A stretch of 64,000 bases of DNA from Marinimicrobium hydrolyticum (lineage in GTDB: Bacteria > Pseudomonadota > Gammaproteobacteria > Pseudomonadales > Cellvibrionaceae), in the NCBI RefSeq assembly GCF_030848505.1, contig NZ_JAVDDU010000003.1:124001-188000 (forward strand), in the 5' to 3' direction. Under the pieces are notes generated by a model. That model was given only the letters and a program-made list of their open reading frames with translations, had not been told where the DNA came from and did no database searches. Made by a program: the position numbers and the translations under genes. Shown one piece after another: positions 1 to 64,000 of this stretch. How positions within the stretch are numbered: the stretch's first letter is position 1; each line of letters opens with the position of its first letter.

Positions 1-1141
1 TACCTTGGGCCAAAGTCGCAGCCATTTGGCGCCGGTAACTGACCGTGGCCAGCTTGGCGGCTTCACTGGGGTTAGAGATAAACCCGGTCTCCACCAGAAT
101 TGAAGGGACGTCCGGCGACATCAACACCGCAAAGCCGGCCTGCTCCACCGTGGGTTTGTGCAAGCGGGCAATGCCGCCCATGCTGTTCAGCACTTTGCTG
201 CCCACTTCCAAGCTGGTGCTGAGCGTGGCCGTCATGGACAAATCCACCAGCACGCCCGCCAACAACTCATCTTTATCATCCAGGCTCACACTGCCCACGC
301 CGCCAATCAGGTCGGCCTCGTTCTCTCTCTGCGCCAAGAAGCGCGCCGATTCACTGGTGGCGCCACGGCGGGAGAGCGCGAACACCGAGGCGCCATTGGC
401 GGAAGGGTGAGTAAAGGCATCGGCGTGTACGGAAATCATCAGGTCCGCCTGCATCCGCCGGGCAATATTGCGTCGGTCGCGCAAGGATACGTAATAATCT
501 CCGGTGCGAATCAGTTGAGCCTTGTAGCCGGGAATGGCGTTCAACCGCTCCACCAGCCGCTCGCTGATGTCCATGACCACATTTTTTTCAAACAAGCCGC
601 CGGGGCCTATGGCGCCGGGGTCTTCACCACCATGGCCAGCGTCCACGGCAATAATGATGTCTCTGCGTCCGTCATTCGTGTTTTGAGTCGGGCGCGGCGC
701 ACGCCTTTGCGCGGTGGTGCTCGGCTCTCGGTCGTGCAGGTCAATCACTAAACGATCACCCACGCCCGCCTGTTTCTTGAGAAAGAAGCTGCGCGGCTGC
801 ACCTGTTCACGCAGGTCCAACACTACCCGCAGGGTGTTGTCTTCCCGGTGGGCGCTGCGAATGTTGCGAATGGGGGTATCGTCTAGGGAAAGCTCGGAGA
901 AGGTGGTTTTCAGGCGGGCGGCGCTGATATCCACCACCAGCCGGTCCGGGTTTGATAGCCGGAACACTTTGTGCTCAACGGGACCGCTGAGATCCAACAC
1001 CAGGCGGGTGTGGTCGGGGGCGCGCCACAGGCGCACGTTATCGACGTCCGCAGCGTGGATGACGGGCGCGAACATAACTGCAGCCAGCAGCACTAGGCTG
1101 AGCCAGGCTTTCCATGGACATTGGGCTCTAACGCAAGTCAC
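1..1141 (-). CDS. amiB: N-acetylmuramoyl-L-alanine amidase, AmiB type (3' end outside the window)
   Basis: Periplasmic zinc amidase that cuts the amide bond between muramic acid and the stem peptide to separate daughter cells. The visible part has a signal peptide with hydrophobic core WLSLVLLAAVMFA, an N-terminal AMIN-like beta domain starting DVDNVRLWRAPDHTR, then an Amidase_3 domain. Zinc and catalytic residues are recognisable in DAGHGGEDPGA, GLFEKNV, SVHADAF and LVETGFISNP. I start it at GTG 1141 because a stop lies just upstream in frame, and the ATG at 1075 would cut the signal peptide in half. It follows tsaE on the same strand, the E. coli order nnr-tsaE-amiB(-mutL), so mutL may lie just outside. 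The C-terminus is not visible, so a LysM domain cannot be judged. Confidence 0.93.
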   Translation of the reverse strand, partial: MTCVRAQCPWKAWLSLVLLAAVMFAPVIHAADVDNVRLWRAPDHTRLVLDLSGPVEHKVFRLSNPDRLVVDISAARLKTTFSELSLDDTPIRNIRSAHREDNTLRVVLDLREQVQPRSFFLKKQAGVGDRLVIDLHDREPSTTAQRRAPRPTQNTNDGRRDIIIAVDAGHGGEDPGAIGPGGLFEKNVVMDISERLVERLNAIPGYKAQLIRTGDYYVSLRDRRNIARRMQADLMISVHADAFTHPSANGASVFALSRRGATSESARFLAQRENEADLIGGVGSVSLDDKDELLAGVLVDLSMTATLSTSLEVGSKVLNSMGGIARLHKPTVEQAGFAVLMSPDVPSILVETGFISNPSEAAKLATVSYRRQMAATLAQG

Positions 1142-1184
1142 TAATTAAGTCGCTCTCATTTATTGAGGTTGCCAAACCACTTAT

Positions 1185-1688
1185 TCAATCCGGCATTCCC
1201 GCCGGGAGTTCATTGATCAGAGACTGCCCTGCGCTTGAGTCAGCGCTGAGCTGCGCCCGGCGTCCCGGGCCGCTGGTGGTTACTTTAACGCGCAAATCGG
1301 CAGCGGGCAAAACCCCGGTGCCCCGCTCGGGCCACTCCAGCACACAGATATGACCGGGGCCGAAATAATCCCGTATGCCCATGTATTCTAATTCTTCCGG
1401 ATCGCCAAGGCGATAGAGGTCAAAATGATGAATTCGACGGTCCGCCAGCTCGTAAAGTTCCACCAATGTATAGGTGGGACTCTTAACCGCCCCTGAATGG
1501 CCGAAGGCTTGCAACAAGCCGCGACACAGAGTCGTTTTCCCGGCTCCGAGATCACCTTCCAAAAATATCGTAAACGCCTCCGGCCGTGCCTTTAAGGCCT
1601 GCCCAATGGCTTGCCCCAAAGCGACGGTGGCGGCTTCGTCAGCCAGCTCCAAAGTTCTTGCGGTCACACGTCCCCCAGCAATTGACAC
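1185..1688 (-). CDS. tsaE: tRNA threonylcarbamoyladenosine biosynthesis ATPase TsaE
   Basis: P-loop ATPase that works with TsaB and TsaD to place the threonylcarbamoyl group on A37 of ANN-decoding tRNAs. Walker A is GDLGAGKT at residues 45-52, followed by the family motifs SPTYTLVELYE (70-80), HHFDLYRL (87-94) and LEWPERG (from 118). The 167-residue length fits the family. The gene overlaps the end of nnr; GTG 1688 gives the listed start, and GTG 1667, which overlaps the nnr stop codon, is an alternative. Both are plausible because the two genes are translationally coupled. The residues after about 140 are weakly conserved. Confidence 0.95.
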   Translation of the reverse strand: MSIAGGRVTARTLELADEAATVALGQAIGQALKARPEAFTIFLEGDLGAGKTTLCRGLLQAFGHSGAVKSPTYTLVELYELADRRIHHFDLYRLGDPEELEYMGIRDYFGPGHICVLEWPERGTGVLPAADLRVKVTTSGPGRRAQLSADSSAGQSLINELPAGMPD

Positions 1689-3178
1689 AAGGGCGCCAGC
1701 AAATCAGTGGCCAATAGTCCGCGCTCGCCAAACTGAGCCGCCTCCAGGTCCGCCGCCTCGGCGTGCAGGCAGGCTCCCAGCTGTGCCGCGTCGGGGAACT
1801 CCAGCCCCTGAGCCACGAGCCCGGCCAGCAAACCACTGAGCAAATCCCCCATACCGCCACTGGCCATACCGGGATTGCCTGCGGTTACGATTCCCACGTC
1901 TCCGCTCGGTCCAGCCACCAAAGTACCGGCGCCTTTAAGAAGCACGGTGCCGCCCCACCGCTCGCGCAGCGCTTGAACGGCGACAAAACGGTCTTGCTGT
2001 ACGTCGCTCGCATCGCTTTCTAGCAATCGACCCGCCTCGCCAGGGTGCGGGGTGAGCAGCCAGTTGTCGCGCTTTTGGGCGGACACGACTCGGCCCTCGG
2101 CCAGCATGTTCAACGCGTCCGCGTCCACAATCATGGGCAAACCAGAATTGGCGGCCTGCTGCAGCATTTGCTCGGACCAGGCGGAGCGGCCCAAGCCCGG
2201 GCCAATCACCAGCACACTGGGGCGCGCCAACCAGGGCTCTAATTCTTGGCCGGAGGTGACGCCACACACCATCAACTCCGGGCAGCGGGTAAGTGCGGCG
2301 CTGACGTGTTCGGGCCGGGTGGCCAGGCTGACCAGCCCGGCACCGCTGCGAGCAGCGGCCTGGGCGGCAATGATGGCCGCGCCGCCATAACCCACATCGC
2401 CGCCGATCACCATCACGTGCCCAAAGGCGCCCTTGTGGGCATCGCGGGCGCGCGGCTTCAGAGCACCCTTTAAATCGGCCACAGAAAGGCACGCCGCCGA
2501 GTGCGGTACTTGTTGATAAATCTCCTGGGGTACGCCCAGGTCAGCGAACGCCAACTTACCGCAATATTCCGGGCCCCGGCCGGTGAGCAAGCCGCGCTTG
2601 AGGCCGATAAAGGTCACCGTTAAATTGGCTTTGACGGCTGCACCCAGAACGGTACCGGAATCGGCGTGCAAGCCCGACGGAATATCCACCGCCAGTACCG
2701 GCAGGCCGCTGGCGTTGATCTGCTCGATCGCCTGGGCGTAAGGTTCGCGCACTTCGCCTTTTACGCCGGTACCCAGTAAGGCATCTACCAGCAGGCCTTC
2801 AGAAGGTGGAGGACCCGCTTTAAACGGACCCATCACCACCCCTTCCTGAAGTGCGAAATCCCGGGCGCGAGCGGCTTCGTTGCTCATCTTTTGCGTATCG
2901 CCCAGCTCCACAACCCGAACCGGCAAACGCCTTTGCGCCGCCAGCCCCGCCACGACGTAGCCATCCCCACCGTTGTTACCGGCGCCGCAGTAAACCACGA
3001 TCGGTTCGGGCATGGGGAAGCGGGTTAACAATAACTCGAAGGTGGCGCGTCCGGCGCGCTTCATCAACTGCAGGCCGGGTAGCCCGCTGGCAATGGCGAG
3101 CCGATCCAGCTCAGCGACTTCGCTGGCGGTGTAGGCCACGTTAGGCAAGGGTACTTCATCAACAGTGGTAAGCTTCAT
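1664..3178 (-). CDS. nnr: bifunctional NAD(P)H-hydrate epimerase / ADP-dependent dehydratase
   Basis: Repairs hydrated NADH and NADPH: the N-terminal YjeF_N domain (about residues 1-210, with GAGNNGGDGYV) epimerises NAD(P)HX, and the C-terminal ribokinase-like domain dehydrates the S-form using ADP. The C-terminal half shows TPHPGEAGRLL, VLLKGAGTLVA and the phosphate-binding GNPGMASGGMGDLLSG. I chose the ATG at 3178 (504 residues) because AGAGGA lies 6-7 bases upstream; an open frame continues 33 codons further but without family similarity. It faces queG divergently and leads the nnr-tsaE-amiB operon, as in E. coli. Confidence 0.95.
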   Translation of the reverse strand: MKLTTVDEVPLPNVAYTASEVAELDRLAIASGLPGLQLMKRAGRATFELLLTRFPMPEPIVVYCGAGNNGGDGYVVAGLAAQRRLPVRVVELGDTQKMSNEAARARDFALQEGVVMGPFKAGPPPSEGLLVDALLGTGVKGEVREPYAQAIEQINASGLPVLAVDIPSGLHADSGTVLGAAVKANLTVTFIGLKRGLLTGRGPEYCGKLAFADLGVPQEIYQQVPHSAACLSVADLKGALKPRARDAHKGAFGHVMVIGGDVGYGGAAIIAAQAAARSGAGLVSLATRPEHVSAALTRCPELMVCGVTSGQELEPWLARPSVLVIGPGLGRSAWSEQMLQQAANSGLPMIVDADALNMLAEGRVVSAQKRDNWLLTPHPGEAGRLLESDASDVQQDRFVAVQALRERWGGTVLLKGAGTLVAGPSGDVGIVTAGNPGMASGGMGDLLSGLLAGLVAQGLEFPDAAQLGACLHAEAADLEAAQFGERGLLATDLLAPLCQLLGDV

Positions 3179-3303
3179 CGAATCCTCTTTGCGTTCCTTG
3201 ACCGGAAATCCGCCCGGAAAGCGGCTATAGTGGCTATTTTCTGGCAAAATTATACGCGTGTTCCCCGCAACCCACACCCCACCAGCGAGCAGCTTCGATA
3301 TTT

Positions 3304-4410
3304 ATGTCCGAATCCGTCGACTTTCGACAACTGGCCGCCGACATCAAAGTGTGGGGGCGGGAGCTGGGCTTCCAACAGGTGGGCATCACCGACACCGACC
3401 TCAGTGCCGAAGAGCCGGCCCTGCAAGAATGGCTGGATAAGGGCTACCACGGCACCATGGACTGGTTCGAGACGCGGGGTATGCTCCGCGCCCGCCCCCA
3501 CGAGCTGCTTCCCGGCAGTATTCGAACCATCGCCGTGCGCATGGATTACTTGCCGGGCGACACTCAGCAAATTCAAGTTTTGAAAGATCCCAACAAGGCC
3601 TACGTCTCCCGCTATGCGCTGGGGCGGGATTACCACAAACTGATTCGCAAGCGGCTGGCGCAGTTGGCCAAACGCATTGAAGCCGCGCTGCCTGAAGAAC
3701 TGCGCTCCGGCCCCCAGCGCCCTTTTGTGGACAGTGCCCCCGTTATGGAGCGGCCGCTAGCGGCGAAAGCCGGGCTGGGCTGGGTTGGTAAGCACACACT
3801 TGTTTTGCACAGCGAGGCGGGTAGCTGGTTCTTTTTGGGCGAGCTTCTGACCCACCTGCCACTGCCGATTGACGAGAGCGAGCAGGACAACCGCTGCGGT
3901 GACTGCACCGCCTGCCTGCAAGTGTGCCCCACCGATGCCTTTCCCAAGCCTTACACGCTGGACGCGCGCCGCTGCATTTCTTACCTGACCATTGAAAACA
4001 AAGGGGCCATTCCAGAGGAATTCCGCGAGCCCATGGGCAACCGGGTGTTTGGCTGCGACGACTGTCAGGCCATTTGCCCCTGGAACAAATACGCGCAACC
4101 GACGCAGGAGACGGACTTTCTCCCCCGGCACGGACTGGCCGACCAGGATCTGGTCACCTTATTCAATTGGAACGAAGAAGAGTTTTTACGCAATACCGAG
4201 GGCTCGGCCATACGGCGCATCGGCTACGAGCGTTGGCAGCGCAACCTGGCCGTGGGCCTGGGCAATGCGCCCAGCGATGCGGAGATTGTGGCCGCCCTGC
4301 ACAAAAAACGTACCGATGCCTCGCCCATGGTGGCTGAACACATCGACTGGGCCCTGGCCCAGCAGGCCAATCCCAGCCGCCGCCGGAAGCGCAAGATACG
4401 GAGAAAATAG
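3304..4410 (+). CDS. queG: epoxyqueuosine reductase QueG
   Basis: Cobalamin and iron-sulfur enzyme that reduces epoxyqueuosine to queuosine in the wobble base of GUN tRNAs, the last step of queuosine synthesis. Two 4Fe-4S motifs are visible, CGDCTACLQVCPTDAF and later CDDCQAICPWNK, with the family signature between them (RRCISYLTIENKG, GNRVFGCDDCQ). At 368 residues it has the usual length. The C-terminal tail is very basic (RRRKRKIRRK), which is common near a tRNA-binding end. It lies head to head with nnr. Confidence 0.96.
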   Translation: MSESVDFRQLAADIKVWGRELGFQQVGITDTDLSAEEPALQEWLDKGYHGTMDWFETRGMLRARPHELLPGSIRTIAVRMDYLPGDTQQIQVLKDPNKAYVSRYALGRDYHKLIRKRLAQLAKRIEAALPEELRSGPQRPFVDSAPVMERPLAAKAGLGWVGKHTLVLHSEAGSWFFLGELLTHLPLPIDESEQDNRCGDCTACLQVCPTDAFPKPYTLDARRCISYLTIENKGAIPEEFREPMGNRVFGCDDCQAICPWNKYAQPTQETDFLPRHGLADQDLVTLFNWNEEEFLRNTEGSAIRRIGYERWQRNLAVGLGNAPSDAEIVAALHKKRTDASPMVAEHIDWALAQQANPSRRRKRKIRRK

Positions 4411-4618
4411 ACCCAAAAACGGCTTTTAGCGTCACTCTATCAGCCCAATAGAGCACTTCACCCTGTTATTTTGGGCGATAAACGTGAATAATACGCACCC
4501 TTTTAAGGTTTTCTTAGGTTTTCCGGTCAGGTGCGCTCCGCGCCCACACACAAAGCGCTGAACAACAAAGCGCCGTCAAATGACCCTGCAACAACTCCAA
4601 TCACAGGTAACAGCTGTT
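4411..4618. other. queG-gnd spacer
   Basis: About 200 bases between two same-strand genes. No gene is seen. It should carry the gnd promoter, but I could not assign convincing -35 and -10 boxes. AGGTAA at about 4604-4609 is a plausible ribosome binding site for the ATG at 4619. Confidence 0.5.
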
Positions 4619-6070
4619 ATGAAAGAACTATCGGATATCGGCCTGGTGGGCCTCGCCGTCATGGGCGAAAACCTGATTCTGAACATGGCCAGCAAAGGCT
4701 ACACCGTCACCGCGTACAACCGTTCGGTGAACAAGGTAGAGAAGTTCCTAGAGGGCCGAGCCAAAGGCAAAAGCATTCGCGGCGCCGCCTCGGTTGAAGA
4801 GTTGGTTCAGTCCCTGGCCAAGCCACGCAAAATCATGTTGATGGTTAAGGCCGGCCAAGCGGTAGACGATTTCATTGAGCAGTTGATCCCGCACCTGGAG
4901 CCCGGCGATATCATCATCGACGGCGGCAACACCCACTACCCGGACACCAACCGCCGCACCGCCTACCTGGAAAGCAAGCGCCTGCACTTTATCGGTACCG
5001 GCGTTTCCGGTGGCGAAGAAGGCGCCCTGACCGGCCCATCCATCATGCCCGGCGGCTCCCCCGATGCGTGGAAGCACGTTAAACCGATTTTTCAGGACAT
5101 CGCCGCCAAAGTGGAAGACGGCAGCCCCTGCTGTGACTGGGTGGGTGAAGACGGCGCTGGCCACTTTGTAAAAATGGTCCACAACGGCATCGAGTACGGC
5201 GACATGCAGCTGATCTGTGAAGCCTACCAACTGATGCGCGACCTGCTGGGCATGACCCACGACGAAATGCATGAAGTATTCGCCGAGTGGAATGAAGGTG
5301 AGCTGGACAGCTACCTGGTGGAAATCACCCGCGACATCCTCGCCTACAAAGAAAACGGCGAGCCACTGGTAGACAAGATTCTGGACAAAGCCGGCCAGAA
5401 AGGCACCGGCAAATGGACCGGCATCATCGCCTTGGACATGGGTATTCCCCTGACCCTGATCGGCGAAGCAGTATTTGCCCGCTGCCTGTCCGCGCAAAAA
5501 GACGAGCGCGTGGCCGCCTCAAAAATCCTGAACGGCCCGCAAGTAAAATTCGAAGGCGACCGCAAAGCCTTCCTGGACGATTTGCGCCAAGCCCTTCTGG
5601 CTTCAAAAATGGTGTCCTACGCTCAAGGCTACGCCCTGATGCGCGAAGCAGCCCGTGAATTCGGCTGGCACCTGAACTACGGCGGCATCGCACTGATGTG
5701 GCGCGGCGGTTGTATCATTCGCTCCGCGTTCCTGGACAACATCAAGCAGGCCTACGACAAAAACCCAGAGCTGGACAACCTGTTGCTGGACGATTACTTC
5801 AAAGACAAAATCCACGCAGCCCAAGCCGGCTGGCGCCGCCTGGCGGCCACCGCCATCACCAGCGGCATCCCCGCCCCGGCCATCACCACCGCCCTGAACT
5901 ACTTCGACGGCTACCGCACTGCCCGCTTGCCCGCTAACATGCTGCAAGCCCAGCGCGATTACTTCGGTGCGCACACCTACGAGCGCGTAGACAAGCCCCG
6001 CGGTGAGTTCTTCCACACCAACTGGACCGGTCGCGGCGGCGATACGGCTTCTTCTACTTATAACGTGTAA
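4619..6070 (+). CDS. gnd: 6-phosphogluconate dehydrogenase, decarboxylating
   Basis: Oxidises and decarboxylates 6-phosphogluconate to ribulose 5-phosphate with NADP+ in the pentose phosphate pathway. The N-terminus has the Rossmann motif GLVGLAVMGENL, then YNRS (family NADP+ contact region), and the substrate signature FVKMVHNGIEYGDMQ. The C-terminal all-helical dimer domain is complete and ends GDTASSTYNV. I start at ATG 4619, giving 483 residues and the usual M..DIGLVGLAVMG beginning; an in-frame ATG at 4580 would add 13 atypical residues. No zwf or pgl is adjacent. It is followed at once by a strong terminator. Confidence 0.96.
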   Translation: MKELSDIGLVGLAVMGENLILNMASKGYTVTAYNRSVNKVEKFLEGRAKGKSIRGAASVEELVQSLAKPRKIMLMVKAGQAVDDFIEQLIPHLEPGDIIIDGGNTHYPDTNRRTAYLESKRLHFIGTGVSGGEEGALTGPSIMPGGSPDAWKHVKPIFQDIAAKVEDGSPCCDWVGEDGAGHFVKMVHNGIEYGDMQLICEAYQLMRDLLGMTHDEMHEVFAEWNEGELDSYLVEITRDILAYKENGEPLVDKILDKAGQKGTGKWTGIIALDMGIPLTLIGEAVFARCLSAQKDERVAASKILNGPQVKFEGDRKAFLDDLRQALLASKMVSYAQGYALMREAAREFGWHLNYGGIALMWRGGCIIRSAFLDNIKQAYDKNPELDNLLLDDYFKDKIHAAQAGWRRLAATAITSGIPAPAITTALNYFDGYRTARLPANMLQAQRDYFGAHTYERVDKPRGEFFHTNWTGRGGDTASSTYNV

Positions 6071-6077
6071 TGCGTGG

Positions 6078-6107
6078 GCGGGGTGAGCTTTGGCTTGCCC
6101 CGCTTTT
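6078..6107 (+). terminator. rho-independent terminator after gnd
   Basis: GCGGGG (6078-6083) pairs with CCCCGC (6098-6103); the stem continues through two wobble and three Watson-Crick pairs to a TTTG loop. TTTT follows directly, then a second T run. Confidence 0.85.
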
Positions 6108-6169
6108 GGTTTTTGGTCCAGTGATATTCTCCGCGAGAATCGTGTCTACTAATCGTGGGGAACTTGGGC

Positions 6170-6242
6170 GCCTAACGCCGCGCTTTGCGGCTGGTTTGGA
6201 GCGCAGCGGAAAAACCAGTCCGACAACAGCGCTTTGTTAGGC
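6170..6242 (-). repeat. attC recombination site 1
   Basis: Read on the minus strand it starts with R'' GCCTAAC (6242-6236) and ends with R' GTTAGGC (6176-6170), both matching the consensus ends RYYYAAC and GTTRRRY. Between them lie complementary inner arms, such as GACTGGTTT pairing with AAACCAG, around a short GCGCTCC-type centre. It is 73 bp. It supplies the TAA stop of the protease cassette and is nearly identical to site 2. Confidence 0.88.
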
Positions 6243-7034
6243 GATTCTATTATGATATTCATGAATCCACTGTTTAATTGTTGATGGCGTAGCCAATTCG
6301 CCGGAAACGTGAACTGACTTATCACCGAAGATTTCGGAGCCTGCCGCGCTCTCATAAATTATCCCCAAAATCCCATATTCCTCCTCAGTACTCCAAAATA
6401 TCGGGCCACCACTAGCACCGCTATAGTCGAGAGTATCCGGCACTTCATCTAATTGACTAAACAATGAGAAACGCTGGGTAGGTTGACCATTTGATAATTC
6501 AGCAACTATTTGAACGTGAGGCATAGAGACACGATAACCACTACCGTTATCTTCATCCTTCCTATATTTCATTAATGACGGAAAACCGATAGCTATCGCA
6601 TATTTTAACTGCTCCAGCTGCACCGCGGGCGAGTCTAAATCAATCGCTTCTTTTTCTATCTTTTCAAGTAACGCTGGATTCAGCTCTCTAATAGCGATAT
6701 CCGGTTGTGGTTGACCGAAATCAGCTGACGGCCTAAAGAATCTATCTTGCACAACATAAAAGCCGTTGAGCATTGTTCTCATGCTATGACTATATTCCCC
6801 ATGCTCTACTTCCTTTTCACGGTATATTTCAATTATATGCCAACAAGTAATTCCGTATGTTTTATCATTGCACTTTACAAATGTGATTGTTCCATTTGAT
6901 ATAGCTTCAGTCGGCTTTGAGAATTCTAAATGCCCCCTATCACTCTGAGTAAAATTCGGGGTGATAACTAGTGAAGCACAGTGAAGTGCATAATTTTCCT
7001 TAAAAAAATCGCACGCAATAAAATCTTCTTCCAT
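6237..7034 (-). CDS. trypsin-like serine peptidase in a gene cassette
   Basis: A 265-residue protein with the layout of a chymotrypsin-fold peptidase: His in GITCWHIIEI (H66), Asp in PDIAIREL (D112) and Ser in DYSGASGGPIFW (S208, GxSGGP). There is no signal peptide, so it is probably cytoplasmic. I start at ATG 7034, with GAGGAAG just upstream; the earlier ATG at 7061 lies inside attC site 2. The stop TAA is within attC site 1. Trypsin-like domains occur in bacterial antiphage and stress proteins, but a function here is only inference. The substrate is unknown. Confidence 0.8.
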   Translation of the reverse strand: MEEDFIACDFFKENYALHCASLVITPNFTQSDRGHLEFSKPTEAISNGTITFVKCNDKTYGITCWHIIEIYREKEVEHGEYSHSMRTMLNGFYVVQDRFFRPSADFGQPQPDIAIRELNPALLEKIEKEAIDLDSPAVQLEQLKYAIAIGFPSLMKYRKDEDNGSGYRVSMPHVQIVAELSNGQPTQRFSLFSQLDEVPDTLDYSGASGGPIFWSTEEEYGILGIIYESAAGSEIFGDKSVHVSGELATPSTIKQWIHEYHNRIA

Positions 7035-7046
7035 ACTTCCTCGTTC

Positions 7047-7118
7047 GCCTAACGCCCGCATTTGCGGCTGGTTTGGAGCGCAGCGGAAAACCAGTCCGAC
7101 AACATGCGCTTGTTAGCT
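7047..7118 (-). repeat. attC recombination site 2
   Basis: On the minus strand it runs from AGCTAAC (7118-7112) to GTTAGGC (7053-7047), 72 bp. Its inner part (TGTTGTCGGACTGG, CCGCTGCGCTCC, CCAGCCGCAAA) matches site 1 almost base for base. The R'' end departs from consensus at one position (G for Y). High similarity between neighbouring attC sites is typical of chromosomal cassette arrays. Confidence 0.86.
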
Positions 7119-7121
7119 TTA

Positions 7122-8252
7122 TTACTCGAAGATATCTTTTGCACCAAAAACCCTAAAACCGTGTGGATTTAACATTCTTGCAGAACGTGGCCCAATGTGA
7201 ATATCACCAGATATTTCTACTATTAATTTCTGATCATGTGCCAGAATTGCCTCGTGATATTCGCTTGAAGACAATTCAAAAGAAACAGCTCTATCTCTGT
7301 CTTCAACAAATGCCACTATGGTCACAGTGCCGTCTTCTTCACTCTTGGCTCTATCTAGCTTTTTAACAGGTCCAGAAATTGTCGCATTGTCGATCACGTA
7401 ATTTTCTTTTAAGTATTCCGATGCCTTTTCAATTGAAGGCACATCATTCGAGCTGAATGAATAGCTTATAACTGAAGAACTTTCAATCTCTTCTGATGCT
7501 GAAAAGGAAACTCCAATATCGAAACCTCTATTTCTTTTTTCTCCGCTTAGTCCAACCAACGCGTCACACATGTTTGCACTAACGCCATTGCTCACCAATG
7601 CCTCAAATATCTTTGAATCACTTTTGGGACTTTCGGTTAGTGTTTTCAGTGAACTCAAGCCTTTTCCCAAAGTAGTCGTCACATGTCTAGAAAATGACTT
7701 CCTATCGATGAGGTCGTTAATGCTTTGGGTATCTAGCGGCACCACGACATTGACAACATAGCTTCCAATTTCAGTTTGACCGAGCCTTACCTTCGAGAGA
7801 AAGTTGGATGCCTCAGATGGTCTCGAACCAAAAAAATAACGCTTTTTAGATATCGTTGACAACGCTGCAGATGACAAAAGATCTTTTGCTTTTTCAAATA
7901 ATTTAACCCCGTCTTCTAGAGGAATAGTACCATTTTCAACGTCATTATGTACTACGCGGATACTGACTGTATCTGAAAAGTAATTGGCGATATCCTTAAG
8001 TACTTTTGATTCGGTTCTCTTTTCAAAAGCCGAAATACTAACAATTGCATCTGCAACCCTGTCTTTATAATCCCTCAGGTCTACTCTCTCAGGAAGCAGA
8101 ACCTCGTACTCAAACTCTGATTCACTTGGGCGATGCCAAACTGTCGCGAACTCACCTATTTTTGAATCAGATCTCCATCCGGTCTGTAACAGATAGGCTC
8201 TCAATTGCTCGGGATAGATGGATTTCAACGTATCATTATCGAGAAGACTCAT
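7122..8252 (-). CDS. unknown 376-residue protein, second gene of a two-gene cassette
   Basis: I do not recognise this family. The protein is soluble, without a signal peptide or membrane segments, acidic overall, and predicted by eye to alternate beta strands and helices (for example FEYEVLLPERVDLRDYKDRVADAIVSISAFE). Its ATG overlaps the stop of the DUF4365 gene by the four bases ATGA, so the two are translated together. It is followed by attC site 2. Co-translation with a nuclease-like protein in one mobile cassette suggests a joint function, possibly target sensing or control of the nuclease. That is inference only. Confidence 0.8.
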   Translation of the reverse strand: MSLLDNDTLKSIYPEQLRAYLLQTGWRSDSKIGEFATVWHRPSESEFEYEVLLPERVDLRDYKDRVADAIVSISAFEKRTESKVLKDIANYFSDTVSIRVVHNDVENGTIPLEDGVKLFEKAKDLLSSAALSTISKKRYFFGSRPSEASNFLSKVRLGQTEIGSYVVNVVVPLDTQSINDLIDRKSFSRHVTTTLGKGLSSLKTLTESPKSDSKIFEALVSNGVSANMCDALVGLSGEKRNRGFDIGVSFSASEEIESSSVISYSFSSNDVPSIEKASEYLKENYVIDNATISGPVKKLDRAKSEEDGTVTIVAFVEDRDRAVSFELSSSEYHEAILAHDQKLIVEISGDIHIGPRSARMLNPHGFRVFGAKDIFE

Positions 8253-8749
8253 TTATATTCTCCTCGACTAGCTAATTTCATTAGCTCCGATAAAGAGTCG
8301 CAATTCAGCTTTTGCGTAATGGGAATCTCTATAGTAACCGATGTCTCATTTTTAGTTTCAGGATATGATCGAATAGATGCCCAGTAACAACTGTGATAAA
8401 GGATCATGCTGTCGTTTTTTGATTCAATCCACTGGTCGATATCCTCTGGAACCACGAGCACTATGAGATACCTGGGACACATAACATTGCCCCCCCGCAA
8501 ATCATCATAGTTTTTCTTTTTTAAAGGAAAGTGGAGCGATCCGTTTTTGATAATAGATTTTTGTGAAGTGCATTTTAATTGCAGATCAACTTGCGGGTTT
8601 CTAACCTTGGCGTTGTATCCTCTGCCTTTCAACGATAAATCTACACTATCGTCATCCACACTCCATCCTGCATTGCTCAACCCTACCTTGGCAGCAATTG
8701 CATTAACATAAGCCACACTGAACTGTTCTTTTCGTTGTTTTATATCCAT
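8249..8749 (-). CDS. DUF4365 domain protein, probable PD-(D/E)xK-like nuclease, first gene of a two-gene cassette
   Basis: The 166 residues match the DUF4365 pattern: REQFSVAYVNAIAAKVGLS-type helix near the start, VDDDSVDLSL, then DLQLKCTS, a FPLKKKNYDDLR stretch and a C-terminal half with RYLIVLVVP. The acidic residues of DDSVD followed by QLK resemble the D...QxK core seen in the PD-(D/E)xK nuclease clan, though family membership is from memory. The gene follows attC site 3 and overlaps the next gene by ATGA. DUF4365 proteins often sit in accessory or defence regions. Confidence 0.8.
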   Translation of the reverse strand: MDIKQRKEQFSVAYVNAIAAKVGLSNAGWSVDDDSVDLSLKGRGYNAKVRNPQVDLQLKCTSQKSIIKNGSLHFPLKKKNYDDLRGGNVMCPRYLIVLVVPEDIDQWIESKNDSMILYHSCYWASIRSYPETKNETSVTIEIPITQKLNCDSLSELMKLASRGEYK

Positions 8750-8772
8750 GAAAGAACTTCACACTTGTAAGA

Positions 8773-8853
8773 AGCTAACGACCCGCACATGGCCGCGAGT
8801 TTACGAGCGTCCCGCCGACGCTTGCGGCGGCGTAATGATGCGGCTTGTTAACC
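8773..8853 (-). repeat. attC recombination site 3
   Basis: On the minus strand it runs from GGTTAAC (8853-8847) to GTTAGCT (8779-8773), 81 bp. The inner arms AAGCCGCA and TGTGCGGG are partly complementary and a GC-rich hairpin fills the middle. Both ends deviate from the strict consensus and the inner sequence differs from sites 1 and 2. It contains the stop codon of the 8848-9243 gene, as expected. Confidence 0.72.
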
Positions 8854-9243
8854 CAGCACGCGCCGAATGATTTCCTTCTGAACACCAGGATGAAACTCTT
8901 CATATAGTGTATTAAACCGGACGTTGTTTTTCCCGTGTTCAAGCGAAATTACGAAAGCATCCGTTGAGATCCACTTAACTCTCCGACCAAATGAAACTAG
9001 CTGGTGACTTTCGAGAGATGTAACCACTGAGTCATCAAGCACCATACCAATCGCTTTGATGGTTAGGGGCGCCCCTGGTTGTGCGGCTTTAATATATACA
9101 ATATCTCCAGGCTTGATGCTCCTCATAATTTGGTGAAGGTCTGGCGCCTCGCCTTCATTCCAGCCCAACCCAACGATACTTGCATCGATGAATTTTTGAC
9201 TTACGTCTTCACCGTAGTAGGCTCCGACTCCGAAAATTGCCAT
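8848..9243 (-). CDS. small cassette protein of unknown function, possibly PUA/EVE-like
   Basis: 131 residues starting MAIFGVGAYYGEDVSQ, with AAGGAG 7 bases before ATG 9243; an in-frame extension to 9339 lacks any sign of coding. The segment SIKPGDIVYIKAAQP followed by LTIKAIGMVLDD resembles the strand pattern of small PUA-superfamily (EVE-like) domains that bind modified bases. That comparison is weak and made by eye. Its stop codon lies in attC site 3, so it is a cassette gene. Confidence 0.7.
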   Translation of the reverse strand: MAIFGVGAYYGEDVSQKFIDASIVGLGWNEGEAPDLHQIMRSIKPGDIVYIKAAQPGAPLTIKAIGMVLDDSVVTSLESHQLVSFGRRVKWISTDAFVISLEHGKNNVRFNTLYEEFHPGVQKEIIRRVLG

Positions 9244-9595
9244 AAGTATCTCCTTGTTGGTTAACAACATTATTAGAAGGAAAAATTCCGTGTTTAAACC
9301 CGGACAATTTCCGTCTTTCACATTTCCGGTGTTCGACAACCTAGCCGGCAGCCCTTATGACACGTAGCTTATGGTCAGCTGTTCTAAAAATGAAAGCGTG
9401 AAACACGGACTTTTTCCTTCTAACGTTCCACGAAACCAAGCGAAATACCACCCATTCACCCAGTGATATCCTTTTATTTCAGTGAATGAGCTGTTTATAG
9501 CATGGCAAAGGCGCAATTTCACGCATCTAAAAGCTGTAAGCTTTCAACAATTATTCGTTGTACTTATCAGAAAATGCATTGTGTGCACCTCTGCA
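9244..9595. other. spacer upstream of the cassette cluster
   Basis: About 350 bases without a convincing gene. It holds the 151-bp inverted-repeat element and otherwise AT-rich DNA. An attI site or promoter of the cassette array would be expected here if this is the proximal end, but I see no integrase and cannot identify attI. Confidence 0.5.
9273..9423. repeat. 151-bp element bounded by 23-bp inverted repeats
   Basis: TTAGAAGGAAAAATTCCGTG (start of the left arm, 9273-9295) is the reverse complement of 9401-9423 with one mismatch in 23. The interior (about 105 bases) is not palindromic and not coding. The size and ends resemble a MITE-like element. I see no clear target-site duplication. 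Confidence 0.7.
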
Positions 9596-10618
9596 TTAAC
9601 GACCTTGATCGTCATCCAGCTCCGCCATCAACTGAATTTCCGCTTCCAGCTCGCCCTGGGTTTCCCAGTTGTGCAGGTAGTTCTGCCATTGCTGTTCGGT
9701 CAGGGGGGTTTCATGGGCGGAGCGCCAAAGGTCCTTACGGTTGCTCAGGGTGGTGCTTAAGTCGGGCATAGCGCCGCCTACCTCGCCCCATCTATCAATC
9801 AGTAGCCAGCCCATTAACTGAATCCAGCTACTGGTTCCAGTTCGTGCACGAAACTGCGCGTATTGAGTGCAGATTTCCCGCCACTGCGGGTCGGATTCAT
9901 GTTCGAGGCATGCACTTACTGCGGTAGGCCCGTGGGCAAAGCCAGAGGTCCCGCGGATACGTGCAAACGCCTTCAGATCGCTCAGCGCGGGCGCCAGACC
10001 ATGCCGGGCTTTGGACTGCCCCAATAGTCGGGTTATCTCCAGCTCGTAGAAGTCGATTCGTTCCAATTGGCTGGCCCGCTCAATTATTTCTCGTATGCTC
10101 TCAGTGTCATTGGCGAACAACGCCCTTTCGGCGAGTAGATCCAGAGGCATTGCGTTGCCCGGATCAAGCTTCTGTAGTTCCGCTACGGGGTCCGGGTCGC
10201 ACAGCGGTGCATTCCGCAATAGCTGGCAAGGGCGCGCAAGCAAGGACAGGGTAAGCTTGGGACGCACCCCCTCCTCAACCAGTTCGACCAGCAAAGGAGC
10301 TTGGAAATGAAGATGGCCGCTGACAAAAACAGCCTTCATAAACTGGTCGCCGGGATCTTCACTACCTAAAACGGCCAGAACCCACTCACGGTATGGCAAA
10401 TCTCCAGCGTGCAGATCGTCGTCGCTCACAAGGCGGTCGAGCCAAGTGAGGTCATAGTAGGAGTGTTGGCGTGCTGCTGATTCAGGACTAGTATTTGCCA
10501 AGGAAACGCTGTGCCCCAGGGAAACGTCGGGCACATCGGGCAGGAGCCAATAAAAGGCCAGGGCGAAGGCGGCAAGAAGTGCTGGTAGTAACCAGGGTGA
10601 ATCAAAGCGGGTACGCAT
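9596..10618 (-). CDS. hypothetical membrane-anchored protein
   Basis: 340 residues with one N-terminal hydrophobic segment (WLLPALLAAFALAFYWLLP, about 9-27) and a long periplasmic part rich in helices with the leucine-rich spacing seen in repeat scaffolds. The family is not recognised. AAGGAA stands before the ATG. It heads the right flank of the cassette cluster on the same strand; the next gene upstream is a separate small membrane protein. Confidence 0.75.
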   Translation of the reverse strand: MRTRFDSPWLLPALLAAFALAFYWLLPDVPDVSLGHSVSLANTSPESAARQHSYYDLTWLDRLVSDDDLHAGDLPYREWVLAVLGSEDPGDQFMKAVFVSGHLHFQAPLLVELVEEGVRPKLTLSLLARPCQLLRNAPLCDPDPVAELQKLDPGNAMPLDLLAERALFANDTESIREIIERASQLERIDFYELEITRLLGQSKARHGLAPALSDLKAFARIRGTSGFAHGPTAVSACLEHESDPQWREICTQYAQFRARTGTSSWIQLMGWLLIDRWGEVGGAMPDLSTTLSNRKDLWRSAHETPLTEQQWQNYLHNWETQGELEAEIQLMAELDDDQGR

Positions 10619-10753
10619 GGGTGTTCCTTTTTCTGACCCGTAGCTTATGTAAATTGGTTGTCGTTTAAATTACTTCGATGTCTGGCGTAGCCAAAGGTTG
10701 AGACGTTTCTTCAACCGGCCGACGTAGTTCCAGATCTTGCGTTGCCGCCGATG

Positions 10754-11479
10754 TTAGCTTTCACTCAATCCGAGCTGTGCCCGTAACGAGTCGGTAGAGT
10801 CCAAGGTGTTCTTTTGACTGTTGGCATGAGCCATTTGCATGCGATGCACTCTATGGATAATAGCGATTAGAATTAGAGTCAACACGATATCGCTTCCACC
10901 GGAGATCTGAGCAACCACATTCGCAGTAATGAACTCGCTTAGCTCCTCCGCTCGCATGGTCAACCGATAGGAGGCATGCCCTAAAACACCTAATGCAATC
11001 CAAAAAAACCACCACCAAGGGAGAAGGGGCGATACAGTTGCACCCCTCCAATCTTGCGGATTTCTGCTCGCCTTCCAGATTTCCCTCATGGCTTGATATG
11101 GCATCCACAAGTTTGCGAGTGGAATGAAATACCAACCAATGGACCAGCCTGGAGTGAACTCCATTCCGGAAGCGCCTAGCTGGCGTGCGTTGTAATTTGC
11201 TCGGTATATCCACATCAAGGTCAAAACCCCGGCGACAATAAAGATTGCGAGCTGAACAATCGCCACCAGCCTCTGTCGCGCATCACTTGCCTCTCCAGCA
11301 GCTATAGCAAGTTCTTGTGATGCATAAACTCCCTCCTGGAAATCAGAAAGGAGCTGGTACTCAAGCATGCCAGAAATTAAGGCAATGACTGCAGCTACGA
11401 CTAGAGCATACAGTAGACATAGCGTCCAATTCGTGAGGTGTGTTGGGTCCTTAAAACTGCCTGTTTGCTCTATTGACAC
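10754..11479 (-). CDS. DUF4328 domain membrane protein
   Basis: 241 residues with about four or five membrane segments. The segment YNARQLGASGMEFTPGWSIG followed by WYFIPLANLWMPYQAMREIW is the DUF4328 signature. Start is GTG 11479 with AGGA upstream. The function of the family is unknown. It belongs to the run of minus-strand accessory genes. Confidence 0.82.
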   Translation of the reverse strand: MSIEQTGSFKDPTHLTNWTLCLLYALVVAAVIALISGMLEYQLLSDFQEGVYASQELAIAAGEASDARQRLVAIVQLAIFIVAGVLTLMWIYRANYNARQLGASGMEFTPGWSIGWYFIPLANLWMPYQAMREIWKASRNPQDWRGATVSPLLPWWWFFWIALGVLGHASYRLTMRAEELSEFITANVVAQISGGSDIVLTLILIAIIHRVHRMQMAHANSQKNTLDSTDSLRAQLGLSES

Positions 11480-11523
11480 GTGTATTTCCTATTTCTAATG
11501 TTGAAACTATGCGGACGCGCGAC

Positions 11524-12336
11524 TTACATCGCCGCCTGACTTTGTTGGTTGTGATCCGGTGGTACATACTTGACGGTTGCCAAATCGCTGATTATTTCGG
11601 TTTTTGAAATTTGCTTTACTGCCTTTTTAAGCAGCTTCTTTAAAGTCGGCTTTAAATACGGCAAGGCATGCTCTGCAGCTATACCTTTGAGGCCCAGGAA
11701 TATTGCTAGAGCAAAGATATGTTCACTTTCAAACAGATACCCATTGCGGCTGTATTCCCAACCTTGAGCGTCAACTTCAGTAAACTGCTGAAAATTACGT
11801 GCTGCGTTTGCCATGAAGACTCCGAAACCTAAGAACGTAGCAGCTATGTCTGTAGCGAACTCCCAGTTATCCCAGCCTCCTGGGGGGTCCTCGGGGCCAA
11901 AACCGGTTAAATAATGGGCTAACTCATGAGCGAAAGTAGCTACCAGCTGCGTAGGATTGCCAACGGTTGCGGGGTTGTATGTCACCACTATTTCGTTGTC
12001 CTCCCTTGCCTCAAAGGTGCCCAATGGACTATGAGGGGCATTTTGCACTCTTAGTGCTGGCGCTACTCGTACGTCAACGTCTTCTTCTTGAGCTTCTAGT
12101 TTGCACCGCCACTCTTCCATCCCTGCGTATCTTTTTACCGCCTCAAATGTCTCAATTGCAGCCTCATCAGCACTTTCAACTTTTGAGGGAAAGTATTCTC
12201 TGGTGGGCAAGACCAGCTGTGTATCCTCATAAAAGTCCTTTCCGCCAAAATTTCTTAGTAGCCACCTGAAGGTGGCAACCTGAAATTCAGTATCCTCACT
12301 GGATAAGATTGGCTTTGATTTAAATATACTCAACAT
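11524..12336 (-). CDS. putative zinc metallopeptidase (HELAH motif)
   Basis: 270 residues without an evident signal peptide. The motif FAHELAHYLTG places HExxH at residues 137-141; a downstream acidic helix (WDNWEFATDIAATFLG) could give the third zinc ligand. This is the pattern of small cytoplasmic zincins, but no specific family can be named. AGGA precedes ATG 12336. Neighbours are unrelated hypothetical genes. Confidence 0.72.
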   Translation of the reverse strand: MLSIFKSKPILSSEDTEFQVATFRWLLRNFGGKDFYEDTQLVLPTREYFPSKVESADEAAIETFEAVKRYAGMEEWRCKLEAQEEDVDVRVAPALRVQNAPHSPLGTFEAREDNEIVVTYNPATVGNPTQLVATFAHELAHYLTGFGPEDPPGGWDNWEFATDIAATFLGFGVFMANAARNFQQFTEVDAQGWEYSRNGYLFESEHIFALAIFLGLKGIAAEHALPYLKPTLKKLLKKAVKQISKTEIISDLATVKYVPPDHNQQSQAAM

Positions 12337-12451
12337 GATCCTATTTCCAGGTCACTGAAAGCCACTTCGTTGATTACAATTACCGCAATGAATTCGAATG
12401 TCAGACCACGACATCCAGCCCGCTGGGCTGCACTCACTTTGCCTGAGTGAA

Positions 12452-12880
12452 TTACTCACCGAACTCTCTTGGCTCGATAACCTTTCCCGACATGGTAACG
12501 GCCGCCATATACCCGCTACCGTGCAATCTGTTGTCATCGATCACTGGAGAGAGGGAGAACACATATAGCCAATGACCTCTCGCATCCCAACAACCGTATT
12601 CCTGAATACGAACGCTCTTTACAGCCATTGAGTCAAAGCGGTGGTAGAAGCCCTCGGCCCACTCAGTGACGATTGAAACTGCCTGGGAAACAGACAGCGG
12701 AGGCTCTCCACTATTTATATCCCACTTCTCAGCCCCCTCGAAATCCTCAGCTGAGGCGAAAAGCCCAATACTGCTTCCATCCTGCGTTCTGGTTGAAGTA
12801 AATGCTCTGTCTCCGCATTCGTATGCAAAAACAGATGAGGAAATAGCCAAGAGAATGATCGTCGCTAAAATATTTTTCAT
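12452..12880 (-). CDS. hypothetical secreted protein
   Basis: 142 residues. The N-terminus MKNILATIILLAISSSVFA is a clear signal peptide, with cleavage expected after VFA. The mature part starts YECGDRAF and contains a second cysteine in EYGCWDARGHW. The family is not recognised. It lies downstream of the DUF805 gene on the same strand. Confidence 0.7.
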   Translation of the reverse strand: MKNILATIILLAISSSVFAYECGDRAFTSTRTQDGSSIGLFASAEDFEGAEKWDINSGEPPLSVSQAVSIVTEWAEGFYHRFDSMAVKSVRIQEYGCWDARGHWLYVFSLSPVIDDNRLHGSGYMAAVTMSGKVIEPREFGE

Positions 12881-12965
12881 TTGTCTTCCTTATTGACAAT
12901 GCCCAGCTGGGGGGCGATGACAGTGCTATGCGACGCGTTAGCGCGTCGCTGGACGCAGTTGCTGG

Positions 12966-13331
12966 TTAGGTGCCTTCACTTACACCTTTTGTGGGGGAGT
13001 TATTCGGGGGCGCACCAAATCGGTTAGTGTTGGCGTCGCTTGGAAAGGCACCCGTGACGATCAGCGCCCAGATTCCCCCAAACGGAATCAAATTAATGAG
13101 AGTCCACCAACCGGACCGGCCGGTATCGTGCCAACGCTTTGCCTGAACTGCTAAAGACGGCCAGAGAGTTAAAACAATGAAGAGTAAGCTGGGAGTACTT
13201 AGCTCTCCCAGAGGGCTGTCAGCGTAAATATCTATTGCGATGAGCGCCACTGTAAGGGGGATTACGTAAGCCCAAAAGAGTGATCGGTTAATGCGCCCTT
13301 CGAAGGAAAACAGATACCATTTCCAGTCCAT
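12966..13331 (-). CDS. DUF805 family inner-membrane protein
   Basis: 121 residues with three to four membrane helices. WYLFSFEGRINRSLFWAY at the start and AKRWHDTGRSGWWTLINLIPFGG in the second half are the DUF805 (YhaH-like) hallmarks. The role is unknown. Its stop codon sits in an ACCTAAC heptamer that looks like an attC end, but the matching other end is not convincing. Confidence 0.87.
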   Translation of the reverse strand: MDWKWYLFSFEGRINRSLFWAYVIPLTVALIAIDIYADSPLGELSTPSLLFIVLTLWPSLAVQAKRWHDTGRSGWWTLINLIPFGGIWALIVTGAFPSDANTNRFGAPPNNSPTKGVSEGT

Positions 13332-13368
13332 ATTAACTACTCCTTATCTATCTGAACCCATAGCTTGA

Positions 13369-13659
13369 TCATGAACCTCGCTTTCGGTCATAAATAAACC
13401 CCTGTAGCAGGAGTGCGACGAGGATAATCAAAAAATACAGCAGGAAGTTTGAACCGTGATAAGCGAATAGTTCATATAACCCATGCTCTGCAATCAATCT
13501 CGACATGGCCTCCCATCCAGTAACGACACCGGCGGGGTTGCCTTCCGAGTCGAAAGTAATTAATCGCGAACTGAATGCTGTGGAGATACTTGAAATGATC
13601 AGCGTGTAGGGGACGGCAACGAGGAGCGCCTTAGTTATTATTGATTTAATCCTTTTCAT
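13369..13659 (-). CDS. hypothetical small membrane protein
   Basis: 96 residues with two hydrophobic stretches (about 9-30 and 68-86), the second followed by the positive tail YDRKRGS. The family is not recognised. It could be cotranscribed with the DUF805 gene 37 bases downstream. Confidence 0.6.
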   Translation of the reverse strand: MKRIKSIITKALLVAVPYTLIISSISTAFSSRLITFDSEGNPAGVVTGWEAMSRLIAEHGLYELFAYHGSNFLLYFLIILVALLLQGFIYDRKRGS

Positions 13660-13857
13660 ACTCTCTCATGCCATTTGAAGTTGGTCATATTGCCAGCTTG
13701 GCCCCTGACCTTATTTCCATTGCGAATGTCGTCAAAATTAACTGTAAATTTGTGCTCGGTCAAGGCTTGTGGGGCTGTAGGCTTGGTTGAAAGGGTTAAC
13801 TTACTGATATTGGGAAGGAAATCAGGCGTTTGGAAAATGAATGAGGATAGTGGTTTA

Positions 13858-13945
13858 TGGATTCCCGCTTTCGCGGGAATGACGGTGGAGTTGGGTGGGG
13901 TCGCATTTACGTGGGAATGTGGATTCCCGCTTTCGCGCAAAGTAC
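13858..13945. repeat. REP-like palindromic repeats (one full, one truncated copy)
   Basis: ATTCCCGC (13861-13868) and GCGGGAAT (13873-13880) form a hairpin followed by GACGG, the common intergenic GGAATGACG type. A second copy starts at 13922 (GATTCCCGCTTTCGCG) but its right arm is lost. A related copy is at 25622-25697. Confidence 0.75.
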
Positions 13946-13970
13946 GGGTGTTTCCGATTAGTCAGGTATC

Positions 13971-13996
13971 GCCCGGCCAGCAGCTCCCGGCCGGGC
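13971..13996 (-). terminator. possible terminator hairpin after the sigma-DUF6768 pair
   Basis: GCCCGGCC and GGCCGGGC pair around a 10-base loop just downstream of the DUF6768 gene on the minus strand. There is no T run, so it may be a stabilising hairpin instead. Confidence 0.4.
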
Positions 13997-14005
13997 GGTA
14001 TTCGT

Positions 14006-14383
14006 TCAGGCCTCTCCGCGCTTTTGCGCTAACCGCAGGTCCAGGCGGCGCACTTCTCGCAGTACCCGATTGGCTTCCAGGTGGCTGCCCATGAAACCGC
14101 GCAGGAAGGTGCTGATCTGGACTAAGATGATGCTGACCACTCCCCAGCGCACGGCGGTCATCAGCTCCTCGGCGGTAAACATGATCCAGAGTGCGTACAG
14201 GGCGCCGAAAAAGGACAATATCTGGATAATGAATGTCACCCACATTACCCAGCCCAGCCGCCCCTGGAACAGGCCAAAGGCCTGGCGGATCCAGCCCGGC
14301 TCGTCGTGGAACTGGTCCAGCAGCTCTTGATCTTCCTTCGACAGGGCTTCGTTGATCAGTTGGTCGATGTCTTTTTCACTCAT
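14006..14383 (-). CDS. DUF6768 family membrane protein, partner of the ECF sigma factor
   Basis: 125 residues. The N-terminal part has the conserved opening DIDQLINEALSKEDQELLDQ, then two membrane helices (about 47-70 and 80-100), then a basic C-terminal helix. This matches DUF6768 proteins, which are commonly coupled to ECF sigma genes. The ATG overlaps the sigma stop codon by ATGA. A role as membrane-bound regulator of the sigma factor is inference from this coupling. Confidence 0.8.
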   Translation of the reverse strand: MSEKDIDQLINEALSKEDQELLDQFHDEPGWIRQAFGLFQGRLGWVMWVTFIIQILSFFGALYALWIMFTAEELMTAVRWGVVSIILVQISTFLRGFMGSHLEANRVLREVRRLDLRLAQKRGEA

Positions 14384-14934
14384 GGCTTTGCTCCTTCCAG
14401 TTGTGCCCGCAGCTTGCGGCGTGCGTGCATAAGCCGTGTTTTGATGGTGCCGGGGGCGGTGTCCAGGGCAATGGCAATCTCCGCGACCCGCATCTGCTCC
14501 AGGTAGAACAGACCCAGAGCCGCCCGCTGGTCGGGCGGTAAGTGAGCCATGGCCGCCCGGACGGTGTCTGCATCAGCGTGCGCCGACTGCGAATCCGAGT
14601 CTGTCTCCCAGGACACTTCAAGAGCTGCAGCTGACTCGCTTTCCCGGCGCCGGCGGCGACTGCTTATCGCCCTCTGGCAGCGGCGGCTGGTGATGCGAAA
14701 GGCCCAGGCGGCGAAGGCGCGGGTATCGTCGAGCCCGTGCAACCCCCGCAGGATGTCGGCCCAGGCTTCCTGGACGGCATCGGCGGCCAGTTCGCCATCA
14801 CCGGTCAGCCGCCAGGCGTGGCGCAGTAGCTTGCCGTGCCAGCGCTCGGCGAGCTTGCCCATGGCGTCCCGGCTCCCGGTCCGCGCAGCTGCCGCCAGCC
14901 AGGCATCCAGCGCGCGTTCGCGTTCATCCCGCAT
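14380..14934 (-). CDS. ECF-type RNA polymerase sigma factor
   Basis: 184 residues from ATG 14934, which has GGGGAG about 9 bases upstream; the open frame extends upstream but without similarity. Region 2 (AWRLTGDGELAADAVQEAWADILRGL) and region 4 (LPPDQRAALGLFYLEQMRVAEIAIAL then GTIKTRLMHARRKLR) are clear. The linker between them is long and charged. It is coupled to a DUF6768 gene. Its target genes are not evident from the window. Confidence 0.9.
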   Translation of the reverse strand: MRDERERALDAWLAAAARTGSRDAMGKLAERWHGKLLRHAWRLTGDGELAADAVQEAWADILRGLHGLDDTRAFAAWAFRITSRRCQRAISSRRRRRESESAAALEVSWETDSDSQSAHADADTVRAAMAHLPPDQRAALGLFYLEQMRVAEIAIALDTAPGTIKTRLMHARRKLRAQLEGAKP

Positions 14935-15000
14935 GTGAAAACTGCTCCCCTTTTGATGTGTTGCGATCCTACAGTGCGCCCGGCGAGGGAAACGGTTCAA

Positions 15001-15407
15001 TCTAGGGCTGATTTTTTTAGCTAAAGACTAGGTGGGGGTTTCTATAACGGTGCACATGGCTCGCTCATTCCGTCGCCCCCCTCAGCCATGCCTTACCATT
15101 ATTTGTCAGCCGGTATTTTGGCAGGCGGCTGCGGGGTTTGTCGGGGATGGTCATTTCAATCACCCCCTGGCCAATAGCCGCTTGCTGAAGGCGTTCCCGG
15201 AAATGCTTTTCATCCTTCAATCCCAAGGCTGCGCCCCATTTCTCCCTGTAGCACCTCTAGCAGCCTTCCCACTCCGGGGGTGACTTCGGGGGTGACTTCG
15301 GGACCAAGCTCTTCTGCAAAGCCCTCATGCACTGACAAAGTGGTTCAGGTTCGTAGCTCACCCCGATTTCGGTTTTGGGACTTGATCGATACGCTTTTGG
15401 GTACAAC
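15001..15407. other. gene-poor stretch with a decayed gene
   Basis: No intact gene. About two thirds is the pseudogene fragment at 15065-15330. The left part would hold the promoter of the ECF sigma gene; TGAACC near 15000 on the minus strand could be a -35 element, but this is weak. Confidence 0.55.
15065..15330 (-). pseudogene. C-terminal remnant of a Fic / AlbA_2-type protein
   Basis: Two reading frames on the minus strand together spell the usual C-terminal winged-helix tail. The first reads FAEELGPEVTPEVTPGVGRLLEVLQGEMGR; after a frameshift near 15225 the second reads ALGLKDEKHFRERLQQ, then VIEMTIPDKPRSRLPKYRLTNNGKAWL and a stop at 15065. This tail is found on Fic-family and AlbA_2/ATP-binding proteins. 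The N-terminal domains are gone, so it is a dead fragment. Confidence 0.72.
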
Positions 15408-15893
15408 TTAAAATTGAGCGTATTCCCCTACTAATTGTTTTTCAGCCTTCCAGAAGCGCAAGTAGTGACCCGCGTCCACCTCTCTATTAACCTCGTTAAT
15501 CACCTTGTAACCCATGGATTCGTAGAATGTTCTAGAGGGCAACGAAATACTGAGCTTAGAGTGTCTATGGCCTGCTTTTCGCAGTTGCTCTTCAAGATGC
15601 TCCATGATTAAGCGGCCGAACCCAGTCCGCTGTGATGCTGGGGACACGAACACACCATATATTTCATTTTCAACGGTTGCCCCAGTCCCAACAATTTCGC
15701 TCCCACGCTCCAAAATCCAAATATCGCCCTGCTCGTTTCTTTTGAGTATCGCATCCTCGGAATGAAAGCCTTTGAAGAATTTGAGCACAGGAGCAGAGTA
15801 AAACGCAGCGTAGCTCTCATCGATTGTTTTGTGAATGAGCGATATAACAGGCTCAACGTCTGAAGCCTCGAACCTTCGAATAAGTGCGTCCAT
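15408..15893 (-). CDS. GNAT family N-acetyltransferase
   Basis: 161 residues from ATG 15893 (MDALIRRFEASDVEPV, the normal GNAT start); a GTG at 15917 is possible but less likely. Motif A is VFVSPASQRTGFGRLIMEHL, giving the acetyl-CoA pyrophosphate loop QRTGFG, and the C-terminal motif SRTFYESMGYKVI is present. The substrate cannot be told. It lies downstream of the NADAR gene on the same strand. Confidence 0.88.
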   Translation of the reverse strand: MDALIRRFEASDVEPVISLIHKTIDESYAAFYSAPVLKFFKGFHSEDAILKRNEQGDIWILERGSEIVGTGATVENEIYGVFVSPASQRTGFGRLIMEHLEEQLRKAGHRHSKLSISLPSRTFYESMGYKVINEVNREVDAGHYLRFWKAEKQLVGEYAQF

Positions 15894-15925
15894 AGTGTTC
15901 TCTATAAGCCCTGGCACCTGTTTTG

Positions 15926-16486
15926 TTAATGCGAGGCCTGCTGCGATAGTTGATAACGCACCTCCATTAGCGCAAAACCCAGTAAATTAGCGCCCTTCCA
16001 CAAATTGGGGTTTTCACAGGCCGGATTATCTTCGGCCAGCCCGATACCCCAAATTTTATCCACTGGGCTTGCTTCGACGAGAACGCGGTTCCCGGTATTT
16101 AGCAAAAATTCCTTTAATTCAGGGGCGCTGCTAAATTTGGCTAAATTACCAGAAACCACAATTTCAAAGCGGTGAGAATCCCATTTAGCTTGATCAAAGC
16201 CTTTGACCTCCCGGCCAATTGCCTTTGCTTCCCCGGGATTACTGGCGGATAAAAGCCTTTGTGCGGAGCCGCCATCACCAAAGAGTAGCGCTTTGCGATA
16301 CATCATGTAGTGCTCAGCGGTCATGAACTTCTTGCCTTCGCACTCAAAAGGCGAATCGTACCACTGACTAAAGCAACTTTTGGACACTCCACTCTTAGGC
16401 TTTTGGTGGCCCCAGAAAAATACGTATTTCACTTTATTTCCGTGATTTACGTATTCTGCTAATTCTTCCCTACTTGATATTTTCAA
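15926..16486 (-). CDS. NADAR family protein (YbiA-like N-glycosidase)
   Basis: 186 residues. The NADAR fold is recognisable: FSQWYDSPFECEGKKFMTAEHYMMYRKALLFGD, RRLLSASNPGEAK-type helix, GREVKGFDQAKWDSHRFEIV, and the end KIWGIGLAEDNPACENPNLWKGANLLGFALMEVR. Family members cleave N-glycosidic bonds of riboflavin intermediates or reverse ADP-ribosylation of nucleic acids; which applies here is unknown. The frame opens with TTG 16486 and no good ribosome site, so the exact start is unsure. Confidence 0.88.
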   Translation of the reverse strand: MKISSREELAEYVNHGNKVKYVFFWGHQKPKSGVSKSCFSQWYDSPFECEGKKFMTAEHYMMYRKALLFGDGGSAQRLLSASNPGEAKAIGREVKGFDQAKWDSHRFEIVVSGNLAKFSSAPELKEFLLNTGNRVLVEASPVDKIWGIGLAEDNPACENPNLWKGANLLGFALMEVRYQLSQQASH

Positions 16487-16660
16487 TTTCAGTCAACGCC
16501 TCAGGTCGTAGGACAGTGCAACCACTTAGGGTCAGCGAAGCAATTATAAGTGGCATTGAGCGCATGCGTTTCACTCTGACCATCTCAGATACCATGAAGC
16601 CAGCACAGAAGCAGGCGTCGCTATAGATGCCCCGCTCAACGGGCGGCCTTTTTACGATTA

Positions 16661-17065
16661 TTACAAATCTTTGACAACATCAATGTACGCTCTGGATTTT
16701 TCAGTTGACGAGTTAGAAAAAGTAATTGATATTTTTCCGTTTTCTATACCTTTGCAACAGAAAGGGTTCTTCTCTGAGCTCTTGAATAGCTCATAAACGG
16801 GAATGTCACAAATTTCAGTGATGGTAGACCCACCTCGAACTCCAATCGATTCGAAGGCCTTATTGACGCTGCCAGTCCGCACCATCAACCCCACAACCAC
16901 ACCTTCATCCTCAGTAACTTGGCGAATTGGCAGAAAGGCTCCTTTCACAAAAACGTTATCAAGTTCATCGAATAGCTCATACGGGCTATCAAAGCATTGC
17001 TCTTGAGCCATCGCCCCGTTAGCAATTACAAAGTAAAGTAGGGCTAAGAAAAATTTGATTTTCAT
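16661..17065 (-). CDS. hypothetical secreted protein
   Basis: 134 residues from ATG 17065. MKIKFFLALLYFVIANGAMAQ is a signal peptide. The mature protein is small and acidic with four cysteines (QCFDSPYE, ITEICDIP, NPFCCKG). The pattern of strands around GVVVGLMVRTGSVNKAFESIGVRGG hints at a PDZ-like or similar small beta domain, but I cannot assign a family. Confidence 0.65.
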   Translation of the reverse strand: MKIKFFLALLYFVIANGAMAQEQCFDSPYELFDELDNVFVKGAFLPIRQVTEDEGVVVGLMVRTGSVNKAFESIGVRGGSTITEICDIPVYELFKSSEKNPFCCKGIENGKISITFSNSSTEKSRAYIDVVKDL

Positions 17066-17243
17066 ATAGTTCACATATTCCACGATGCGAGTATTCTCAT
17101 TATTTTATTCTTTGACCGCTTGCCCCAGAGGCATATCTCTTTATCGGAAGTCGTCGAAATTAGCCGGGTGTGGTCAAGGCAAACGTCGACCTTGGTCGTT
17201 TAGTTAGAGCACTCCTACGTTCAGAACAACTTACGCTGGTCAA

Positions 17244-17657
17244 TCAGACACCCTTCTTTCTGGATAGTAGTAATTGCTCAGCTAGATCCGTAATAACCCA
17301 TTCTTCCGTTATCCGCCCATCAACAAATCGGCTTGTTACCATGTCTCGCCACTCAACAGCTCGATCACTAGGGGGGAAGCCCTTAAATTTGCTTTTATGT
17401 GTACCCCGAAAAGTCCGTTGCCAGGCTACCCGGTCCTGACCTTCAACGAGTATTTCGACATTTACGGTTAAGTCGGGAAAGCTTTTCCGAAGCTCGCCGA
17501 CTACTGCACGCACTATCTTATGGCCCCCGTTTATGGTTCGACCGGTTACATGCACCGCGTAGTCAATAGCGAAGAATTCATCTACATCTTCTACATTTCC
17601 ATCAACAAACAGCGAATTGTTGGCTTCTACAATCACGTGCCTATTTGCTTTTTCCAT
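17244..17657 (-). CDS. SnoaL-like / ester cyclase family protein
   Basis: 137 residues. The NTF2-like fold of the SnoaL polyketide cyclase family is suggested by ANNSLFVDGNVEDVDEFFAIDYAVH, GGHKIVRAVVGELRKSFPDLTVNVEILVEGQDRVAWQRTFRGTHK and the end GRITEEWVITD. Such proteins are often stand-alone and of unknown substrate. The ribosome site is AGGTGAGGT. Neighbours are a LysE exporter and a secreted hypothetical protein. Confidence 0.83.
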   Translation of the reverse strand: MEKANRHVIVEANNSLFVDGNVEDVDEFFAIDYAVHVTGRTINGGHKIVRAVVGELRKSFPDLTVNVEILVEGQDRVAWQRTFRGTHKSKFKGFPPSDRAVEWRDMVTSRFVDGRITEEWVITDLAEQLLLSRKKGV

Positions 17658-17697
17658 AAGCTACCTCACCTTATGCGAACGAGCAACGGCCCGCCAT

Positions 17698-18297
17698 TTA
17701 GTTAATTGGCACTGAAACAATCGGAATAATAGAAAGTAGCAACAATACAGCCATCGATACATTAAATGCACGCCTCCGCTTGTCGCTGTTGAGAAGCCTC
17801 TGCAGGCTGGCACCAGAAGTAAGCCATATTCCCATAGCCAGTGATCCCATGAAGAAGTACATGACTATTATGGCTGCAATACTTGCCGCGATGCTAGATT
17901 GAATCGTAAATGTGGCGATTGCGCCTATGGCTATTATCCAAGCTTTTGGGTTAACCCATTGAAACAGTGCCGCTTCAAAGAAGGTGATAGGGCTTCGTAT
18001 TTCACTGCCATCAGAGGCAGAGCTGGCGCTGCCGATTTTCCATGCAAAATAGACCAGGTATAGCGCCCCTGCAATTTTGAGAACCTGGTGCAGAAAAGGG
18101 CTTTGCTTAAACAATGCTCCCAGACCGAACCCGACCGCAGCAACCAATAGCAAGAAGCCGATACAAATACCAAAATAATGCGGTAAGGATTTTTTAACGC
18201 CGTGGTTAATGCCAGACGCAAAAAGCATTATGTTGTTGGGGCCCGGAGTTACGCTAGCAACAAACGTAAAAACCATTAGTGATATGAGGTACTCCAT
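17698..18297 (-). CDS. LysE/RhtB family amino-acid exporter
   Basis: 199 residues with about six membrane helices. The N-terminal signature VASVTPGPNNIMLFASGINHG and the later FFEAALFQWVNPKAW are typical of LysE/RhtB proteins, which export amino acids or homoserine lactones. The exact substrate is unknown. It is flanked by the SnoaL-like gene and a lipoprotein gene on the same strand. Confidence 0.92.
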   Translation of the reverse strand: MEYLISLMVFTFVASVTPGPNNIMLFASGINHGVKKSLPHYFGICIGFLLLVAAVGFGLGALFKQSPFLHQVLKIAGALYLVYFAWKIGSASSASDGSEIRSPITFFEAALFQWVNPKAWIIAIGAIATFTIQSSIAASIAAIIVMYFFMGSLAMGIWLTSGASLQRLLNSDKRRRAFNVSMAVLLLLSIIPIVSVPIN

Positions 18298-18334
18298 AGT
18301 TGCTGCCTAATATTCGAGTTCTAGTCCGGAAACT

Positions 18335-18841
18335 CTAGTTCATGCGGCTCCGCAAGTTGTCGCGCACTTCTAACGCGTCGTAGCTGTCGCTCTCTGTGGG
18401 CCGTACGCCCTTGCCCAGGCGGATTTCCAGAATCACTTCTGACTCTGATTGATTGCCCGAACGGAGTTCAGCTCCGTATGCGGTGGTGGGACGGGAGCTG
18501 GTGCTACAGCCGAGCAAGCCGCAACGGCGCTCCGTCGTCTGGGTGCGGCTTGCGCCCACTTTACTTCTAGGCTCACGCCTCTCACCGTCCACTTGTCTGT
18601 CGACAACGACAAACCAATCGTAACCCGCCATCAACGTCAGTTCGGCGGCGCGCAGTAGGGCGTAGTCCATGGCCTCGAAGCGACTGTCGCCGCGCATTTT
18701 GAAGGAAACGCGGTATCGGTTATCGGCAATTTGGCTTTCGCGGTATCCATAACCACTGCCTGAGGCGGGCTGGTACACCGCAGGGGCCGCACAGGCCGTG
18801 ATGAACAGTACGGTCATCAGGATTGCTAGTGGCTTTTTCAT
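18335..18841 (-). CDS. hypothetical lipoprotein
   Basis: 168 residues from ATG 18841 with GAGGCAG upstream. The lipobox is ITAC in MKKPLAILMTVLFITACAAP. The mature part contains NRYRVSFKMRGDSRFEAMDYALLRAAELTLMAGYDWFVVVDRQ, a pattern shared by the CC0125/CC1285-type conserved lipoproteins, then an Arg- and Ser-rich linker with two cysteines. The function is unknown. Confidence 0.72.
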   Translation of the reverse strand: MKKPLAILMTVLFITACAAPAVYQPASGSGYGYRESQIADNRYRVSFKMRGDSRFEAMDYALLRAAELTLMAGYDWFVVVDRQVDGERREPRSKVGASRTQTTERRCGLLGCSTSSRPTTAYGAELRSGNQSESEVILEIRLGKGVRPTESDSYDALEVRDNLRSRMN

Positions 18842-18905
18842 ACACTGCCTCACTGAGGTCTGGTTAACGACTGGTAACGATTGAGTTTTTGGCGCTTCTA
18901 AATGG

Positions 18906-19643
18906 CTATGGGTCCTGCCGCCAGTCGCGCTCGATCAATTGCTTTTCCTGGTCCGGCTCGATGATGCCGCCGGCCATCATCTGGTCCAGCGTGCTATCAA
19001 GCAATGAGCCACCGCTGGCGGTTTGATAGCTGCCAGGCTCTGTTGCCGGCTGCCGGATACTAGCCCATTGCTCCCAACCGGCATCGGCTTGTTGGGCGCG
19101 GCAAGCGATGTTCTCCGACCTTTCTCCCGAGCCGGTCACAAGGTACTGCCGGCAGTACTGCCCGTCGCGGTTTACAAAAGTAAGGCGGGGCGTCACTTGC
19201 CGACCATCGGGCAGGGCCTCGCTGGTTCCGCTGGGCAGGGTTTCCAAGTGCTGGGCGATAGGTTGGAAGGCGTTTGCTTGCTGATCCCCAACATTATCGG
19301 TTACCTGTGCCAGTCCGAACCCGAACGCGAGTGCTATCGCGGCGGCAATACCTGTTGGTGCGTTGAAGGCCTGACGGGCCCGGCGCCACAGGGGGAATTC
19401 AATCACTTGTGCGGACTCGGCCTTGGGCTCGTCCTCCGCCAGTAATTTTTGTATTCCACTGGGCAGTGGTCGCTCATCAATGGCGTGGGCTTGCTGGCTC
19501 ACGAGTGCGTCCACCTCGCTTAGCTCCGCCAAGCGGTCTGCCAGTGCAGGGTCTTCGGCCAGTTGAGCGCGAACCAGCTCCATATCGGCCGGGGGCAGTT
19601 CGCCGTCCAGGAAGGCCGACAGTGTTTCGTCAGTCATTTTCAT
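18906..19643 (-). CDS. anti-sigma factor for the adjacent ECF sigma
   Basis: 245 residues. The N-terminal zinc-less anti-sigma domain begins MTDETLSAFLDGELPPADMELVRAQLAEDPALADRL, followed by a single membrane helix (GIAAAIALAFGFGLAQV, about 97-113) and a periplasmic domain of about 130 residues with two cysteines. Its ATG overlaps the sigma stop by ATGA, so stoichiometric synthesis is expected. It should hold the sigma factor at the membrane until a periplasmic signal acts, as known for this class. Confidence 0.88.
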   Translation of the reverse strand: MKMTDETLSAFLDGELPPADMELVRAQLAEDPALADRLAELSEVDALVSQQAHAIDERPLPSGIQKLLAEDEPKAESAQVIEFPLWRRARQAFNAPTGIAAAIALAFGFGLAQVTDNVGDQQANAFQPIAQHLETLPSGTSEALPDGRQVTPRLTFVNRDGQYCRQYLVTGSGERSENIACRAQQADAGWEQWASIRQPATEPGSYQTASGGSLLDSTLDQMMAGGIIEPDQEKQLIERDWRQDP

Positions 19644-20131
19644 GCGCTAGTCCTCGCTACGGGTATGTTCAGGCTTTGTGTGAGAGCGGTTCGGGCGCGA
19701 GCCAGGCGGCTCATCACGGTCCCAGCGGGTATTTCCAGAGTGGCCGCCACTTCTTTGTAGGACATGCCCTGGACGGCCACGAGCGATAGCACAGCGCGCT
19801 GATCGTCCGGCAGCTTGTCCATAGCCCGGCTGACCTGATCGAGTTCGATTTCGCTGGACATGGCTCGCTCTCCATCAACGATTTCGCGATCCCGCAGTTG
19901 AGGCTGCAATGTGGCCTCCTGACGCACCTTGCGGGAACGGTAATCGTCTATCCACAAATTCCGACAAACGCGAAACAGCCACTTCGTTAGATCCACCCCT
20001 TCGGGTACAGTGTGGTTTAGCGCCCGCTCTACAGTGCTCTGTAACAGGTCGTCGGCGTCGTCCATCGCTCCGGTGAGGGAGTAGGCAAAGCGCCTTAGTT
20101 GAGGTAATACTTCGGTCAAATCGCTTTTCAT
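19640..20131 (-). CDS. ECF-type RNA polymerase sigma factor
   Basis: 163 residues from ATG 20131 (MKSDLTEVLPQLRRFAYSLTG). Region 2 contains DADDLLQSTVERAL and WLFRVCRNLWIDDYRSRK; region 4 contains LPDDQRAVLSLVAVQGMSYKEVAATLEIPAGTVMSRLARARTAL. It is cotranscribed with its anti-sigma gene and divergent from a subtilisin gene. Its own upstream region and that of two neighbours carry the same promoter-like motif, suggesting autoregulation. Confidence 0.93.
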   Translation of the reverse strand: MKSDLTEVLPQLRRFAYSLTGAMDDADDLLQSTVERALNHTVPEGVDLTKWLFRVCRNLWIDDYRSRKVRQEATLQPQLRDREIVDGERAMSSEIELDQVSRAMDKLPDDQRAVLSLVAVQGMSYKEVAATLEIPAGTVMSRLARARTALTQSLNIPVARTSA

Positions 20132-20157
20132 AGGCAGCACCTTCCTGTTGTACCCTA

Positions 20158-20186
20158 TTAACGGGCTAGCGCAGCTTTTTATTCCC
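20158..20186 (-). promoter_or_regulatory. ECF-type promoter of the sigma/anti-sigma operon
   Basis: On the minus strand GGGAAT (20186-20181) and CGTTAA (20163-20158) are 17 bases apart, 27 bases before the sigma ATG. The same pair of boxes occurs at 20194-20222 (+) and 23661-23688 (-). Confidence 0.65.
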
Positions 20187-20193
20187 TGACTGG

Positions 20194-20222
20194 GGGAATT
20201 TTTTATCCGGTGAGGCCGTTAT
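20194..20222 (+). promoter_or_regulatory. ECF-type promoter of the subtilisin gene
   Basis: GGGAAT (20194-20199) and CGTTAT (20217-20222) are 17 bases apart, about 50 bases before ATG 20274. It mirrors the divergent sigma promoter only 8 bases away. Confidence 0.62.
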
Positions 20223-20273
20223 AGTAACAGGTGGCCCACGGGCCAAACGCTCATCTTCACCGAATTTACGCCT

Positions 20274-21677
20274 ATGAAAGCCACACGCCGCCCCCACCGC
20301 ACACCGAAACGTCGACCTGCAGGCCTGGCAAAGTTACGTCCACTGACGCTGTGTCTGCTAGGCCTCAGCACATTTGCTCAGGCTCAATTGGGTTTACCGC
20401 CCACAGTGACGGATCCGGTAGGACGCACCATTGACTCTATAGAGCATGTGCGCCGCGATGCCCTCCCCTCGGCCCCCGATGTCACCAGTGCCTTGGAGCG
20501 CAGGCTGTCGGCCCCTTTGCCGGACCGGTTACCCAGCAACCTGATCCCACCGGTAGAGCCCTTGGGGGTTCTTCCGAGTAGCTTGCCGATACTGGATTCT
20601 CGGGGCGCTATCGCGTTTGTTGAGGTGGAGGTGGAAGACGGCTGGCGCGCTGTGCAGCACGAGTGGCTGCTGATGCTCGCCCCCGGGGAACTGGCTTTGC
20701 TAAAACCGCTGAATGCCGAGATTCTGGAACAGAAGCACCTGCCGGAGCTGGGGTTGGACATGGTGCGCTTCCGAGTTCCACCACGGCTGGATTCCTACGC
20801 CGCGCTGCATAAGGCGTTACCGGCGGATTTGGCCCAAAGGCTGGACCGCAACCATATCTATTCGCCGCAGGCGGGTACCCAATCTCCGGCATCAGCGCAG
20901 ACCCCGCGCAAGCCATTGTGCGAGCAGGCGGTGAAGGTCGGCATGATCGATACCGGTATCGCCACCGATCACCCGGGGCTGATCAACAGCCGCATCGTGG
21001 AGCGAAGTTTCTTGCCGGAACCCCTGGGCGTGGAGGAAGTAGTGCCGCCTACGGGTCATGGCACTGCAGTAGCCGGCCTTATGGTAGGGATCATTGACGA
21101 AGCGCCAGCGCGTTTGCCGGAGGCGACGCTGTACAACGCCTCGGTGTTCTACAGCCGTAACCAGTACGCTCAGGGCGCTACCATGATGCATTTGGTTTCG
21201 GGCCTGAATTGGCTGGCCGAGCAAGGTGTGAGCGTGATCAACATGAGCCTGACGGGCCCAGACAATCGCGTATTGGCTACGGCACTAGGCCGTATTACCG
21301 GCGCAGGTACGGTGGTGGTGGCAGCTGCTGGCAACGAGGGCCCCGCCGCTCCGCCGCTTTACCCGGCGGCCTATGGTGCCGTCATTGCCGCTACCGCCGT
21401 GGATGCCAACGGGCAGGTGTATCGTTGGGCAAACCGAGGAGAGCACATAGATTTTGCCGGCCTCGGTGTGTCGGTACCCACTACGCGAGGCAATGGGGAG
21501 TTTGGCCATGAGAGTGGCACTTCCATGGCGGCGCCAACGGTTACAGCCCATGTTGCCTGTGCCTTGGCGAATCAATTGGCTTCTAGTGAGGATGTAGTGC
21601 GGTATCTGGCGGGGCAAGCGAAGGATCTTGGTGAAGCAGGCCGCGATCCGATTTTCGGCTACGGCCTGCTGGAGTAA
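20274..21677 (+). CDS. secreted subtilisin-like (S8) serine peptidase
   Basis: 467 residues with an Arg-rich N-terminus and a signal peptide (LRPLTLCLLGLSTFAQA). A propeptide-like region of about 170 residues precedes the catalytic domain, which has Asp226 in VGMIDTGIATDHPGL, His262 in GHGTAVAG, oxyanion Asn354 in AAAGNEGP and Ser417 in GTSMAAPT. No C-terminal extension follows the domain. It is divergent from the ECF sigma operon and convergent with the barrel gene. It probably acts in the periplasm or outside the cell; regulation by the neighbouring sigma factor is suggested by the shared promoter motif. Confidence 0.92.
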   Translation: MKATRRPHRTPKRRPAGLAKLRPLTLCLLGLSTFAQAQLGLPPTVTDPVGRTIDSIEHVRRDALPSAPDVTSALERRLSAPLPDRLPSNLIPPVEPLGVLPSSLPILDSRGAIAFVEVEVEDGWRAVQHEWLLMLAPGELALLKPLNAEILEQKHLPELGLDMVRFRVPPRLDSYAALHKALPADLAQRLDRNHIYSPQAGTQSPASAQTPRKPLCEQAVKVGMIDTGIATDHPGLINSRIVERSFLPEPLGVEEVVPPTGHGTAVAGLMVGIIDEAPARLPEATLYNASVFYSRNQYAQGATMMHLVSGLNWLAEQGVSVINMSLTGPDNRVLATALGRITGAGTVVVAAAGNEGPAAPPLYPAAYGAVIAATAVDANGQVYRWANRGEHIDFAGLGVSVPTTRGNGEFGHESGTSMAAPTVTAHVACALANQLASSEDVVRYLAGQAKDLGEAGRDPIFGYGLLE

Positions 21678-21698
21678 GGGGCTACTCCCTAACACTAT

Positions 21699-22694
21699 TC
21701 AGAACTCCACAGTCAGTAACGCCGACACACCACTTTCCCGATAATCCGCCGCGTCCAAGTTCGAATTGTATTTGCCGTGCTCGACTTTGGTCTCCAGCGT
21801 CAGCCATTCAACAAAACTGAGTGCCCAGACCGCTTCTACAACATGACTGCGGTCGTGCCGAGTGCCCGTTCCAGCTGGCGACACGGGGTTACCGGTACCG
21901 GGCAACACCCCTCCGTTTCCGACTTCAGTTATCGGTAGCGATTCCTCGTTATCGTAGTCCCGGTTTTGGTAGCGCCAGCCCAGTTGTATTTGGCTTTTTC
22001 GACCCGCTAACTCGCCTGTGTGGGAATAGCGGGCGCGCAGTTTGAGCGCGTTATTATCAAACGCTGGGGAATTGGCTTGTTCAACTTCGCGGCTTACTCC
22101 TATGGACCAAAAGGTCCGAGTGTTATTGAAAAAATAATAAACATCCGCGGCCAGTTCATCGCCATCTGCGTTGCGCTCTCGGTTGTTCTCAAAGCTTTTG
22201 TGAGTGTCGGTATAGGCACCGCGAATATACACACCCCCACTGAAAAGCCTGGCGGCGTAAAGGCTGTTTTTAGTGAGCTCCAGCAAAGGCTCGGAAGCGA
22301 GCTTAGCGTGTGCGACGTGGCGGCTTACGCCCCAGGTGATGCCCCCGAGATCAAGGGCTGCATCGAGGTATCCAATTCTGAGGTCCTGATTGAAGTCACT
22401 GTACTCGTGATACTTTCGTGAGGACATGCTGTAACTGCCTTTCAAGGTTATTCGCTCCGTCGGGTAAAGCTCACCACCGACCCGGCCGTACAAGACATTC
22501 GCCCAGTCACTCTGGCTTGATGTTTGGTCCAGTGAAGCAACCGTAAGCGTAGAAGCATAAGCACTGCCGGCCTGGAGTTTTACGTTGAAATCGGCCCTTT
22601 TATTCTGCGCCGCATCATCCTGAGCAAGCGCAGTAAAACTGGAAAAAACGGCGGCAAGAGTTAGCGCAATATGGGGTAGTTTATTCATGGTCAT
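21699..22694 (-). CDS. outer-membrane beta-barrel protein
   Basis: 331 residues: signal peptide ending FTALAQ, then a chain of amphipathic strands (ITLKGSYSMSSRKY, LRIGYLDAALDLGGITWGVSRH, ALKLRARYSHTGELAGRKSQIQLGWRYQNRDYD) and a C-terminal Phe after SALLTVEF, the normal signal for the BAM machine. It resembles the MtrB/PioB-like barrel group only in a general way. It is downstream of the Ala-rich protein gene with a hairpin between them. Probably part of the local ECF regulon, by inference. Confidence 0.8.
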   Translation of the reverse strand: MTMNKLPHIALTLAAVFSSFTALAQDDAAQNKRADFNVKLQAGSAYASTLTVASLDQTSSQSDWANVLYGRVGGELYPTERITLKGSYSMSSRKYHEYSDFNQDLRIGYLDAALDLGGITWGVSRHVAHAKLASEPLLELTKNSLYAARLFSGGVYIRGAYTDTHKSFENNRERNADGDELAADVYYFFNNTRTFWSIGVSREVEQANSPAFDNNALKLRARYSHTGELAGRKSQIQLGWRYQNRDYDNEESLPITEVGNGGVLPGTGNPVSPAGTGTRHDRSHVVEAVWALSFVEWLTLETKVEHGKYNSNLDAADYRESGVSALLTVEF

Positions 22695-22700
22695 TGCTCC

Positions 22701-22734
22701 GAAAAATCACCGGTCGGGCTGATGCCCGCCGGTG
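22701..22734 (-). terminator. hairpin with T run between the Ala-rich gene and the barrel gene
   Basis: On the minus strand CACCGG-CGGGC and GCCCG-ACCGGTG pair around ATCA, with one bulge, followed by ATTTTTC. It is a strong intrinsic terminator after the Ala-rich gene and lies only 7 bases before the barrel ATG, so it may lower barrel expression. Confidence 0.78.
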
Positions 22735-22774
22735 CAAGTTGGTGCTAGTAGGAGAGTTTGTCGCTGAGCGTGTG

Positions 22775-23629
22775 TTAGCGGGATATATTGGTCTGAAGTG
22801 CCTGACTAACGGACGCTTCTGCGGCCGCGGCGACTTCGCTGGCAACTTGATCGGCCACCGCTGTGTTCACCTGCTGGGTGACTTCAGCACTCACCGCCGT
22901 CGCCGCCGCTGCGCTCACAGAGTTCGACACTTCGTTGCTCACCGATTGGCTCACTTCTGCTGCCACATCGGCGCCAGCATTCGCTGCAGCGCTCGCCGAT
23001 TCCACCGCGGAAGCGGCTTGCTCCTCAGTCTGCGTGCGAACCTGTGCGGCGGTATCAATGCCTTTCTGAGCGGCGACATTTGCCGCAGCCTGTCCCTGTT
23101 CCACACGATCCCCGGCTTCCTCACCCACGGTAACCGCTGTGGTCAGGCCAGCGTCGGCACTCGCACGGGCTTGGCCCTGGGCGCTTTGTGAGAGTGAGCC
23201 GGCAACATTGCCCGTGTGTTCGGCACTGCTTTCAAGCTGACCACGGCCTTCGCCAGCGAAGTTAGTGGCGCTATCCGTAATTTCATTGGCAGTTTCTTCG
23301 GTAGACTCCCCGGTGCCGGAAATCCCATCGTCAATTTCAGAGGATCCGTTCTGGGGTGAAGACGCGTCGGGCTGTACGTTCACAGTGGCCGAACCACGAG
23401 CATCGCCCTGCGCGTCTACAGACATGTCCGAAGAAGGGTTTGAGGATTCCGAAGGGTTCTGGAGATCCTGTTCGCCTACTGGCTCATTGGCTGTACGATT
23501 TTCGGATGTTTGCATCTGAGCATCAGCTTTAACGCTAGCCTCAGCTTCGGCGTCAGCAGACATGGTTTGAGCATAGGTTGGCATAGCCAATACAGAAGCG
23601 ATTGCGAGAACGAGAGTTGATTTTTTCAT
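22775..23629 (-). CDS. secreted Ala/Ser/Glu-rich low-complexity protein
   Basis: 284 residues from ATG 23629 (GAGGT upstream). The signal peptide is MKKSTLVLAIASVLAMPTYA, cleaved before QTMSADAEAE. The mature part is strikingly poor in aromatic residues and built of A, S, E, Q, T, V and D. Its second half, from about residue 160, reads as helical repeats (AAAATAVSAEVTQQVNTAVADQVASEV) like coiled-coil or LEA-type proteins. No family is recognised. A GGGAAT/CGTTAA promoter-like pair upstream links it to the ECF sigma factor. Confidence 0.78.
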   Translation of the reverse strand: MKKSTLVLAIASVLAMPTYAQTMSADAEAEASVKADAQMQTSENRTANEPVGEQDLQNPSESSNPSSDMSVDAQGDARGSATVNVQPDASSPQNGSSEIDDGISGTGESTEETANEITDSATNFAGEGRGQLESSAEHTGNVAGSLSQSAQGQARASADAGLTTAVTVGEEAGDRVEQGQAAANVAAQKGIDTAAQVRTQTEEQAASAVESASAAANAGADVAAEVSQSVSNEVSNSVSAAAATAVSAEVTQQVNTAVADQVASEVAAAAEASVSQALQTNISR

Positions 23630-23660
23630 GGTTAAGACCTCATTGTTGGGTTTCAATGAG

Positions 23661-23688
23661 TTAACGTCTCAGCTAGAGATTTATTCCC
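23661..23688 (-). promoter_or_regulatory. ECF-type promoter of the Ala-rich protein gene
   Basis: GGGAAT (23688-23683) and CGTTAA (23666-23661), 16 bases apart on the minus strand, about 32 bases before ATG 23629. The flanks (AGGGAATAAA...CGTTAA) match the sigma gene's own promoter, with a spacer one base shorter. Confidence 0.62.
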
Positions 23689-23963
23689 TCAGCCTGTAAT
23701 TAATTACGGGAAAATGATTAATGCTACAAATATTGTTTGAAGGGCAGTGTGGCGAATGACCCATGGCCATGCCGTTGAGTAACATGTTTTGGGCTGAGAA
23801 ATACGGAGGCTGCGTCGATAAATTCGGCATACACTGGCAGGTCAACTACACAGGAGACAAGGTGATGGAGTTTTAATCCTACTGGCGGCTCGTACATAGT
23901 TTTACAGTTGTATAACAGACGAACGGGATCCCGACTGTTAAGATCAGCTAAAAAGGAGTCCTT
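23689..23963. other. spacer
   Basis: About 275 bases between divergent genes. AT-rich with no gene seen. The ribosome site AAAGGAGTCC precedes ATG 23964. Confidence 0.5.
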
Positions 23964-24587
23964 ATGAATTTACAACCATTGGCCAGTACGGCTCTATCAC
24001 TCACCTGCGGGCTGATGCTCGTCGCCTGTGGCGGAAGCAGCGCCCCCAGCGATGTGTACAATGCCAGTGATGAAAATTTTGCCTGCCCGGATGTTTATCA
24101 GCCGGTTTGTGGACTGGCCGGAGACAACGGCCAGTATCGCTACCAAACGTTCAGTAACCGTTGTTTCGCGAAGCTGGGGGACGCCTATGTAAGCTTCGAG
24201 TCAGCCTGTGGCGCACTGGAAGACGAAGTCACCGAAGTGTCCCAACCTTTGATTGTGCAAGGCGGTATTGAACAGCTACCGGAGTCTTCAACCAGCATCA
24301 CGGTCCTTGACAGTGAGATAATACAGGATGTGGCACAGCTAACCCTTGAGCACAGCGGCGGTTGTGACGTACATCACTTTGGCCTTAATGTGGCGCCTCC
24401 GTTTATGGAGAGCTGGCCTTTGCAAATTCACGGCCGCTTAACACACGAAACCGAGGATACTTGTGAGGCTGTCGTTATCAGTCAAGTCAGCATCGACCTA
24501 TTGCCCCTGAAAAATCTCTATCGTATGAGCTATAAAAGTGAGTCGGGAGAAATCATGATCCCCTACGTGGGTCTGTATCAGTTTTAG
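23964..24587 (+). CDS. lipoprotein with a Kazal-like domain
   Basis: 207 residues. The lipobox is LVAC (C22) in a standard lipoprotein signal. The segment CPDVYQPVCGLAGDNGQYRY to FSNRCFAKLGDAYVSFESAC has the cysteine spacing and the VCG..G..Y...C core of Kazal-type serine protease inhibitors. The C-terminal 100 residues (ITVLDSEIIQDVAQLTLEHSGGCDVHHFGLNV) are of unknown fold. Its closeness to a secreted subtilisin makes an inhibitor role attractive but unproven. Confidence 0.78.
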   Translation: MNLQPLASTALSLTCGLMLVACGGSSAPSDVYNASDENFACPDVYQPVCGLAGDNGQYRYQTFSNRCFAKLGDAYVSFESACGALEDEVTEVSQPLIVQGGIEQLPESSTSITVLDSEIIQDVAQLTLEHSGGCDVHHFGLNVAPPFMESWPLQIHGRLTHETEDTCEAVVISQVSIDLLPLKNLYRMSYKSESGEIMIPYVGLYQF

Positions 24588-24644
24588 ACGAGACGCGAGG
24601 CAAACTCGCCTCGTCAACCTGAATTTGCAGGCGAAACCGTTGAG

Positions 24645-25508
24645 TTAGCCAGTTACCGAACGATGCCTTTTTACCCGGTACATATCGCCATCCGCATGGC
24701 TCAACAAGGTATCAGCATCCTCTCCGTCCGCGGGATAACAGGCCACGCCGATACTGCAGGACGGCATTCCGATCCCTTCGAAGTCAGCGCCCAGCGGCTC
24801 GGCCAGGACGTTAAGAATCTGCTCCACCTTCTCAGCGACGACATCCGCCGACTGGATATTTGTCAACAAAACAGTAAATTCATCGCCGCCCATCCGTGCC
24901 ACCGTGTCAGTCTCACGTACGCAGCCTTCGAGCCGTCGCGCAATGGTACAGAGCAACCTATCACCCATCGCATGTCCGTTGAGGTCATTGATCATCTTGA
25001 AGTCATTGAGATCCAGAAATAGCAAAGCCAGACTGTTCTGATGTCGGCGAGCCGCGCGCAGCCCCGACTCCAGTCGATCATAGAACAGGGACCGGTTCGC
25101 CAATTTTGTCAGGGGATCATGATGGGCGAGGAAACGTAATTCCGCCTCGGCCTGCCTGAGTGTCGTCACGTCACGCGCGACACCGATCCGCACACCCTCC
25201 TCCTCATACCAGCGCGCAGACCACAGGATGTGCACGATACCGCCATCCTTGCGGATGTATCGGTTGCGGAAATCGAGGTGGGGCTGGCCTTCCATGACCC
25301 GACGAATAGAGTCCTTGGTAGTCTCCAGGTCCTCTGGGTGCATATAGTCGGTGATCGGGGTGCCGATCAGTTCATCCGCACGGTAACCGAGCAGTGTCTC
25401 ACAGGCATCACTGACGAAAATTATCTGGTTGTCACTATCGACCACAAAGACCGTATCCAGCATCAGATTGATCAACTTGGGCGAGAGCGCTTGTAGATCA
25501 ACGGGCAT
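24645..25508 (-). CDS. PAS domain diguanylate cyclase
   Basis: 287 residues without membrane segments. A PAS domain with PAC (about 10-118, including LGYRADELIGTPITDYMHPEDL and FRNRYIRKDGG) precedes a GGDEF domain (HHDPLTKLANRSLFYDRL onward). The active site is intact: GGDEF at 207-211. An RxxD inhibitory site, RETD at 198-201, lies five residues before it. It should make cyclic di-GMP in the cytoplasm and be product-inhibited. The signal for the PAS domain is unknown. Confidence 0.93.
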   Translation of the reverse strand: MPVDLQALSPKLINLMLDTVFVVDSDNQIIFVSDACETLLGYRADELIGTPITDYMHPEDLETTKDSIRRVMEGQPHLDFRNRYIRKDGGIVHILWSARWYEEEGVRIGVARDVTTLRQAEAELRFLAHHDPLTKLANRSLFYDRLESGLRAARRHQNSLALLFLDLNDFKMINDLNGHAMGDRLLCTIARRLEGCVRETDTVARMGGDEFTVLLTNIQSADVVAEKVEQILNVLAEPLGADFEGIGMPSCSIGVACYPADGEDADTLLSHADGDMYRVKRHRSVTG

Positions 25509-25621
25509 AGGTCAGAGGCTCCAGTTCACAAAGCCCGATTGTAACCCGATCAGTCAGGAAGGCAGCAAGGAATCCTCAAAATACGAGCCAGCCCCCCTAT
25601 ATCTCCATCTTCCGAAGAACC

Positions 25622-25697
25622 GTCATCCCCGACTCCGATCGGGGATCCACTGCCCCAATACCCCAGCAGGGTGGATCCCCGCGTTCGCGGGGATGAC
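25622..25697. repeat. compound REP-like palindrome
   Basis: GTCATCCCCG...CGGGGATCCAC on the left is mirrored by GTGGATCCCCGCG...CGCGGGGATGAC on the right, giving two small hairpins that also pair with each other over 76 bp. It is the same class as the 13.86-kb repeat. It lies downstream of orn. Confidence 0.8.
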
Positions 25698-25709
25698 AAA
25701 AAATTGAGA

Positions 25710-26252
25710 CTAAAACTTAAAAAACGTTTTGCGGTAGTGCTTAAGCTCTTCAATAGAATCTTTGATATCGTCCAGCGCTAAATGGGAGCCTTGTTTTTTT
25801 ACGCCATCGGCCACTTCCGGGCACCAGCGGCGGGCGAGTTCTTTGATGGTGCTGACATCCAGGTTGCGGTAGTGGAAGTAGTTTTCCAGCATGGGCATGC
25901 CGCGCACCATGAAGCGCCGGTCCTGGCAGATGGAGTTGCCGCACATGGGGGATTTGCCTTTGGGGACCCATTGCTGCAGGAACTCTATGGTGTCTACCTC
26001 GGCGTGAGCGAGGGTGATGGTGCTTTCTTTCACACGTTGCGTCAGGCCGGATTTGCCGTGCTGGCGGGTGTTCCATTCATCCATACCTTCCATAATGTGG
26101 TCCGCCTGGTGTATGGCGTACACGGGGCCTTCGGCGAGGATGTTGAGGTCGGGGTCCGTCACCACGGTGGCGATTTCGATAATGACGTCGTTATCCGGAT
26201 CCAAACCGGTCATTTCCAGGTCGATCCATATCAAATTGTTTTCAGAGCTCAT
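25710..26252 (-). CDS. orn: oligoribonuclease
   Basis: DEDDh 3'-5' exonuclease that degrades the last di- to pentaribonucleotides, including pGpG from cyclic di-GMP turnover. Motifs: [10 protein letters not shown] (DED I), [14 protein letters not shown] (II) and [15 protein letters not shown] (III, H and D). The 180-residue length is normal. It is divergent from rsgA, a conserved arrangement in gammaproteobacteria. The neighbour 25508 makes cyclic di-GMP, whose breakdown product is an Orn substrate, but this may be chance. Confidence 0.97.
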
Positions 26253-26344
26253 AAGCGGTAATTTCCAACTGAATAGGGCACAATAAGCCTAACCCGCCAC
26301 ACAGCCCAGAACAACCGGTACGCCTGGAGAATCCCCACCCATTT

Positions 26345-27358
26345 ATGAGTAAGCGTAAACTGACTCGCCGCCAGAGCTGGCGCATTGCCAAAATCCAGGA
26401 AGAACGAAGCGCCCGCGCCGCCAAACGGCAAGGCAGTGCCGAGGAACAACTGCAAGAAGGCGATCTGGGGCCGGAACAGCACGGGCTGATCATCACCCAC
26501 TTTGGCACTCAAGTATTGGTTGAGGCGAACGGTGAGAGCAAGCGCTGTCACTTTCGCGCCAACCTGGGCTCGCTGGTCGCGGGGGATCAAGTGGTTTGGC
26601 GCGACGGCAACCCTTATGGCGTTGTGGTGGCCATCCAACCGCGCCAATCGGCGCTGATGCGTCCGGATCCTTACGGTGACCTGAAGACGGTAGCCGCTAA
26701 TATTGACCGCCTTGTGATTGTGGTGGCCCCCTACCCCGAACCGCATTTGAACTTGATTGATCGCTACCTGGTGGCAGCGGAAGCCAGCGATATTCCGCCG
26801 GTGATTCTGATCAACAAAATCGACAGCATTGATGAGCGAAGCCAGAACGCTATCCGCGCAATTGAAGAGCTGTACCCAAAACTGGCCTACCAAGTGCTGC
26901 GCGTGTCCACACATACGGGCGAGGGGTTGGATGGTCTGGCCAATTATTTGTCGGAGTTCACCAGCGCTTTTGTGGGCCAATCGGGGGTGGGCAAATCGTC
27001 TCTGGCCAATTCACTGCTGCCCGGTATCAACCTCCGGGTGGGCGCCCTATCGGAACGTCAGACCGGCAGCCATACCACCACCAACGCGCGGTTGTTTCAC
27101 TTTCCCAATGGCGGTCATTTGATCGACTCACCGGGTATTCGCGAATTCGGCCTGTGGCACATGAGTGAAGGGGAGATTATCGAAGCCTTTGTGGAATTTC
27201 GGCCTTTTTTGGGGCATTGCAAGTTTCGCGATTGCTCCCACAACAGCGAGCCTGGCTGCGCCCTTCTGGTGGCGCTAGAGGAGGGAAAACTTCATACCAG
27301 CCGTATGGCCAGCTATCGTCAGATTATTTCGGACTTGGGCGGTAAGAGCAGGAACTAA
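26345..27358 (+). CDS. rsgA: ribosome small-subunit maturation GTPase RsgA
   Basis: Circularly permuted GTPase that checks the 30S decoding centre late in assembly. OB-fold N-terminus (about 35-100), then G4 LINKIDS, G1 [13 protein letters not shown]3 DSPGIREF in the permuted order, and a C-terminal zinc knuckle ([14 protein letters not shown]). 337 residues. It is divergent from orn as in E. coli. Confidence 0.97.
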
Positions 27359-27385
27359 AAGTGGCCATCCTTGGCCGGGCTACCA

Positions 27386-28666
27386 TTAACGGAAATCTGG
27401 GAGTTGATCGAGGGTTATCACCAGTTCGTGGTGATACACATGGATCTTGTGATCGTTCTCGTTGTAATACTCTCCAGTCCAAAAGTTATTGCTGTTGGTT
27501 ACGCCTTCTTCGCTGTTGCCATCGTTCCAGGTAACGAAGTAGAGCCACCAGGCGCCGTCCTCAGCCATCAAATCCGGATCAGGAATGGTGCCGTTTTCTG
27601 TGATGGCTACCATTTTGTCGGTACTGTCTGGGTAATTCAGCGCGCTCATGAACTGGTTCACTTTAGAGCTGTAATCCTGCGCTGTGCCGTAAAGGTCCTC
27701 ACCGATAATGTCCACGTAATCGTCGCCGGGATACCAATTGGCCGCCTGCCCGTTCCAAACCCAAATGAGGTTGTTCAGCTCATAATGGTGGGTCAGCCGC
27801 TCATAGAGGTATTGCCACAACGCAATTTGAGCCTGAGCCGGTGAAGTGGCGTCGGGACGGCCGTCCGCACCCCACCAGAACCAACCACCGGAAGCCTCAT
27901 GCAAGGGGCGCCATAAAACGGGAACGCCTGCCTCTTGCAGCGTCAGCAACTCCTGGGCAATAACATCCACGTCCGCTTCGATTTGCGCGAAGGTTTCGCT
28001 GGAAGTATCCAACTCATCGCCATCCATGGGAATAAAGAAGTCGTTCAGGTCGGTGTAAAACTCGTAGGTGGCATCACTGGGGTCGCGCCAGTGCCAACAG
28101 AAAGTCACCAACCCACCGCGCTCCCAGTGCTCGATGGCTTCTTCGGTTTGCATTAAGCCCGAGCCAGCATCGACGTTACCGGTGTAGTTCATGAAGTCGT
28201 AGCCCATAATCGCTGGAGCCAGGCCGGTGTCATTGACTACACGCTGAAACATGTCGATGGAATCATCCCAGGTGAGGTCCTGTTGCCCCGATAGAATTTG
28301 CGTTCCGAAAACTGAACGCAGGTACCGATAGACGCCAAGGGTTACTTCATCGGCATTGGGGTTTACCAGGTCTTCTGAAATGACCAGCCTCTCCACCGGG
28401 CTGGCATTCGGGTCGATAGAGCCACGCTCGACTACACAGGTCTGTTCACCGCCTCCGAAGTCCTGCTTACCCCAGCCGGTGGCGCGGTCGCCCACGCCGT
28501 CGGTGCAGTAGGGGTAATGAACACCTTCAATGGCGACGTATTCCAACGAGCTGCCATCAAAGACCGGGCCGGTATCGGCGCTGTTGCTGACGGGACTGCC
28601 GCCGCATGCGCTTAAAAGCACCGGCAATGTCGCCACCAGATAGGGCATGATAAATTTGTTTTTCAT
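27386..28666 (-). CDS. GH26 beta-mannanase lipoprotein with CBM10-like module
   Basis: 426 residues. Lipobox LLSAC (C21) anchors it to a membrane. Residues about 43-82 (YPYCTDGVGDRATGWGKQ to TCVV) look like a carbohydrate-binding module of family 10. The catalytic domain is GH26: general acid E257 in LWRPLHEASGGWFWWG and nucleophile E357 in VAITENG. Family members cut beta-1,4-mannan. It is the last gene of a leftward mannan-use cluster with a TonB receptor and a CBM-repeat lipoprotein. Confidence 0.9.
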   Translation of the reverse strand: MKNKFIMPYLVATLPVLLSACGGSPVSNSADTGPVFDGSSLEYVAIEGVHYPYCTDGVGDRATGWGKQDFGGGEQTCVVERGSIDPNASPVERLVISEDLVNPNADEVTLGVYRYLRSVFGTQILSGQQDLTWDDSIDMFQRVVNDTGLAPAIMGYDFMNYTGNVDAGSGLMQTEEAIEHWERGGLVTFCWHWRDPSDATYEFYTDLNDFFIPMDGDELDTSSETFAQIEADVDVIAQELLTLQEAGVPVLWRPLHEASGGWFWWGADGRPDATSPAQAQIALWQYLYERLTHHYELNNLIWVWNGQAANWYPGDDYVDIIGEDLYGTAQDYSSKVNQFMSALNYPDSTDKMVAITENGTIPDPDLMAEDGAWWLYFVTWNDGNSEEGVTNSNNFWTGEYYNENDHKIHVYHHELVITLDQLPDFR

Positions 28667-28698
28667 GGGGTTTTCACCTTCATTGTTGTTTGTCAGTC

Positions 28699-28723
28699 GG
28701 GAACCCTGCCAGGCAGGGTTCCC
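28699..28723. repeat. perfect 12-bp inverted repeat between the TonB receptor and GH26 genes
   Basis: GGGAACCCTGCC (28699-28710) is mirrored by GGCAGGGTTCCC (28712-28723) around one base. It has no T run, so it is more likely a mRNA processing or stability hairpin than a full terminator. Confidence 0.75.
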
Positions 28724-28746
28724 CTACTTCTCAGCGAACGTTGGAG

Positions 28747-31700
28747 TTACAGATCCCACTGAATCCCGACGGTTATGCGACGCCCGTTGTACCAGGTGTG
28801 CTCGACATTGCTTTCCCACTGGAAGTACACCTCCGCTTTTTCCTCAAGGAGGTTGGTCGCCTGCACATTCACTTTAATGTTGTCCGTCAACTCATAGCTG
28901 AAGGACGCATCCAAGTAATGCGTTGGTTGCGTAAAGCGCGCGAAGTACCGCCGGTTGTCGTCGCCCCCCGTTCTCATCACACCGTTAAAGACTTTGCTCC
29001 GGTAGTTGTGAGCAATACGCGCCTCCCAAGGGCCCGACTCATACCAAACGGCAAAGTTGGATTGGTGCGTGGAGTTGCCTCCGTTGGGCATGCGGTTGCC
29101 GTAGAAGTCAAAGTCGTTACTGCTACCCGGTGAGTAGGTGTAGTTCGCCTGCACACCGAAGTTCCTCCAAAAGCCGGGCAGGAAGTCCAACTCTTGCTGA
29201 TAGCCCACTTCCAGACCGCGGGTATAGGAGCTATCGCTTCGAGTCACGGTTGTGGAAATGGGAACGGTGCCGGTGAAGCTGTCGGTTTCCGTGTCGTATC
29301 CGCGGACCACGCCATCGCTGTCTTCAATGTCGTCGCGCTGAACCAGGGTAGTTTCAAACGCTGTGTTGTGTTGCACCCAGAACAAACCGAGGTGCAGTAT
29401 GCCGCTGTCACTGAAGTACCACTCGTAGGACATTTCCGCGTTGGTATTGCGGTTGGGCTCAAGGTGCGGGTTACCGGATTGGCTACCGCCAGTAGCACAG
29501 AACACGGCGTTCCCCTGATCATCCTCGACGCCGCAGACCAAGGTTCTGTTTACCGTGAGGCCGCCGCCGAGCATATGGGTATTGTGAGTGGATACCGTCT
29601 TGTTGGCCGCCAGGCGAAGCACCTGATCAGAGGTGACATCGAAAGCCATGTTGAAGGCCGGCAGCAGGTCGCCGTAGCCGGTTTCGGTTCTGATGTGAGC
29701 ACCGTCCGGTTTCAGCATACCCAAGGCACTGGAGATGTAGTACTCCTGGTTATTGAAAGTCGCTACACTTCCTGAGAGGGCTTCACTTTGCAGTATGTCG
29801 AAGTCCGTGCGAACGTAACGGGCGCCAATGTTACCGGTGTAGGGCAAGCCGAAGATGTCGCCGTCCAGATCCAGTTGCAGGTAAACGGATTGGGTGACCT
29901 CCTCCAGCTTATAAGTATCCGCGGCGTTGGGTACCTGAATATTTACGCCGTATAGCGCATCGTGCCACGCCAACGGGTCTTTCATGGATTCCGGGTCCAC
30001 TACCCACAGTGAGCCCAGGCCGGTGGCGCCGTGAAAGTCGCTGACCTCCTTGATCATTCCATACTTGTTCAACTGGGTGAACGAGATGGGATCAATAAAA
30101 GACTCGCCCGTTTCCGGTGCCGTGCTGGCCGTGTCTTTCCAGCGGGACAGGTAGGCATCGCCATAGGCGTTGGTGCGGGCAACACCACCAATCCAGCCTT
30201 TTCTCTCCACGTCGCGAACACCATAGCGTACGCCAAACGACACGGCGGACAAATGGGGTAAGCTCAGGTCATAAGCGGTGTCCAGCCGAATGACATTTAG
30301 CTCAGCCTGGCTGTCCTGGCCAGTGAGGTTGGTGGAGGTCAGGTTGTAACGGTCCAGGTTGCTACCGAAGCGCTCGTAGGTGACCGAACCATCATCCTCT
30401 ACCACACGCATGGTCGGGAAGGTCCAGTGCTGACCCCGACTGTCGGTGCGAATATGCACGGGAATCTGGGTGTAGGAGTCCACCACAGGCGTGCCATCGG
30501 GCAACTCTGCCCACTGGCCTTGATACCCCCAAGGGTTCACATCACTGATCCGTTCGCCGCCGACACCCACATACTCGGCGCCAACTTGGGAGCCATCATT
30601 CACGTAGGAATCTACCGTGCTGTTCGCATCGTTATTACTGGCTGAACCATACACCCAGCGAAGGGTGCCCGTCAGGCGGCCGCCATTGTCAAAGTTCAAC
30701 TCCAGGTTGCTGTTGAAGGCTTCCTTATCAATCGCCCGGGCATTGCTGTTGGTGGCCGCGCGCCGCGCCTGATAAGTGCCGGACTGAACGGTGACGTAGT
30801 TGCTGTTCGGAACCACCTGACCACTAACGATATTTGGGTAGGCGGTGTAGCCGTCTACATCCGGGGTAAACCAGCCAGTCTGAGTTTGCCACGCTTGCTC
30901 AATCACAAAACCGGCGTCGTACTGATACTCTTCCAGGTTGGTGTAGAACACATCACCCGTCAGCTCAAAGGCATCGGTGATCTGAAACTGAATAGCACCA
31001 TTGACGCCGATGCGCTCGCGCTCCACAAAGCGATTGTTGACTTCCCAACCCTGCGGCGCCCAAAAGACATCATTGCTGTGGCCGTTACCCAGCACATCCA
31101 CATTTTCCGTCACAAAGTTGCTTGCTTCCGTGGCATTGAACTGCCACCAGTCGCCCTGCTTACCCGCCTTGTAATCAGACAGGTTGGAATCGCTGTAGGA
31201 GAGGTTGAGCGTGGCACCGAAACGGTGATTGTGGTTGTAGCCAACAAAAGTGGAATAGGACGGGTCAGCAGAACTGCCCAGGGAATCATTGGTGACTTCC
31301 GCTCGCGCAGAGGCAGTCCAGCCATCGGTCAAATCGAAGGGCCGGCGTGTCTGCAAATTAATGGTGCCCGCCAAGCCGCTGACCATATGCCGCGCTTCTG
31401 AAGATTTATACACTTCCAAGCCCGACACCATGGTGGAGGGCACGTCAGCAAAGTCCGGCGACACAGTGGTAATGGAGCCGGCCGGCAGCATCTGTTCGCC
31501 ATTCAATGTCGTGGTGATGTTGCCATTGCCACGAATATTGACCGAGGCACCTTCACCGGCGGAGCGTCCGATTTGAATACCGGGAATGCGCTGTAGTGAG
31601 TCCGCGATGGTGGCGTCCGGCAGTTTGCCTATGTCGGTGGCCGTAATGGCATCCACTACCGACCCGGCATTGCGTTTGATGTCCACAGACCTAGCCAATG

Positions 31701-31833
31701 AGGCGCGGATACCGGTAACAACCACTTCTTCAAGTACTGGCTCGTCTTGGGCCATAGCAACGCCGGGCAATTGCATAATGCCGGCCAGCACACTGATAGG
31801 TAAGAGTTTTCGTTTAAACAATTGGAAAGACAT
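28747..31833 (-). CDS. TonB-dependent receptor, carbohydrate type
   Basis: 1028 residues from ATG 31833, with GAGGGA upstream; the open frame begins earlier but lacks a signal peptide there. Signal peptide ends PGVAMAQ; TonB box VLEEVVVTGIRASL; plug domain with ITATDIGKLPDATIADSLQRIPGIQI and VNIRGNGNITTTLNGEQM, the opening of the long receptors that import oligosaccharides in marine and xanthomonad bacteria. The barrel ends in GRRITVGIQWDL. Neighbouring GH26 and CBM proteins suggest manno-oligosaccharides as cargo. Confidence 0.92.
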   Translation of the reverse strand: MSFQLFKRKLLPISVLAGIMQLPGVAMAQDEPVLEEVVVTGIRASLARSVDIKRNAGSVVDAITATDIGKLPDATIADSLQRIPGIQIGRSAGEGASVNIRGNGNITTTLNGEQMLPAGSITTVSPDFADVPSTMVSGLEVYKSSEARHMVSGLAGTINLQTRRPFDLTDGWTASARAEVTNDSLGSSADPSYSTFVGYNHNHRFGATLNLSYSDSNLSDYKAGKQGDWWQFNATEASNFVTENVDVLGNGHSNDVFWAPQGWEVNNRFVERERIGVNGAIQFQITDAFELTGDVFYTNLEEYQYDAGFVIEQAWQTQTGWFTPDVDGYTAYPNIVSGQVVPNSNYVTVQSGTYQARRAATNSNARAIDKEAFNSNLELNFDNGGRLTGTLRWVYGSASNNDANSTVDSYVNDGSQVGAEYVGVGGERISDVNPWGYQGQWAELPDGTPVVDSYTQIPVHIRTDSRGQHWTFPTMRVVEDDGSVTYERFGSNLDRYNLTSTNLTGQDSQAELNVIRLDTAYDLSLPHLSAVSFGVRYGVRDVERKGWIGGVARTNAYGDAYLSRWKDTASTAPETGESFIDPISFTQLNKYGMIKEVSDFHGATGLGSLWVVDPESMKDPLAWHDALYGVNIQVPNAADTYKLEEVTQSVYLQLDLDGDIFGLPYTGNIGARYVRTDFDILQSEALSGSVATFNNQEYYISSALGMLKPDGAHIRTETGYGDLLPAFNMAFDVTSDQVLRLAANKTVSTHNTHMLGGGLTVNRTLVCGVEDDQGNAVFCATGGSQSGNPHLEPNRNTNAEMSYEWYFSDSGILHLGLFWVQHNTAFETTLVQRDDIEDSDGVVRGYDTETDSFTGTVPISTTVTRSDSSYTRGLEVGYQQELDFLPGFWRNFGVQANYTYSPGSSNDFDFYGNRMPNGGNSTHQSNFAVWYESGPWEARIAHNYRSKVFNGVMRTGGDDNRRYFARFTQPTHYLDASFSYELTDNIKVNVQATNLLEEKAEVYFQWESNVEHTWYNGRRITVGIQWDL

Positions 31834-31979
31834 AATCAGTCCCTCTTGGTATTTCATTATTTTGTGCCGGTTTCGCCGATGGTTTTCTGTTTGCTCAGAG
31901 CGAAAGCTGGCTTTTATTTGGTTCATCTCGGTGCGGAATACCGCCGGGCAGACCTGTGACCTACCCGGCGGTGGTGCAA

Positions 31980-34247
31980 CTATTCGAGGAACTCAACTTG
32001 ATCCAGAAAGTAAGTGGACTCCGAACTGGTATTGTCCGGCCCCATAAAGCGGACACCGAAGCCCTCCATTGCATCCCAGTCGGAAATGTTTAGGGTTAAC
32101 TCAACACCACCGGCTTCGAGATCCACAGCACCACTGTCACGCCAGACTCCGTCGCCATCTTTGGCCCACAGCATGACCTGGGTGCTGCTGCCGGAATCGA
32201 TGGCATGCGCGGTTACTCTCAACGTGCTGACGCCGTCAAGAAGAATTCCGCCTTCGGGGTAGGTTTGCAGAATGATGTCGTCATCGCCCGCTTCCAGAAC
32301 CGTGGTGCCGGCCAGAGAGCGGTTGCCGTCGGCCTGCCAGTCGGTGGACAAGTGCAGACCTTCCGCCGGACTCCAGTTAACCTGGAACTCCCATTGACCG
32401 GTTCCTTCGAAGTCGTAAATGAGATCGCCATCCGCGCGCACGGTATCAATGAAGAACTTGGCATCACTGGTGGGATCAACGCCATTAAAGCGCACACCCA
32501 TGCCGGTCAAGGTATCGACTCCGGACACATCAATGGTCAACTCAACACCACTTGCCGTTACGGCAACAGCGTCGGGCCAAGCTTCATCGTCGTCGGTTTT
32601 CCAGAAAATATGAGCATCCACGGAGGCGCCTGCACCTTCGGCGTAAGCAAAAACCGTCAAGGCGGATTTACCGGCAACGTCAATACCGCCGTCTGGGTAA
32701 GTCTGCAGGACGATGTCGCCGTGACTACCGTGCTCAACGAGATCCTTATACAGCGCCAAGGAGCGCTCGCCAGTGTTAGACCATTCTGTTGACAGGGTAA
32801 GGCCAGAGGTACCTGCCCAGCCTATCTGCGCTTCCCACCCACCGGTGTAGGGCTCAAAATCGTAGACAACCGTGGTGTCGGCCGAAAGCTCATCGATATA
32901 GAAGATCGCATCAGTACTGGTGGGGTCAAAGTCCTCAAAGACCACGCCGAATCCTGACACCCAGTCGTAGCCCGACACGTCCAGAGTCAACGTCACGCCA
33001 TCGTCAAGATTTACCCGTTCGTTTTGAGCCCACACCTCATTTTCACCATGCTTGGTGAACATGTGCACGCGCACGTTTGCGCCGGCATTAGCTGCGGCAA
33101 CATTGACACTGATAGTGTCGACACCGCTCACATCCAACCCTTCATCCGGGTAGGCTTGCAATACGACATTACTCGGCGAGTCATGGGCACTCAAGTCAAT
33201 GGGCGCTGCCAGAGAGTGGAGCCCACTGGTAGCCCAGTCCGTTGACAGAGTGGCGCCCGGTACGGTGCCCCAACTAACTTGGGCGTGCCAATCACCGGTG
33301 TTCGGTTCGAAATTATCGTAAGTGCCCGGACCGTATACGGTGGGTGCACCCGGCTCGGGTTCCGGCTCAGGTTCGGTCGGAGCCTCGGCTGAGGGGATCA
33401 GGTATATCTGATCAATGCGGTAGTAGTTCCAGTTGCCACCCACTTGGATGACGTTAGTCCCCTGCTCCATGGCAACCACTCCAACACGATATTCTTCCCA
33501 ACCGCCAGTAGCGTTGAACGTGGTGTTCATTACCACGCCATTGACCGTTACTCGGCCCTCTTTGCCACCGTAATCGGAGGGAATGGCGTAACGCACGTAA
33601 AGGCTGTAGTTGCCTGGCTGAGAGGTAACCTCACCCCGGGTCATCGGAAAATCCAACTCAAAGCGAACGGACATGCCCGGCTCGATATCGGCCGTATGCA
33701 TGCCGCCCGAGGCGTGCATTATGAACTGAGGATCGCTTTCGGTGACCAGGCTCAAGCCGCCGACCAGTGTGGCGACGCTGGTGTCTTCCACCTCAAAAAA
33801 CAGCACCGCTTCCGGATCGAAGACCACCACCTCGACCTGATCGGACAGGGGCTCATCATCTTCGCCATAGATAACGTTGCCGGAGCCATCGATGGCCGTG
33901 ATCTCAAAGATCAACGAAGCAACGCCTTCGACCTCGGGAGCTTTGAAGGTAAAGGCAGGCACCGTCCACTCGGAATCGGGCACATCCACCTCTGGCCCGT
34001 CAACTTGAGACCAGAGGATGGTTTCATCGGTCACAGTGCCGACCAAGCGACCGCCAAGGGTCACCGTTTCTCCCGGCTTGGCCTCAATTGAGGGCCCGGC
34101 GATCACCCCCAGCGGCCGCCATTCCGGCGTATACACTGCCGTTTCGGTATTCAGTTTTACGTCGCTTCCACAGGCGACCAGAAACGTCATCCAGGCGCCC
34201 AAAAACAGCGCTTTTGTCATTATCTTCTTGCATGTCCTAAAGCTCAT
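31980..34247 (-). CDS. surface lipoprotein with CBM35-like and three repeated CBM domains
   Basis: 755 residues. Lipobox LVAC (near residue 26). After a PKD-like region (about 48-148) comes a CBM35-like domain (about 150-290, with GGMHTADIEPGMSVRFELDFP and VGGNWNYYRIDQIYLIP), a PEPEPEPG linker, then three tandem copies of about 145 residues. These start alike: DNFEPNTGDWHAQVSWGTVPG, YDFEPYTGGWEAQIGWAGTSG and YDFEGTGQWEFQVNWSPAEG. They resemble mannan-binding CBM23/27-type beta-sandwiches. It probably captures mannan at the surface for the TonB receptor next to it. No catalytic motif is seen. ATG 34247 has GAGGTGA in front. Confidence 0.82.
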   Translation of the reverse strand: MSFRTCKKIMTKALFLGAWMTFLVACGSDVKLNTETAVYTPEWRPLGVIAGPSIEAKPGETVTLGGRLVGTVTDETILWSQVDGPEVDVPDSEWTVPAFTFKAPEVEGVASLIFEITAIDGSGNVIYGEDDEPLSDQVEVVVFDPEAVLFFEVEDTSVATLVGGLSLVTESDPQFIMHASGGMHTADIEPGMSVRFELDFPMTRGEVTSQPGNYSLYVRYAIPSDYGGKEGRVTVNGVVMNTTFNATGGWEEYRVGVVAMEQGTNVIQVGGNWNYYRIDQIYLIPSAEAPTEPEPEPEPGAPTVYGPGTYDNFEPNTGDWHAQVSWGTVPGATLSTDWATSGLHSLAAPIDLSAHDSPSNVVLQAYPDEGLDVSGVDTISVNVAAANAGANVRVHMFTKHGENEVWAQNERVNLDDGVTLTLDVSGYDWVSGFGVVFEDFDPTSTDAIFYIDELSADTTVVYDFEPYTGGWEAQIGWAGTSGLTLSTEWSNTGERSLALYKDLVEHGSHGDIVLQTYPDGGIDVAGKSALTVFAYAEGAGASVDAHIFWKTDDDEAWPDAVAVTASGVELTIDVSGVDTLTGMGVRFNGVDPTSDAKFFIDTVRADGDLIYDFEGTGQWEFQVNWSPAEGLHLSTDWQADGNRSLAGTTVLEAGDDDIILQTYPEGGILLDGVSTLRVTAHAIDSGSSTQVMLWAKDGDGVWRDSGAVDLEAGGVELTLNISDWDAMEGFGVRFMGPDNTSSESTYFLDQVEFLE

Positions 34248-34399
34248 TTGTCACCTCACTTATTATTTTGATGCGCTACCAACCACCGGATAAGAAAACC
34301 TGGAAGAACCGGTACACATTCGGTCGATCAGTTCCAGCGCGCTGCATCAGAGACGCTTAGCCTGGAGCTGAATCAGCCTCTCCATACACCGCCAAGGCA

Positions 34400-34411
34400 G
34401 TAACCGGTTAC
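34400..34411. promoter_or_regulatory. LacI-family type operator 1
   Basis: GTAACCGGTTAC is a perfect 12-bp palindrome with the central CpG common to LacI-family sites. It lies about 150 bases upstream of the CBM lipoprotein gene. Confidence 0.7.
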
Positions 34412-34494
34412 ATTTTCATTTGTAAAAATATTTGCATATTCGTCATTTTGGCGTTTTTACAGGTAGAAAACGCCTATAAACGTAGCTCAATGAA

Positions 34495-34508
34495 TGTAAC
34501 CGATTACA
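34495..34508. promoter_or_regulatory. LacI-family type operator 2
   Basis: TGTAACCGATTACA, a near-perfect 14-bp palindrome, same core as operator 1 and 95 bases away. A pair at that spacing could loop. The regulator is not in the window. Confidence 0.7.
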
Positions 34509-34715
34509 TCATACTAGGAGGAGATGTCATGCACGTCAACTAAAATTTTCCGTGACAAGCGATTTTATGGTTGGAGCCAGCCAGGGCCCGGCTGTCGCGA
34601 GTGGAGCTCTTAAGTCCACACAATCTGGCACTCTGGCAGCGAGGCCTATTCACCGGAGCGGTCATCAAAGGTAAGCTGTACCTTTAATTTTCTGCAGTTT
34701 GAAAAGGACGCGGTT

Positions 34716-35531
34716 ATGGCTTCACTTCCTCTGCTTCTCGAACCCGGTGAACTGGCTCTGATGCTGGAGCAGCCCCCGGAAAACCTGCGACTGGTGGACT
34801 TGTGCGGCGAGCAGACCTACCAAAGTGGCCATATTGAAGGCGCGCTTCATATTCCCCCGCAGATACTGCTGAGCAATATTCCTCCCGCGCCGGGCCGGAT
34901 TCCCACCGTGGAACAACTGAGCCGGATGTTTTCGTTTTTGGGGCTGACCCCCGATACGCACTTTGTGGTGTACGACGATGAAGGCGGCGGCTGGGCCGGG
35001 CGTTTTATTTGGACGCTGGATGCCATTGGCCACCGAAACTATTCCTATCTGAATGGCGGTCTCCAGGCGTGGAAAAATGCGCAGTTGCCGCTCACTCAAG
35101 AGATGCCCGAGGTACCGCCTACGGAGCCAGACATCAGTATCAATCCCGATGTATTGGTGGAGATTCCTGACATTCTGGCGCGCTTGAATGACCCCAAGTT
35201 TGCCATTTGGGATGCGCGGAGCCCGGCCGAGTATCGGGGTGAACGCTCAGGCGCGCCCAAGGCGGGCCACATTCCCGGCGCTATTAATTGTGAGTGGACG
35301 GAGTTGATGGATCACCAGAATGGCTTGCGCATTCGTTCCGATGCGAGGGAGTATTTGGCCAGCAAGGGGCTCACGGCTGACAAGCATATAGTGACGCATT
35401 GTCAGAGCCATCACCGTTCCGGCTTTACTTATTTGGTGGGAAAAACCTTAGGGTTGGATATTGAGGCTTATCACGGTTCTTGGGCTGAGTGGGGGAGTCA
35501 TCCGGATACGCCTGTGGAAACTGGGGGTTAA
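34716..35531 (+). CDS. two-domain rhodanese-type sulfurtransferase
   Basis: 271 residues, two rhodanese domains. The N-terminal one (about 8-128) is inactive, with Asp in place of Cys (VVYDDEGGGWAGR). The C-terminal one (about 140-268) has C229 in VTHCQSHHRSG and the interdomain signature FAIWDARSPAEYRGE. It should move sulfur from thiosulfate or mercaptopyruvate to cyanide or thiols. The active-site loop CQSHHR differs from the CGSGVT of mercaptopyruvate enzymes, so the donor is uncertain. It is not obviously linked to its neighbours. Confidence 0.92.
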   Translation: MASLPLLLEPGELALMLEQPPENLRLVDLCGEQTYQSGHIEGALHIPPQILLSNIPPAPGRIPTVEQLSRMFSFLGLTPDTHFVVYDDEGGGWAGRFIWTLDAIGHRNYSYLNGGLQAWKNAQLPLTQEMPEVPPTEPDISINPDVLVEIPDILARLNDPKFAIWDARSPAEYRGERSGAPKAGHIPGAINCEWTELMDHQNGLRIRSDAREYLASKGLTADKHIVTHCQSHHRSGFTYLVGKTLGLDIEAYHGSWAEWGSHPDTPVETGG

Positions 35532-35589
35532 GTTCCTTTTGAAAACCGGCTATGGCCCGGCCAGACTTTTAGCTTTGGTTGAGTGCTGC

Positions 35590-35687
35590 GGGTGGGGCAG
35601 GCACACCCGGACACGCCGTAAATATATCCCTATAGGCTCGGATGCGGCATCCATGCCGCATACGGTCCGGGAATGCCTGCCCCACCC
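35590..35687. repeat. 98-bp dispersed-type palindromic element
   Basis: GGGTGGGGCAGGCA (35590-35603) is mirrored at 35674-35687. Inside lies a second palindrome, GATGCGGCATCCATGCCGCAT (about 35641-35661). Elements of this type recur between genes in related genomes. It is intergenic and between convergent genes, so it may act as a bidirectional terminator. Confidence 0.78.
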
Positions 35688-35741
35688 TCCGCGGTGCCAT
35701 CCTGGTGATTTCGGGAAATAAGTAAGCTGGGTAAGACAACC

Positions 35742-37328
35742 TTACTTCAGCTTGTCCCCTTTCCATTGCATACGATACAGATCGTGTCGCCTGTCCTTCA
35801 GGTTCTGCACGGTGCCGCTGTTGCGTGCCATGATCAATGACTCTGGGCGTAGGTCCGCAAAAGCTACCGTTTCCACGTTTGGAGTGGTGTCCGCGGCAAT
35901 ACCGTCACGCGCGAACGGAAAATCACAGGGTGTGAGAATACAGCTCTGCGCGTATTGAATATCCATGTTCGATACGTTCGGCAGGTTGCCCACGTTGCCG
36001 GACATGACCACGTACAGCTGGTTTTCCACTGCCCGCGCTTGGCAGCAGTAGCGCACGCGCAGGTAGCTCTGGCGCTCGTCGGTACAAAAAGGCACAAACA
36101 GTATCTGTACGCCCTGATCGGCCAAGTGGCGCGCCAGCTCGGGAAACTCCGAGTCGTAACAAATCAGTACGCCGATGGGGCCGCAGTCGGTATCGATGGC
36201 GGTTAGGGTGCTGCCGCCTTCGATATCCCACCAGTAGCGCTCATTGGGTGTGGGGTGAATCTTCGGTTGTTCGAAGATGCGCCCGTCGCGCAAGAAGATG
36301 TAGGAGATATTTTCAATACGGCCGTTTTCAACTCGCGTTGGGTGAGAACCGGCGATGATGTTGACGTTGTAGCTGAGCGCCATATCCCGAAACGCTTCTT
36401 TCAGGCGCGGCGTGTATTTGGTCAGTGCCTCGATGGATTCGAAGGGTGATAATTCCTGGTCTTCAATCGAAAGCAGTTGCAGTGTGAACAGCTCGGGAAA
36501 GACGACAAAATCACTTTTGTAGTCAGCGACCACATCCACGAAATATTCAATGTATTTGATGAACTCACCGAACGAGGTCACTTTGCGCTGCATGTACTGC
36601 ACGGTGGCAATGCGCACCACATCGGGCATGCGAACGCCGTATTTCTTTATCGGCTTTTCGTCCTTCTGGGGTACTTTGGGGTTGTACCACACCATGTGCG
36701 CGGCGTAGTTCAGTGATTCTCTATCGTCATCTAAGTAATCGGGTATGACTCCGATCACTTCAAAACCGTTGCGCAATTGGAACGTCAGTACCGGGTCTTT
36801 GATTTTTTTGTGGATCACCTGATCAATATAGTTCTCGACGCTGCCGCACTTTTTAAGGCGCTTATGCAGGCTGGGCAGGCGGCCGGCAAAAACCACGCCT
36901 TTTAATTCTAGTGACTGACAGAGCTTTTTGCGTTCGTTGTATAGCCGCTGGCCAATACGGTAGCCTCGGTAGGCGTTATCGATGCACACCTCCATGCCGT
37001 ACAGCCAGTCGCCATGAATGTCGTGCCGGGAGGCGTAACCGTTACCGGTTATTTCACTCCAGGTATGGGGCTTGAGGGCAACATCACCGGAGATACGAAA
37101 GGTGGCGCAGTAGCCCACCAGGGCATCCCCGGCCATAACCACGATTTGCCCCTGCCGAAAGTTGTTGATCTGCCCCACGATGGCAGCGCGCGGGTAGGTT
37201 TCCATGCCCAGCGGCTTATATACCCGGTTGGCCAACTTAACGATGGCTGGAACATCCGCCAAAGTAGCGTTGCGCACCGTGAGGTGCACCCCGGGTTGGC
37301 TCAGGTCGTTTTTCTCTTCATCTGCCAT
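35742..37328 (-). CDS. GNAT-nitrilase fusion protein
   Basis: 528 residues. An N-terminal GNAT domain (about 15-220; AYRGYRIGQRLYNER gives the acetyl-CoA loop) is fused to a carbon-nitrogen hydrolase domain (about 235-505). The hydrolase triad is Glu in VVFPELFTLQ, Lys in EQPKIHPTPNE and Cys in IGVLICYDSEFPE. Such fusions are widespread in bacteria; their amide substrate is not established. Both halves look complete. The start ATG 37328 is followed by a charged, poorly conserved tail. Confidence 0.93.
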   Translation of the reverse strand: MADEEKNDLSQPGVHLTVRNATLADVPAIVKLANRVYKPLGMETYPRAAIVGQINNFRQGQIVVMAGDALVGYCATFRISGDVALKPHTWSEITGNGYASRHDIHGDWLYGMEVCIDNAYRGYRIGQRLYNERKKLCQSLELKGVVFAGRLPSLHKRLKKCGSVENYIDQVIHKKIKDPVLTFQLRNGFEVIGVIPDYLDDDRESLNYAAHMVWYNPKVPQKDEKPIKKYGVRMPDVVRIATVQYMQRKVTSFGEFIKYIEYFVDVVADYKSDFVVFPELFTLQLLSIEDQELSPFESIEALTKYTPRLKEAFRDMALSYNVNIIAGSHPTRVENGRIENISYIFLRDGRIFEQPKIHPTPNERYWWDIEGGSTLTAIDTDCGPIGVLICYDSEFPELARHLADQGVQILFVPFCTDERQSYLRVRYCCQARAVENQLYVVMSGNVGNLPNVSNMDIQYAQSCILTPCDFPFARDGIAADTTPNVETVAFADLRPESLIMARNSGTVQNLKDRRHDLYRMQWKGDKLK

Positions 37329-37463
37329 ATGTATCCCCTAATTCACTTCAATACTGCAGGCGCGCAGTCCGCCGCCGCAGCCAGTATACCTACATTGGCC
37401 AAGCTGTTAGCCAGGGGTCGCCAAAGAACTTTTGGAGGACATCCAAATTGGCAAATTTTATGT

Positions 37464-37510
37464 TGATAATAAGAATCATCTATCATAATATAATGAGAGT
37501 CATTATCATT
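37464..37510 (+). promoter_or_regulatory. Fur box region upstream of the TonB receptor
   Basis: Two Fur-like sites: GATAATAAGAATCATC (37465-37480) and TAATGAGAGTCATTATCATT (37491-37510), close to the GATAATGATAATCATTATC consensus. They lie 34-80 bases before ATG 37544. Confidence 0.8.
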
Positions 37511-37543
37511 AACATTTAGAGCAGCATCCTCGAAGGAGTCACC

Positions 37544-39862
37544 ATGCGTTCAGCTTCATCCTCTCGCGCCGTCACGCAACCCCGGATCCTGGCGCTTGCG
37601 ATCGCTTTGGCCAGTGGTTCAGCGCTGGCTCAGCCTGCCCCGGTACCCGTGCAGCTGGCCGCAATCGAAACCATTACCATTCTGGGCACCAGTGAGACGT
37701 TTGAAGACATCCCCGGTTCCGCGCACCGGATAACTAAGGAAGATCTGGAGCAACACAGCTTTACCGATCCCGGTCGCATCTTGCGCACCATTCCCGGCGT
37801 CAATGTTATCGATGAAGAAGGCTTGGGCCAGTTCCCGCACATCAGCATGCGCGGCGTACAGCCCGAGCGCAACGGCCGTATCGCCGTCATGGAAGATGGG
37901 GTATTGGTTGGCTCCCCGGCCCCCTACTCCGCATCAGCGGCCTATTACTTTCCCGCCATGGGCCGCATGGAAGGTGTCGAGGTGCGCAAAGGCTCCAGCG
38001 CGATTCAGTATGGCCCCAACACCGTGGGCGGCGCGCTCAATCTGATCTCCACCCAAATCCCCGAGTACACCTCCGGCCAAATTCATTACCGCCGTGGCAG
38101 CAACAACGGCGAGCGCACGCACGCCTACGCCGGTGGCAGCGGCGACCGATGGGGTTGGTTGATCGAAAACTACGCTGAACAATCGGACGGTTTTAAGGAG
38201 CTGGATTACCCAACTTCCGGCCGCCTGCCCAACAAGCCCAATAATCCGGTGCCTGAAGCCGGTATGGATCGCAACAATAGCGTGGCTAAACTGCGCTGGA
38301 ACAGCGCACCCGGCGCCGCGGTAAGCCAGTCACTGGAGTTCAAATACAGCCTGGACGAGCGGCGTGTGTACGACAGTTACCTGGGAATTCTGGCGGAAGA
38401 TTTTCAAGCGAACCCCAACCGCCGCTACGCGGGTTCACAATTGGACGAAATCAATACGGAAAACGAGCTGTTCCAATTACGCCACAGCATCGACTTTTCT
38501 GAGACGACGCAGCTAGTTACTACGTTTTACAGCAGTGAAACCGTGCGCAACTGGTACAAGCTGCATCAAGTAGACAACGCCAATGGTAGTTATGTTGGTA
38601 TTACCCGCGTACTTCAAAATCCAGACGCCAACCCCGAAGCCATGGCGTGGATTCTGGGTAACACGGAATTGTTCGGTGCCGAACGCTTTGCCCCCAATGC
38701 CGAAACTCGGGGCCAAGTTCGTGCCAACAACCGCAGCTACCTAGCGCAGGGCGTCCAGACGCAATTGAGCCACCAGTTTGAAGTGCTGGGCTGGGAACAC
38801 AATCTGCAAGTGGGCGCGCGTTACCACGAAGACGAGGAAGACCGTTTGCAGTGGGATGACACTTACCTGATGACTAACGGCACCATGAGCCTGGTGGCAG
38901 AGCAACTTCCCGGACAGGGCGCGAATCGCCTCTCTGAGGCTTCGGCACTGGCGTTGCACGCGAAAAACACGATGCGCCGCAACGCCTGGACGGTGGTGGC
39001 CGGTGTACGTTATGAAGACATTGAGCAGACCCGAACCGATTGGAGCGGCCCAGGCCGCAGCGAGGCGAACCTGGGCTCCGGCCGCCCGCGCACCAACCAG
39101 TATGATGTCGTGATTCCGGGTCTGGGATTAACCTACCAGTTCACCGATCAGTTCAGCGTTTTGGGTGGCTACCACAAGGGTTTCTCACCCGCTGGCGATA
39201 GCCCCACGAGTGAGCCCGAGTCCGCCGATAACTTCGAGGCTGGCTTCCGTTTTAACAACAACGGAGTACGCTCGCAGTTGATTGGTTTTTACAACGACTA
39301 CAGCAACATCAATATCGAGTGCACCAACGTGGGTGGCGGCTGCCGAGACCAAGATATTGGCTCCACCAAGAGCGCTGGCGAAGTGCTGATTTACGGTCTG
39401 GAAGCGTCCATCCGCTATGACTTGGGGCGGAACAATCAATGGGGCCTGTCCATACCCATCAACCTGGCGTACACCTGGACCGACAGTGAATTTCAGCAGG
39501 ACATCGGCAGTGATGCGCCCAACCAATGGGAAAACGCACGCAAGGGTGATTCGATTCCGGAAATCCCGGAACACCAAATCAATCTGGGCATTGGCCTGGC
39601 ACGCGCCAACTGGAGCCTGTTCTTAAACGGTAACTACGTGTCCGAAGCCCAAGCATTCGCCGACCCGGAGCTGAGTGATCTGGTGCTGGAAAATCGTTTG
39701 CTACTGGACCTGGCGGCTGACTATCAGTTAACGCAGAACGCACGCCTGACCGCCAGTGTGGAGAACCTTACGGACGAAACGTACATCGCCCACCACCGTC
39801 CGTCTGGACTGCGCCCTGGCGCTCCTCGTACCCTTTGGGCTGGCGTTAAAGTCTCCTTCTAA
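37544..39862 (+). CDS. TonB-dependent receptor, FecA-like iron uptake type
   Basis: 772 residues with GAAGGAG before the ATG. Signal peptide ends SGSALAQ; TonB box ETITILGT; plug with VNVIDEEGLGQFPHISMRGVQPERNGRIAVMEDGVLVGSPAPYS, typical of FecA-like receptors for ferric citrate and similar chelates. No N-terminal signalling domain is present. The barrel ends APRTLWAGVKVSF with a terminal Phe. Fur sites upstream show iron control. No sigma/anti-sigma pair of the FecIR kind is adjacent. Confidence 0.92.
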   Translation: MRSASSSRAVTQPRILALAIALASGSALAQPAPVPVQLAAIETITILGTSETFEDIPGSAHRITKEDLEQHSFTDPGRILRTIPGVNVIDEEGLGQFPHISMRGVQPERNGRIAVMEDGVLVGSPAPYSASAAYYFPAMGRMEGVEVRKGSSAIQYGPNTVGGALNLISTQIPEYTSGQIHYRRGSNNGERTHAYAGGSGDRWGWLIENYAEQSDGFKELDYPTSGRLPNKPNNPVPEAGMDRNNSVAKLRWNSAPGAAVSQSLEFKYSLDERRVYDSYLGILAEDFQANPNRRYAGSQLDEINTENELFQLRHSIDFSETTQLVTTFYSSETVRNWYKLHQVDNANGSYVGITRVLQNPDANPEAMAWILGNTELFGAERFAPNAETRGQVRANNRSYLAQGVQTQLSHQFEVLGWEHNLQVGARYHEDEEDRLQWDDTYLMTNGTMSLVAEQLPGQGANRLSEASALALHAKNTMRRNAWTVVAGVRYEDIEQTRTDWSGPGRSEANLGSGRPRTNQYDVVIPGLGLTYQFTDQFSVLGGYHKGFSPAGDSPTSEPESADNFEAGFRFNNNGVRSQLIGFYNDYSNINIECTNVGGGCRDQDIGSTKSAGEVLIYGLEASIRYDLGRNNQWGLSIPINLAYTWTDSEFQQDIGSDAPNQWENARKGDSIPEIPEHQINLGIGLARANWSLFLNGNYVSEAQAFADPELSDLVLENRLLLDLAADYQLTQNARLTASVENLTDETYIAHHRPSGLRPGAPRTLWAGVKVSF

Positions 39863-39958
39863 AAACCCTTCCTTTACAGGGATTTCCCGCGACGCCAAGG
39901 ATTGGCGTCTCCGCTCCGCGCTTCAGTAAAATCCTTCCAAGTTGTTTTTATCCGCTTT

Positions 39959-39981
39959 AAGATGTATATTAATTACATCTT
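39959..39981 (+). promoter_or_regulatory. NsrR operator upstream of nnrS
   Basis: Inverted repeat of AAGATGTA (39959-39966) and TACATCTT (39974-39981) around seven bases, matching the E. coli NsrR consensus AAGATGC..N..GCATCTT in layout. It lies 17 bases before ATG 39998 of nnrS and the NsrR gene follows. Confidence 0.85.
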
Positions 39982-39997
39982 ATGTGGAGTCTTCAGT

Positions 39998-41185
39998 ATG
40001 TCCGATACCCATCCCCAAAATGCCTTGCTGGCCCACCCTTTCCGCCCTTTCTTTTTGCTGACGGGAGTCTACGGCGTACTCATCGTACTGGCCTGGATGG
40101 GCTTTCTTTTTGGCGGCTGGCCGCTACCGGTCAGTTGGTCGCCACTGCACTGGCACAGCCATGAAATGTTGTACGGGTTTGTGCCCGCCGCCATTGCCGG
40201 ATTTGTGCTCACCGCCATGACCAACTGGACCGGTGCTGCGCCACTGGCCAACAAAGGCCTGCTGGCGCTACTGCTGTTGTGGTTCGCCGGACGGCTGGTG
40301 TTTTGGTTCGCCGGTTGGTTGCCGCCGCTGCTGGTTGCCCTGGTGGACCTGGCGTTTTTGCCGGTACTGGCCGCCTATGTCGCGACCGTTTTGTTGCGCC
40401 ACCAAAATCGCCGCAACCTGATTCTGGTGGGTATCTTGGTGATTCTGAGCATCGGTAACCTACTGATGCACATCGGATTCGGCATGGGGAAGATGCTGTT
40501 TTTAAACCTTGGCCAGAACCTGGGCCTTAATTTGATTGTGGTGATAATGGTGGTGATTGCCGGGCGCATTATTCCGTTGTTCACCGCCAACTGGTTGCGC
40601 AACAACGGCGGCAACCCCGAATGGGTCACCCGCTCAGCCTGGACCGGCCACATCGCTCTGGGCAGTGTCGCCTTGCTGGCTTTACACGAATTACTCTGGG
40701 CGCCTCAGGCCGTTATCGGCACGGTGGCGCTGGTGGCCGGCCTCGCCAACGGCTTGCGCCTGTACCAATGGGCTGGCTGGCGCGTGGCTCGGGAGCCACT
40801 GCTGTGGATTTTGCACCTGGGCTATTTGTGGATTGTCGTCGGCTTACTGCTGCGCAGCGCCGCCGCATTCAATCTGGGCGTGGCTGACACGCTTTGGCAA
40901 CACGCGCTGGGTGTGGGCGCCATGGGCACGTTGATTCTGGGTGTCATGACGCGGGTGGCCATGGGCCATACGGGCCGCCCACTGAAGTTACCGGCCTTCG
41001 CCATTGTGGCTTATTGGGCGATTGTGCTCTCCACGGTGCTGCGCCTATTGGCGGCCGCCGGGCTGATCAGTTACGCGGTGGGCGTTACTCTCTCCGCCCT
41101 GGGTTGGATTCTGGCCTTTGCGCTTTTTGTGGTACTTTACTGGCCCATTCTCAGTTCACCCCGGGCCGATGGTCGGCCGGGCTAA
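39998..41185 (+). CDS. nnrS: NnrS family membrane protein
   Basis: 395 residues from ATG 39998 (GGAG upstream). About twelve membrane helices and the N-terminal NnrS features FRPFFLLTGVYG and WHSHEMLYGFVPAAIAGFVLTAMTNWTG, with conserved His residues. NnrS is a haem- and copper-containing membrane protein that protects against nitric oxide. It is expressed with nsrR and sits behind an NsrR operator, so NO should induce it. The earlier in-frame ATG at 39902 would start inside the upstream spacer. Confidence 0.93.
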   Translation: MSDTHPQNALLAHPFRPFFLLTGVYGVLIVLAWMGFLFGGWPLPVSWSPLHWHSHEMLYGFVPAAIAGFVLTAMTNWTGAAPLANKGLLALLLLWFAGRLVFWFAGWLPPLLVALVDLAFLPVLAAYVATVLLRHQNRRNLILVGILVILSIGNLLMHIGFGMGKMLFLNLGQNLGLNLIVVIMVVIAGRIIPLFTANWLRNNGGNPEWVTRSAWTGHIALGSVALLALHELLWAPQAVIGTVALVAGLANGLRLYQWAGWRVAREPLLWILHLGYLWIVVGLLLRSAAAFNLGVADTLWQHALGVGAMGTLILGVMTRVAMGHTGRPLKLPAFAIVAYWAIVLSTVLRLLAAAGLISYAVGVTLSALGWILAFALFVVLYWPILSSPRADGRPG

Positions 41186-41200
41186 GCCCAGGATACTTTC

Positions 41201-41641
41201 ATGCGCATTACACGCTACACGGACTATTCTCTGCGTGTGCTTATGTACCTCGCCCTTAAGGAGGAGGAACTGAGCACCATTGCGGAAATTGCCTCCAGTT
41301 ATGACATTTCCAAAAATCATTTAATGAAAGTGGTCCAGGAGCTGAACAACAAAGGGTATTTAATTGCTACGCGCGGCAAAAACGGCGGCCTGCGTTTAAA
41401 GGGCAACGCCGAGGATATCAATGTCGGTGCGCTGGTCAGAGACACGGAGCAGGATCTGGAATTGGTGGAATGTTTTGGCAATAACAACCATTGCGTCATT
41501 ACCCCCGTCTGTCAGTTAAAGCATGTTCTGGCAGAGGCGTTGGAGGCGTTCTTCACCACCCTGGATCAATACACGCTGGCTGACCTACTGCCCGGCAAAA
41601 AAGCGGCCGTTATGGTTAAGCTGTTGCGCATTGGTCAATGA
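41201..41641 (+). CDS. nsrR: Rrf2-family NO-sensing repressor NsrR
   Basis: 146 residues. N-terminal winged helix (MRITRYTDYSLRVLMYLAL to LIATRGKNGGLRLKG) and three cysteines in ECFGNNNHCVITPVCQLKHVL that bind the iron-sulfur cluster; spacing C-x6-C-x5-C. NO attacks the cluster and releases the repressor from DNA. It lies 15 bases after nnrS, and the operator upstream of nnrS makes this a self-controlled operon. Confidence 0.94.
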   Translation: MRITRYTDYSLRVLMYLALKEEELSTIAEIASSYDISKNHLMKVVQELNNKGYLIATRGKNGGLRLKGNAEDINVGALVRDTEQDLELVECFGNNNHCVITPVCQLKHVLAEALEAFFTTLDQYTLADLLPGKKAAVMVKLLRIGQ

Positions 41642-42546
41642 AACTTTGCCGGTTCTGACAACTGAACTTCCCCCAACCACTCCAGCGGCTGCTGGCGATA
41701 GAAACCGACCAGCAGCGTATACACGTCCGGGTAGCGACGTTGCAATACGGTGGGCAGAGTAAAAAATTACTCGCTGATCACGGCAAAAAACTCAGCCGGA
41801 TTACTGGTCGCGTAGGGGTCAATATCAGGCTGGCCCCATTCCGCCTCACGGCAGAGATCTTCGTAGGCCGCTTGCATGATCTTGGTCCAGCGCCGGTAGA
41901 CGGTTTCGTTCGGCAATAAGGGCGAACCATTCATGGCCCCATCGTAACCGTCGATCTGGTGCGCGTACTCATGGATCACCAGGCTGTGGCCATCCAGGCG
42001 GCGCAGATCCTGCACAATATCACTCCACGATAAAATCACCCGCCCCTGCTGCCAGGATTCCCCGAGCAGTACATGACGCTGGCGGGAAACCAAACCCAAC
42101 TCATCGGTCGTGTCCCCCTCACGCACAAACGCATTCGGGTAGAGCAGCACGTGAGGAAAGTCCGCCAACTGATCCTGACTGGCGTTTTGATACAGCAAGG
42201 CGGCCTGAGCGAGGGTTAACAGCTTCATTTCTTCGGTCACTTGCAAGCCATTGCAACCGTAAAAATCCGTGGCGGACATCATCACTTGCAGCTGCCGCTG
42301 CAGCGCAAAACGCACATTGGATGGCAAGTAGCGATACAGCACCCAGCGATCGCGCAACAAACGTCGCCACTGGCGCGGAAAAGGCCGTTCCGCCAAGGCT
42401 CGCCGCTGGCGCCGGCGCCGAATTGGCGCATACACCAAGGCTGCGACGATCACCGCCGCCACTCCAAAGACCAAATATAACGCCAAACCGTAGCTCCGTA
42501 AGTCAGCGAATAAGACTATTGTTTGGGGCAAAGGGCGCCGATGCAA
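41635..42546 (-). pseudogene. MtfA-like zinc peptidase gene interrupted by an in-frame stop
   Basis: 303 codons with an in-frame TAA at 41767-41769 (codon 260). The intact 5' part encodes one membrane segment (about 20-41) and an M90/MtfA-type domain with HEYAHQIDG (H192, E193, H196) and NPAEFFAV carrying the third zinc ligand (E252). After the stop the frame continues with family-like residues FFTLPTVLQRRYPDVYTLLVGFYRQQPL to a TGA at 41635. In relatives this position is an aromatic residue after SE, so a TAC or TAT to TAA change is likely. All known zinc ligands precede the stop, so a 259-residue product could still fold or work in part. Confidence 0.82.
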
Positions 42547-42658
42547 GGACTAACCTCGAAAGCCGTTCTTGATGCCAGTTCTCTGGCGCGTTAGTGTAAA
42601 GGGGTAGCAGAGCGCACATTCCTTCCGCATCAGTGAGTAAAAGCACCACGAGGTCACT

Positions 42659-43741
42659 ATGACGACAGTACTGCAGGAACTCGAAGTTTACTTTTGGTCG
42701 CTTGGGGTTATTTCCGCCGCAATTGTGGTGGGCTTGCTGGTGCATATGGTTGTTTACCAGATATTGCTGAGGGTCGTGAAGCGCAGCACACTGCACGACT
42801 CCATACCTAAACACCTCCGGGCACCGCTACGACTTCTGTTTCCCACTCTGGCGGTACAACTCAGCCACCCGCTGCATGCCTTGAACCTGCAGGAGGGCGC
42901 GGTGGAATCCCTGGGCATCGTGCTCAGCACCTTTATGATCGCCTCCATGGCCTGGCTACTGATTCGGGCCACAAGCATCCTAAGGGATTGGGTTCTCACC
43001 CAATACGATGTGACGGTGAGCGATAACCTGGCCGCGCGCAAAGTTGTTACTCAAGTGGACATAGTGCGCAAGATAATGGTTTTTATCATCGTCGTGTTCG
43101 CGGTCGCTGCGGCGCTGATGAATTTTGATAACTTCCGCCAGGTGGGCACCGGCTTGCTGGCCTCCGCAGGTGTGGCCGGTTTGGTCATCGGCTTTGCCGC
43201 ACAACGCACCATTGCCAATGTACTCGCTGGTTTTCAGATCGCGTTAACCCAACCCATTCGCATGGACGATGTGGTGATTGTGGAAAACGAATGGGGCCGC
43301 GTGGAAGAGATCACCCTCACTTATGTGGTGGTGGCGATTTGGGATATGCGCCGCCTGGTGCTGCCCATCAGTTATTTTATCGAGCAGCCGTTTCAAAATT
43401 GGACACGTCAGTCGGCCAATATTTTGGGGACTGTGTTCCTTCACATGGATTACACGGTTCCCATTGAAAAAATTCGGCAGTTTTTACATGAGGCGCTACA
43501 AGAGTCGGAGTTTTGGGATGGCCAGGTGTGGCGGCTTCACGTCACCGACTCGGGACAACGTACGGTGGAGCTCAGGGCGTTAATGAGCGCCGAGAGCTCA
43601 GGCAATGCATGGGAATTGCGCTGTGAAATTCGTGAAAAATTAATCACCTACATCCAACAACACTACCCCCACGCCCTGCCCAAGGTGCGCACTGAGAGCT
43701 TTGAGAAAGGCTCCGCCGGGGTTGTGGAGGACACCGTTTAA
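42659..43741 (+). CDS. MscS-family mechanosensitive channel
   Basis: 360 residues with four to five membrane helices. The pore-lining helix TM3 is in NFRQVGTGLLASAGVAGLVIGFAAQRTIANVLAGFQIAL; the beta domain follows at IRMDDVVIVENEWGRVEEITLTYVVVAIWDMRRLVLPISYFI. It opens under membrane tension and releases solutes after osmotic downshock. GAGGT precedes the ATG. It is convergent with hemN. Confidence 0.92.
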   Translation: MTTVLQELEVYFWSLGVISAAIVVGLLVHMVVYQILLRVVKRSTLHDSIPKHLRAPLRLLFPTLAVQLSHPLHALNLQEGAVESLGIVLSTFMIASMAWLLIRATSILRDWVLTQYDVTVSDNLAARKVVTQVDIVRKIMVFIIVVFAVAAALMNFDNFRQVGTGLLASAGVAGLVIGFAAQRTIANVLAGFQIALTQPIRMDDVVIVENEWGRVEEITLTYVVVAIWDMRRLVLPISYFIEQPFQNWTRQSANILGTVFLHMDYTVPIEKIRQFLHEALQESEFWDGQVWRLHVTDSGQRTVELRALMSAESSGNAWELRCEIREKLITYIQQHYPHALPKVRTESFEKGSAGVVEDTV

Positions 43742-43772
43742 AGCCTATTCAGCCTGATGCGCACAAAGCGAT

Positions 43773-45164
43773 TTAAATCACTTTGGAATAGCGAATTTCG
43801 CTGGAGGCGTTCAAATACTCGTCAAAGACCATACAGATGCGCCGAATCAATAGGCGCCCACTGTTATGCACGTGTATGCCCTGGGCATCCAAACTGAGCA
43901 GCCCGTCTTCCACCATGGGCGCCAGTTGCTCCAGCTGTTGAGCAAACTTCACTGTGGGGTCCACACCAAAGCGGCGTTTCACCTCGGCAAAATCCAACTG
44001 AAAGTGGCAAATGAGTTGGTTGATCACCCACTGGCGCAGTTTGTCTTCTTCGCTCAGGGTAAAACCGCGCACCGCTGGTCTTTGGTCGCTATCCAGTAAT
44101 TCATGGTATTCATCCAGCCGCTTGGCGTTTTGCAGGTAGACATCGCCAAAGGAGCTGATGGAAGACACGCCGAAAGACAGCAAATCGCAATGACCGTGAG
44201 TGGAATAACCCTGGAAGTTGCGTTGCAGCTCACCCGCCTGTTGAGCCAGTACCAGACTGTCATCCGGTTTAGCAAAATGATCCATGCCGATGTACACATA
44301 GCCCGCCGCCTGCAACCGCTCAATGGCCATGTGCAAGATGCCAAGTTTCTCACTGGGAGACGGCAGGTCGCTCTCGTGAATCAAGCTCTGACTTTTAAAT
44401 AGGTGGGGCATGTGGGCGTAGTTGAACAGGGACAGACGATCCGGGGACAGATCGATAACCTGATCCAGTGTCTCGCGCACGCTCTCCAGCGTCTGCAAGG
44501 GCAAACCGTAAATCAGATCCATGCTAATGGAGCGATAATCCTGCTCACGCAAGGCAGACACCAGGCTGCTAACCTCTTGAACACTGTTGTACCGATTCAC
44601 CGCCTTTTGTACCCGAGGATTAAAATCCTGCACACCCATGCTGACCCGGTTAAAGCCCAACTTACGCAAATGCGCCATAGTACTCGCGGACACTTTTCCG
44701 GGGTGGATTTCCACCGAGTATTCACCCTGGTCGTCGTCAACCAATGAGAAATGCCGGCGCGTCGCTTCCATCAGCCAAGTCATTTCATCATCGCTGATGT
44801 AAGTGGGCGTACCGCCACCCCAGTGCAGCTGAGTCACCGGTCGGCTAGTGTCAAACAGCTGGGCTTGCTGCGCCATTTCTTTTGCAACACGCTCCAGATA
44901 AGGTTTGGCCCGGCTGGTGTTGTTGGTCACAACCTTGTTGCAGCCACAGTAAAAGCACAGGGTCTCGCAAAACGGAATATGAAAATACAGGGACAGGGGC
45001 TTACCGCCGAGGTTACTCTTGGCAACCGCCGCCTGGAACTCTTCATCGGTAAAGGAATCTCGAAACTGCGGCGCGGTCGGGTATGAGGTATAGCGCGGGC
45101 CTGAAAGGTCGTATTGCTGGATCAGGTCGTGATCCCACAGTAGGGGACCGGTAAATAGAGGCAT
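43773..45164 (-). CDS. hemN: oxygen-independent coproporphyrinogen III oxidase
   Basis: 463-residue radical SAM enzyme that decarboxylates coproporphyrinogen III without oxygen. The cluster motif is CETLCFYC (C66, C70, C73), followed by the CGCNK signature and VSMGVQDFNPRVQKAVNR. The C-terminal HemN domain is complete. An FNR/Anr box upstream fits induction at low oxygen, and nitrate-response genes follow on the other side. It is divergent from the NarX-like kinase. Confidence 0.96.
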   Translation of the reverse strand: MPLFTGPLLWDHDLIQQYDLSGPRYTSYPTAPQFRDSFTDEEFQAAVAKSNLGGKPLSLYFHIPFCETLCFYCGCNKVVTNNTSRAKPYLERVAKEMAQQAQLFDTSRPVTQLHWGGGTPTYISDDEMTWLMEATRRHFSLVDDDQGEYSVEIHPGKVSASTMAHLRKLGFNRVSMGVQDFNPRVQKAVNRYNSVQEVSSLVSALREQDYRSISMDLIYGLPLQTLESVRETLDQVIDLSPDRLSLFNYAHMPHLFKSQSLIHESDLPSPSEKLGILHMAIERLQAAGYVYIGMDHFAKPDDSLVLAQQAGELQRNFQGYSTHGHCDLLSFGVSSISSFGDVYLQNAKRLDEYHELLDSDQRPAVRGFTLSEEDKLRQWVINQLICHFQLDFAEVKRRFGVDPTVKFAQQLEQLAPMVEDGLLSLDAQGIHVHNSGRLLIRRICMVFDEYLNASSEIRYSKVI

Positions 45165-45241
45165 GCTGTCTTTCCGTCAACGTGAGCCAAAGCCCACAGA
45201 TTATCAATCTATCCAGTGTACTGGCGGGGCGGAGAGCGACT

Positions 45242-45255
45242 TTGATCCGTATCAA
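45242..45255. promoter_or_regulatory. FNR/Anr box between hemN and the NarX-like kinase gene
   Basis: TTGATCCGTATCAA is a perfect match to TTGAT-N4-ATCAA. It lies about 84 bases before the hemN ATG and about 100 before the kinase start, so it can serve either or both divergent genes. Confidence 0.85.
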
Positions 45256-45348
45256 GGTCACCTCACATTAGGCCCCAAATACCCTCGGATGGGCGCACCG
45301 AATGTGCTAAATTGTGATCAACCTTTCGTCTATGAGTTCCGGTGAACC

Positions 45349-47169
45349 TTGCGTCAATCCTCCCTAGTTATTCGTCTCAGTCTCGCTCTGGCCGGCATAG
45401 TCGCTTTGGCCGCCATTACTATGGTCACGTCCTATTGGATTTCCGACCAGGCGGACAACGACGCCTACGCCATCAATGCCGCCGGTTCCCTGCGCATGCA
45501 AACCTACCGGCTCGGTTTACTCAGCCATATGGACGCGGACGCCGAAACCCTGCAAGCCGCACGAGACAAGCTTGAACAAAGCTGGCAAGACCCCGTGTTC
45601 ACCCGCCTCGCCCATGGCAATCCAGCGCTGGCGGAGCAGCTAGAGCAGGCTCAGAGGCAATGGCAACAGCTCGAACCCGAAATACTGAGCGGATTAGCGA
45701 CCAACACCCAACCGCTGCTGGATGACCAAGTCGAGCAGATCGATCAACTGGTTACCAGCATTCAGCGCCATGCGGAGCGCAATGCGCAGTTACTGCGTCT
45801 GGTGCAGGTATTGGCGCTGTTTTCGGTGCTCGGATTGGCGGCCATTGTTATTTACTGGCTGAGAACAAAGGTGGAGCAACCGCTATCGGAATTGACACGT
45901 CTCGCAAAGCGAGTCAGTGAGGGGGATTTCACAGGCCGAGCCATACCTCGACAGATGAACGAGCTGGGGATACTGGCGCAAACCTTTAATCGCATGAGCG
46001 ATGCCATTGCTCAGATGCACGGGCAAATGGAGCAGCGCATCGACGATCAAACCCAGGAATTGCAGCGCAGCAACACCGCGTTGCAGTTTCTCTATGACAC
46101 GGCCAAAACCATTATCGAGCAAGAGGACGGGAAGATCGACTTTCAACCCATCCTGTCCCACTTGGCCGATCTGGTAAAAGCCGATGACATTGAGCTTTGT
46201 TTGATCACCGAGACGGGCGATACGCCTTATTTACAGATTCAGCCCGAACAGAGTATTCACGACGTCTGTGTGCTGAGAAACTGCGACGATTGCCTTAGCG
46301 GCGATCAACTGACAAAAACGACTGGAGCGGACCAGTCACCGATTTTCCGCTACAGCTTTCCCATGGTGCGCGAGCAAAAACACTACGGCGTTTTGGTGTG
46401 CCGCACGCCTCAAAATCAAACGCTCGACCATTGGCAACAGCAGCTTATCGAGTCAGTAGCGGACCAGCTGGCGCTGGCGCTTAGCTTGCAGGCGCAAGAA
46501 GATAACGCCCGACGCCTGACCCTGGTCCACGAACGCACGGTCATCGCCCGGGAGCTGCACGACTCCCTGGCGCAAGCTTTGTCCTATCTGAAAATTCAGG
46601 TGACGCGACTGAATCGGGCGCTCGCCAAAGACGACAAAGCAACCTTGGAAGATGTGTCCAACGAATTGCAGGAAGGCCTAAGCTCTGCCTATCGACAACT
46701 GCGAGAGCTGCTCACTACCTTCCGCCTGAAGGTGGATGGGCCTGGCTTTTTGGGCGCTTTGCAAAGCAGTATCAAGCAGTTAAATGCCCAAACTGACATG
46801 GAGCTGCATTTCAATTACACCTTGGGTAATGTCCCGCTCACACCAAATGAAGAAGTGCACCTACAGCAGATTGTGCGTGAAGCCACCCAAAATGCCATCC
46901 ATCACAGCGGTGGCGAGAACGTGAACATCAACCTGTACCAAAGTGAGGACAAAACGATTCACTTAAGTATTGAGGACGATGGCCGAGGCATTCCCGCAAA
47001 CCCGGAGAAACTCAACCACTACGGCCTTGCCATTATGCAGGAGCGTGGCAAGAATCTGGGCGGCAGCTTGAGTGTTCGAAACGTCCCGACTGGTGGTGCG
47101 GGTGTCTACTTCACCTTCACGCCCAGTTACCTCCAACAGCAAAATGTCTTTGCCCGCGAAAGCAATTAA
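45349..47169 (+). CDS. narX: NarX-like nitrate/nitrite sensor histidine kinase
   Basis: 606 residues. Two membrane helices (about 8-28 and 151-170) enclose a periplasmic helical domain with the P-box AINAAGSLRMQTYRLGLLSH that binds nitrate or nitrite in NarX. Then a HAMP linker, a GAF-like region with CVLRNCDDC, a HisKA_3 domain with phospho-acceptor H404 in IARELHDSLAQALSYLKIQ, and an HATPase (DGRGIPANPEKLNHYGLAIMQERGKNL). Start is TTG 45349; no ATG gives the signal-like N-terminus. The partner regulator is at 48908. Confidence 0.9.
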   Translation: MRQSSLVIRLSLALAGIVALAAITMVTSYWISDQADNDAYAINAAGSLRMQTYRLGLLSHMDADAETLQAARDKLEQSWQDPVFTRLAHGNPALAEQLEQAQRQWQQLEPEILSGLATNTQPLLDDQVEQIDQLVTSIQRHAERNAQLLRLVQVLALFSVLGLAAIVIYWLRTKVEQPLSELTRLAKRVSEGDFTGRAIPRQMNELGILAQTFNRMSDAIAQMHGQMEQRIDDQTQELQRSNTALQFLYDTAKTIIEQEDGKIDFQPILSHLADLVKADDIELCLITETGDTPYLQIQPEQSIHDVCVLRNCDDCLSGDQLTKTTGADQSPIFRYSFPMVREQKHYGVLVCRTPQNQTLDHWQQQLIESVADQLALALSLQAQEDNARRLTLVHERTVIARELHDSLAQALSYLKIQVTRLNRALAKDDKATLEDVSNELQEGLSSAYRQLRELLTTFRLKVDGPGFLGALQSSIKQLNAQTDMELHFNYTLGNVPLTPNEEVHLQQIVREATQNAIHHSGGENVNINLYQSEDKTIHLSIEDDGRGIPANPEKLNHYGLAIMQERGKNLGGSLSVRNVPTGGAGVYFTFTPSYLQQQNVFARESN

Positions 47170-47177
47170 AGACGCCG

Positions 47178-48701
47178 CTAGAGTTCCGGTCTCGGCCGAC
47201 GCACATACAACCAGCCGTTAACCACAGCGCACAGCGCATAGAACACCGCAAATCCGGCCATGGCCTGAACGCCTTCACCCCGCTCCAGCTTTTCCGCCAG
47301 GGTGAGGGGAATATAGAAAACCCCAAAGGCCGCCACGGCCGACAACCAAACCCCCGCCTGCCGCGAGACGGAAACCTTTACAGCGCTAGCCAAAGCGGAC
47401 TGAGCCACGCCAGCAGCCACAAACAACAAGGCAAACGCCACCATAAAGCCTGAAAAATACAGGGACGGCTGGGCCGACACTTGTGCCCGGCCAATCCAAT
47501 AAGCCGCGCCCGCCGCCGCCAGCACCAAAATCACGGCGCACATTTGTGTGGTGAGTGCGCCGCCCCAGCGAGCCGCGCCCCAGGTGCCAAGGGGGCGAAC
47601 CAGAATTCCCAACAGTGGCAGCATCCACGCGTAGATAAACACTCCCGGGTAACCCGGCGCTGCCGAGCCCACAAACAGCCGCTCGACCGTTAATGGAAAG
47701 GCCGCGGCAAACCCCAGAAAACTCCCCTGACTCATCACCCACAGCAAACTCAGCGCCCAGGTATCCGAGTGCCGAAACTGGGAGAAAGCGTTCTCAGAAC
47801 CGGTGCGCCGGTGAATACCGGTATACAACAACGCCGACGCCGCGATGGCCAAGAGCAACAATTCTTTTGGTGGTGAAATTCCACTGCCGCCTGCCGTCGC
47901 CGGGAGTACGATCCAGGCGCCTAGAACCGCAATGGCCAAGCCCGCCAAAAAAGCGCTGCCAATCCGCGGCGCGGACGCCCCAAATGCACGCAAGTCGGCC
48001 CGGCATTGCCGGGCCAACCAAAAGACGATAACCAGAGCGATGAGGCCGCCCCAAAATGCACCGGACCAACTCAACCACAGCGCCGTTCCCGGTGCCAAAC
48101 GACCAAAGAAATGGCTACTCCACAAACTGGAAACCGCGCCCTGCCCGTACAAGGGCAACACCAGCAAAATGGGCAGCACCAGAAAGCCCACCACTATCCC
48201 CCAGTGGCCCACCGCGGTTAAGAGCGACGTCTGATCCTCGTCACCACGGCTGCCCATGCGCTGCACCAGCACAGAGCTGCCACCGGCACCGGCGCCGCTC
48301 AATAAGGCCAGCGACTGCAATTGCCACAGGGAAGTGTCGGGTTGCCCCAAAACCCAGCAGAGCCCAAGGGCGGGAATCAGCAAAGTCAACAGGCACCAGC
48401 CCAGCATCGGACGCTCCGCTCCAGGCGGAACACCGTAACCCAGAGTGATGCCAACACACCCCGCGCCCAGACCACCGACGGCCAGCAGTGAAAACAACTC
48501 CAAGAAGGACAAACCAGCGCCTACGTGATGCAACTGCACCACAATCAGCGCCCAGCAAAACCACAAGCCGAACGCACAAAAGTGAACACCGGCCACTAAC
48601 CACAATGGCGCAGCCACCACCCCGTGACCGGGTATGCTGGGCAGCCTGCGATCTCCCAGTAGGGAGAGATTTCCCGGCTGGGTATTATCCATCGTTGGCA
48701 T
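47178..48701 (-). CDS. NarK-like MFS transporter (nitrate/nitrite)
   Basis: 507 residues from ATG 48701 with about twelve membrane helices. The family pattern SLLWVMSQGSFLGFAAAFPLTVERLFV matches the NarK/NasA nitrate-nitrite motif region, and VILVLAAAGAAYWIGRA and later helices follow the MFS pattern. The N-terminal half departs from typical NarK and appears fused from two units, so the substrate could be nitrate, nitrite or both. It lies between narX and narL, on the opposite strand. An upstream TTG at 48728 is possible but less likely. Confidence 0.82.
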   Translation of the reverse strand: MPTMDNTQPGNLSLLGDRRLPSIPGHGVVAAPLWLVAGVHFCAFGLWFCWALIVVQLHHVGAGLSFLELFSLLAVGGLGAGCVGITLGYGVPPGAERPMLGWCLLTLLIPALGLCWVLGQPDTSLWQLQSLALLSGAGAGGSSVLVQRMGSRGDEDQTSLLTAVGHWGIVVGFLVLPILLVLPLYGQGAVSSLWSSHFFGRLAPGTALWLSWSGAFWGGLIALVIVFWLARQCRADLRAFGASAPRIGSAFLAGLAIAVLGAWIVLPATAGGSGISPPKELLLLAIAASALLYTGIHRRTGSENAFSQFRHSDTWALSLLWVMSQGSFLGFAAAFPLTVERLFVGSAAPGYPGVFIYAWMLPLLGILVRPLGTWGAARWGGALTTQMCAVILVLAAAGAAYWIGRAQVSAQPSLYFSGFMVAFALLFVAAGVAQSALASAVKVSVSRQAGVWLSAVAAFGVFYIPLTLAEKLERGEGVQAMAGFAVFYALCAVVNGWLYVRRPRPEL

Positions 48702-48728
48702 AAATGGGCCTAAGTGGTTGCTGGTCAA

Positions 48729-48907
48729 GCCACTATGCCTAGCCGCACCCGCCCTCTCAACGAATCATTGGGAATACCCAGCTCCCCCAATGGTGGTACT
48801 CCCTGCGATCAAACCCGCACAAATGCTGGAGCTGGCGCCAGCGGCCCCTTGCCAAAGCGATCTGCGGCGCCGACAATGCCTGCATAAGCTCATTTTGGGA
48901 GGCCCCA
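48729..48907. other. spacer between narK-like gene and narL
   Basis: About 180 bases. It should hold the divergent promoters. Partial heptamers resembling NarL sites (AATACCC, GTACTCC) are present but not convincing. No gene is seen. Confidence 0.45.
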
Positions 48908-49555
48908 ATGGAAACAAATGCCAACAGCGTTATGCTGGTTGACGATCATCCGCTGCTGCGTAAAGGTCTGCAGCAATTGATCGATTTAACCGACAATTTG
49001 GAAGTGATTGCCCAGGCCAGCAACGGCCCCGATGCCATCCGTCAGGGCACGGAACTGGACCCGGACTTAATTCTGCTGGACTTGAACATGCAGGGCATGG
49101 ATGGTTTGGAAACACTCAGCAAATTGCGCGATGCGGGTGTGACCTCGCGCATTGTGATGCTCACCGTGTCCGATGCCGATGAAGATGTGGTCGAAGCCAT
49201 TACCCGCGGTGCCGATGGCTATTTGCTCAAAGACATGGAGCCCGAGCAATTGCTGGAACAAATTGAGCGCTCACTGCAGGGTAAAATGGTGATGAGCGAA
49301 GCGGTTACCCAAGCGCTCGCCACCGCCATCCGCAAGCCCCAACAAAGTGCCTCCGCCAAAATGGAAAGCCTGACCGCACGCGAAGCGGAAATTCTAAAAC
49401 TGATTGCACAAGGCTTGAGCAACAAACTCATCGCTCGGGAGTTGGACATTTCTGACGGCACCGTCAAAGTACACGTAAAACACATGCTCAAAAAGCTCGG
49501 CCTACGCTCCCGCGTGGAAGCGGCCGTTTGGATGATCAACCAGGAACACCGCTAA
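48908..49555 (+). CDS. narL: NarL-family response regulator
   Basis: 215 residues. Receiver domain with D12/D13, phospho-acceptor D58 in LILLDLNMQGMDGLE and K108 in GYLLKDM. A LuxR-type helix-turn-helix follows (LTAREAEILKLIAQGLSNKLIARELDISDGTVKVHVKHMLKKLGLRSRVEAAV). It should be phosphorylated by the NarX-like kinase at 45349. Its stop codon overlaps the moeA start (TAATG), so moeA is cotranscribed. Confidence 0.93.
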   Translation: METNANSVMLVDDHPLLRKGLQQLIDLTDNLEVIAQASNGPDAIRQGTELDPDLILLDLNMQGMDGLETLSKLRDAGVTSRIVMLTVSDADEDVVEAITRGADGYLLKDMEPEQLLEQIERSLQGKMVMSEAVTQALATAIRKPQQSASAKMESLTAREAEILKLIAQGLSNKLIARELDISDGTVKVHVKHMLKKLGLRSRVEAAVWMINQEHR

Positions 49556-50778
49556 TGGCTTGTTGCGACGAACCGAAGCTGCTCCCGGTAGTCACGGCCA
49601 TCGACCGGATGCTCGAAGCCGTAAACCCTCCGGCGGACTTCGAACAACTCGCATTGAATCAACTGCTGGACCGCATACTCGCGGAAGATATTCACGCCCA
49701 ACTGAATGTACCCGGCCACGATAACTCCGCCATGGATGGCTACGCCCTACGCGCACAAGATGCCGACAAACCTCTACACTTGGCGGGGCAATCCTTGGCC
49801 GGCCACGCTTTTCAAGGTTCGCTCGAGCCCGGCCAATGTGTGCGCATTACTACGGGTGCTGTGATTCCCACCGGTGCCGATGCCGTGGTTATGCAGGAAA
49901 ATACGCGCATCGACGGACAGCACATCAACGTTACGCAAACTCCCCGACCGGGTGAAAACATTCGCCGGGCCGGTGAAGATATAGCACAGGGCGATCGAGT
50001 ACTTTCAAAAGGCCATCGACTCAGCCCGGTAGATGTTGCGCTACTGGCGTCCCTGGGTGTGGCTGAGGCCGAGGTTTACCGTCGTTTGAAAGTAGCTGTA
50101 CTGTCCACCGGCGATGAACTTACCGCGCCCGGACAGCCACTGACGGCCGGACAGATTTACGACAGCAATCGTTACGGCATTGTGGCCTTGTTACAACGTT
50201 TGAATGTGGAAGTCATCGACCTGGGCTTAATACCCGACCGGGAAGACGCCATCCGCGCCACTTTACAAAATGCCAGCCAGCGAGCGGACGCGGTTATTTC
50301 CAGCGGCGGCGTATCGGTGGGCGAAGCGGACTTTGTGAAAGACATACTTGATGAACTGGGCGAGATCAATTTCTGGAAAGTGGCCATAAAACCCGGCAAG
50401 CCGTTCGCCTTCGGCTCACTGGGCCGCGCTTGCTTTTTTGGCCTGCCCGGCAACCCGGTGTCAGCCATGGTTACTCTGCATCAATTGGCTTTGCCGGTAC
50501 TGCGCGCCATGGCCGGCGAAGTGACTGAACAACCGATCACCCTCAACGCCACCGCCGCCAGCCGCTACAAAAAACGCCCGGGCCGCCAGGATTTTCAGCG
50601 AGCCACTTTAAGAGTCCAGGAAGGCGAGAACATCGTCAGCAGCACAGGTCCTCAAGGATCGGGCGTATTGACGTCATTTGCCGGCGCTAACTGCTATGTG
50701 GTGCTGGAACAGGAACGCGGCACTGTTGAGGAAGGTGAAACGGTGCAAGTTGTTCCCTTTGATCGGTTTATCCTTTAG
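49555..50778 (+). CDS. moeA: molybdopterin molybdenumtransferase MoeA
   Basis: 407 residues from ATG 49555, which overlaps the narL stop (TAATG); an earlier ATG at 49528 lies inside narL. It inserts molybdate into adenylylated molybdopterin. Signatures: NSAMDGYALRAQD, RITTGAVIPTGADAVVMQE, GENIRRAGEDI, VLSTGDEL, GGVSVGEADFVKD and KPGKPFAFGSL. Coupling with narL makes sense because respiratory nitrate reductase needs the molybdenum cofactor. No narGHJI genes are in the window. Confidence 0.95.
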   Translation: MACCDEPKLLPVVTAIDRMLEAVNPPADFEQLALNQLLDRILAEDIHAQLNVPGHDNSAMDGYALRAQDADKPLHLAGQSLAGHAFQGSLEPGQCVRITTGAVIPTGADAVVMQENTRIDGQHINVTQTPRPGENIRRAGEDIAQGDRVLSKGHRLSPVDVALLASLGVAEAEVYRRLKVAVLSTGDELTAPGQPLTAGQIYDSNRYGIVALLQRLNVEVIDLGLIPDREDAIRATLQNASQRADAVISSGGVSVGEADFVKDILDELGEINFWKVAIKPGKPFAFGSLGRACFFGLPGNPVSAMVTLHQLALPVLRAMAGEVTEQPITLNATAASRYKKRPGRQDFQRATLRVQEGENIVSSTGPQGSGVLTSFAGANCYVVLEQERGTVEEGETVQVVPFDRFIL

Positions 50779-50817
50779 CGGCAGCGTGGGTGCTAGAGTT
50801 TTCTTGTCATTTAGAAC

Positions 50818-50842
50818 AAAAAAGCCCCCGCGAGCGAGGGCT
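50818..50842 (-). terminator. rho-independent terminator after the BlaR1-like gene
   Basis: On the minus strand AGCCCTCGC and GCGGGGGCT pair around TC, followed by TTTTTT. It lies 30 bases after the stop of the M56 peptidase gene. It can also end moeA transcripts from the other side less efficiently. Confidence 0.85.
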
Positions 50843-50871
50843 AAGAACAACCGAATCAACTCGCAAATTGA

Positions 50872-53271
50872 TTAACCCGGCTGATTGGCCGCCTGTCGCG
50901 ACAAGCCGCTCAATGCCCTCTCCATGTCGCCGCAGGTTAAATCATCTCCGTAAATGGATACGGTGTGGTCTAGCTCCCCATAGTGTTCGGGATAGTCGTT
51001 GTCTGGGCAGTGGTTTTCGCTGACGGATAGCAACAGGCTAAATGGTTTATCCTTCATTTCCAGACTAAACACCGTTTCACTGCTGTGTGCCCGACGCGGT
51101 ACCAGCGTTATCCAAATAGAGTCATTGACTATGATATGCCTGGTTTCATCGCGAAGATTTTCGAGCAGATTCTCTTCATCAAGCCGTTCCAGCAATTCGT
51201 CGATCCGATTATTTTGGATAGATCGGCGCATCACGTCCTGAAACCCCTTGGGCATAGGCTCGCCCTCGCTCAATTCACTAGCGAGAACGAAGCGGTCCAG
51301 CTGTTCTTGCGTGTACAGGAAGTCCGCAATGTCCGCTGGCAATTGGGCGAGTTTTTCCTCCATTTCCCCTTCCACATAGCCCGGTACAATGGGAGTGTAA
51401 GTATCGTGCAGCAGGCGGATGATTCGGCGCGTCAACACTTTCCCAAAATCCGGTTCCAGGGCGACATCCAGCGTGGCCACGTTGGTGAGTTGCAGGCCTG
51501 CGGATCCATTCCCGACGGAGAACAACTCCTTGGCCATCAGCTTCTCCACATAGGGTGCACCTAAAGTTACCTGATAGAACCCACCGTCGAAGTAGAATAC
51601 GGAATGCGACGGATCGTCGGGCAATCCCTGGGTAAAGAGATAAAAGCCTTGGGGCCGATCTGTATGGTCGTCGCCCAAACGCACCGCATGCTTCAAGGTT
51701 TCAGGAGGCGTTGACTCCACCGCCACGGATATCAATAGCCGCTGCTCGTCCGTCAACCGGATCACCATGCGCTCAGTTTGGACCTGCTCCAGTTCACCAT
51801 TACGCAGGGCTTCAACCACACCCGCAGGTATGGACGCTTCAAGGCGGCCTCGTTCAAAAAGTTTAACTTCAACGGGATCGGCCACGTCGGGCACATTAAT
51901 CATAAACGACTCGGCTTGACTGTATGGCGCACGGAGAAACTGTAGGAAATGACTGTATGCCGCATCGAACCAAGCCCGTCGTAATTCCTCTCGTCCCTGG
52001 CTATCCAAATGATCCCAGCCGTCATCAATAGGTTTGTGTTGATGGGACTCGGCCCAAAGCTCCTCCTCCAGATAGGCGGCAAAGGCTTGGCGCTCGGAGT
52101 CCGTCATCGCCTCCAGGGTCGGCACAGAAACCAGCCGGGTAATCAGGCTCGGTTTGTCGCCGTCAGCGTGAATATGGGTTTTGTATTCTTCAATCAATCC
52201 CCGAACGGCACCATCATCCACGCTTTGGATGTCGGGAAAGCTTTCCCGGGCTTGGGACGTTTGTGCTTGTAGACCAAGCACAAACGCCAGTGCGAGCATA
52301 GCGGCGCTGGAGAGCATACCTTCAAAAGAATGCCCTTTGACCGATGAGGTTTCGAAAAGGCGCTGAATGCGTGCGAGAATTGAGTACTTGTTGCCGGTAA
52401 CAGCCATGGCGGGCCCTCCTTGTTGGGCTTGTAAAGACAGTTCTGAGAAAAGCTTCAGTGTCTGTGCGTAGAACAGCCGATCACCGCACTGGGAAGCGGC
52501 AATATCGTCGCAGGCGTTTTCGCGCTCGCGATCCATTTGCGCGCAGATCCAGTAGACCGGAAGGTTGAAGAAGTACAGCGTTTTGATAAAACTTTGAATC
52601 AGGCCGAGCAGATAGTCGTGCCTAAGAACGTGCGCCAGCTCATGCAGCAAAATGGCTTCCAGCTCGGCGGGCGTAAGCCGGGTCAACAATGCCGCCGGCA
52701 TAAGCACCACCGGCTTTACATGACCAATCACACAGGGCACCGTCAAACGTTGGCTCACCTTGAGACGCACATGGCGTTCCAAGCCAATGAGGTCCGCCAG
52801 TGCTACTACTCGGTTTTGCCAGGCTTGGGATGCGTCGGTACTCATCACCGTTTTCAGCCTCTGGCAGTAGCCCCAGGCAAAGCAATATCGCAAGCCAAAC
52901 ATCACAGTGCCGAGCAGCCAGGCGAGTACCAGGTGTGGCATGTATTGATTGATCAGCGCATTGGCCTGCACAACCCAGCCTGTAGCCCCATTCCCATTCC
53001 CGCCAGCAGATGCGGCCGATAACTGCGCTCGGGCAATGACATCGCCCATGGCCTGGTAATAGTGGCTGAAGGTGAAGACGCTACTGATAACCAGCGCCAG
53101 CAGTGCGGTGGCACACAAGAGGTAACGTTTCGGAGCGCTCCACCTGCGCCTAAGGAAAAGGGCAACCGCTAGTAGTAATGCCACCAACGCTGCCTGCCAC
53201 ACCGAGTGCAACAAAGTCCACCCGAGCGAGTAAAGTAGTTGGCCGCTGAGCCATTCGCTGAAAGTGTTCAC
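50872..53271 (-). CDS. BlaR1-like M56 membrane metallopeptidase
   Basis: 799 residues. Four membrane helices in the first 350 residues frame the zinc site HELAHVLRHDY (HELAH at 210-214), with ENACDDIAA supplying the third ligand. A long extracytoplasmic part of about 450 residues follows, with no penicillin-binding motifs, so it is not a classical beta-lactam sensor. It should cut the BlaI-type repressor encoded just before it (4-base overlap) when its unknown ligand binds. Confidence 0.9.
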   Translation of the reverse strand: MNTFSEWLSGQLLYSLGWTLLHSVWQAALVALLLAVALFLRRRWSAPKRYLLCATALLALVISSVFTFSHYYQAMGDVIARAQLSAASAGGNGNGATGWVVQANALINQYMPHLVLAWLLGTVMFGLRYCFAWGYCQRLKTVMSTDASQAWQNRVVALADLIGLERHVRLKVSQRLTVPCVIGHVKPVVLMPAALLTRLTPAELEAILLHELAHVLRHDYLLGLIQSFIKTLYFFNLPVYWICAQMDRERENACDDIAASQCGDRLFYAQTLKLFSELSLQAQQGGPAMAVTGNKYSILARIQRLFETSSVKGHSFEGMLSSAAMLALAFVLGLQAQTSQARESFPDIQSVDDGAVRGLIEEYKTHIHADGDKPSLITRLVSVPTLEAMTDSERQAFAAYLEEELWAESHQHKPIDDGWDHLDSQGREELRRAWFDAAYSHFLQFLRAPYSQAESFMINVPDVADPVEVKLFERGRLEASIPAGVVEALRNGELEQVQTERMVIRLTDEQRLLISVAVESTPPETLKHAVRLGDDHTDRPQGFYLFTQGLPDDPSHSVFYFDGGFYQVTLGAPYVEKLMAKELFSVGNGSAGLQLTNVATLDVALEPDFGKVLTRRIIRLLHDTYTPIVPGYVEGEMEEKLAQLPADIADFLYTQEQLDRFVLASELSEGEPMPKGFQDVMRRSIQNNRIDELLERLDEENLLENLRDETRHIIVNDSIWITLVPRRAHSSETVFSLEMKDKPFSLLLSVSENHCPDNDYPEHYGELDHTVSIYGDDLTCGDMERALSGLSRQAANQPG

Positions 53272-53642
53272 TGGTCATCCTCCTCCAGTTGATCCAGGTA
53301 GCGGCGTATTTCCTCCAGCTCCTGTTTGGAAACTTTCTTGTTGCCCAACAGCTGCATCATCATGCGGCTGGCGGATCCTCCAAATGTAGCGTCAATAAAT
53401 TTATGCAACAGACCACTCTTGGCCTCCGCCTCACTGATCAGCGGCACATACACATGGCTTCTGCCTTCACGACGGCGATCCAGCAGGCCTTTTTGATGCA
53501 TCAGCTGCATTAATTTCAGGGTGCCTGTGTAGCCCACCGGCTTGGCGGCGCTTAAGCGCGTGTTAACCGTCTGCGCCGTCGCCTCCCCCTCCGACCAGAG
53601 GATTTCCAGTATCTCCAGTTCCGACCGCGTGGGACTTTGCAT
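53268..53642 (-). CDS. BlaI/MecI/CopY-family transcriptional repressor
   Basis: 124 residues from ATG 53642 (MQSPTRSELEILEILW), chosen because GGAG stands 7 bases before it; an upstream ATG at 53654 touches the palindrome. The winged helix and dimer helix follow the family (ATAQTVNTRLSAAKPVGYTGTLKLMQLMHQKGLLDRRREGRSHVYVPL, ending FGGSASRMMMQLLGNKKVSKQELEEIRRYLDQLE). Translated with the M56 peptidase, it should be cut by it to release the operon. Confidence 0.92.
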   Translation of the reverse strand: MQSPTRSELEILEILWSEGEATAQTVNTRLSAAKPVGYTGTLKLMQLMHQKGLLDRRREGRSHVYVPLISEAEAKSGLLHKFIDATFGGSASRMMMQLLGNKKVSKQELEEIRRYLDQLEEDDQ

Positions 53643-53655
53643 AGGCGACTCCATA

Positions 53656-53700
53656 ATCTACGAACTCTTTCGTACTTATTGTACGAAAGAGTTCGTAGAT
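53656..53700. promoter_or_regulatory. perfect 20-bp inverted repeat, probable BlaI-type operator
   Basis: Arm ATCTACGAACTCTTTCGTAC (53656-53675) and its exact reverse complement (53681-53700) flank TTATT. It sits 13 bases before the repressor start, where a self-repressing BlaI protein should bind. The centre GTAC-N5-GTAC is a short palindrome of BlaI kind, but the arms are far longer than usual. Confidence 0.8.
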
Positions 53701-53817
53701 AACAAGTATTACTTTGCTGTAAGGAATAGATGGATTGATTGCGAAAGGAAATAAGGGCAATAGTGTCCAGGACACAGACAAGCAAAAGCTAAGCGAGAGC
53801 TGGCGGTTCTAGCGATT

Positions 53818-55013
53818 TCAAAAATAATCACCAAATTGCACCTCGAACCGCACCAGTAAGCCCGTCGAGGTATCAAAATCCTGTTCCCTTAGCTGTAGAG
53901 CAAAGGGCTCAATTTCATAATACATCCACGGCCGCCATAAACTGCTACGGTACCGGACGCTGAACTGATAGTTCTCCACCCTGTTACTGCTGTCATACTC
54001 CCCCTCAACACGTAGAACCGTTTGAATGCCCGCTCGGTGGGCCAGCCTCCAGAAATGGCTGATGCTTTGTTGCCACTCCCAGTATCCTGTTGACGCAGAG
54101 CGGAGTTTGATTCCGCCGTTGAAGTAAGCCGCAAGGTGGTGTTTTCGGTTAACACACGGCCAAGCTGCAGCTCTGTAACATATCCTCGTCGCTCCTGATT
54201 ATCGCGCCAATAGAACTCCTGATTTAACCGGCTGTGAATGTCCCAGAACAGGCGTTGGTTATACCGAAACCGCGTACGCACAAAGGCCGTGCTGCCCCGA
54301 AGTCCAACATCGGTACCAGAGCTTGCATGCCTGCCCAGCGCGGTAGCCCAGCGCAGTGCAGCGCGGGACATTCCCCGATCATCTGGGCGCTCAAGGTCCA
54401 GCCGCTCGCGCAGAAGATCATCGTCTTTGTCATCACTTCGAAGAATCAAAGATAATTTGTTGGAGATATGATGCAAGCTGACCTGGCCGTCAAAACGCGT
54501 ACCCGCCAGGTGAAGTTCTTCTTGCTGCCAACGCGGTGCGTAGATCACTCGGAAGAGAGTACGCGCTGCGTAGGGGTCACCTTCAGGCCCGGCAAACAGG
54601 CCATCGATCCATTGCGCTGGCAAACAGACACCTCTGGATACGAGGTGATGGGTAAGATCGGCTGCGGGCAGAACCCTCGAGCCATCGACGGGCTCACAGC
54701 CTGGCACCAGCGGATAGTCTTTATGATGAGTAGGCACGCCTAGCCTATCCCGCTCCGCCAGGATATTTTCAGCGTGAAGGCGGGCTACTTCCGTCGGTAA
54801 ATCATTGTTGTCGCTGCTGACTGAATCCGACTGAGGGTCGCTGTCATCTAACGGAGGAATGTATTCGTCAGACGGACCATTGTCGCTCGCACTTGCCCAG
54901 TGAGAGGCCCCTTCTGTTGAAGCGTAAACCCGCTGCGCATCTGCGCCCCAGACAAAGCTCAGCAGCAGTGACAGAAGCAATGTTCGACTTCTTGGAGGGC
55001 TCATTTGCAGCAC
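53818..55013 (-). pseudogene. outer-membrane beta-barrel protein with a frameshift near the C-terminus
   Basis: The main frame runs from ATG 55013 to a stop at 53889 (374 codons): signal peptide SLLLSFVWGADAQ, an acidic linker, then barrel-like strands up to RLTSTAESNSALR. There the barrel pattern breaks. From about 54095 the frame one base back reads SASTGYWEWQQSISHFWRLAHRAG, then VENYQFSVRYRSSLWRPWMYYEIEPF and GLLVRFEVQFGDYF with a TGA at 53818, a proper barrel end with terminal Phe. So one base was lost, or a programmed -1 shift exists, near GCTCTGCGTCAAC. The family is not identified. Confidence 0.78.
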
Positions 55014-55189
55014 CGGCTTATCGTTCTTATAAGATCGCCAGTGTACCGTTTTATTGGTGCGTCACAAAATGAGCCATCAAAACTTCGTCGAACGCCTCTG
55101 TATTTCTTATTCTTTGCGTCTGCCCTTGTTTCGGCCACCTTCCCAAAAAAATGGGCTTCCGCTTCTGTCGAGCATGCTTGGTGATCGGT

Positions 55190-56305
55190 CTAATCCCATA
55201 ATGCGGGGACATTAATTGAGGCCAAGCTGACGGGTGGCACCTGCTTAACCGGTCGAAACTCTTCGAGGCGGGTATCCCGAGCAAAACTGCCAAAGAAGGG
55301 CTTTCCGGAAGCGGATACCAGTGCATGCACGCGCGGGCAATCCGGGGTTTTGCCTCGGTGGGTAACCAAGGCGAGTTCCTGATTGGCCAGCTGCACAAAG
55401 CAGCCGGGTGCGAAGGGGCCGAGCAGTTCGCTCAATGCGTCCACCACCTGACTTTCCGTTTCGCTTTGGTCGGCTTGCTGCAAGGTTAACATCGCAGTCG
55501 AAGGCAGGAGCCGATCCCGGTAGCCGCGATTGCTGATCATGGCAAGGTAGCTTTCACACGCGGCTACTATGCGCGCCTCCGGGAGAAAGTGAGTGTCCGT
55601 GGCCTGCTTCGGGTAACCCTTGCCGTTGGATCTCTCATGGTGCTGGAGAATAATCTGCAACCAAAGAGAATCCTGAACATCGGTCGCTTGCAACGCCGCG
55701 ACGCTGATTAACGGGTGCTTCTCAACGATATTTCTCTGCTCGGGCGTGAGCGCCCCCTTAAGCCCATTCAACTTGTCCTGGTAAGGCAGCAGGGCCAGGT
55801 TGGCGGTGAGCCCTGCACTTGTCAGTGCGCTGAGCCGCTGCGCCTCAACGCCCATTTTTTCACCCAGCAGTGCGCAAAGAAAGGCGCAGAACAAGCTCTG
55901 TTCCGCGGCGCTGGAGTCGGGGCTATAAAGGTGAATCAACGCCAGGCAAGCGTCAGCATCCTCCCGGCTTAGCTCATCGATGCGTTCGCTCAGTTCAATG
56001 AGGCGGCGGTGTACGGGGACTTTCTTGGCGACGGCATCCAGCGCACTGTCCAACCGGGCCAGTAACGACAGATATTCAACGAAAGGTTGGTTTTTTTCCG
56101 CGTAAGTCGCGTCATCCGACTTGGCTCGCACGCCATCGGGAAACGGAGGATGGCTACCGCGAGCGAGTAAACGCTCCAATTGCGCCTCGTTCTCGACGAT
56201 ATGGCCTTGTTTGAGCAGCAGCTTGCCTTCGACGTTAAACACGGGCCAAGGAAGCGGCCTGCCTACGCGAATCTCCGATCGGCTCAGCTTGATTAGGTCT
56301 GCCAT
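55190..56305 (-). CDS. HD-GYP-like protein with degenerate HD motif
   Basis: 371 residues from ATG 56305 (AGGGTG upstream); the open frame extends 74 codons upstream with no similarity. The N-terminal part (about 1-130) is a DUF3391-like or PilZ-like region (KLLLKQGHIVENEAQLERLLARG). The HD-GYP part has EKHPLISVAAL and HHERSNGKGYP in place of HHE..DGSGYP, but the HD residues near LTSAGLTANLALLPYQD are missing. It may bind rather than cut cyclic di-GMP. It is a cytoplasmic protein. Confidence 0.82.
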   Translation of the reverse strand: MADLIKLSRSEIRVGRPLPWPVFNVEGKLLLKQGHIVENEAQLERLLARGSHPPFPDGVRAKSDDATYAEKNQPFVEYLSLLARLDSALDAVAKKVPVHRRLIELSERIDELSREDADACLALIHLYSPDSSAAEQSLFCAFLCALLGEKMGVEAQRLSALTSAGLTANLALLPYQDKLNGLKGALTPEQRNIVEKHPLISVAALQATDVQDSLWLQIILQHHERSNGKGYPKQATDTHFLPEARIVAACESYLAMISNRGYRDRLLPSTAMLTLQQADQSETESQVVDALSELLGPFAPGCFVQLANQELALVTHRGKTPDCPRVHALVSASGKPFFGSFARDTRLEEFRPVKQVPPVSLASINVPALWD

Positions 56306-56520
56306 AACCGGCACCCTATGAAAGCACGGGTTGCAGCTTTGTGATCCCTGGCCAGACAGTCGGGCTGTCGTCTGGGGCAACCTTATATTCCTGATCCACA
56401 ACGAACCATCACCGGAAGCGACGAACGCCCGGCTTAGATAATTTGAGTATAGCCCTGGCCCGGAATTAGTCAAAATGCGCCACATCAGTTCCAAGGTTTC
56501 CATGGATAAGGACGGCTTTA

Positions 56521-57585
56521 ATGGCACGGTTTAAAAAGACGTTAAAAGTATTCGGCCTTTTGCTGCTGTTAGTCCTAGCGGCCATTGTTGTGCACCTGTA
56601 CCACTTCGGGCCGGAGCTGCCGGAAAATACCGAACAAGTTATTGAACGTGCAACACGCGAACCTGTGCCCGAGTTGGTTCGAGGTGAGTCGGGCCTGGCC
56701 CAGTCCAACGGCACGGCAATTTGGTACGAGCGCATTGGCACCGAAGCGCCTCCAAGAGGCACGGTCATGCTGATCATGGGCATCGCCACCGACTCGTTGA
56801 ATTGGTCCCCGGATTTTGTCGATGCGTTTGTAGACGCGGGCTATCAAGTCATTCGTTATGACCATCGGGATACTGGCCTGTCCGACTGGCAAGGTGTTTG
56901 GTGGCCCGGTGAGCCCTACGACCTGGCGGATATGGCTGATGACAGCATCGCTGTACTTGATGCGGTGGGTGTCGACCAAGCGCACGTAGTGGGGTTATCC
57001 ATGGGCGGCATGATCGCTCAGGAGATGGCCATTAACCACCCTCAGCGGGTAGCCTCGCTGATATCGTTAATGTCGTCTGCGGATATTGACGATGCCAGTT
57101 TGCCGGGCGTTTCTTATCGGGTTATTTTCGATATGCTCCGGGCGTCGCTCAAGTACGGTTTGATCGGCGGCGAAGAAAACATGATTCGCCTAGCGATTAC
57201 GCTTCGCCTGATTTTACGGGATAACCCCGAGCAGGAAATGGACGTTGAGGAGGTGGCCCAACAGGTGCTCTATAACGAGCGAATCCGCCGCGGTTACAAC
57301 ACCTTTGCGCCGCTTCGACACCAAAGGGCGATTGGGCGCTCAGCCTCCCGGCCGGAACGCCTTGCTCATATTGATACGCCAACGCTGGTGATACACGGAA
57401 CCCATGATCCGCTCATTCCGCTCGCTCATGGCGAGCACACCGCCGAGGTGATTCCCGATGCGCGCACCTATTGGGTGGAAGGTCTGGGGCATGATATTCC
57501 CCATGGATATATTGATGACATTAGCGGGCAAATACTGGCGTTTCTTGAGCAGTTGTCCGGCTCTAGCTCAGACGAAAACCCTTAA
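56521..57585 (+). CDS. membrane-anchored alpha/beta hydrolase
   Basis: 354 residues with one N-terminal membrane segment (about 10-26). The fold is clear: oxyanion HG-like MGIATDSLNW, nucleophile S160 in VVGLSMGGMIAQEMA, and a late acid and His (HGTHDPLIPLAHGEH, VEGLGHDIPHGYI). The family acts on small esters or epoxides; the substrate is unknown. GGATAAGG lies 10 bases before ATG 56521. It is divergent from the HD-GYP-like gene. Confidence 0.9.
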   Translation: MARFKKTLKVFGLLLLLVLAAIVVHLYHFGPELPENTEQVIERATREPVPELVRGESGLAQSNGTAIWYERIGTEAPPRGTVMLIMGIATDSLNWSPDFVDAFVDAGYQVIRYDHRDTGLSDWQGVWWPGEPYDLADMADDSIAVLDAVGVDQAHVVGLSMGGMIAQEMAINHPQRVASLISLMSSADIDDASLPGVSYRVIFDMLRASLKYGLIGGEENMIRLAITLRLILRDNPEQEMDVEEVAQQVLYNERIRRGYNTFAPLRHQRAIGRSASRPERLAHIDTPTLVIHGTHDPLIPLAHGEHTAEVIPDARTYWVEGLGHDIPHGYIDDISGQILAFLEQLSGSSSDENP

Positions 57586-57596
57586 TATGGCGGCCG

Positions 57597-58337
57597 CTAT
57601 TGCTTAGCCAGTTCGCACACCAAAAAGATTTCTGCCAGGGCATCCAAGTCCATCAACCCAGACTGCAACGCCAGCGGTTTCTGAAAACGAAGCCCCATGG
57701 GCATGAAGACCCGGTTGTACCACCACAGCGCCCGCTGAGGATTTTTTTGCAATTGATTCATACCCCAATCCACCAGCCAAGAGGATTTGGGTTTCATGCC
57801 GTAAATGCCGCTCTGACACACTCGAAGCTGATGTTGGTCGAGAAGTTCGCGCAGTTGATCCGGTTCGTAGCGCCGGTAGTGGCCCACCAAGGTGTCGAAT
57901 TCCGTCCAACAATCCATGTGCAGCGGCGTGGACAGCAGCACCGTCGCGCCCGGTTTGGCCACTCGGCACAATTCCGCCAGCGCCCTTTGGTCGTCCTCCA
58001 CGTGCTCGATGATGTCCAGCGCGCACACCAGATCGAAAGAGGAGTCGTCGTAAGGTAATTCACCGATGCTGGCAACCTTGACCTTGCCGCCGCGCTTGGC
58101 CAGTGCTTCCAGCGCGGGCTCACTGATGTCGGCAAAGTGTGTCCCCTGAATGGGTAACCTTGGGCGCATACCCGCACCCACTTCCAAGCGGTCGGGGGCG
58201 GTTTGCGCCAAAGCCTCAATCACCGGCCAAGTGTTGAACTGACGCGGCTCTACAAGCCGTACTCCAGCCCAAAGAGAATCGTAAAACGTTTGATTGGTGT
58301 ACTGGACGGTGCTGGCGTTTATGTCGGAATCAGTCAT
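57597..58337 (-). CDS. class I SAM-dependent methyltransferase
   Basis: 246 residues. SAM motif I is unusual, LEVGAGMRPRLPIQGTHF; motif II/III region shows FDLVCALDIIEHVEDDQRALAELCRVAKPGATVLLSTPLHMDCWTEFDTLVGHYRRYEPDQL, as in the UbiE/type 11 group that methylates small molecules or lipids. The C-terminal 60 residues are hydrophobic and possibly membrane-associated. The substrate is unknown. It lies downstream of the DGC gene. Confidence 0.86.
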   Translation of the reverse strand: MTDSDINASTVQYTNQTFYDSLWAGVRLVEPRQFNTWPVIEALAQTAPDRLEVGAGMRPRLPIQGTHFADISEPALEALAKRGGKVKVASIGELPYDDSSFDLVCALDIIEHVEDDQRALAELCRVAKPGATVLLSTPLHMDCWTEFDTLVGHYRRYEPDQLRELLDQHQLRVCQSGIYGMKPKSSWLVDWGMNQLQKNPQRALWWYNRVFMPMGLRFQKPLALQSGLMDLDALAEIFLVCELAKQ

Positions 58338-58465
58338 GGGCTACCGTGTATTATTGTTTGAACAGTCCCTAGTCACCAAACAATACACCAGTACCCGACG
58401 TAATAGAAGCCGCGACGCTACCGCGCCTCCCGGCCACAGTAGATGCGAGCCAGAAACGTTAGGAA

Positions 58466-58864
58466 TTAAGCAATGTCAGAATTCAGGACTTTGCCATCTT
58501 CCACCAGCCCCGTGGTGCGGTAAACATGGCGCAACGCGTGGTAATGCTCGCTGATCGTGCACGCTTCGCCATCGCGTTTTACCAAACCCAGGCCGGTTAA
58601 CTCCACGTGCCATTTGGGCGTGACATTGTGACGCGCCAGGGTTTTTTTGACGCATGCCAGGGCACAACCATCGATGGCACAGATGTCTCGCCCCGAGGTG
58701 GCAATGCGCACCATCTTCTTCACGTCGCCGCCAACACCGGCGATACAGGACATTTGAGCCAATCCCTCGCGCCCCATCACCACGGCAATATCGTTCGCAA
58801 GCTGGGCCACATTGGAACCGCCTGAGCAACTGTACACCAGGGGTTTTTCTTTGAGAGTCATCAC
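58466..58864 (-). CDS. DGC-domain zinc-binding-type protein
   Basis: 132 residues. The domain is named after its conserved DGC, here in AIDGCALACVKKTL; the N-terminus also has the conserved CSGGSNVAQLAN and GVGGDVKKMVRIA. The cysteines (SCSGGSN, MSCIAG, DGCALAC) suggest metal binding. The function is not established. A perfect FNR/Anr box lies about 57 bases upstream, so the gene is probably expressed at low oxygen. Confidence 0.85.
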   Translation of the reverse strand: MMTLKEKPLVYSCSGGSNVAQLANDIAVVMGREGLAQMSCIAGVGGDVKKMVRIATSGRDICAIDGCALACVKKTLARHNVTPKWHVELTGLGLVKRDGEACTISEHYHALRHVYRTTGLVEDGKVLNSDIA

Positions 58865-58920
58865 TCTGCTCCTCTTAACTTGGCAGAGCTAGACAGTAAC
58901 AAAGCACTCACCAGCCGACT

Positions 58921-58934
58921 TTGATGTTAATCAA
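58921..58934 (-). promoter_or_regulatory. FNR/Anr box upstream of the DGC gene
   Basis: TTGATGTTAATCAA, an exact TTGAT-N4-ATCAA site, centred about 64 bases before ATG 58864, a workable position for activation at -41.5. Confidence 0.85.
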
Positions 58935-58954
58935 ACTCGAGATGGTCGCTCAGA

Positions 58955-59095
58955 GCAGGCTGCTGAAGAACGTTAGCGAGGCAGCCGATGCTAGGCAAAA
59001 ATGGTCGAAACAGCGGAGTTTATATGTCATAAATGAGCATGTTGAGACCATTTTTAACGCGGCAGCGGCAACGCAGGTAGTTCTTCACAGCCTGC
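58955..59095. repeat. 141-bp imperfect inverted-repeat element
   Basis: GCAGGCTGCTGAAGAAC (58955-58971) is mirrored by GTTCTTCACAGCCTGC (59080-59095), and the inner parts (AAAAATGGTC near 58995, GACCATTTTT near 59045) also pair. It fills the gap between the FNR box and nrdJb and reaches the nrdJb stop codon. Such long stem-loops may end or stabilise transcripts; elements of this type recur in related genomes. Confidence 0.78.
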
Positions 59096-59754
59096 TAGCC
59101 GCACTTAGAGGCTCCACAGCTCAAACACGTCCGACACCCGTCCATCATGATCACAGCTTTCGTATGGCATTTAAGACACAACTCAGCGGTGGACGGGAAT
59201 TCGCCGGTTTCACCCTGCAAATGGTGCTTGGCCTCATATTCCTGCCGCTTCTGCTCCAGCACTTCTCGCTGAGCTGGGGACAGAGGCTCTTCCTCAATTA
59301 AACCAATACTCTTCATGTGCGCTTCGATGGCGTCCCCGATTTCGGCCACTAGCGAGGGCATGAAGCGTCCGCCGGACTTGAAGTAGCCCCCTTGAGGGTC
59401 AAATACCGCCTTAAGCTCTTCCACCAAAAAGGTGACATCCCCGCCTTTGCGGAACACGGCGGAAATCACTCGCGTTAAGGCCACCACCCATTGAAAGTGC
59501 TCCAGGTTTTTGGAGTTGATAAAAATCTCAAAGGGCCGGCGAACTTCGTGATCTGTTCCGGGGTTCAGCACCACGTCGTTGATGGTAATGTACAGAGCGT
59601 GATCGGACAGCGGTGTTTTGATCTTGTAGGTTGCCCCTTGCAGCAGCTCCGGACGCTCCAGTTTTTCATGCATTTGCTCGATGGCGGGTACATTTTCTTC
59701 CGGCAGTTTTATGGAGAAGCCGGTAATTTTCTTGTCGATGACTTTTGCGTTCAC
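59095..59754 (-). CDS. nrdJb: class II ribonucleotide reductase small subunit-like part NrdJb
   Basis: 219 residues. Begins with an alpha-beta domain (KVIDKKITGFSIKLPEENVPAIEQMHEKL) with TSCPD-like features (FEIFINSKNLEHFQWVVALTRVISAVFRKGGD), then ends in a zinc ribbon: CLKCHTKAVIMMDGCRTCLSCGASKC. In Pseudomonas the class II enzyme is split in the same way into NrdJa and NrdJb. It follows nrdJa with 11 bases between. Confidence 0.9.
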   Translation of the reverse strand: MNAKVIDKKITGFSIKLPEENVPAIEQMHEKLERPELLQGATYKIKTPLSDHALYITINDVVLNPGTDHEVRRPFEIFINSKNLEHFQWVVALTRVISAVFRKGGDVTFLVEELKAVFDPQGGYFKSGGRFMPSLVAEIGDAIEAHMKSIGLIEEEPLSPAQREVLEQKRQEYEAKHHLQGETGEFPSTAELCLKCHTKAVIMMDGCRTCLSCGASKCG

Positions 59755-59765
59755 GGGTATGCCTC

Positions 59766-61919
59766 CTAAAACTTGCCGTAGTAGCCTTCTTTTAAGGCCT
59801 CGTAGAGATTCGCCGCCGTGTGGGTTTCCCCGTCATACTCCACCTCTTCGTGTCCTTTAAGTTCCACTCGGGACCCGTCCTCCAGTTCAAAAACGTACAC
59901 CGTGTTCTCCAGGTCCTGCTGTTTAACCAGCACGCCTTGGAACGCTTCCGGATTAAACCGGAAGGTGGTGCAGCCCTTTAGACCTTTTTCGTGGGCGTAC
60001 AGATAAATGTCTTTGAATTTTTCGTAAGGAATGTCCGTGGGCACATTGATGGTTTTGGAAATGGAGGAGTCGATCCACTTCTGCGCCGCAGCTTGTACGT
60101 CCACATGCTGCTCGGGAGTAATCTGATCACTCACCACAAAGTAATCCGGCAGGCCCGATTCGCCCGGCTCGGGATAGGGCTTGGCATTGGGTTCGATTAA
60201 GCGTCGGTAGTGCAGCAGTTCGTAGGAAAACACATCCACCTTTTCCTTGCTTTTGCGACCGCTGCGAATCACGTTGCGCGCGTAATGATGGGCAAAGCTG
60301 GGCTCTATGCCGTTGCTGGCATTGTTGGCCAGAGATAGGGAGATAGTACCGGTAGGTGCGATGGAGCTGTGATGGGTAAACCGGCAGCCGTGTTCGGCGA
60401 TAGCGTCAACCAGTTCCGGATCTTCTTCGGCAATTTGTTGCATGTATCGGCTATAGCGGGCCAGTAGCACTTTGCCCGGAACCTGATCGCCCACCTGGTA
60501 CTGCTCGGCCAGCGCTGGTCGCTTGGCGATTAGGGTGGGCGTGATCTCGAAGGTTTCCTCCATGATCGGCGCCACGCCTTTTTCCTGTGCGAGGGCTAAA
60601 CCCTCGCGCCAGCCGGTCAACGCTAGTTCTTTGCTCACCTGCTCGGTAAAGGCAATGGAGGCGGGGCTACCGTAGGGAATCGTTAACATGGTGAGCGTGG
60701 AACCCAGCCCGAGGAAACCCATGCCGTGGCGGCGTTTGCTTTCGATCTCCCGACGCTGTTCGGCCAGGGCTAGACCGTTCACCTCCACCACGTTGTCCAG
60801 CATGCGGGTAAACACCGCCACCAGGGTGCGGAATTTTTCCCAATCAAACTCGGCTTGCTCGGTGAACGGGTTCACAACGCATTTGGTTAGGTTAATGGAA
60901 CCCAGCAAACAACTGCCGTACGGAGGCAGAGGCTGCTCACCGCACGGGTTAGTCGCGCGGATATCTTCGCAGAACCAGTTGTTGTTCCATTCATTCACTT
61001 GGTCGATAAGGATAAATCCCGGCTCCGCGAAATCGTATGTGGAGGTCATGATCTGATTCCACAATTGTCGTGCCGGAATTTTCTTATAGACCTTACAGGC
61101 CACTTCCCCCTGCTCATTACGCAGGTAGTCGCCGCTCAGGTGATCAAGCCGCCGCCAGACAACCTGCTGACTGTCGGAAAGCGTTATCGGCTCACGCTCC
61201 TGATCACGACGCGTGACTGGAAACGACAAATGCCAGGTAGCTCCGGATTTAACCGCTTGAATAAAGTCTTCCGTGATCAACAGTGACAGGTTGAATTGAC
61301 GCAGCCTTCCCGCTTCTCGCTTCGCTCGGATGAACTCGCCCACATCCGGGTGATGCACATCGAAGGTGGCCATCTGGGCGCCCCGGCGTCCGCCAGCGGA
61401 AGAGATGGTGAAACACATCTTGTCGAAGATATCCATAAACGACAGTGGGCCCGAGGTGGTCGCACCGGCACCGGAAACGTAGGCACCTTTGGGCCGCAAG
61501 GTGGAAAACTCGTAGCCAATCCCACACCCGGCTTTTAGGGTCAGCCCTGCTTCCAGGTTTTTGTACAGAATGTCCTGCATGGAGTCTTCGATGGTCCCGG
61601 ACACCGTGCAGTTGATGGTAGACGTGGCCGGCTTGTATTCACTGGCCCCTGCATTGGAAACAATGCGGCCGGCGGGAATGGCGCCGTTTTCCAGCGCCCA
61701 CAGGAACTGCTGCTTCCAGTGCTCCTGTTGCTTGGGTTCCAGAGCCGCTAATGCCCCGGCAACTCGCTCCCAGGTGCTCTCCACCGTTTCATCGATGTTT
61801 TCACCCTGGTGCCCCTTGAGCCGGTACTTCTGATCCCATATATCCCAGGAGGCATCCTGAAGGGACTCGGCTTCGTAGGTTGGCTGTTTTAGCGGGGGCT
61901 GGCTTTTGGATTTGCTCAT
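59766..61919 (-). CDS. nrdJa: adenosylcobalamin-dependent ribonucleotide reductase catalytic part NrdJa
   Basis: 717 residues. Reduces ribonucleotides with a radical formed from adenosylcobalamin and works with or without oxygen. Recognisable: SNAGASEYKPATSTINCTVSGTIEDSM, CGIGYEFSTLRPKGAYVSGAGATTSGPLSFMDIFD, and the active-site NPCGEQPLPPYGSCLLGSINL with the radical Cys and Glu of NxCxE. The stop overlaps nothing of nrdJb, which completes the protein. The ATG overlaps the methyltransferase stop by ATGA. Confidence 0.95.
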   Translation of the reverse strand: MSKSKSQPPLKQPTYEAESLQDASWDIWDQKYRLKGHQGENIDETVESTWERVAGALAALEPKQQEHWKQQFLWALENGAIPAGRIVSNAGASEYKPATSTINCTVSGTIEDSMQDILYKNLEAGLTLKAGCGIGYEFSTLRPKGAYVSGAGATTSGPLSFMDIFDKMCFTISSAGGRRGAQMATFDVHHPDVGEFIRAKREAGRLRQFNLSLLITEDFIQAVKSGATWHLSFPVTRRDQEREPITLSDSQQVVWRRLDHLSGDYLRNEQGEVACKVYKKIPARQLWNQIMTSTYDFAEPGFILIDQVNEWNNNWFCEDIRATNPCGEQPLPPYGSCLLGSINLTKCVVNPFTEQAEFDWEKFRTLVAVFTRMLDNVVEVNGLALAEQRREIESKRRHGMGFLGLGSTLTMLTIPYGSPASIAFTEQVSKELALTGWREGLALAQEKGVAPIMEETFEITPTLIAKRPALAEQYQVGDQVPGKVLLARYSRYMQQIAEEDPELVDAIAEHGCRFTHHSSIAPTGTISLSLANNASNGIEPSFAHHYARNVIRSGRKSKEKVDVFSYELLHYRRLIEPNAKPYPEPGESGLPDYFVVSDQITPEQHVDVQAAAQKWIDSSISKTINVPTDIPYEKFKDIYLYAHEKGLKGCTTFRFNPEAFQGVLVKQQDLENTVYVFELEDGSRVELKGHEEVEYDGETHTAANLYEALKEGYYGKF

Positions 61920-63037
61920 CGCTGGAGTGTCCTTTGTGTTTGAGGGGTTACTCGACAGATCAGAAGACTATGTCCGAAACTCAAATGGTGCTCGGTCTCG
62001 ATCTCCAAGCCAGCGGTGCTGATCAGGGGCGCGAATTCCCGGTAGGAGTACATGCGGCTATTACCATTCGCCACGCAAGAAAAATACAGGGATGTGGCAT
62101 TGAGACTTAAAGAGGCGGCGGTAAACTGCTGATGATCCGAGAAGGGCTCCAGTATGTACAGGCGCGCTTCGCTGCTCATGGTTTGTGCCGCTCTGGTGAG
62201 GATGGATTCGATTTCGTGAGGAGCAAAACAATCCAGGAACTGACTCATCCAAATAGTATCGCAACCCTCGGGAATTCTGGCATCCTCAGCCAAGACATCC
62301 ATGGCACAAAAGCTAACCCGGTCGATTGACCCGTGCTCTTCGACGTTTTCTTTAGCCAGCGCGAGCTGTCCGGGAAGATCGACCATCACCAACTCGACAT
62401 CGGGGTCGTAGTCGAGGCATTTGAGGCTCCAGCGGCCGGTATTGGCGCCCACATCAAGCAAGCGACGCACGGGGCGCCGGAAAACGATGGGCAGCAGAGT
62501 GTCAAATACCTGATCGGAATAGTAGTGATCGAAACGAAACCAACTGGAACGGGCGGGTTCTTTGAGTGAGGACAGGCCCTGGTAAACATTGTCCCAGTCA
62601 CCCAGGGTGTGTAGCCCGGCCGGGTGGCCTTGCTGCAAGGACTCCTGCAGGAACGGCAAAGCTTGGTAGCAAATGTCCCGGACAAAATCCATATTTACCC
62701 GGGTCATGGTGTCGTTCATGAGAAAGTACCCCAGGTCTTCCAGCACCAGATGATCATCCCGGTAGCGAACGATGTCCGCATCCACAGCCAGATCGGTCAG
62801 CACTGACACCGCGTAGTGCGATAGCCCCGACTGCCGACACAGCTCTTCCACCGTAAGGCCCGCTGGAAATGACCTCGCCAACAAGGCCAGCAAGCCGGTG
62901 TCTCGCATCACCACGGCGGCGTAGAAAATTACTGGCCCAAATGCAATTTTCTGAGCCTTGGAGCGCGCCTCTACCGCTGCGCCGGGACCAGCCTTACGCC
63001 GGCGAATGGGTGCTCGCGTATCGTTCTTCAGGGACAT
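61916..63037 (-). CDS. SAM-dependent methyltransferase in the ubiUV-nrdJ operon
   Basis: 373 residues from ATG 63037 with GAGGAAAT upstream; the open frame starts earlier inside ubiV. The N-terminal part is a helical dimerisation domain with winged-helix character (GLTVEELCRQSGLSHYAVSVLTDLAV), as in O-methyltransferase family 2. The SAM domain has LLDVGANTGRWSLKCL, VELVMVDLPGQLALAK and TIWMSQFLDCFAPHEIESILTRA. It lies between ubiV and nrdJa with overlaps on both sides. A role in anaerobic quinone or cobamide metabolism is possible but not shown. Confidence 0.88.
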   Translation of the reverse strand: MSLKNDTRAPIRRRKAGPGAAVEARSKAQKIAFGPVIFYAAVVMRDTGLLALLARSFPAGLTVEELCRQSGLSHYAVSVLTDLAVDADIVRYRDDHLVLEDLGYFLMNDTMTRVNMDFVRDICYQALPFLQESLQQGHPAGLHTLGDWDNVYQGLSSLKEPARSSWFRFDHYYSDQVFDTLLPIVFRRPVRRLLDVGANTGRWSLKCLDYDPDVELVMVDLPGQLALAKENVEEHGSIDRVSFCAMDVLAEDARIPEGCDTIWMSQFLDCFAPHEIESILTRAAQTMSSEARLYILEPFSDHQQFTAASLSLNATSLYFSCVANGNSRMYSYREFAPLISTAGLEIETEHHLSFGHSLLICRVTPQTQRTLQR

Positions 63038-63047
63038 AGTTATTTCC

Positions 63048-63941
63048 TCATAGTTCGCCCAAGGGTTCATCCAAAAGTCGGATGCCCTCTACTTTATGCC
63101 AATAGCCGTTGATATCGCCGGGGGCCAGAGCCTGGCGTCGTCCCCATCGATCGGCGGCGTAAAACTTCCGCAACCACTCGAAGGTCGACTCTGGTTCGGG
63201 GCTCAAGCGAACTACGTCCACCAAGCCTGTCATCCCCGGGAGATCATTAACTAAATTATTACGGCTACCCGACAGCGTTTGAACGCCGTTCAAGGTGAAT
63301 ACCCGCAGCCCTTCCAGATTGTGTACTGGCCGGCCCTCAGGATGGTGAATGCAACACAGACCACAGTCATCCTTAGGTTTGTTGTAAGAGCGTGCAGTAA
63401 AGCACCGCGCGGACCAAGCCAAAGGCAAGTGACCAAAACCCAACACCTCTACTTCAAATGTGTGCCTCAGTGCCTGGATTTCGGGCACGGACAAAATTTG
63501 AGAAAGCCAATCTCTGGACAACTCCACCGGCACCAGCCAACGCCGCATTCCCAAGGACAGGAGACGCTGCAACGTCTGTGCGTTATAACAATTGATAGCG
63601 CTGCCGGCAACAAATCCGAGCCCCTGAGCTCGTAATAACTCTATAGCGCCCACATCGTTGGCTTCCAGGTGAAATTCTCCGTTTTCACAGTAGCGCCGGA
63701 GCTCGCGCAAGTCCGCCGGAGATTCCAGCAATGTCATAGTAGACAAGACGACTTCCTTACCAGCTTCACGTAAGTTATGGGCCAACTTCATGTAATCGCT
63801 GAGCTTCAGTTCCCGGCGTTTGGAACAAACAGTTTCACCCAGATAGACAACGTCCGCCTCGGATTCGGCAGCATCCCGGTAAAAGGCTTCTACTTTGGCT
63901 TTCTCCCAATAGTAGAGAATGGGGCCTAGTGAAAATTTCAT
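63048..63941 (-). CDS. ubiV: anaerobic ubiquinone hydroxylation protein UbiV
   Basis: 297-residue U32-family protein. Together with UbiU it hydroxylates ubiquinone precursors without oxygen, using a 4Fe-4S cluster. Cysteines match the known set: C39 in GETVCSKRREL, then the group around SARCFTARSYNKPKDDCGLCCIHHP. Its ATG overlaps the ubiU stop (ATGA). In E. coli the genes sit as ubiUV near ubiT, and are FNR-controlled. Confidence 0.93.
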   Translation of the reverse strand: MKFSLGPILYYWEKAKVEAFYRDAAESEADVVYLGETVCSKRRELKLSDYMKLAHNLREAGKEVVLSTMTLLESPADLRELRRYCENGEFHLEANDVGAIELLRAQGLGFVAGSAINCYNAQTLQRLLSLGMRRWLVPVELSRDWLSQILSVPEIQALRHTFEVEVLGFGHLPLAWSARCFTARSYNKPKDDCGLCCIHHPEGRPVHNLEGLRVFTLNGVQTLSGSRNNLVNDLPGMTGLVDVVRLSPEPESTFEWLRKFYAADRWGRRQALAPGDINGYWHKVEGIRLLDEPLGEL

Positions 63942-64000
63942 CGCCAGCTCCTGTGGTAAGCACCCAGGGTGGTCTGACTGCCTTCAGAAAGCGTGCTTAA
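63938..64000 (-). CDS. ubiU: 3' end of UbiU (partial)
   Basis: Only the last 20 residues are visible: LSTLSEGSQTTLGAYHRSWR and a TGA at 63938-63940 overlapping the ubiV ATG by ATGA. The TTLGAYHR ending is typical of UbiU. The rest lies outside the window. Confidence 0.78.
   Translation of the reverse strand, partial: LSTLSEGSQTTLGAYHRSWR

Follow-up and report, generated by a model that had tools for sequence, protein, structure and literature searches.

PDC-M02 in an integron cassette of Marinimicrobium hydrolyticum: a DREN-type nuclease and a predicted OB-fold partner as a candidate defence unit

What might be the function of two overlapping genes that lie together in an integron cassette of Marinimicrobium hydrolyticum? 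The genes are located on the minus strand of a 64,000-nucleotide stretch of DNA that we analyzed, referred to here as the window. A preliminary description took them to encode a nuclease-like protein and a partner with no recognised domain, and regarded them as a promising candidate for an undescribed system. However, on the evidence of sequence comparison, the pair is PDC-M02, a phage-defence candidate already catalogued in PADLOC-DB 2.0 (2023). The first protein matches the profile PDC-M02A with E 5.8e-65 (residues 1-164 on profile positions 1-163 of 165), and the second matches PDC-M02B with E 6.4e-133 (residues 5-374 on positions 5-374 of 375). PDC-M02 consists of the same genes, at full length and in the same A-before-B order, and we use the names M02A and M02B below. 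That the second protein lacks a recognised domain is true for Pfam, and no NCBIfam family was found for it either, but it does have this PADLOC profile.

PDC-M02 is named in no paper of the literature that we searched, nor did we find a report of experimental antiphage activity there. The PDC candidates of PADLOC derive from a 'guilt-by-embedding' survey, and most of them are without an experimental test (PMC12988326).

The gene pair and its surroundings

M02A is followed immediately by M02B, and the two reading frames share the ATGA overlap from which the preliminary description had deduced a single co-translated unit (Table 1). This deduction is borne out by the sequence, and we consider it supported that the genes are transferred and translated together.

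Table 1. Features of the M02 cassette and parts of the M02B protein. Positions are those of the window, except where residues are given.
Feature	Position	Strand	Basis or remark
M02A, 166-aa DUF4365 protein	8249..8749	minus	open reading frame
M02B, 376-aa protein	7122..8252	minus	open reading frame
ATGA overlap, M02A stop and M02B start	8249..8252	minus	translational coupling
GAGGAG, Shine-Dalgarno-like, for M02B	8260..8265	minus	7 nt before the ATG, within the end of M02A
attC1, attC of the downstream cassette	6170..6242	minus	hairpin fold and attC scan
attC2, attC of the M02 cassette	7047..7118	minus	hairpin fold and attC scan
attC3, attC of the upstream cassette	about 8773..8852	minus	attC-like layout, weak fold
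M02B N-terminal alpha/beta part	residues about 1-94		
M02B middle part	residues about 95-284		LGQTExGS and GVSANxC motifs
M02B C-terminal part	residues about 285-370		SSB-like OB fold (modest match)

Searches with M02B led to 24 plasmids, 2 M. abscessus prophages, 11 IMG/VR contigs and 106 loci in GTDB genomes, 80 of which were kept. The relatives are found in Proteobacteria, Actinobacteria, Acidobacteria, Verrucomicrobia, Chloroflexota and Gemmatimonadota, and also in spirochaetes, Clostridia, Bdellovibrionota and Cyanobacteria; the nearest are those of Variovorax, with 45-47% identity. The neighbourhood survey upholds the pairing on which the preliminary description depended, as a DUF4365 gene is directly upstream of M02B in 97 of 101 loci, and the overlap is exactly four nucleotides in 69 of 85 relatives. 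The distance matrices of the two proteins are strongly correlated (Mantel r = 0.788), while the maximum in 2000 permutations was 0.245, and none was as high. The pair is therefore real and old. It is also mobile: it occurs in M. abscessus prophages and in Leptospira phage LE1, and only one of 144 genomes in the window's own family carries it, as is expected for a mobile gene pair.

Two of the loci that deviate from the usual arrangement are noteworthy. An acidobacterial locus (L064) has two copies of M02B, separated by about 3.4 kb and located next to an Mrr-type restriction gene; a DUF4365 gene adjoins just one of them. In the other locus (L092), we considered a 953-aa frame as a fusion of M02B to an effector and rejected it, since the open reading frame merely runs through an unrelated upstream gene. 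M02A is reduced there to its last ~38 residues upstream of M02B, and a gene for HsdM (a type I methylase) comes directly after.

We applied PADLOC to the 124 nearest neighbours of the relatives. This revealed restriction genes of type I (3), type III (2), type IV (2) and type IIG, in addition to SoFic, IetA, Ptu, PD-Lambda-3 and PDC-S02. In contrast, the matches among 124 control genes from random stretches were mainly housekeeping-like, e.g., cysteine desulfurase (DndA/SspA) and helicases, and restriction or defence genes were rarer. This comparison is one of family tallies rather than exact protein counts, and its controls come from relatives of the window's genome, not from matched taxa. 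Subject to these caveats, a defence-type setting is supported.

The preliminary description also placed the pair between attC sites 2 and 3. This is well founded for attC2, which was found by the scan, is located 3' of the genes and folds with extrahelical bases, as is required of a cassette's attC. It is a near-copy of attC1; both hairpins have three bulged bases, all on one side, and the folding z-scores for the plus strand are -3.6 for attC1 and -2.7 for attC2. The site attC3 is less certain, because its layout is attC-like but its fold is weak (z -1.0 to -1.5). It lies 23 nt before M02A and, belonging to the upstream cassette, marks where the M02 cassette is bounded on its upstream side. 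No promoter was found in this 23-nt leader, so the cassette may be silent in its present place.

The nearest integron integrase (G000:C23:558818-559750, minus strand; 393.5 bits against a cut-off of 265 bits) is on the same contig at a distance of 426 kb, and the three cassettes in the window therefore represent a small cluster with no integrase beside it. The integrase is full-length and is situated ~0.5 kb from the contig end, so that the main cassette array was probably broken by assembly.

It is established that integron cassettes serve as a store for defence genes (PMC12409362). Integron-borne defence systems tend to be small, and the M02 cassette is likewise. It resembles the defence cassettes of Vibrio chromosomal integrons and of mobile integrons in being a small candidate bounded by attC sites. 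Unlike these, however, it is part of a short cluster, far from an integrase and in a non-Vibrio gammaproteobacterium. The integron setting is also a property of the window's copy: a simple attC scan detected attC-like sites downstream of 3 of 95 relatives and in 16 of 1000 control stretches, which is no clear excess.

The protein encoded by the downstream cassette (gene at 6237-7061, minus strand) shows an H...D...GASGGP layout like that of trypsin, and it weakly matches PADLOC's LmuA, the Lamassu effector (E 1.4e-8); possibly, this is a second defence cassette. Since position 7061 falls within attC2, the gene probably starts at an ATG inside the frame, near 7034. For the 132-aa protein of the upstream cassette (8848-9246, minus strand), there was no convincing match in Pfam, PADLOC, PHROG or NCBIfam. 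Just upstream of the cluster is a 23-nt inverted repeat (9273-9295 and 9401-9423, 96% complementary and 105 nt apart), which might represent either a miniature element or a recombination site that has degenerated.

A nuclease of the SPARDA DREN type

M02A belongs to DUF4365 (PF14280; E 4.6e-26, 92 bits, above the curated cut-off of 24.3), and this domain takes up the whole protein. The D...QxK core that was pointed out in the preliminary description is conserved without exception, in that D32, D37, Q57 and K59 are invariant (100%) across 79 relatives, while E8 is kept in 77%. The AlphaFold model has a pLDDT of 95. In a profile alignment, E8, D37, Q57 and K59 fall on E45, D74, D90 and K92 of EcoRV (E 0.012), which we take to be that enzyme's active site.

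In the fold search, the best PDB matches of M02A are the DREN-APAZ chains of SPARDA (E 8.7e-7), followed by Hjc and EcoRV. The residues D37, Q57 and K59 correspond to D41, Q60 and K62, which are the catalytic residues of SPARDA DREN (PMC12205087). The D and the QxK thus form one site, as had been proposed, and M02A is a PD-(D/E)XK nuclease of the SPARDA DREN type with D37, Q57 and K59 as its active site.

SPARDA and PDC-M02 accordingly share a DUF4365 nuclease with the same fold and the same D/Q/K active site. They differ in that SPARDA has an APAZ domain, an Argonaute and a guide, and PDC-M02 has none of these. Moreover, the nuclease of PDC-M02 is a separate chain, and its partner is an unrelated protein with an OB fold. 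We looked for APAZ and Argonaute and found neither, so PDC-M02 is not a SPARDA system.

The partner protein M02B

The structural model of M02B is confident (pLDDT 91, pTM 0.84), and the protein falls into three parts (Table 1). Among 87 relatives, the invariant or nearly invariant residues are W26, P54, D61, D94, the LGQTExGS motif (157-164), G223, N227, C229, H339 and G349. Matches to solved structures are confined to the C-terminal part and are OB folds of SSB, RPA and PolC, with a best E of 4e-3; we assigned them to their residues from the extent of the match and from the pattern of strands. The model presents M02B as a new fold with a C-terminal SSB-like OB fold, the latter on a modest match. 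The protein has no match to any known sensor. We also considered M02B as a relative of Argonaute or APAZ, but found no match in Pfam or among the PDB fold matches listed. Based on a GW...G.H pattern, the N-terminus was considered as HicA-like or dsRBD-like, but nothing meaningful emerged from an hhalign comparison with a HicA set that was small and poor.

A natural deletion helps to divide the protein. On cyanobacterial plasmids, M02B is only ~180 aa long, with residues about 95-291 (~195 residues) cleanly missing, and it adjoins an M02A that has all catalytic residues. This short form consists of the N-terminal part and the OB fold only, and we conclude that these are the minimal partner and that the middle motifs are an optional module. 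The minimal loci (L010, L113, L114 and L115) have varied settings: in one case the pair is flanked by ParA and ParB genes, and in two cases a tyrosine recombinase adjoins it.

A fold search against viral models recovered the full-length M02B homologue of Leptospira phage LE1 (E 1.5e-23). In BFVD, a 101-aa protein of Nodularia phage vB_NspS-kac65v162 (A0A482MK90) matches one M02B domain, with an rmsd of 1.1 over 82 columns. It is possible that this protein is a stand-alone mimic or decoy, or just that the domain is shared; tblastn did not recover it.

Among the viral models, Foldseek also matched M02B to a DUF6575 protein (E 6.5e-8, TM 0.36), and a weak DUF6575 match was seen in a staphylococcal prophage. 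DUF6575 proteins match PD-T4-10_B and PDC-M63B in PADLOC. We treat the resemblance of M02B to DUF6575 as a structural hint: profile comparison with three DUF6575 proteins was not significant (probability 0.2-0.3%) and Pfam gave no DUF6575 match. PD-T4-10 and PDC-M63 are nonetheless like PDC-M02 in having two overlapping genes, the second of which encodes a protein distantly like M02B in structure, with no significant similarity in sequence or profile. In PD-T4-10, a validated abortive system of two genes, the toxin is the product of the second gene, and the first is without a predicted function (PMC9519451).

How the pair may act

Our main reading, to which we assign a probability of roughly 0.5, is that PDC-M02 is a two-gene defence unit in which M02B senses a cue of infection and thereupon activates M02A, the DREN-type nuclease. 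The pair would protect against phages or other DNA that invades the cell. M02A would be a small DNase that is idle or weak by itself, and M02B would be its sensor and scaffold. The N-terminal part and the OB fold of M02B would be the core that works with M02A, and this core would probably bind single-stranded or unusual nucleic acid. A further role in sensing or gating is probable for the middle domain, with its invariant LGQTExGS and GVSANxC motifs. Upon infection, a nucleic-acid or replication cue would be recognised by M02B, which would then assemble M02A or unlock it. The nuclease might next cut phage DNA, or else all DNA, leading to abortive infection. Of these elements, the computations show the pairing with its translational coupling and co-evolution, the nuclease fold with its active site, the OB fold, the optional middle module, mobility and the neighbouring defence genes; the antiphage role, the cue, the activation of M02A and the kind of DNA damage are inferred.

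The activation step is carried over by analogy from SPARDA, where Argonaute plays this part. There, the DREN domain by itself is a monomer with no activity, and it turns into a collateral nuclease once the partner filament makes it tetramerise (PMC12205087). A more specific proposal, which we put forward only tentatively, is that PDC-M02 is a functional relative of SPARDA that dispenses with Argonaute, i.e., a DREN nuclease switched on by a new-fold OB sensor with a removable middle module.

Several points weigh against the main reading. The resemblance to OB folds is modest, and such folds can have proteins and ligands as their binding partners too. M02B matches neither Argonaute, APAZ nor a known sensor, and the leader without a promoter may leave the cassette silent. 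In addition, two other PADLOC candidates, PDC-M63 and PDC-S04, proved inactive in the one host in which they were assayed (PMC12409345). We considered four alternatives.

In the first, the complex of M02A and M02B would restrict DNA directly, in the manner of a type IV or Hjc-like enzyme. It would cut invading DNA that is modified, branched or single-stranded, and spare the host. The resemblance of M02A to Hjc resolvases and EcoRV is consistent with this idea, as is the earlier placement of DUF4365 in the Mrr subfamily of PD-(D/E)XK nucleases (PMC6299218); the OB fold could confer structure specificity, and other restriction genes are among the neighbours. However, the closest fold is that of the collateral DREN and not of a specific restriction enzyme, the pair has no accompanying methylase and no specificity domain was recognised. 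We consider direct restriction unlikely.

The second alternative is a toxin-antitoxin module, with M02A as a constantly active DNase that M02B restrains. The DNase would be released once M02B, or transcription in the host, is disturbed by infection. Modules of this kind typically have tightly overlapping genes that are strictly paired and co-evolve, and several antiphage systems with overlapping genes work in this way, e.g., PD-T4-10 (PMC9519451). On the other hand, the toxin gene would come first, an antitoxin would not be expected to be as large and as highly conserved as M02B, and the related DREN domain is inactive alone (PMC12205087). Broken loci are informative here. Both genes are intact in 85 of 100 loci, and M02A is split beside an intact M02B in four (L012, L039, L085 and L087), some of which might reflect sequencing errors; other partial cases are at contig ends. 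In one further locus (L101), an insertion element interrupts M02B, while the frame of M02A is full and retains all four invariant residues. Although the numbers are small, and a single interrupted M02B is thin evidence on toxicity, neither protein appears to be obviously lethal alone. This leans against a simple toxin-antitoxin module, which we regard as rather improbable, and towards activation of M02A by M02B, as in the main reading.

A third alternative is a role outside defence, in the maintenance of plasmids or other elements or in DNA repair. The short form that ParA and ParB genes flank on one cyanobacterial plasmid would fit such a role, and an OB fold with an Hjc-like nuclease also suits DNA processing. 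However, the other short forms are away from Par genes, the pair is patchily distributed even within the window's own family, and it is sited in prophages and cassettes and near restriction genes. There is, in our estimation, only a small chance that this explanation is correct.

Finally, M02B could be a toxic effector like PD-T4-10B, with M02A as a regulator or processing nuclease, but apart from the Foldseek link to a DUF6575 protein and thereby to a validated toxin, the observations speak against this scarcely credible arrangement: the profile comparison is not significant, M02B persists intact beside broken copies of M02A, the most conserved stretch, in the middle, is missing from the short M02B, and M02A holds a complete nuclease site.

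PDC-M02 is widespread, and our analysis supplies both a nuclease active site to mutate and the domains of the partner, and ties the effector to the collateral nuclease of SPARDA. The natural minimal form (about 165 + 180 aa) is an easy object of study. Should the tentative kinship with SPARDA be true, DREN nucleases would be a general effector that is plugged into unrelated sensors. If the proposed mechanism holds, a two-gene nuclease unit would join the defence genes of integron cassettes, and one effector nuclease would be common to guide-dependent and guide-free bacterial immunity.
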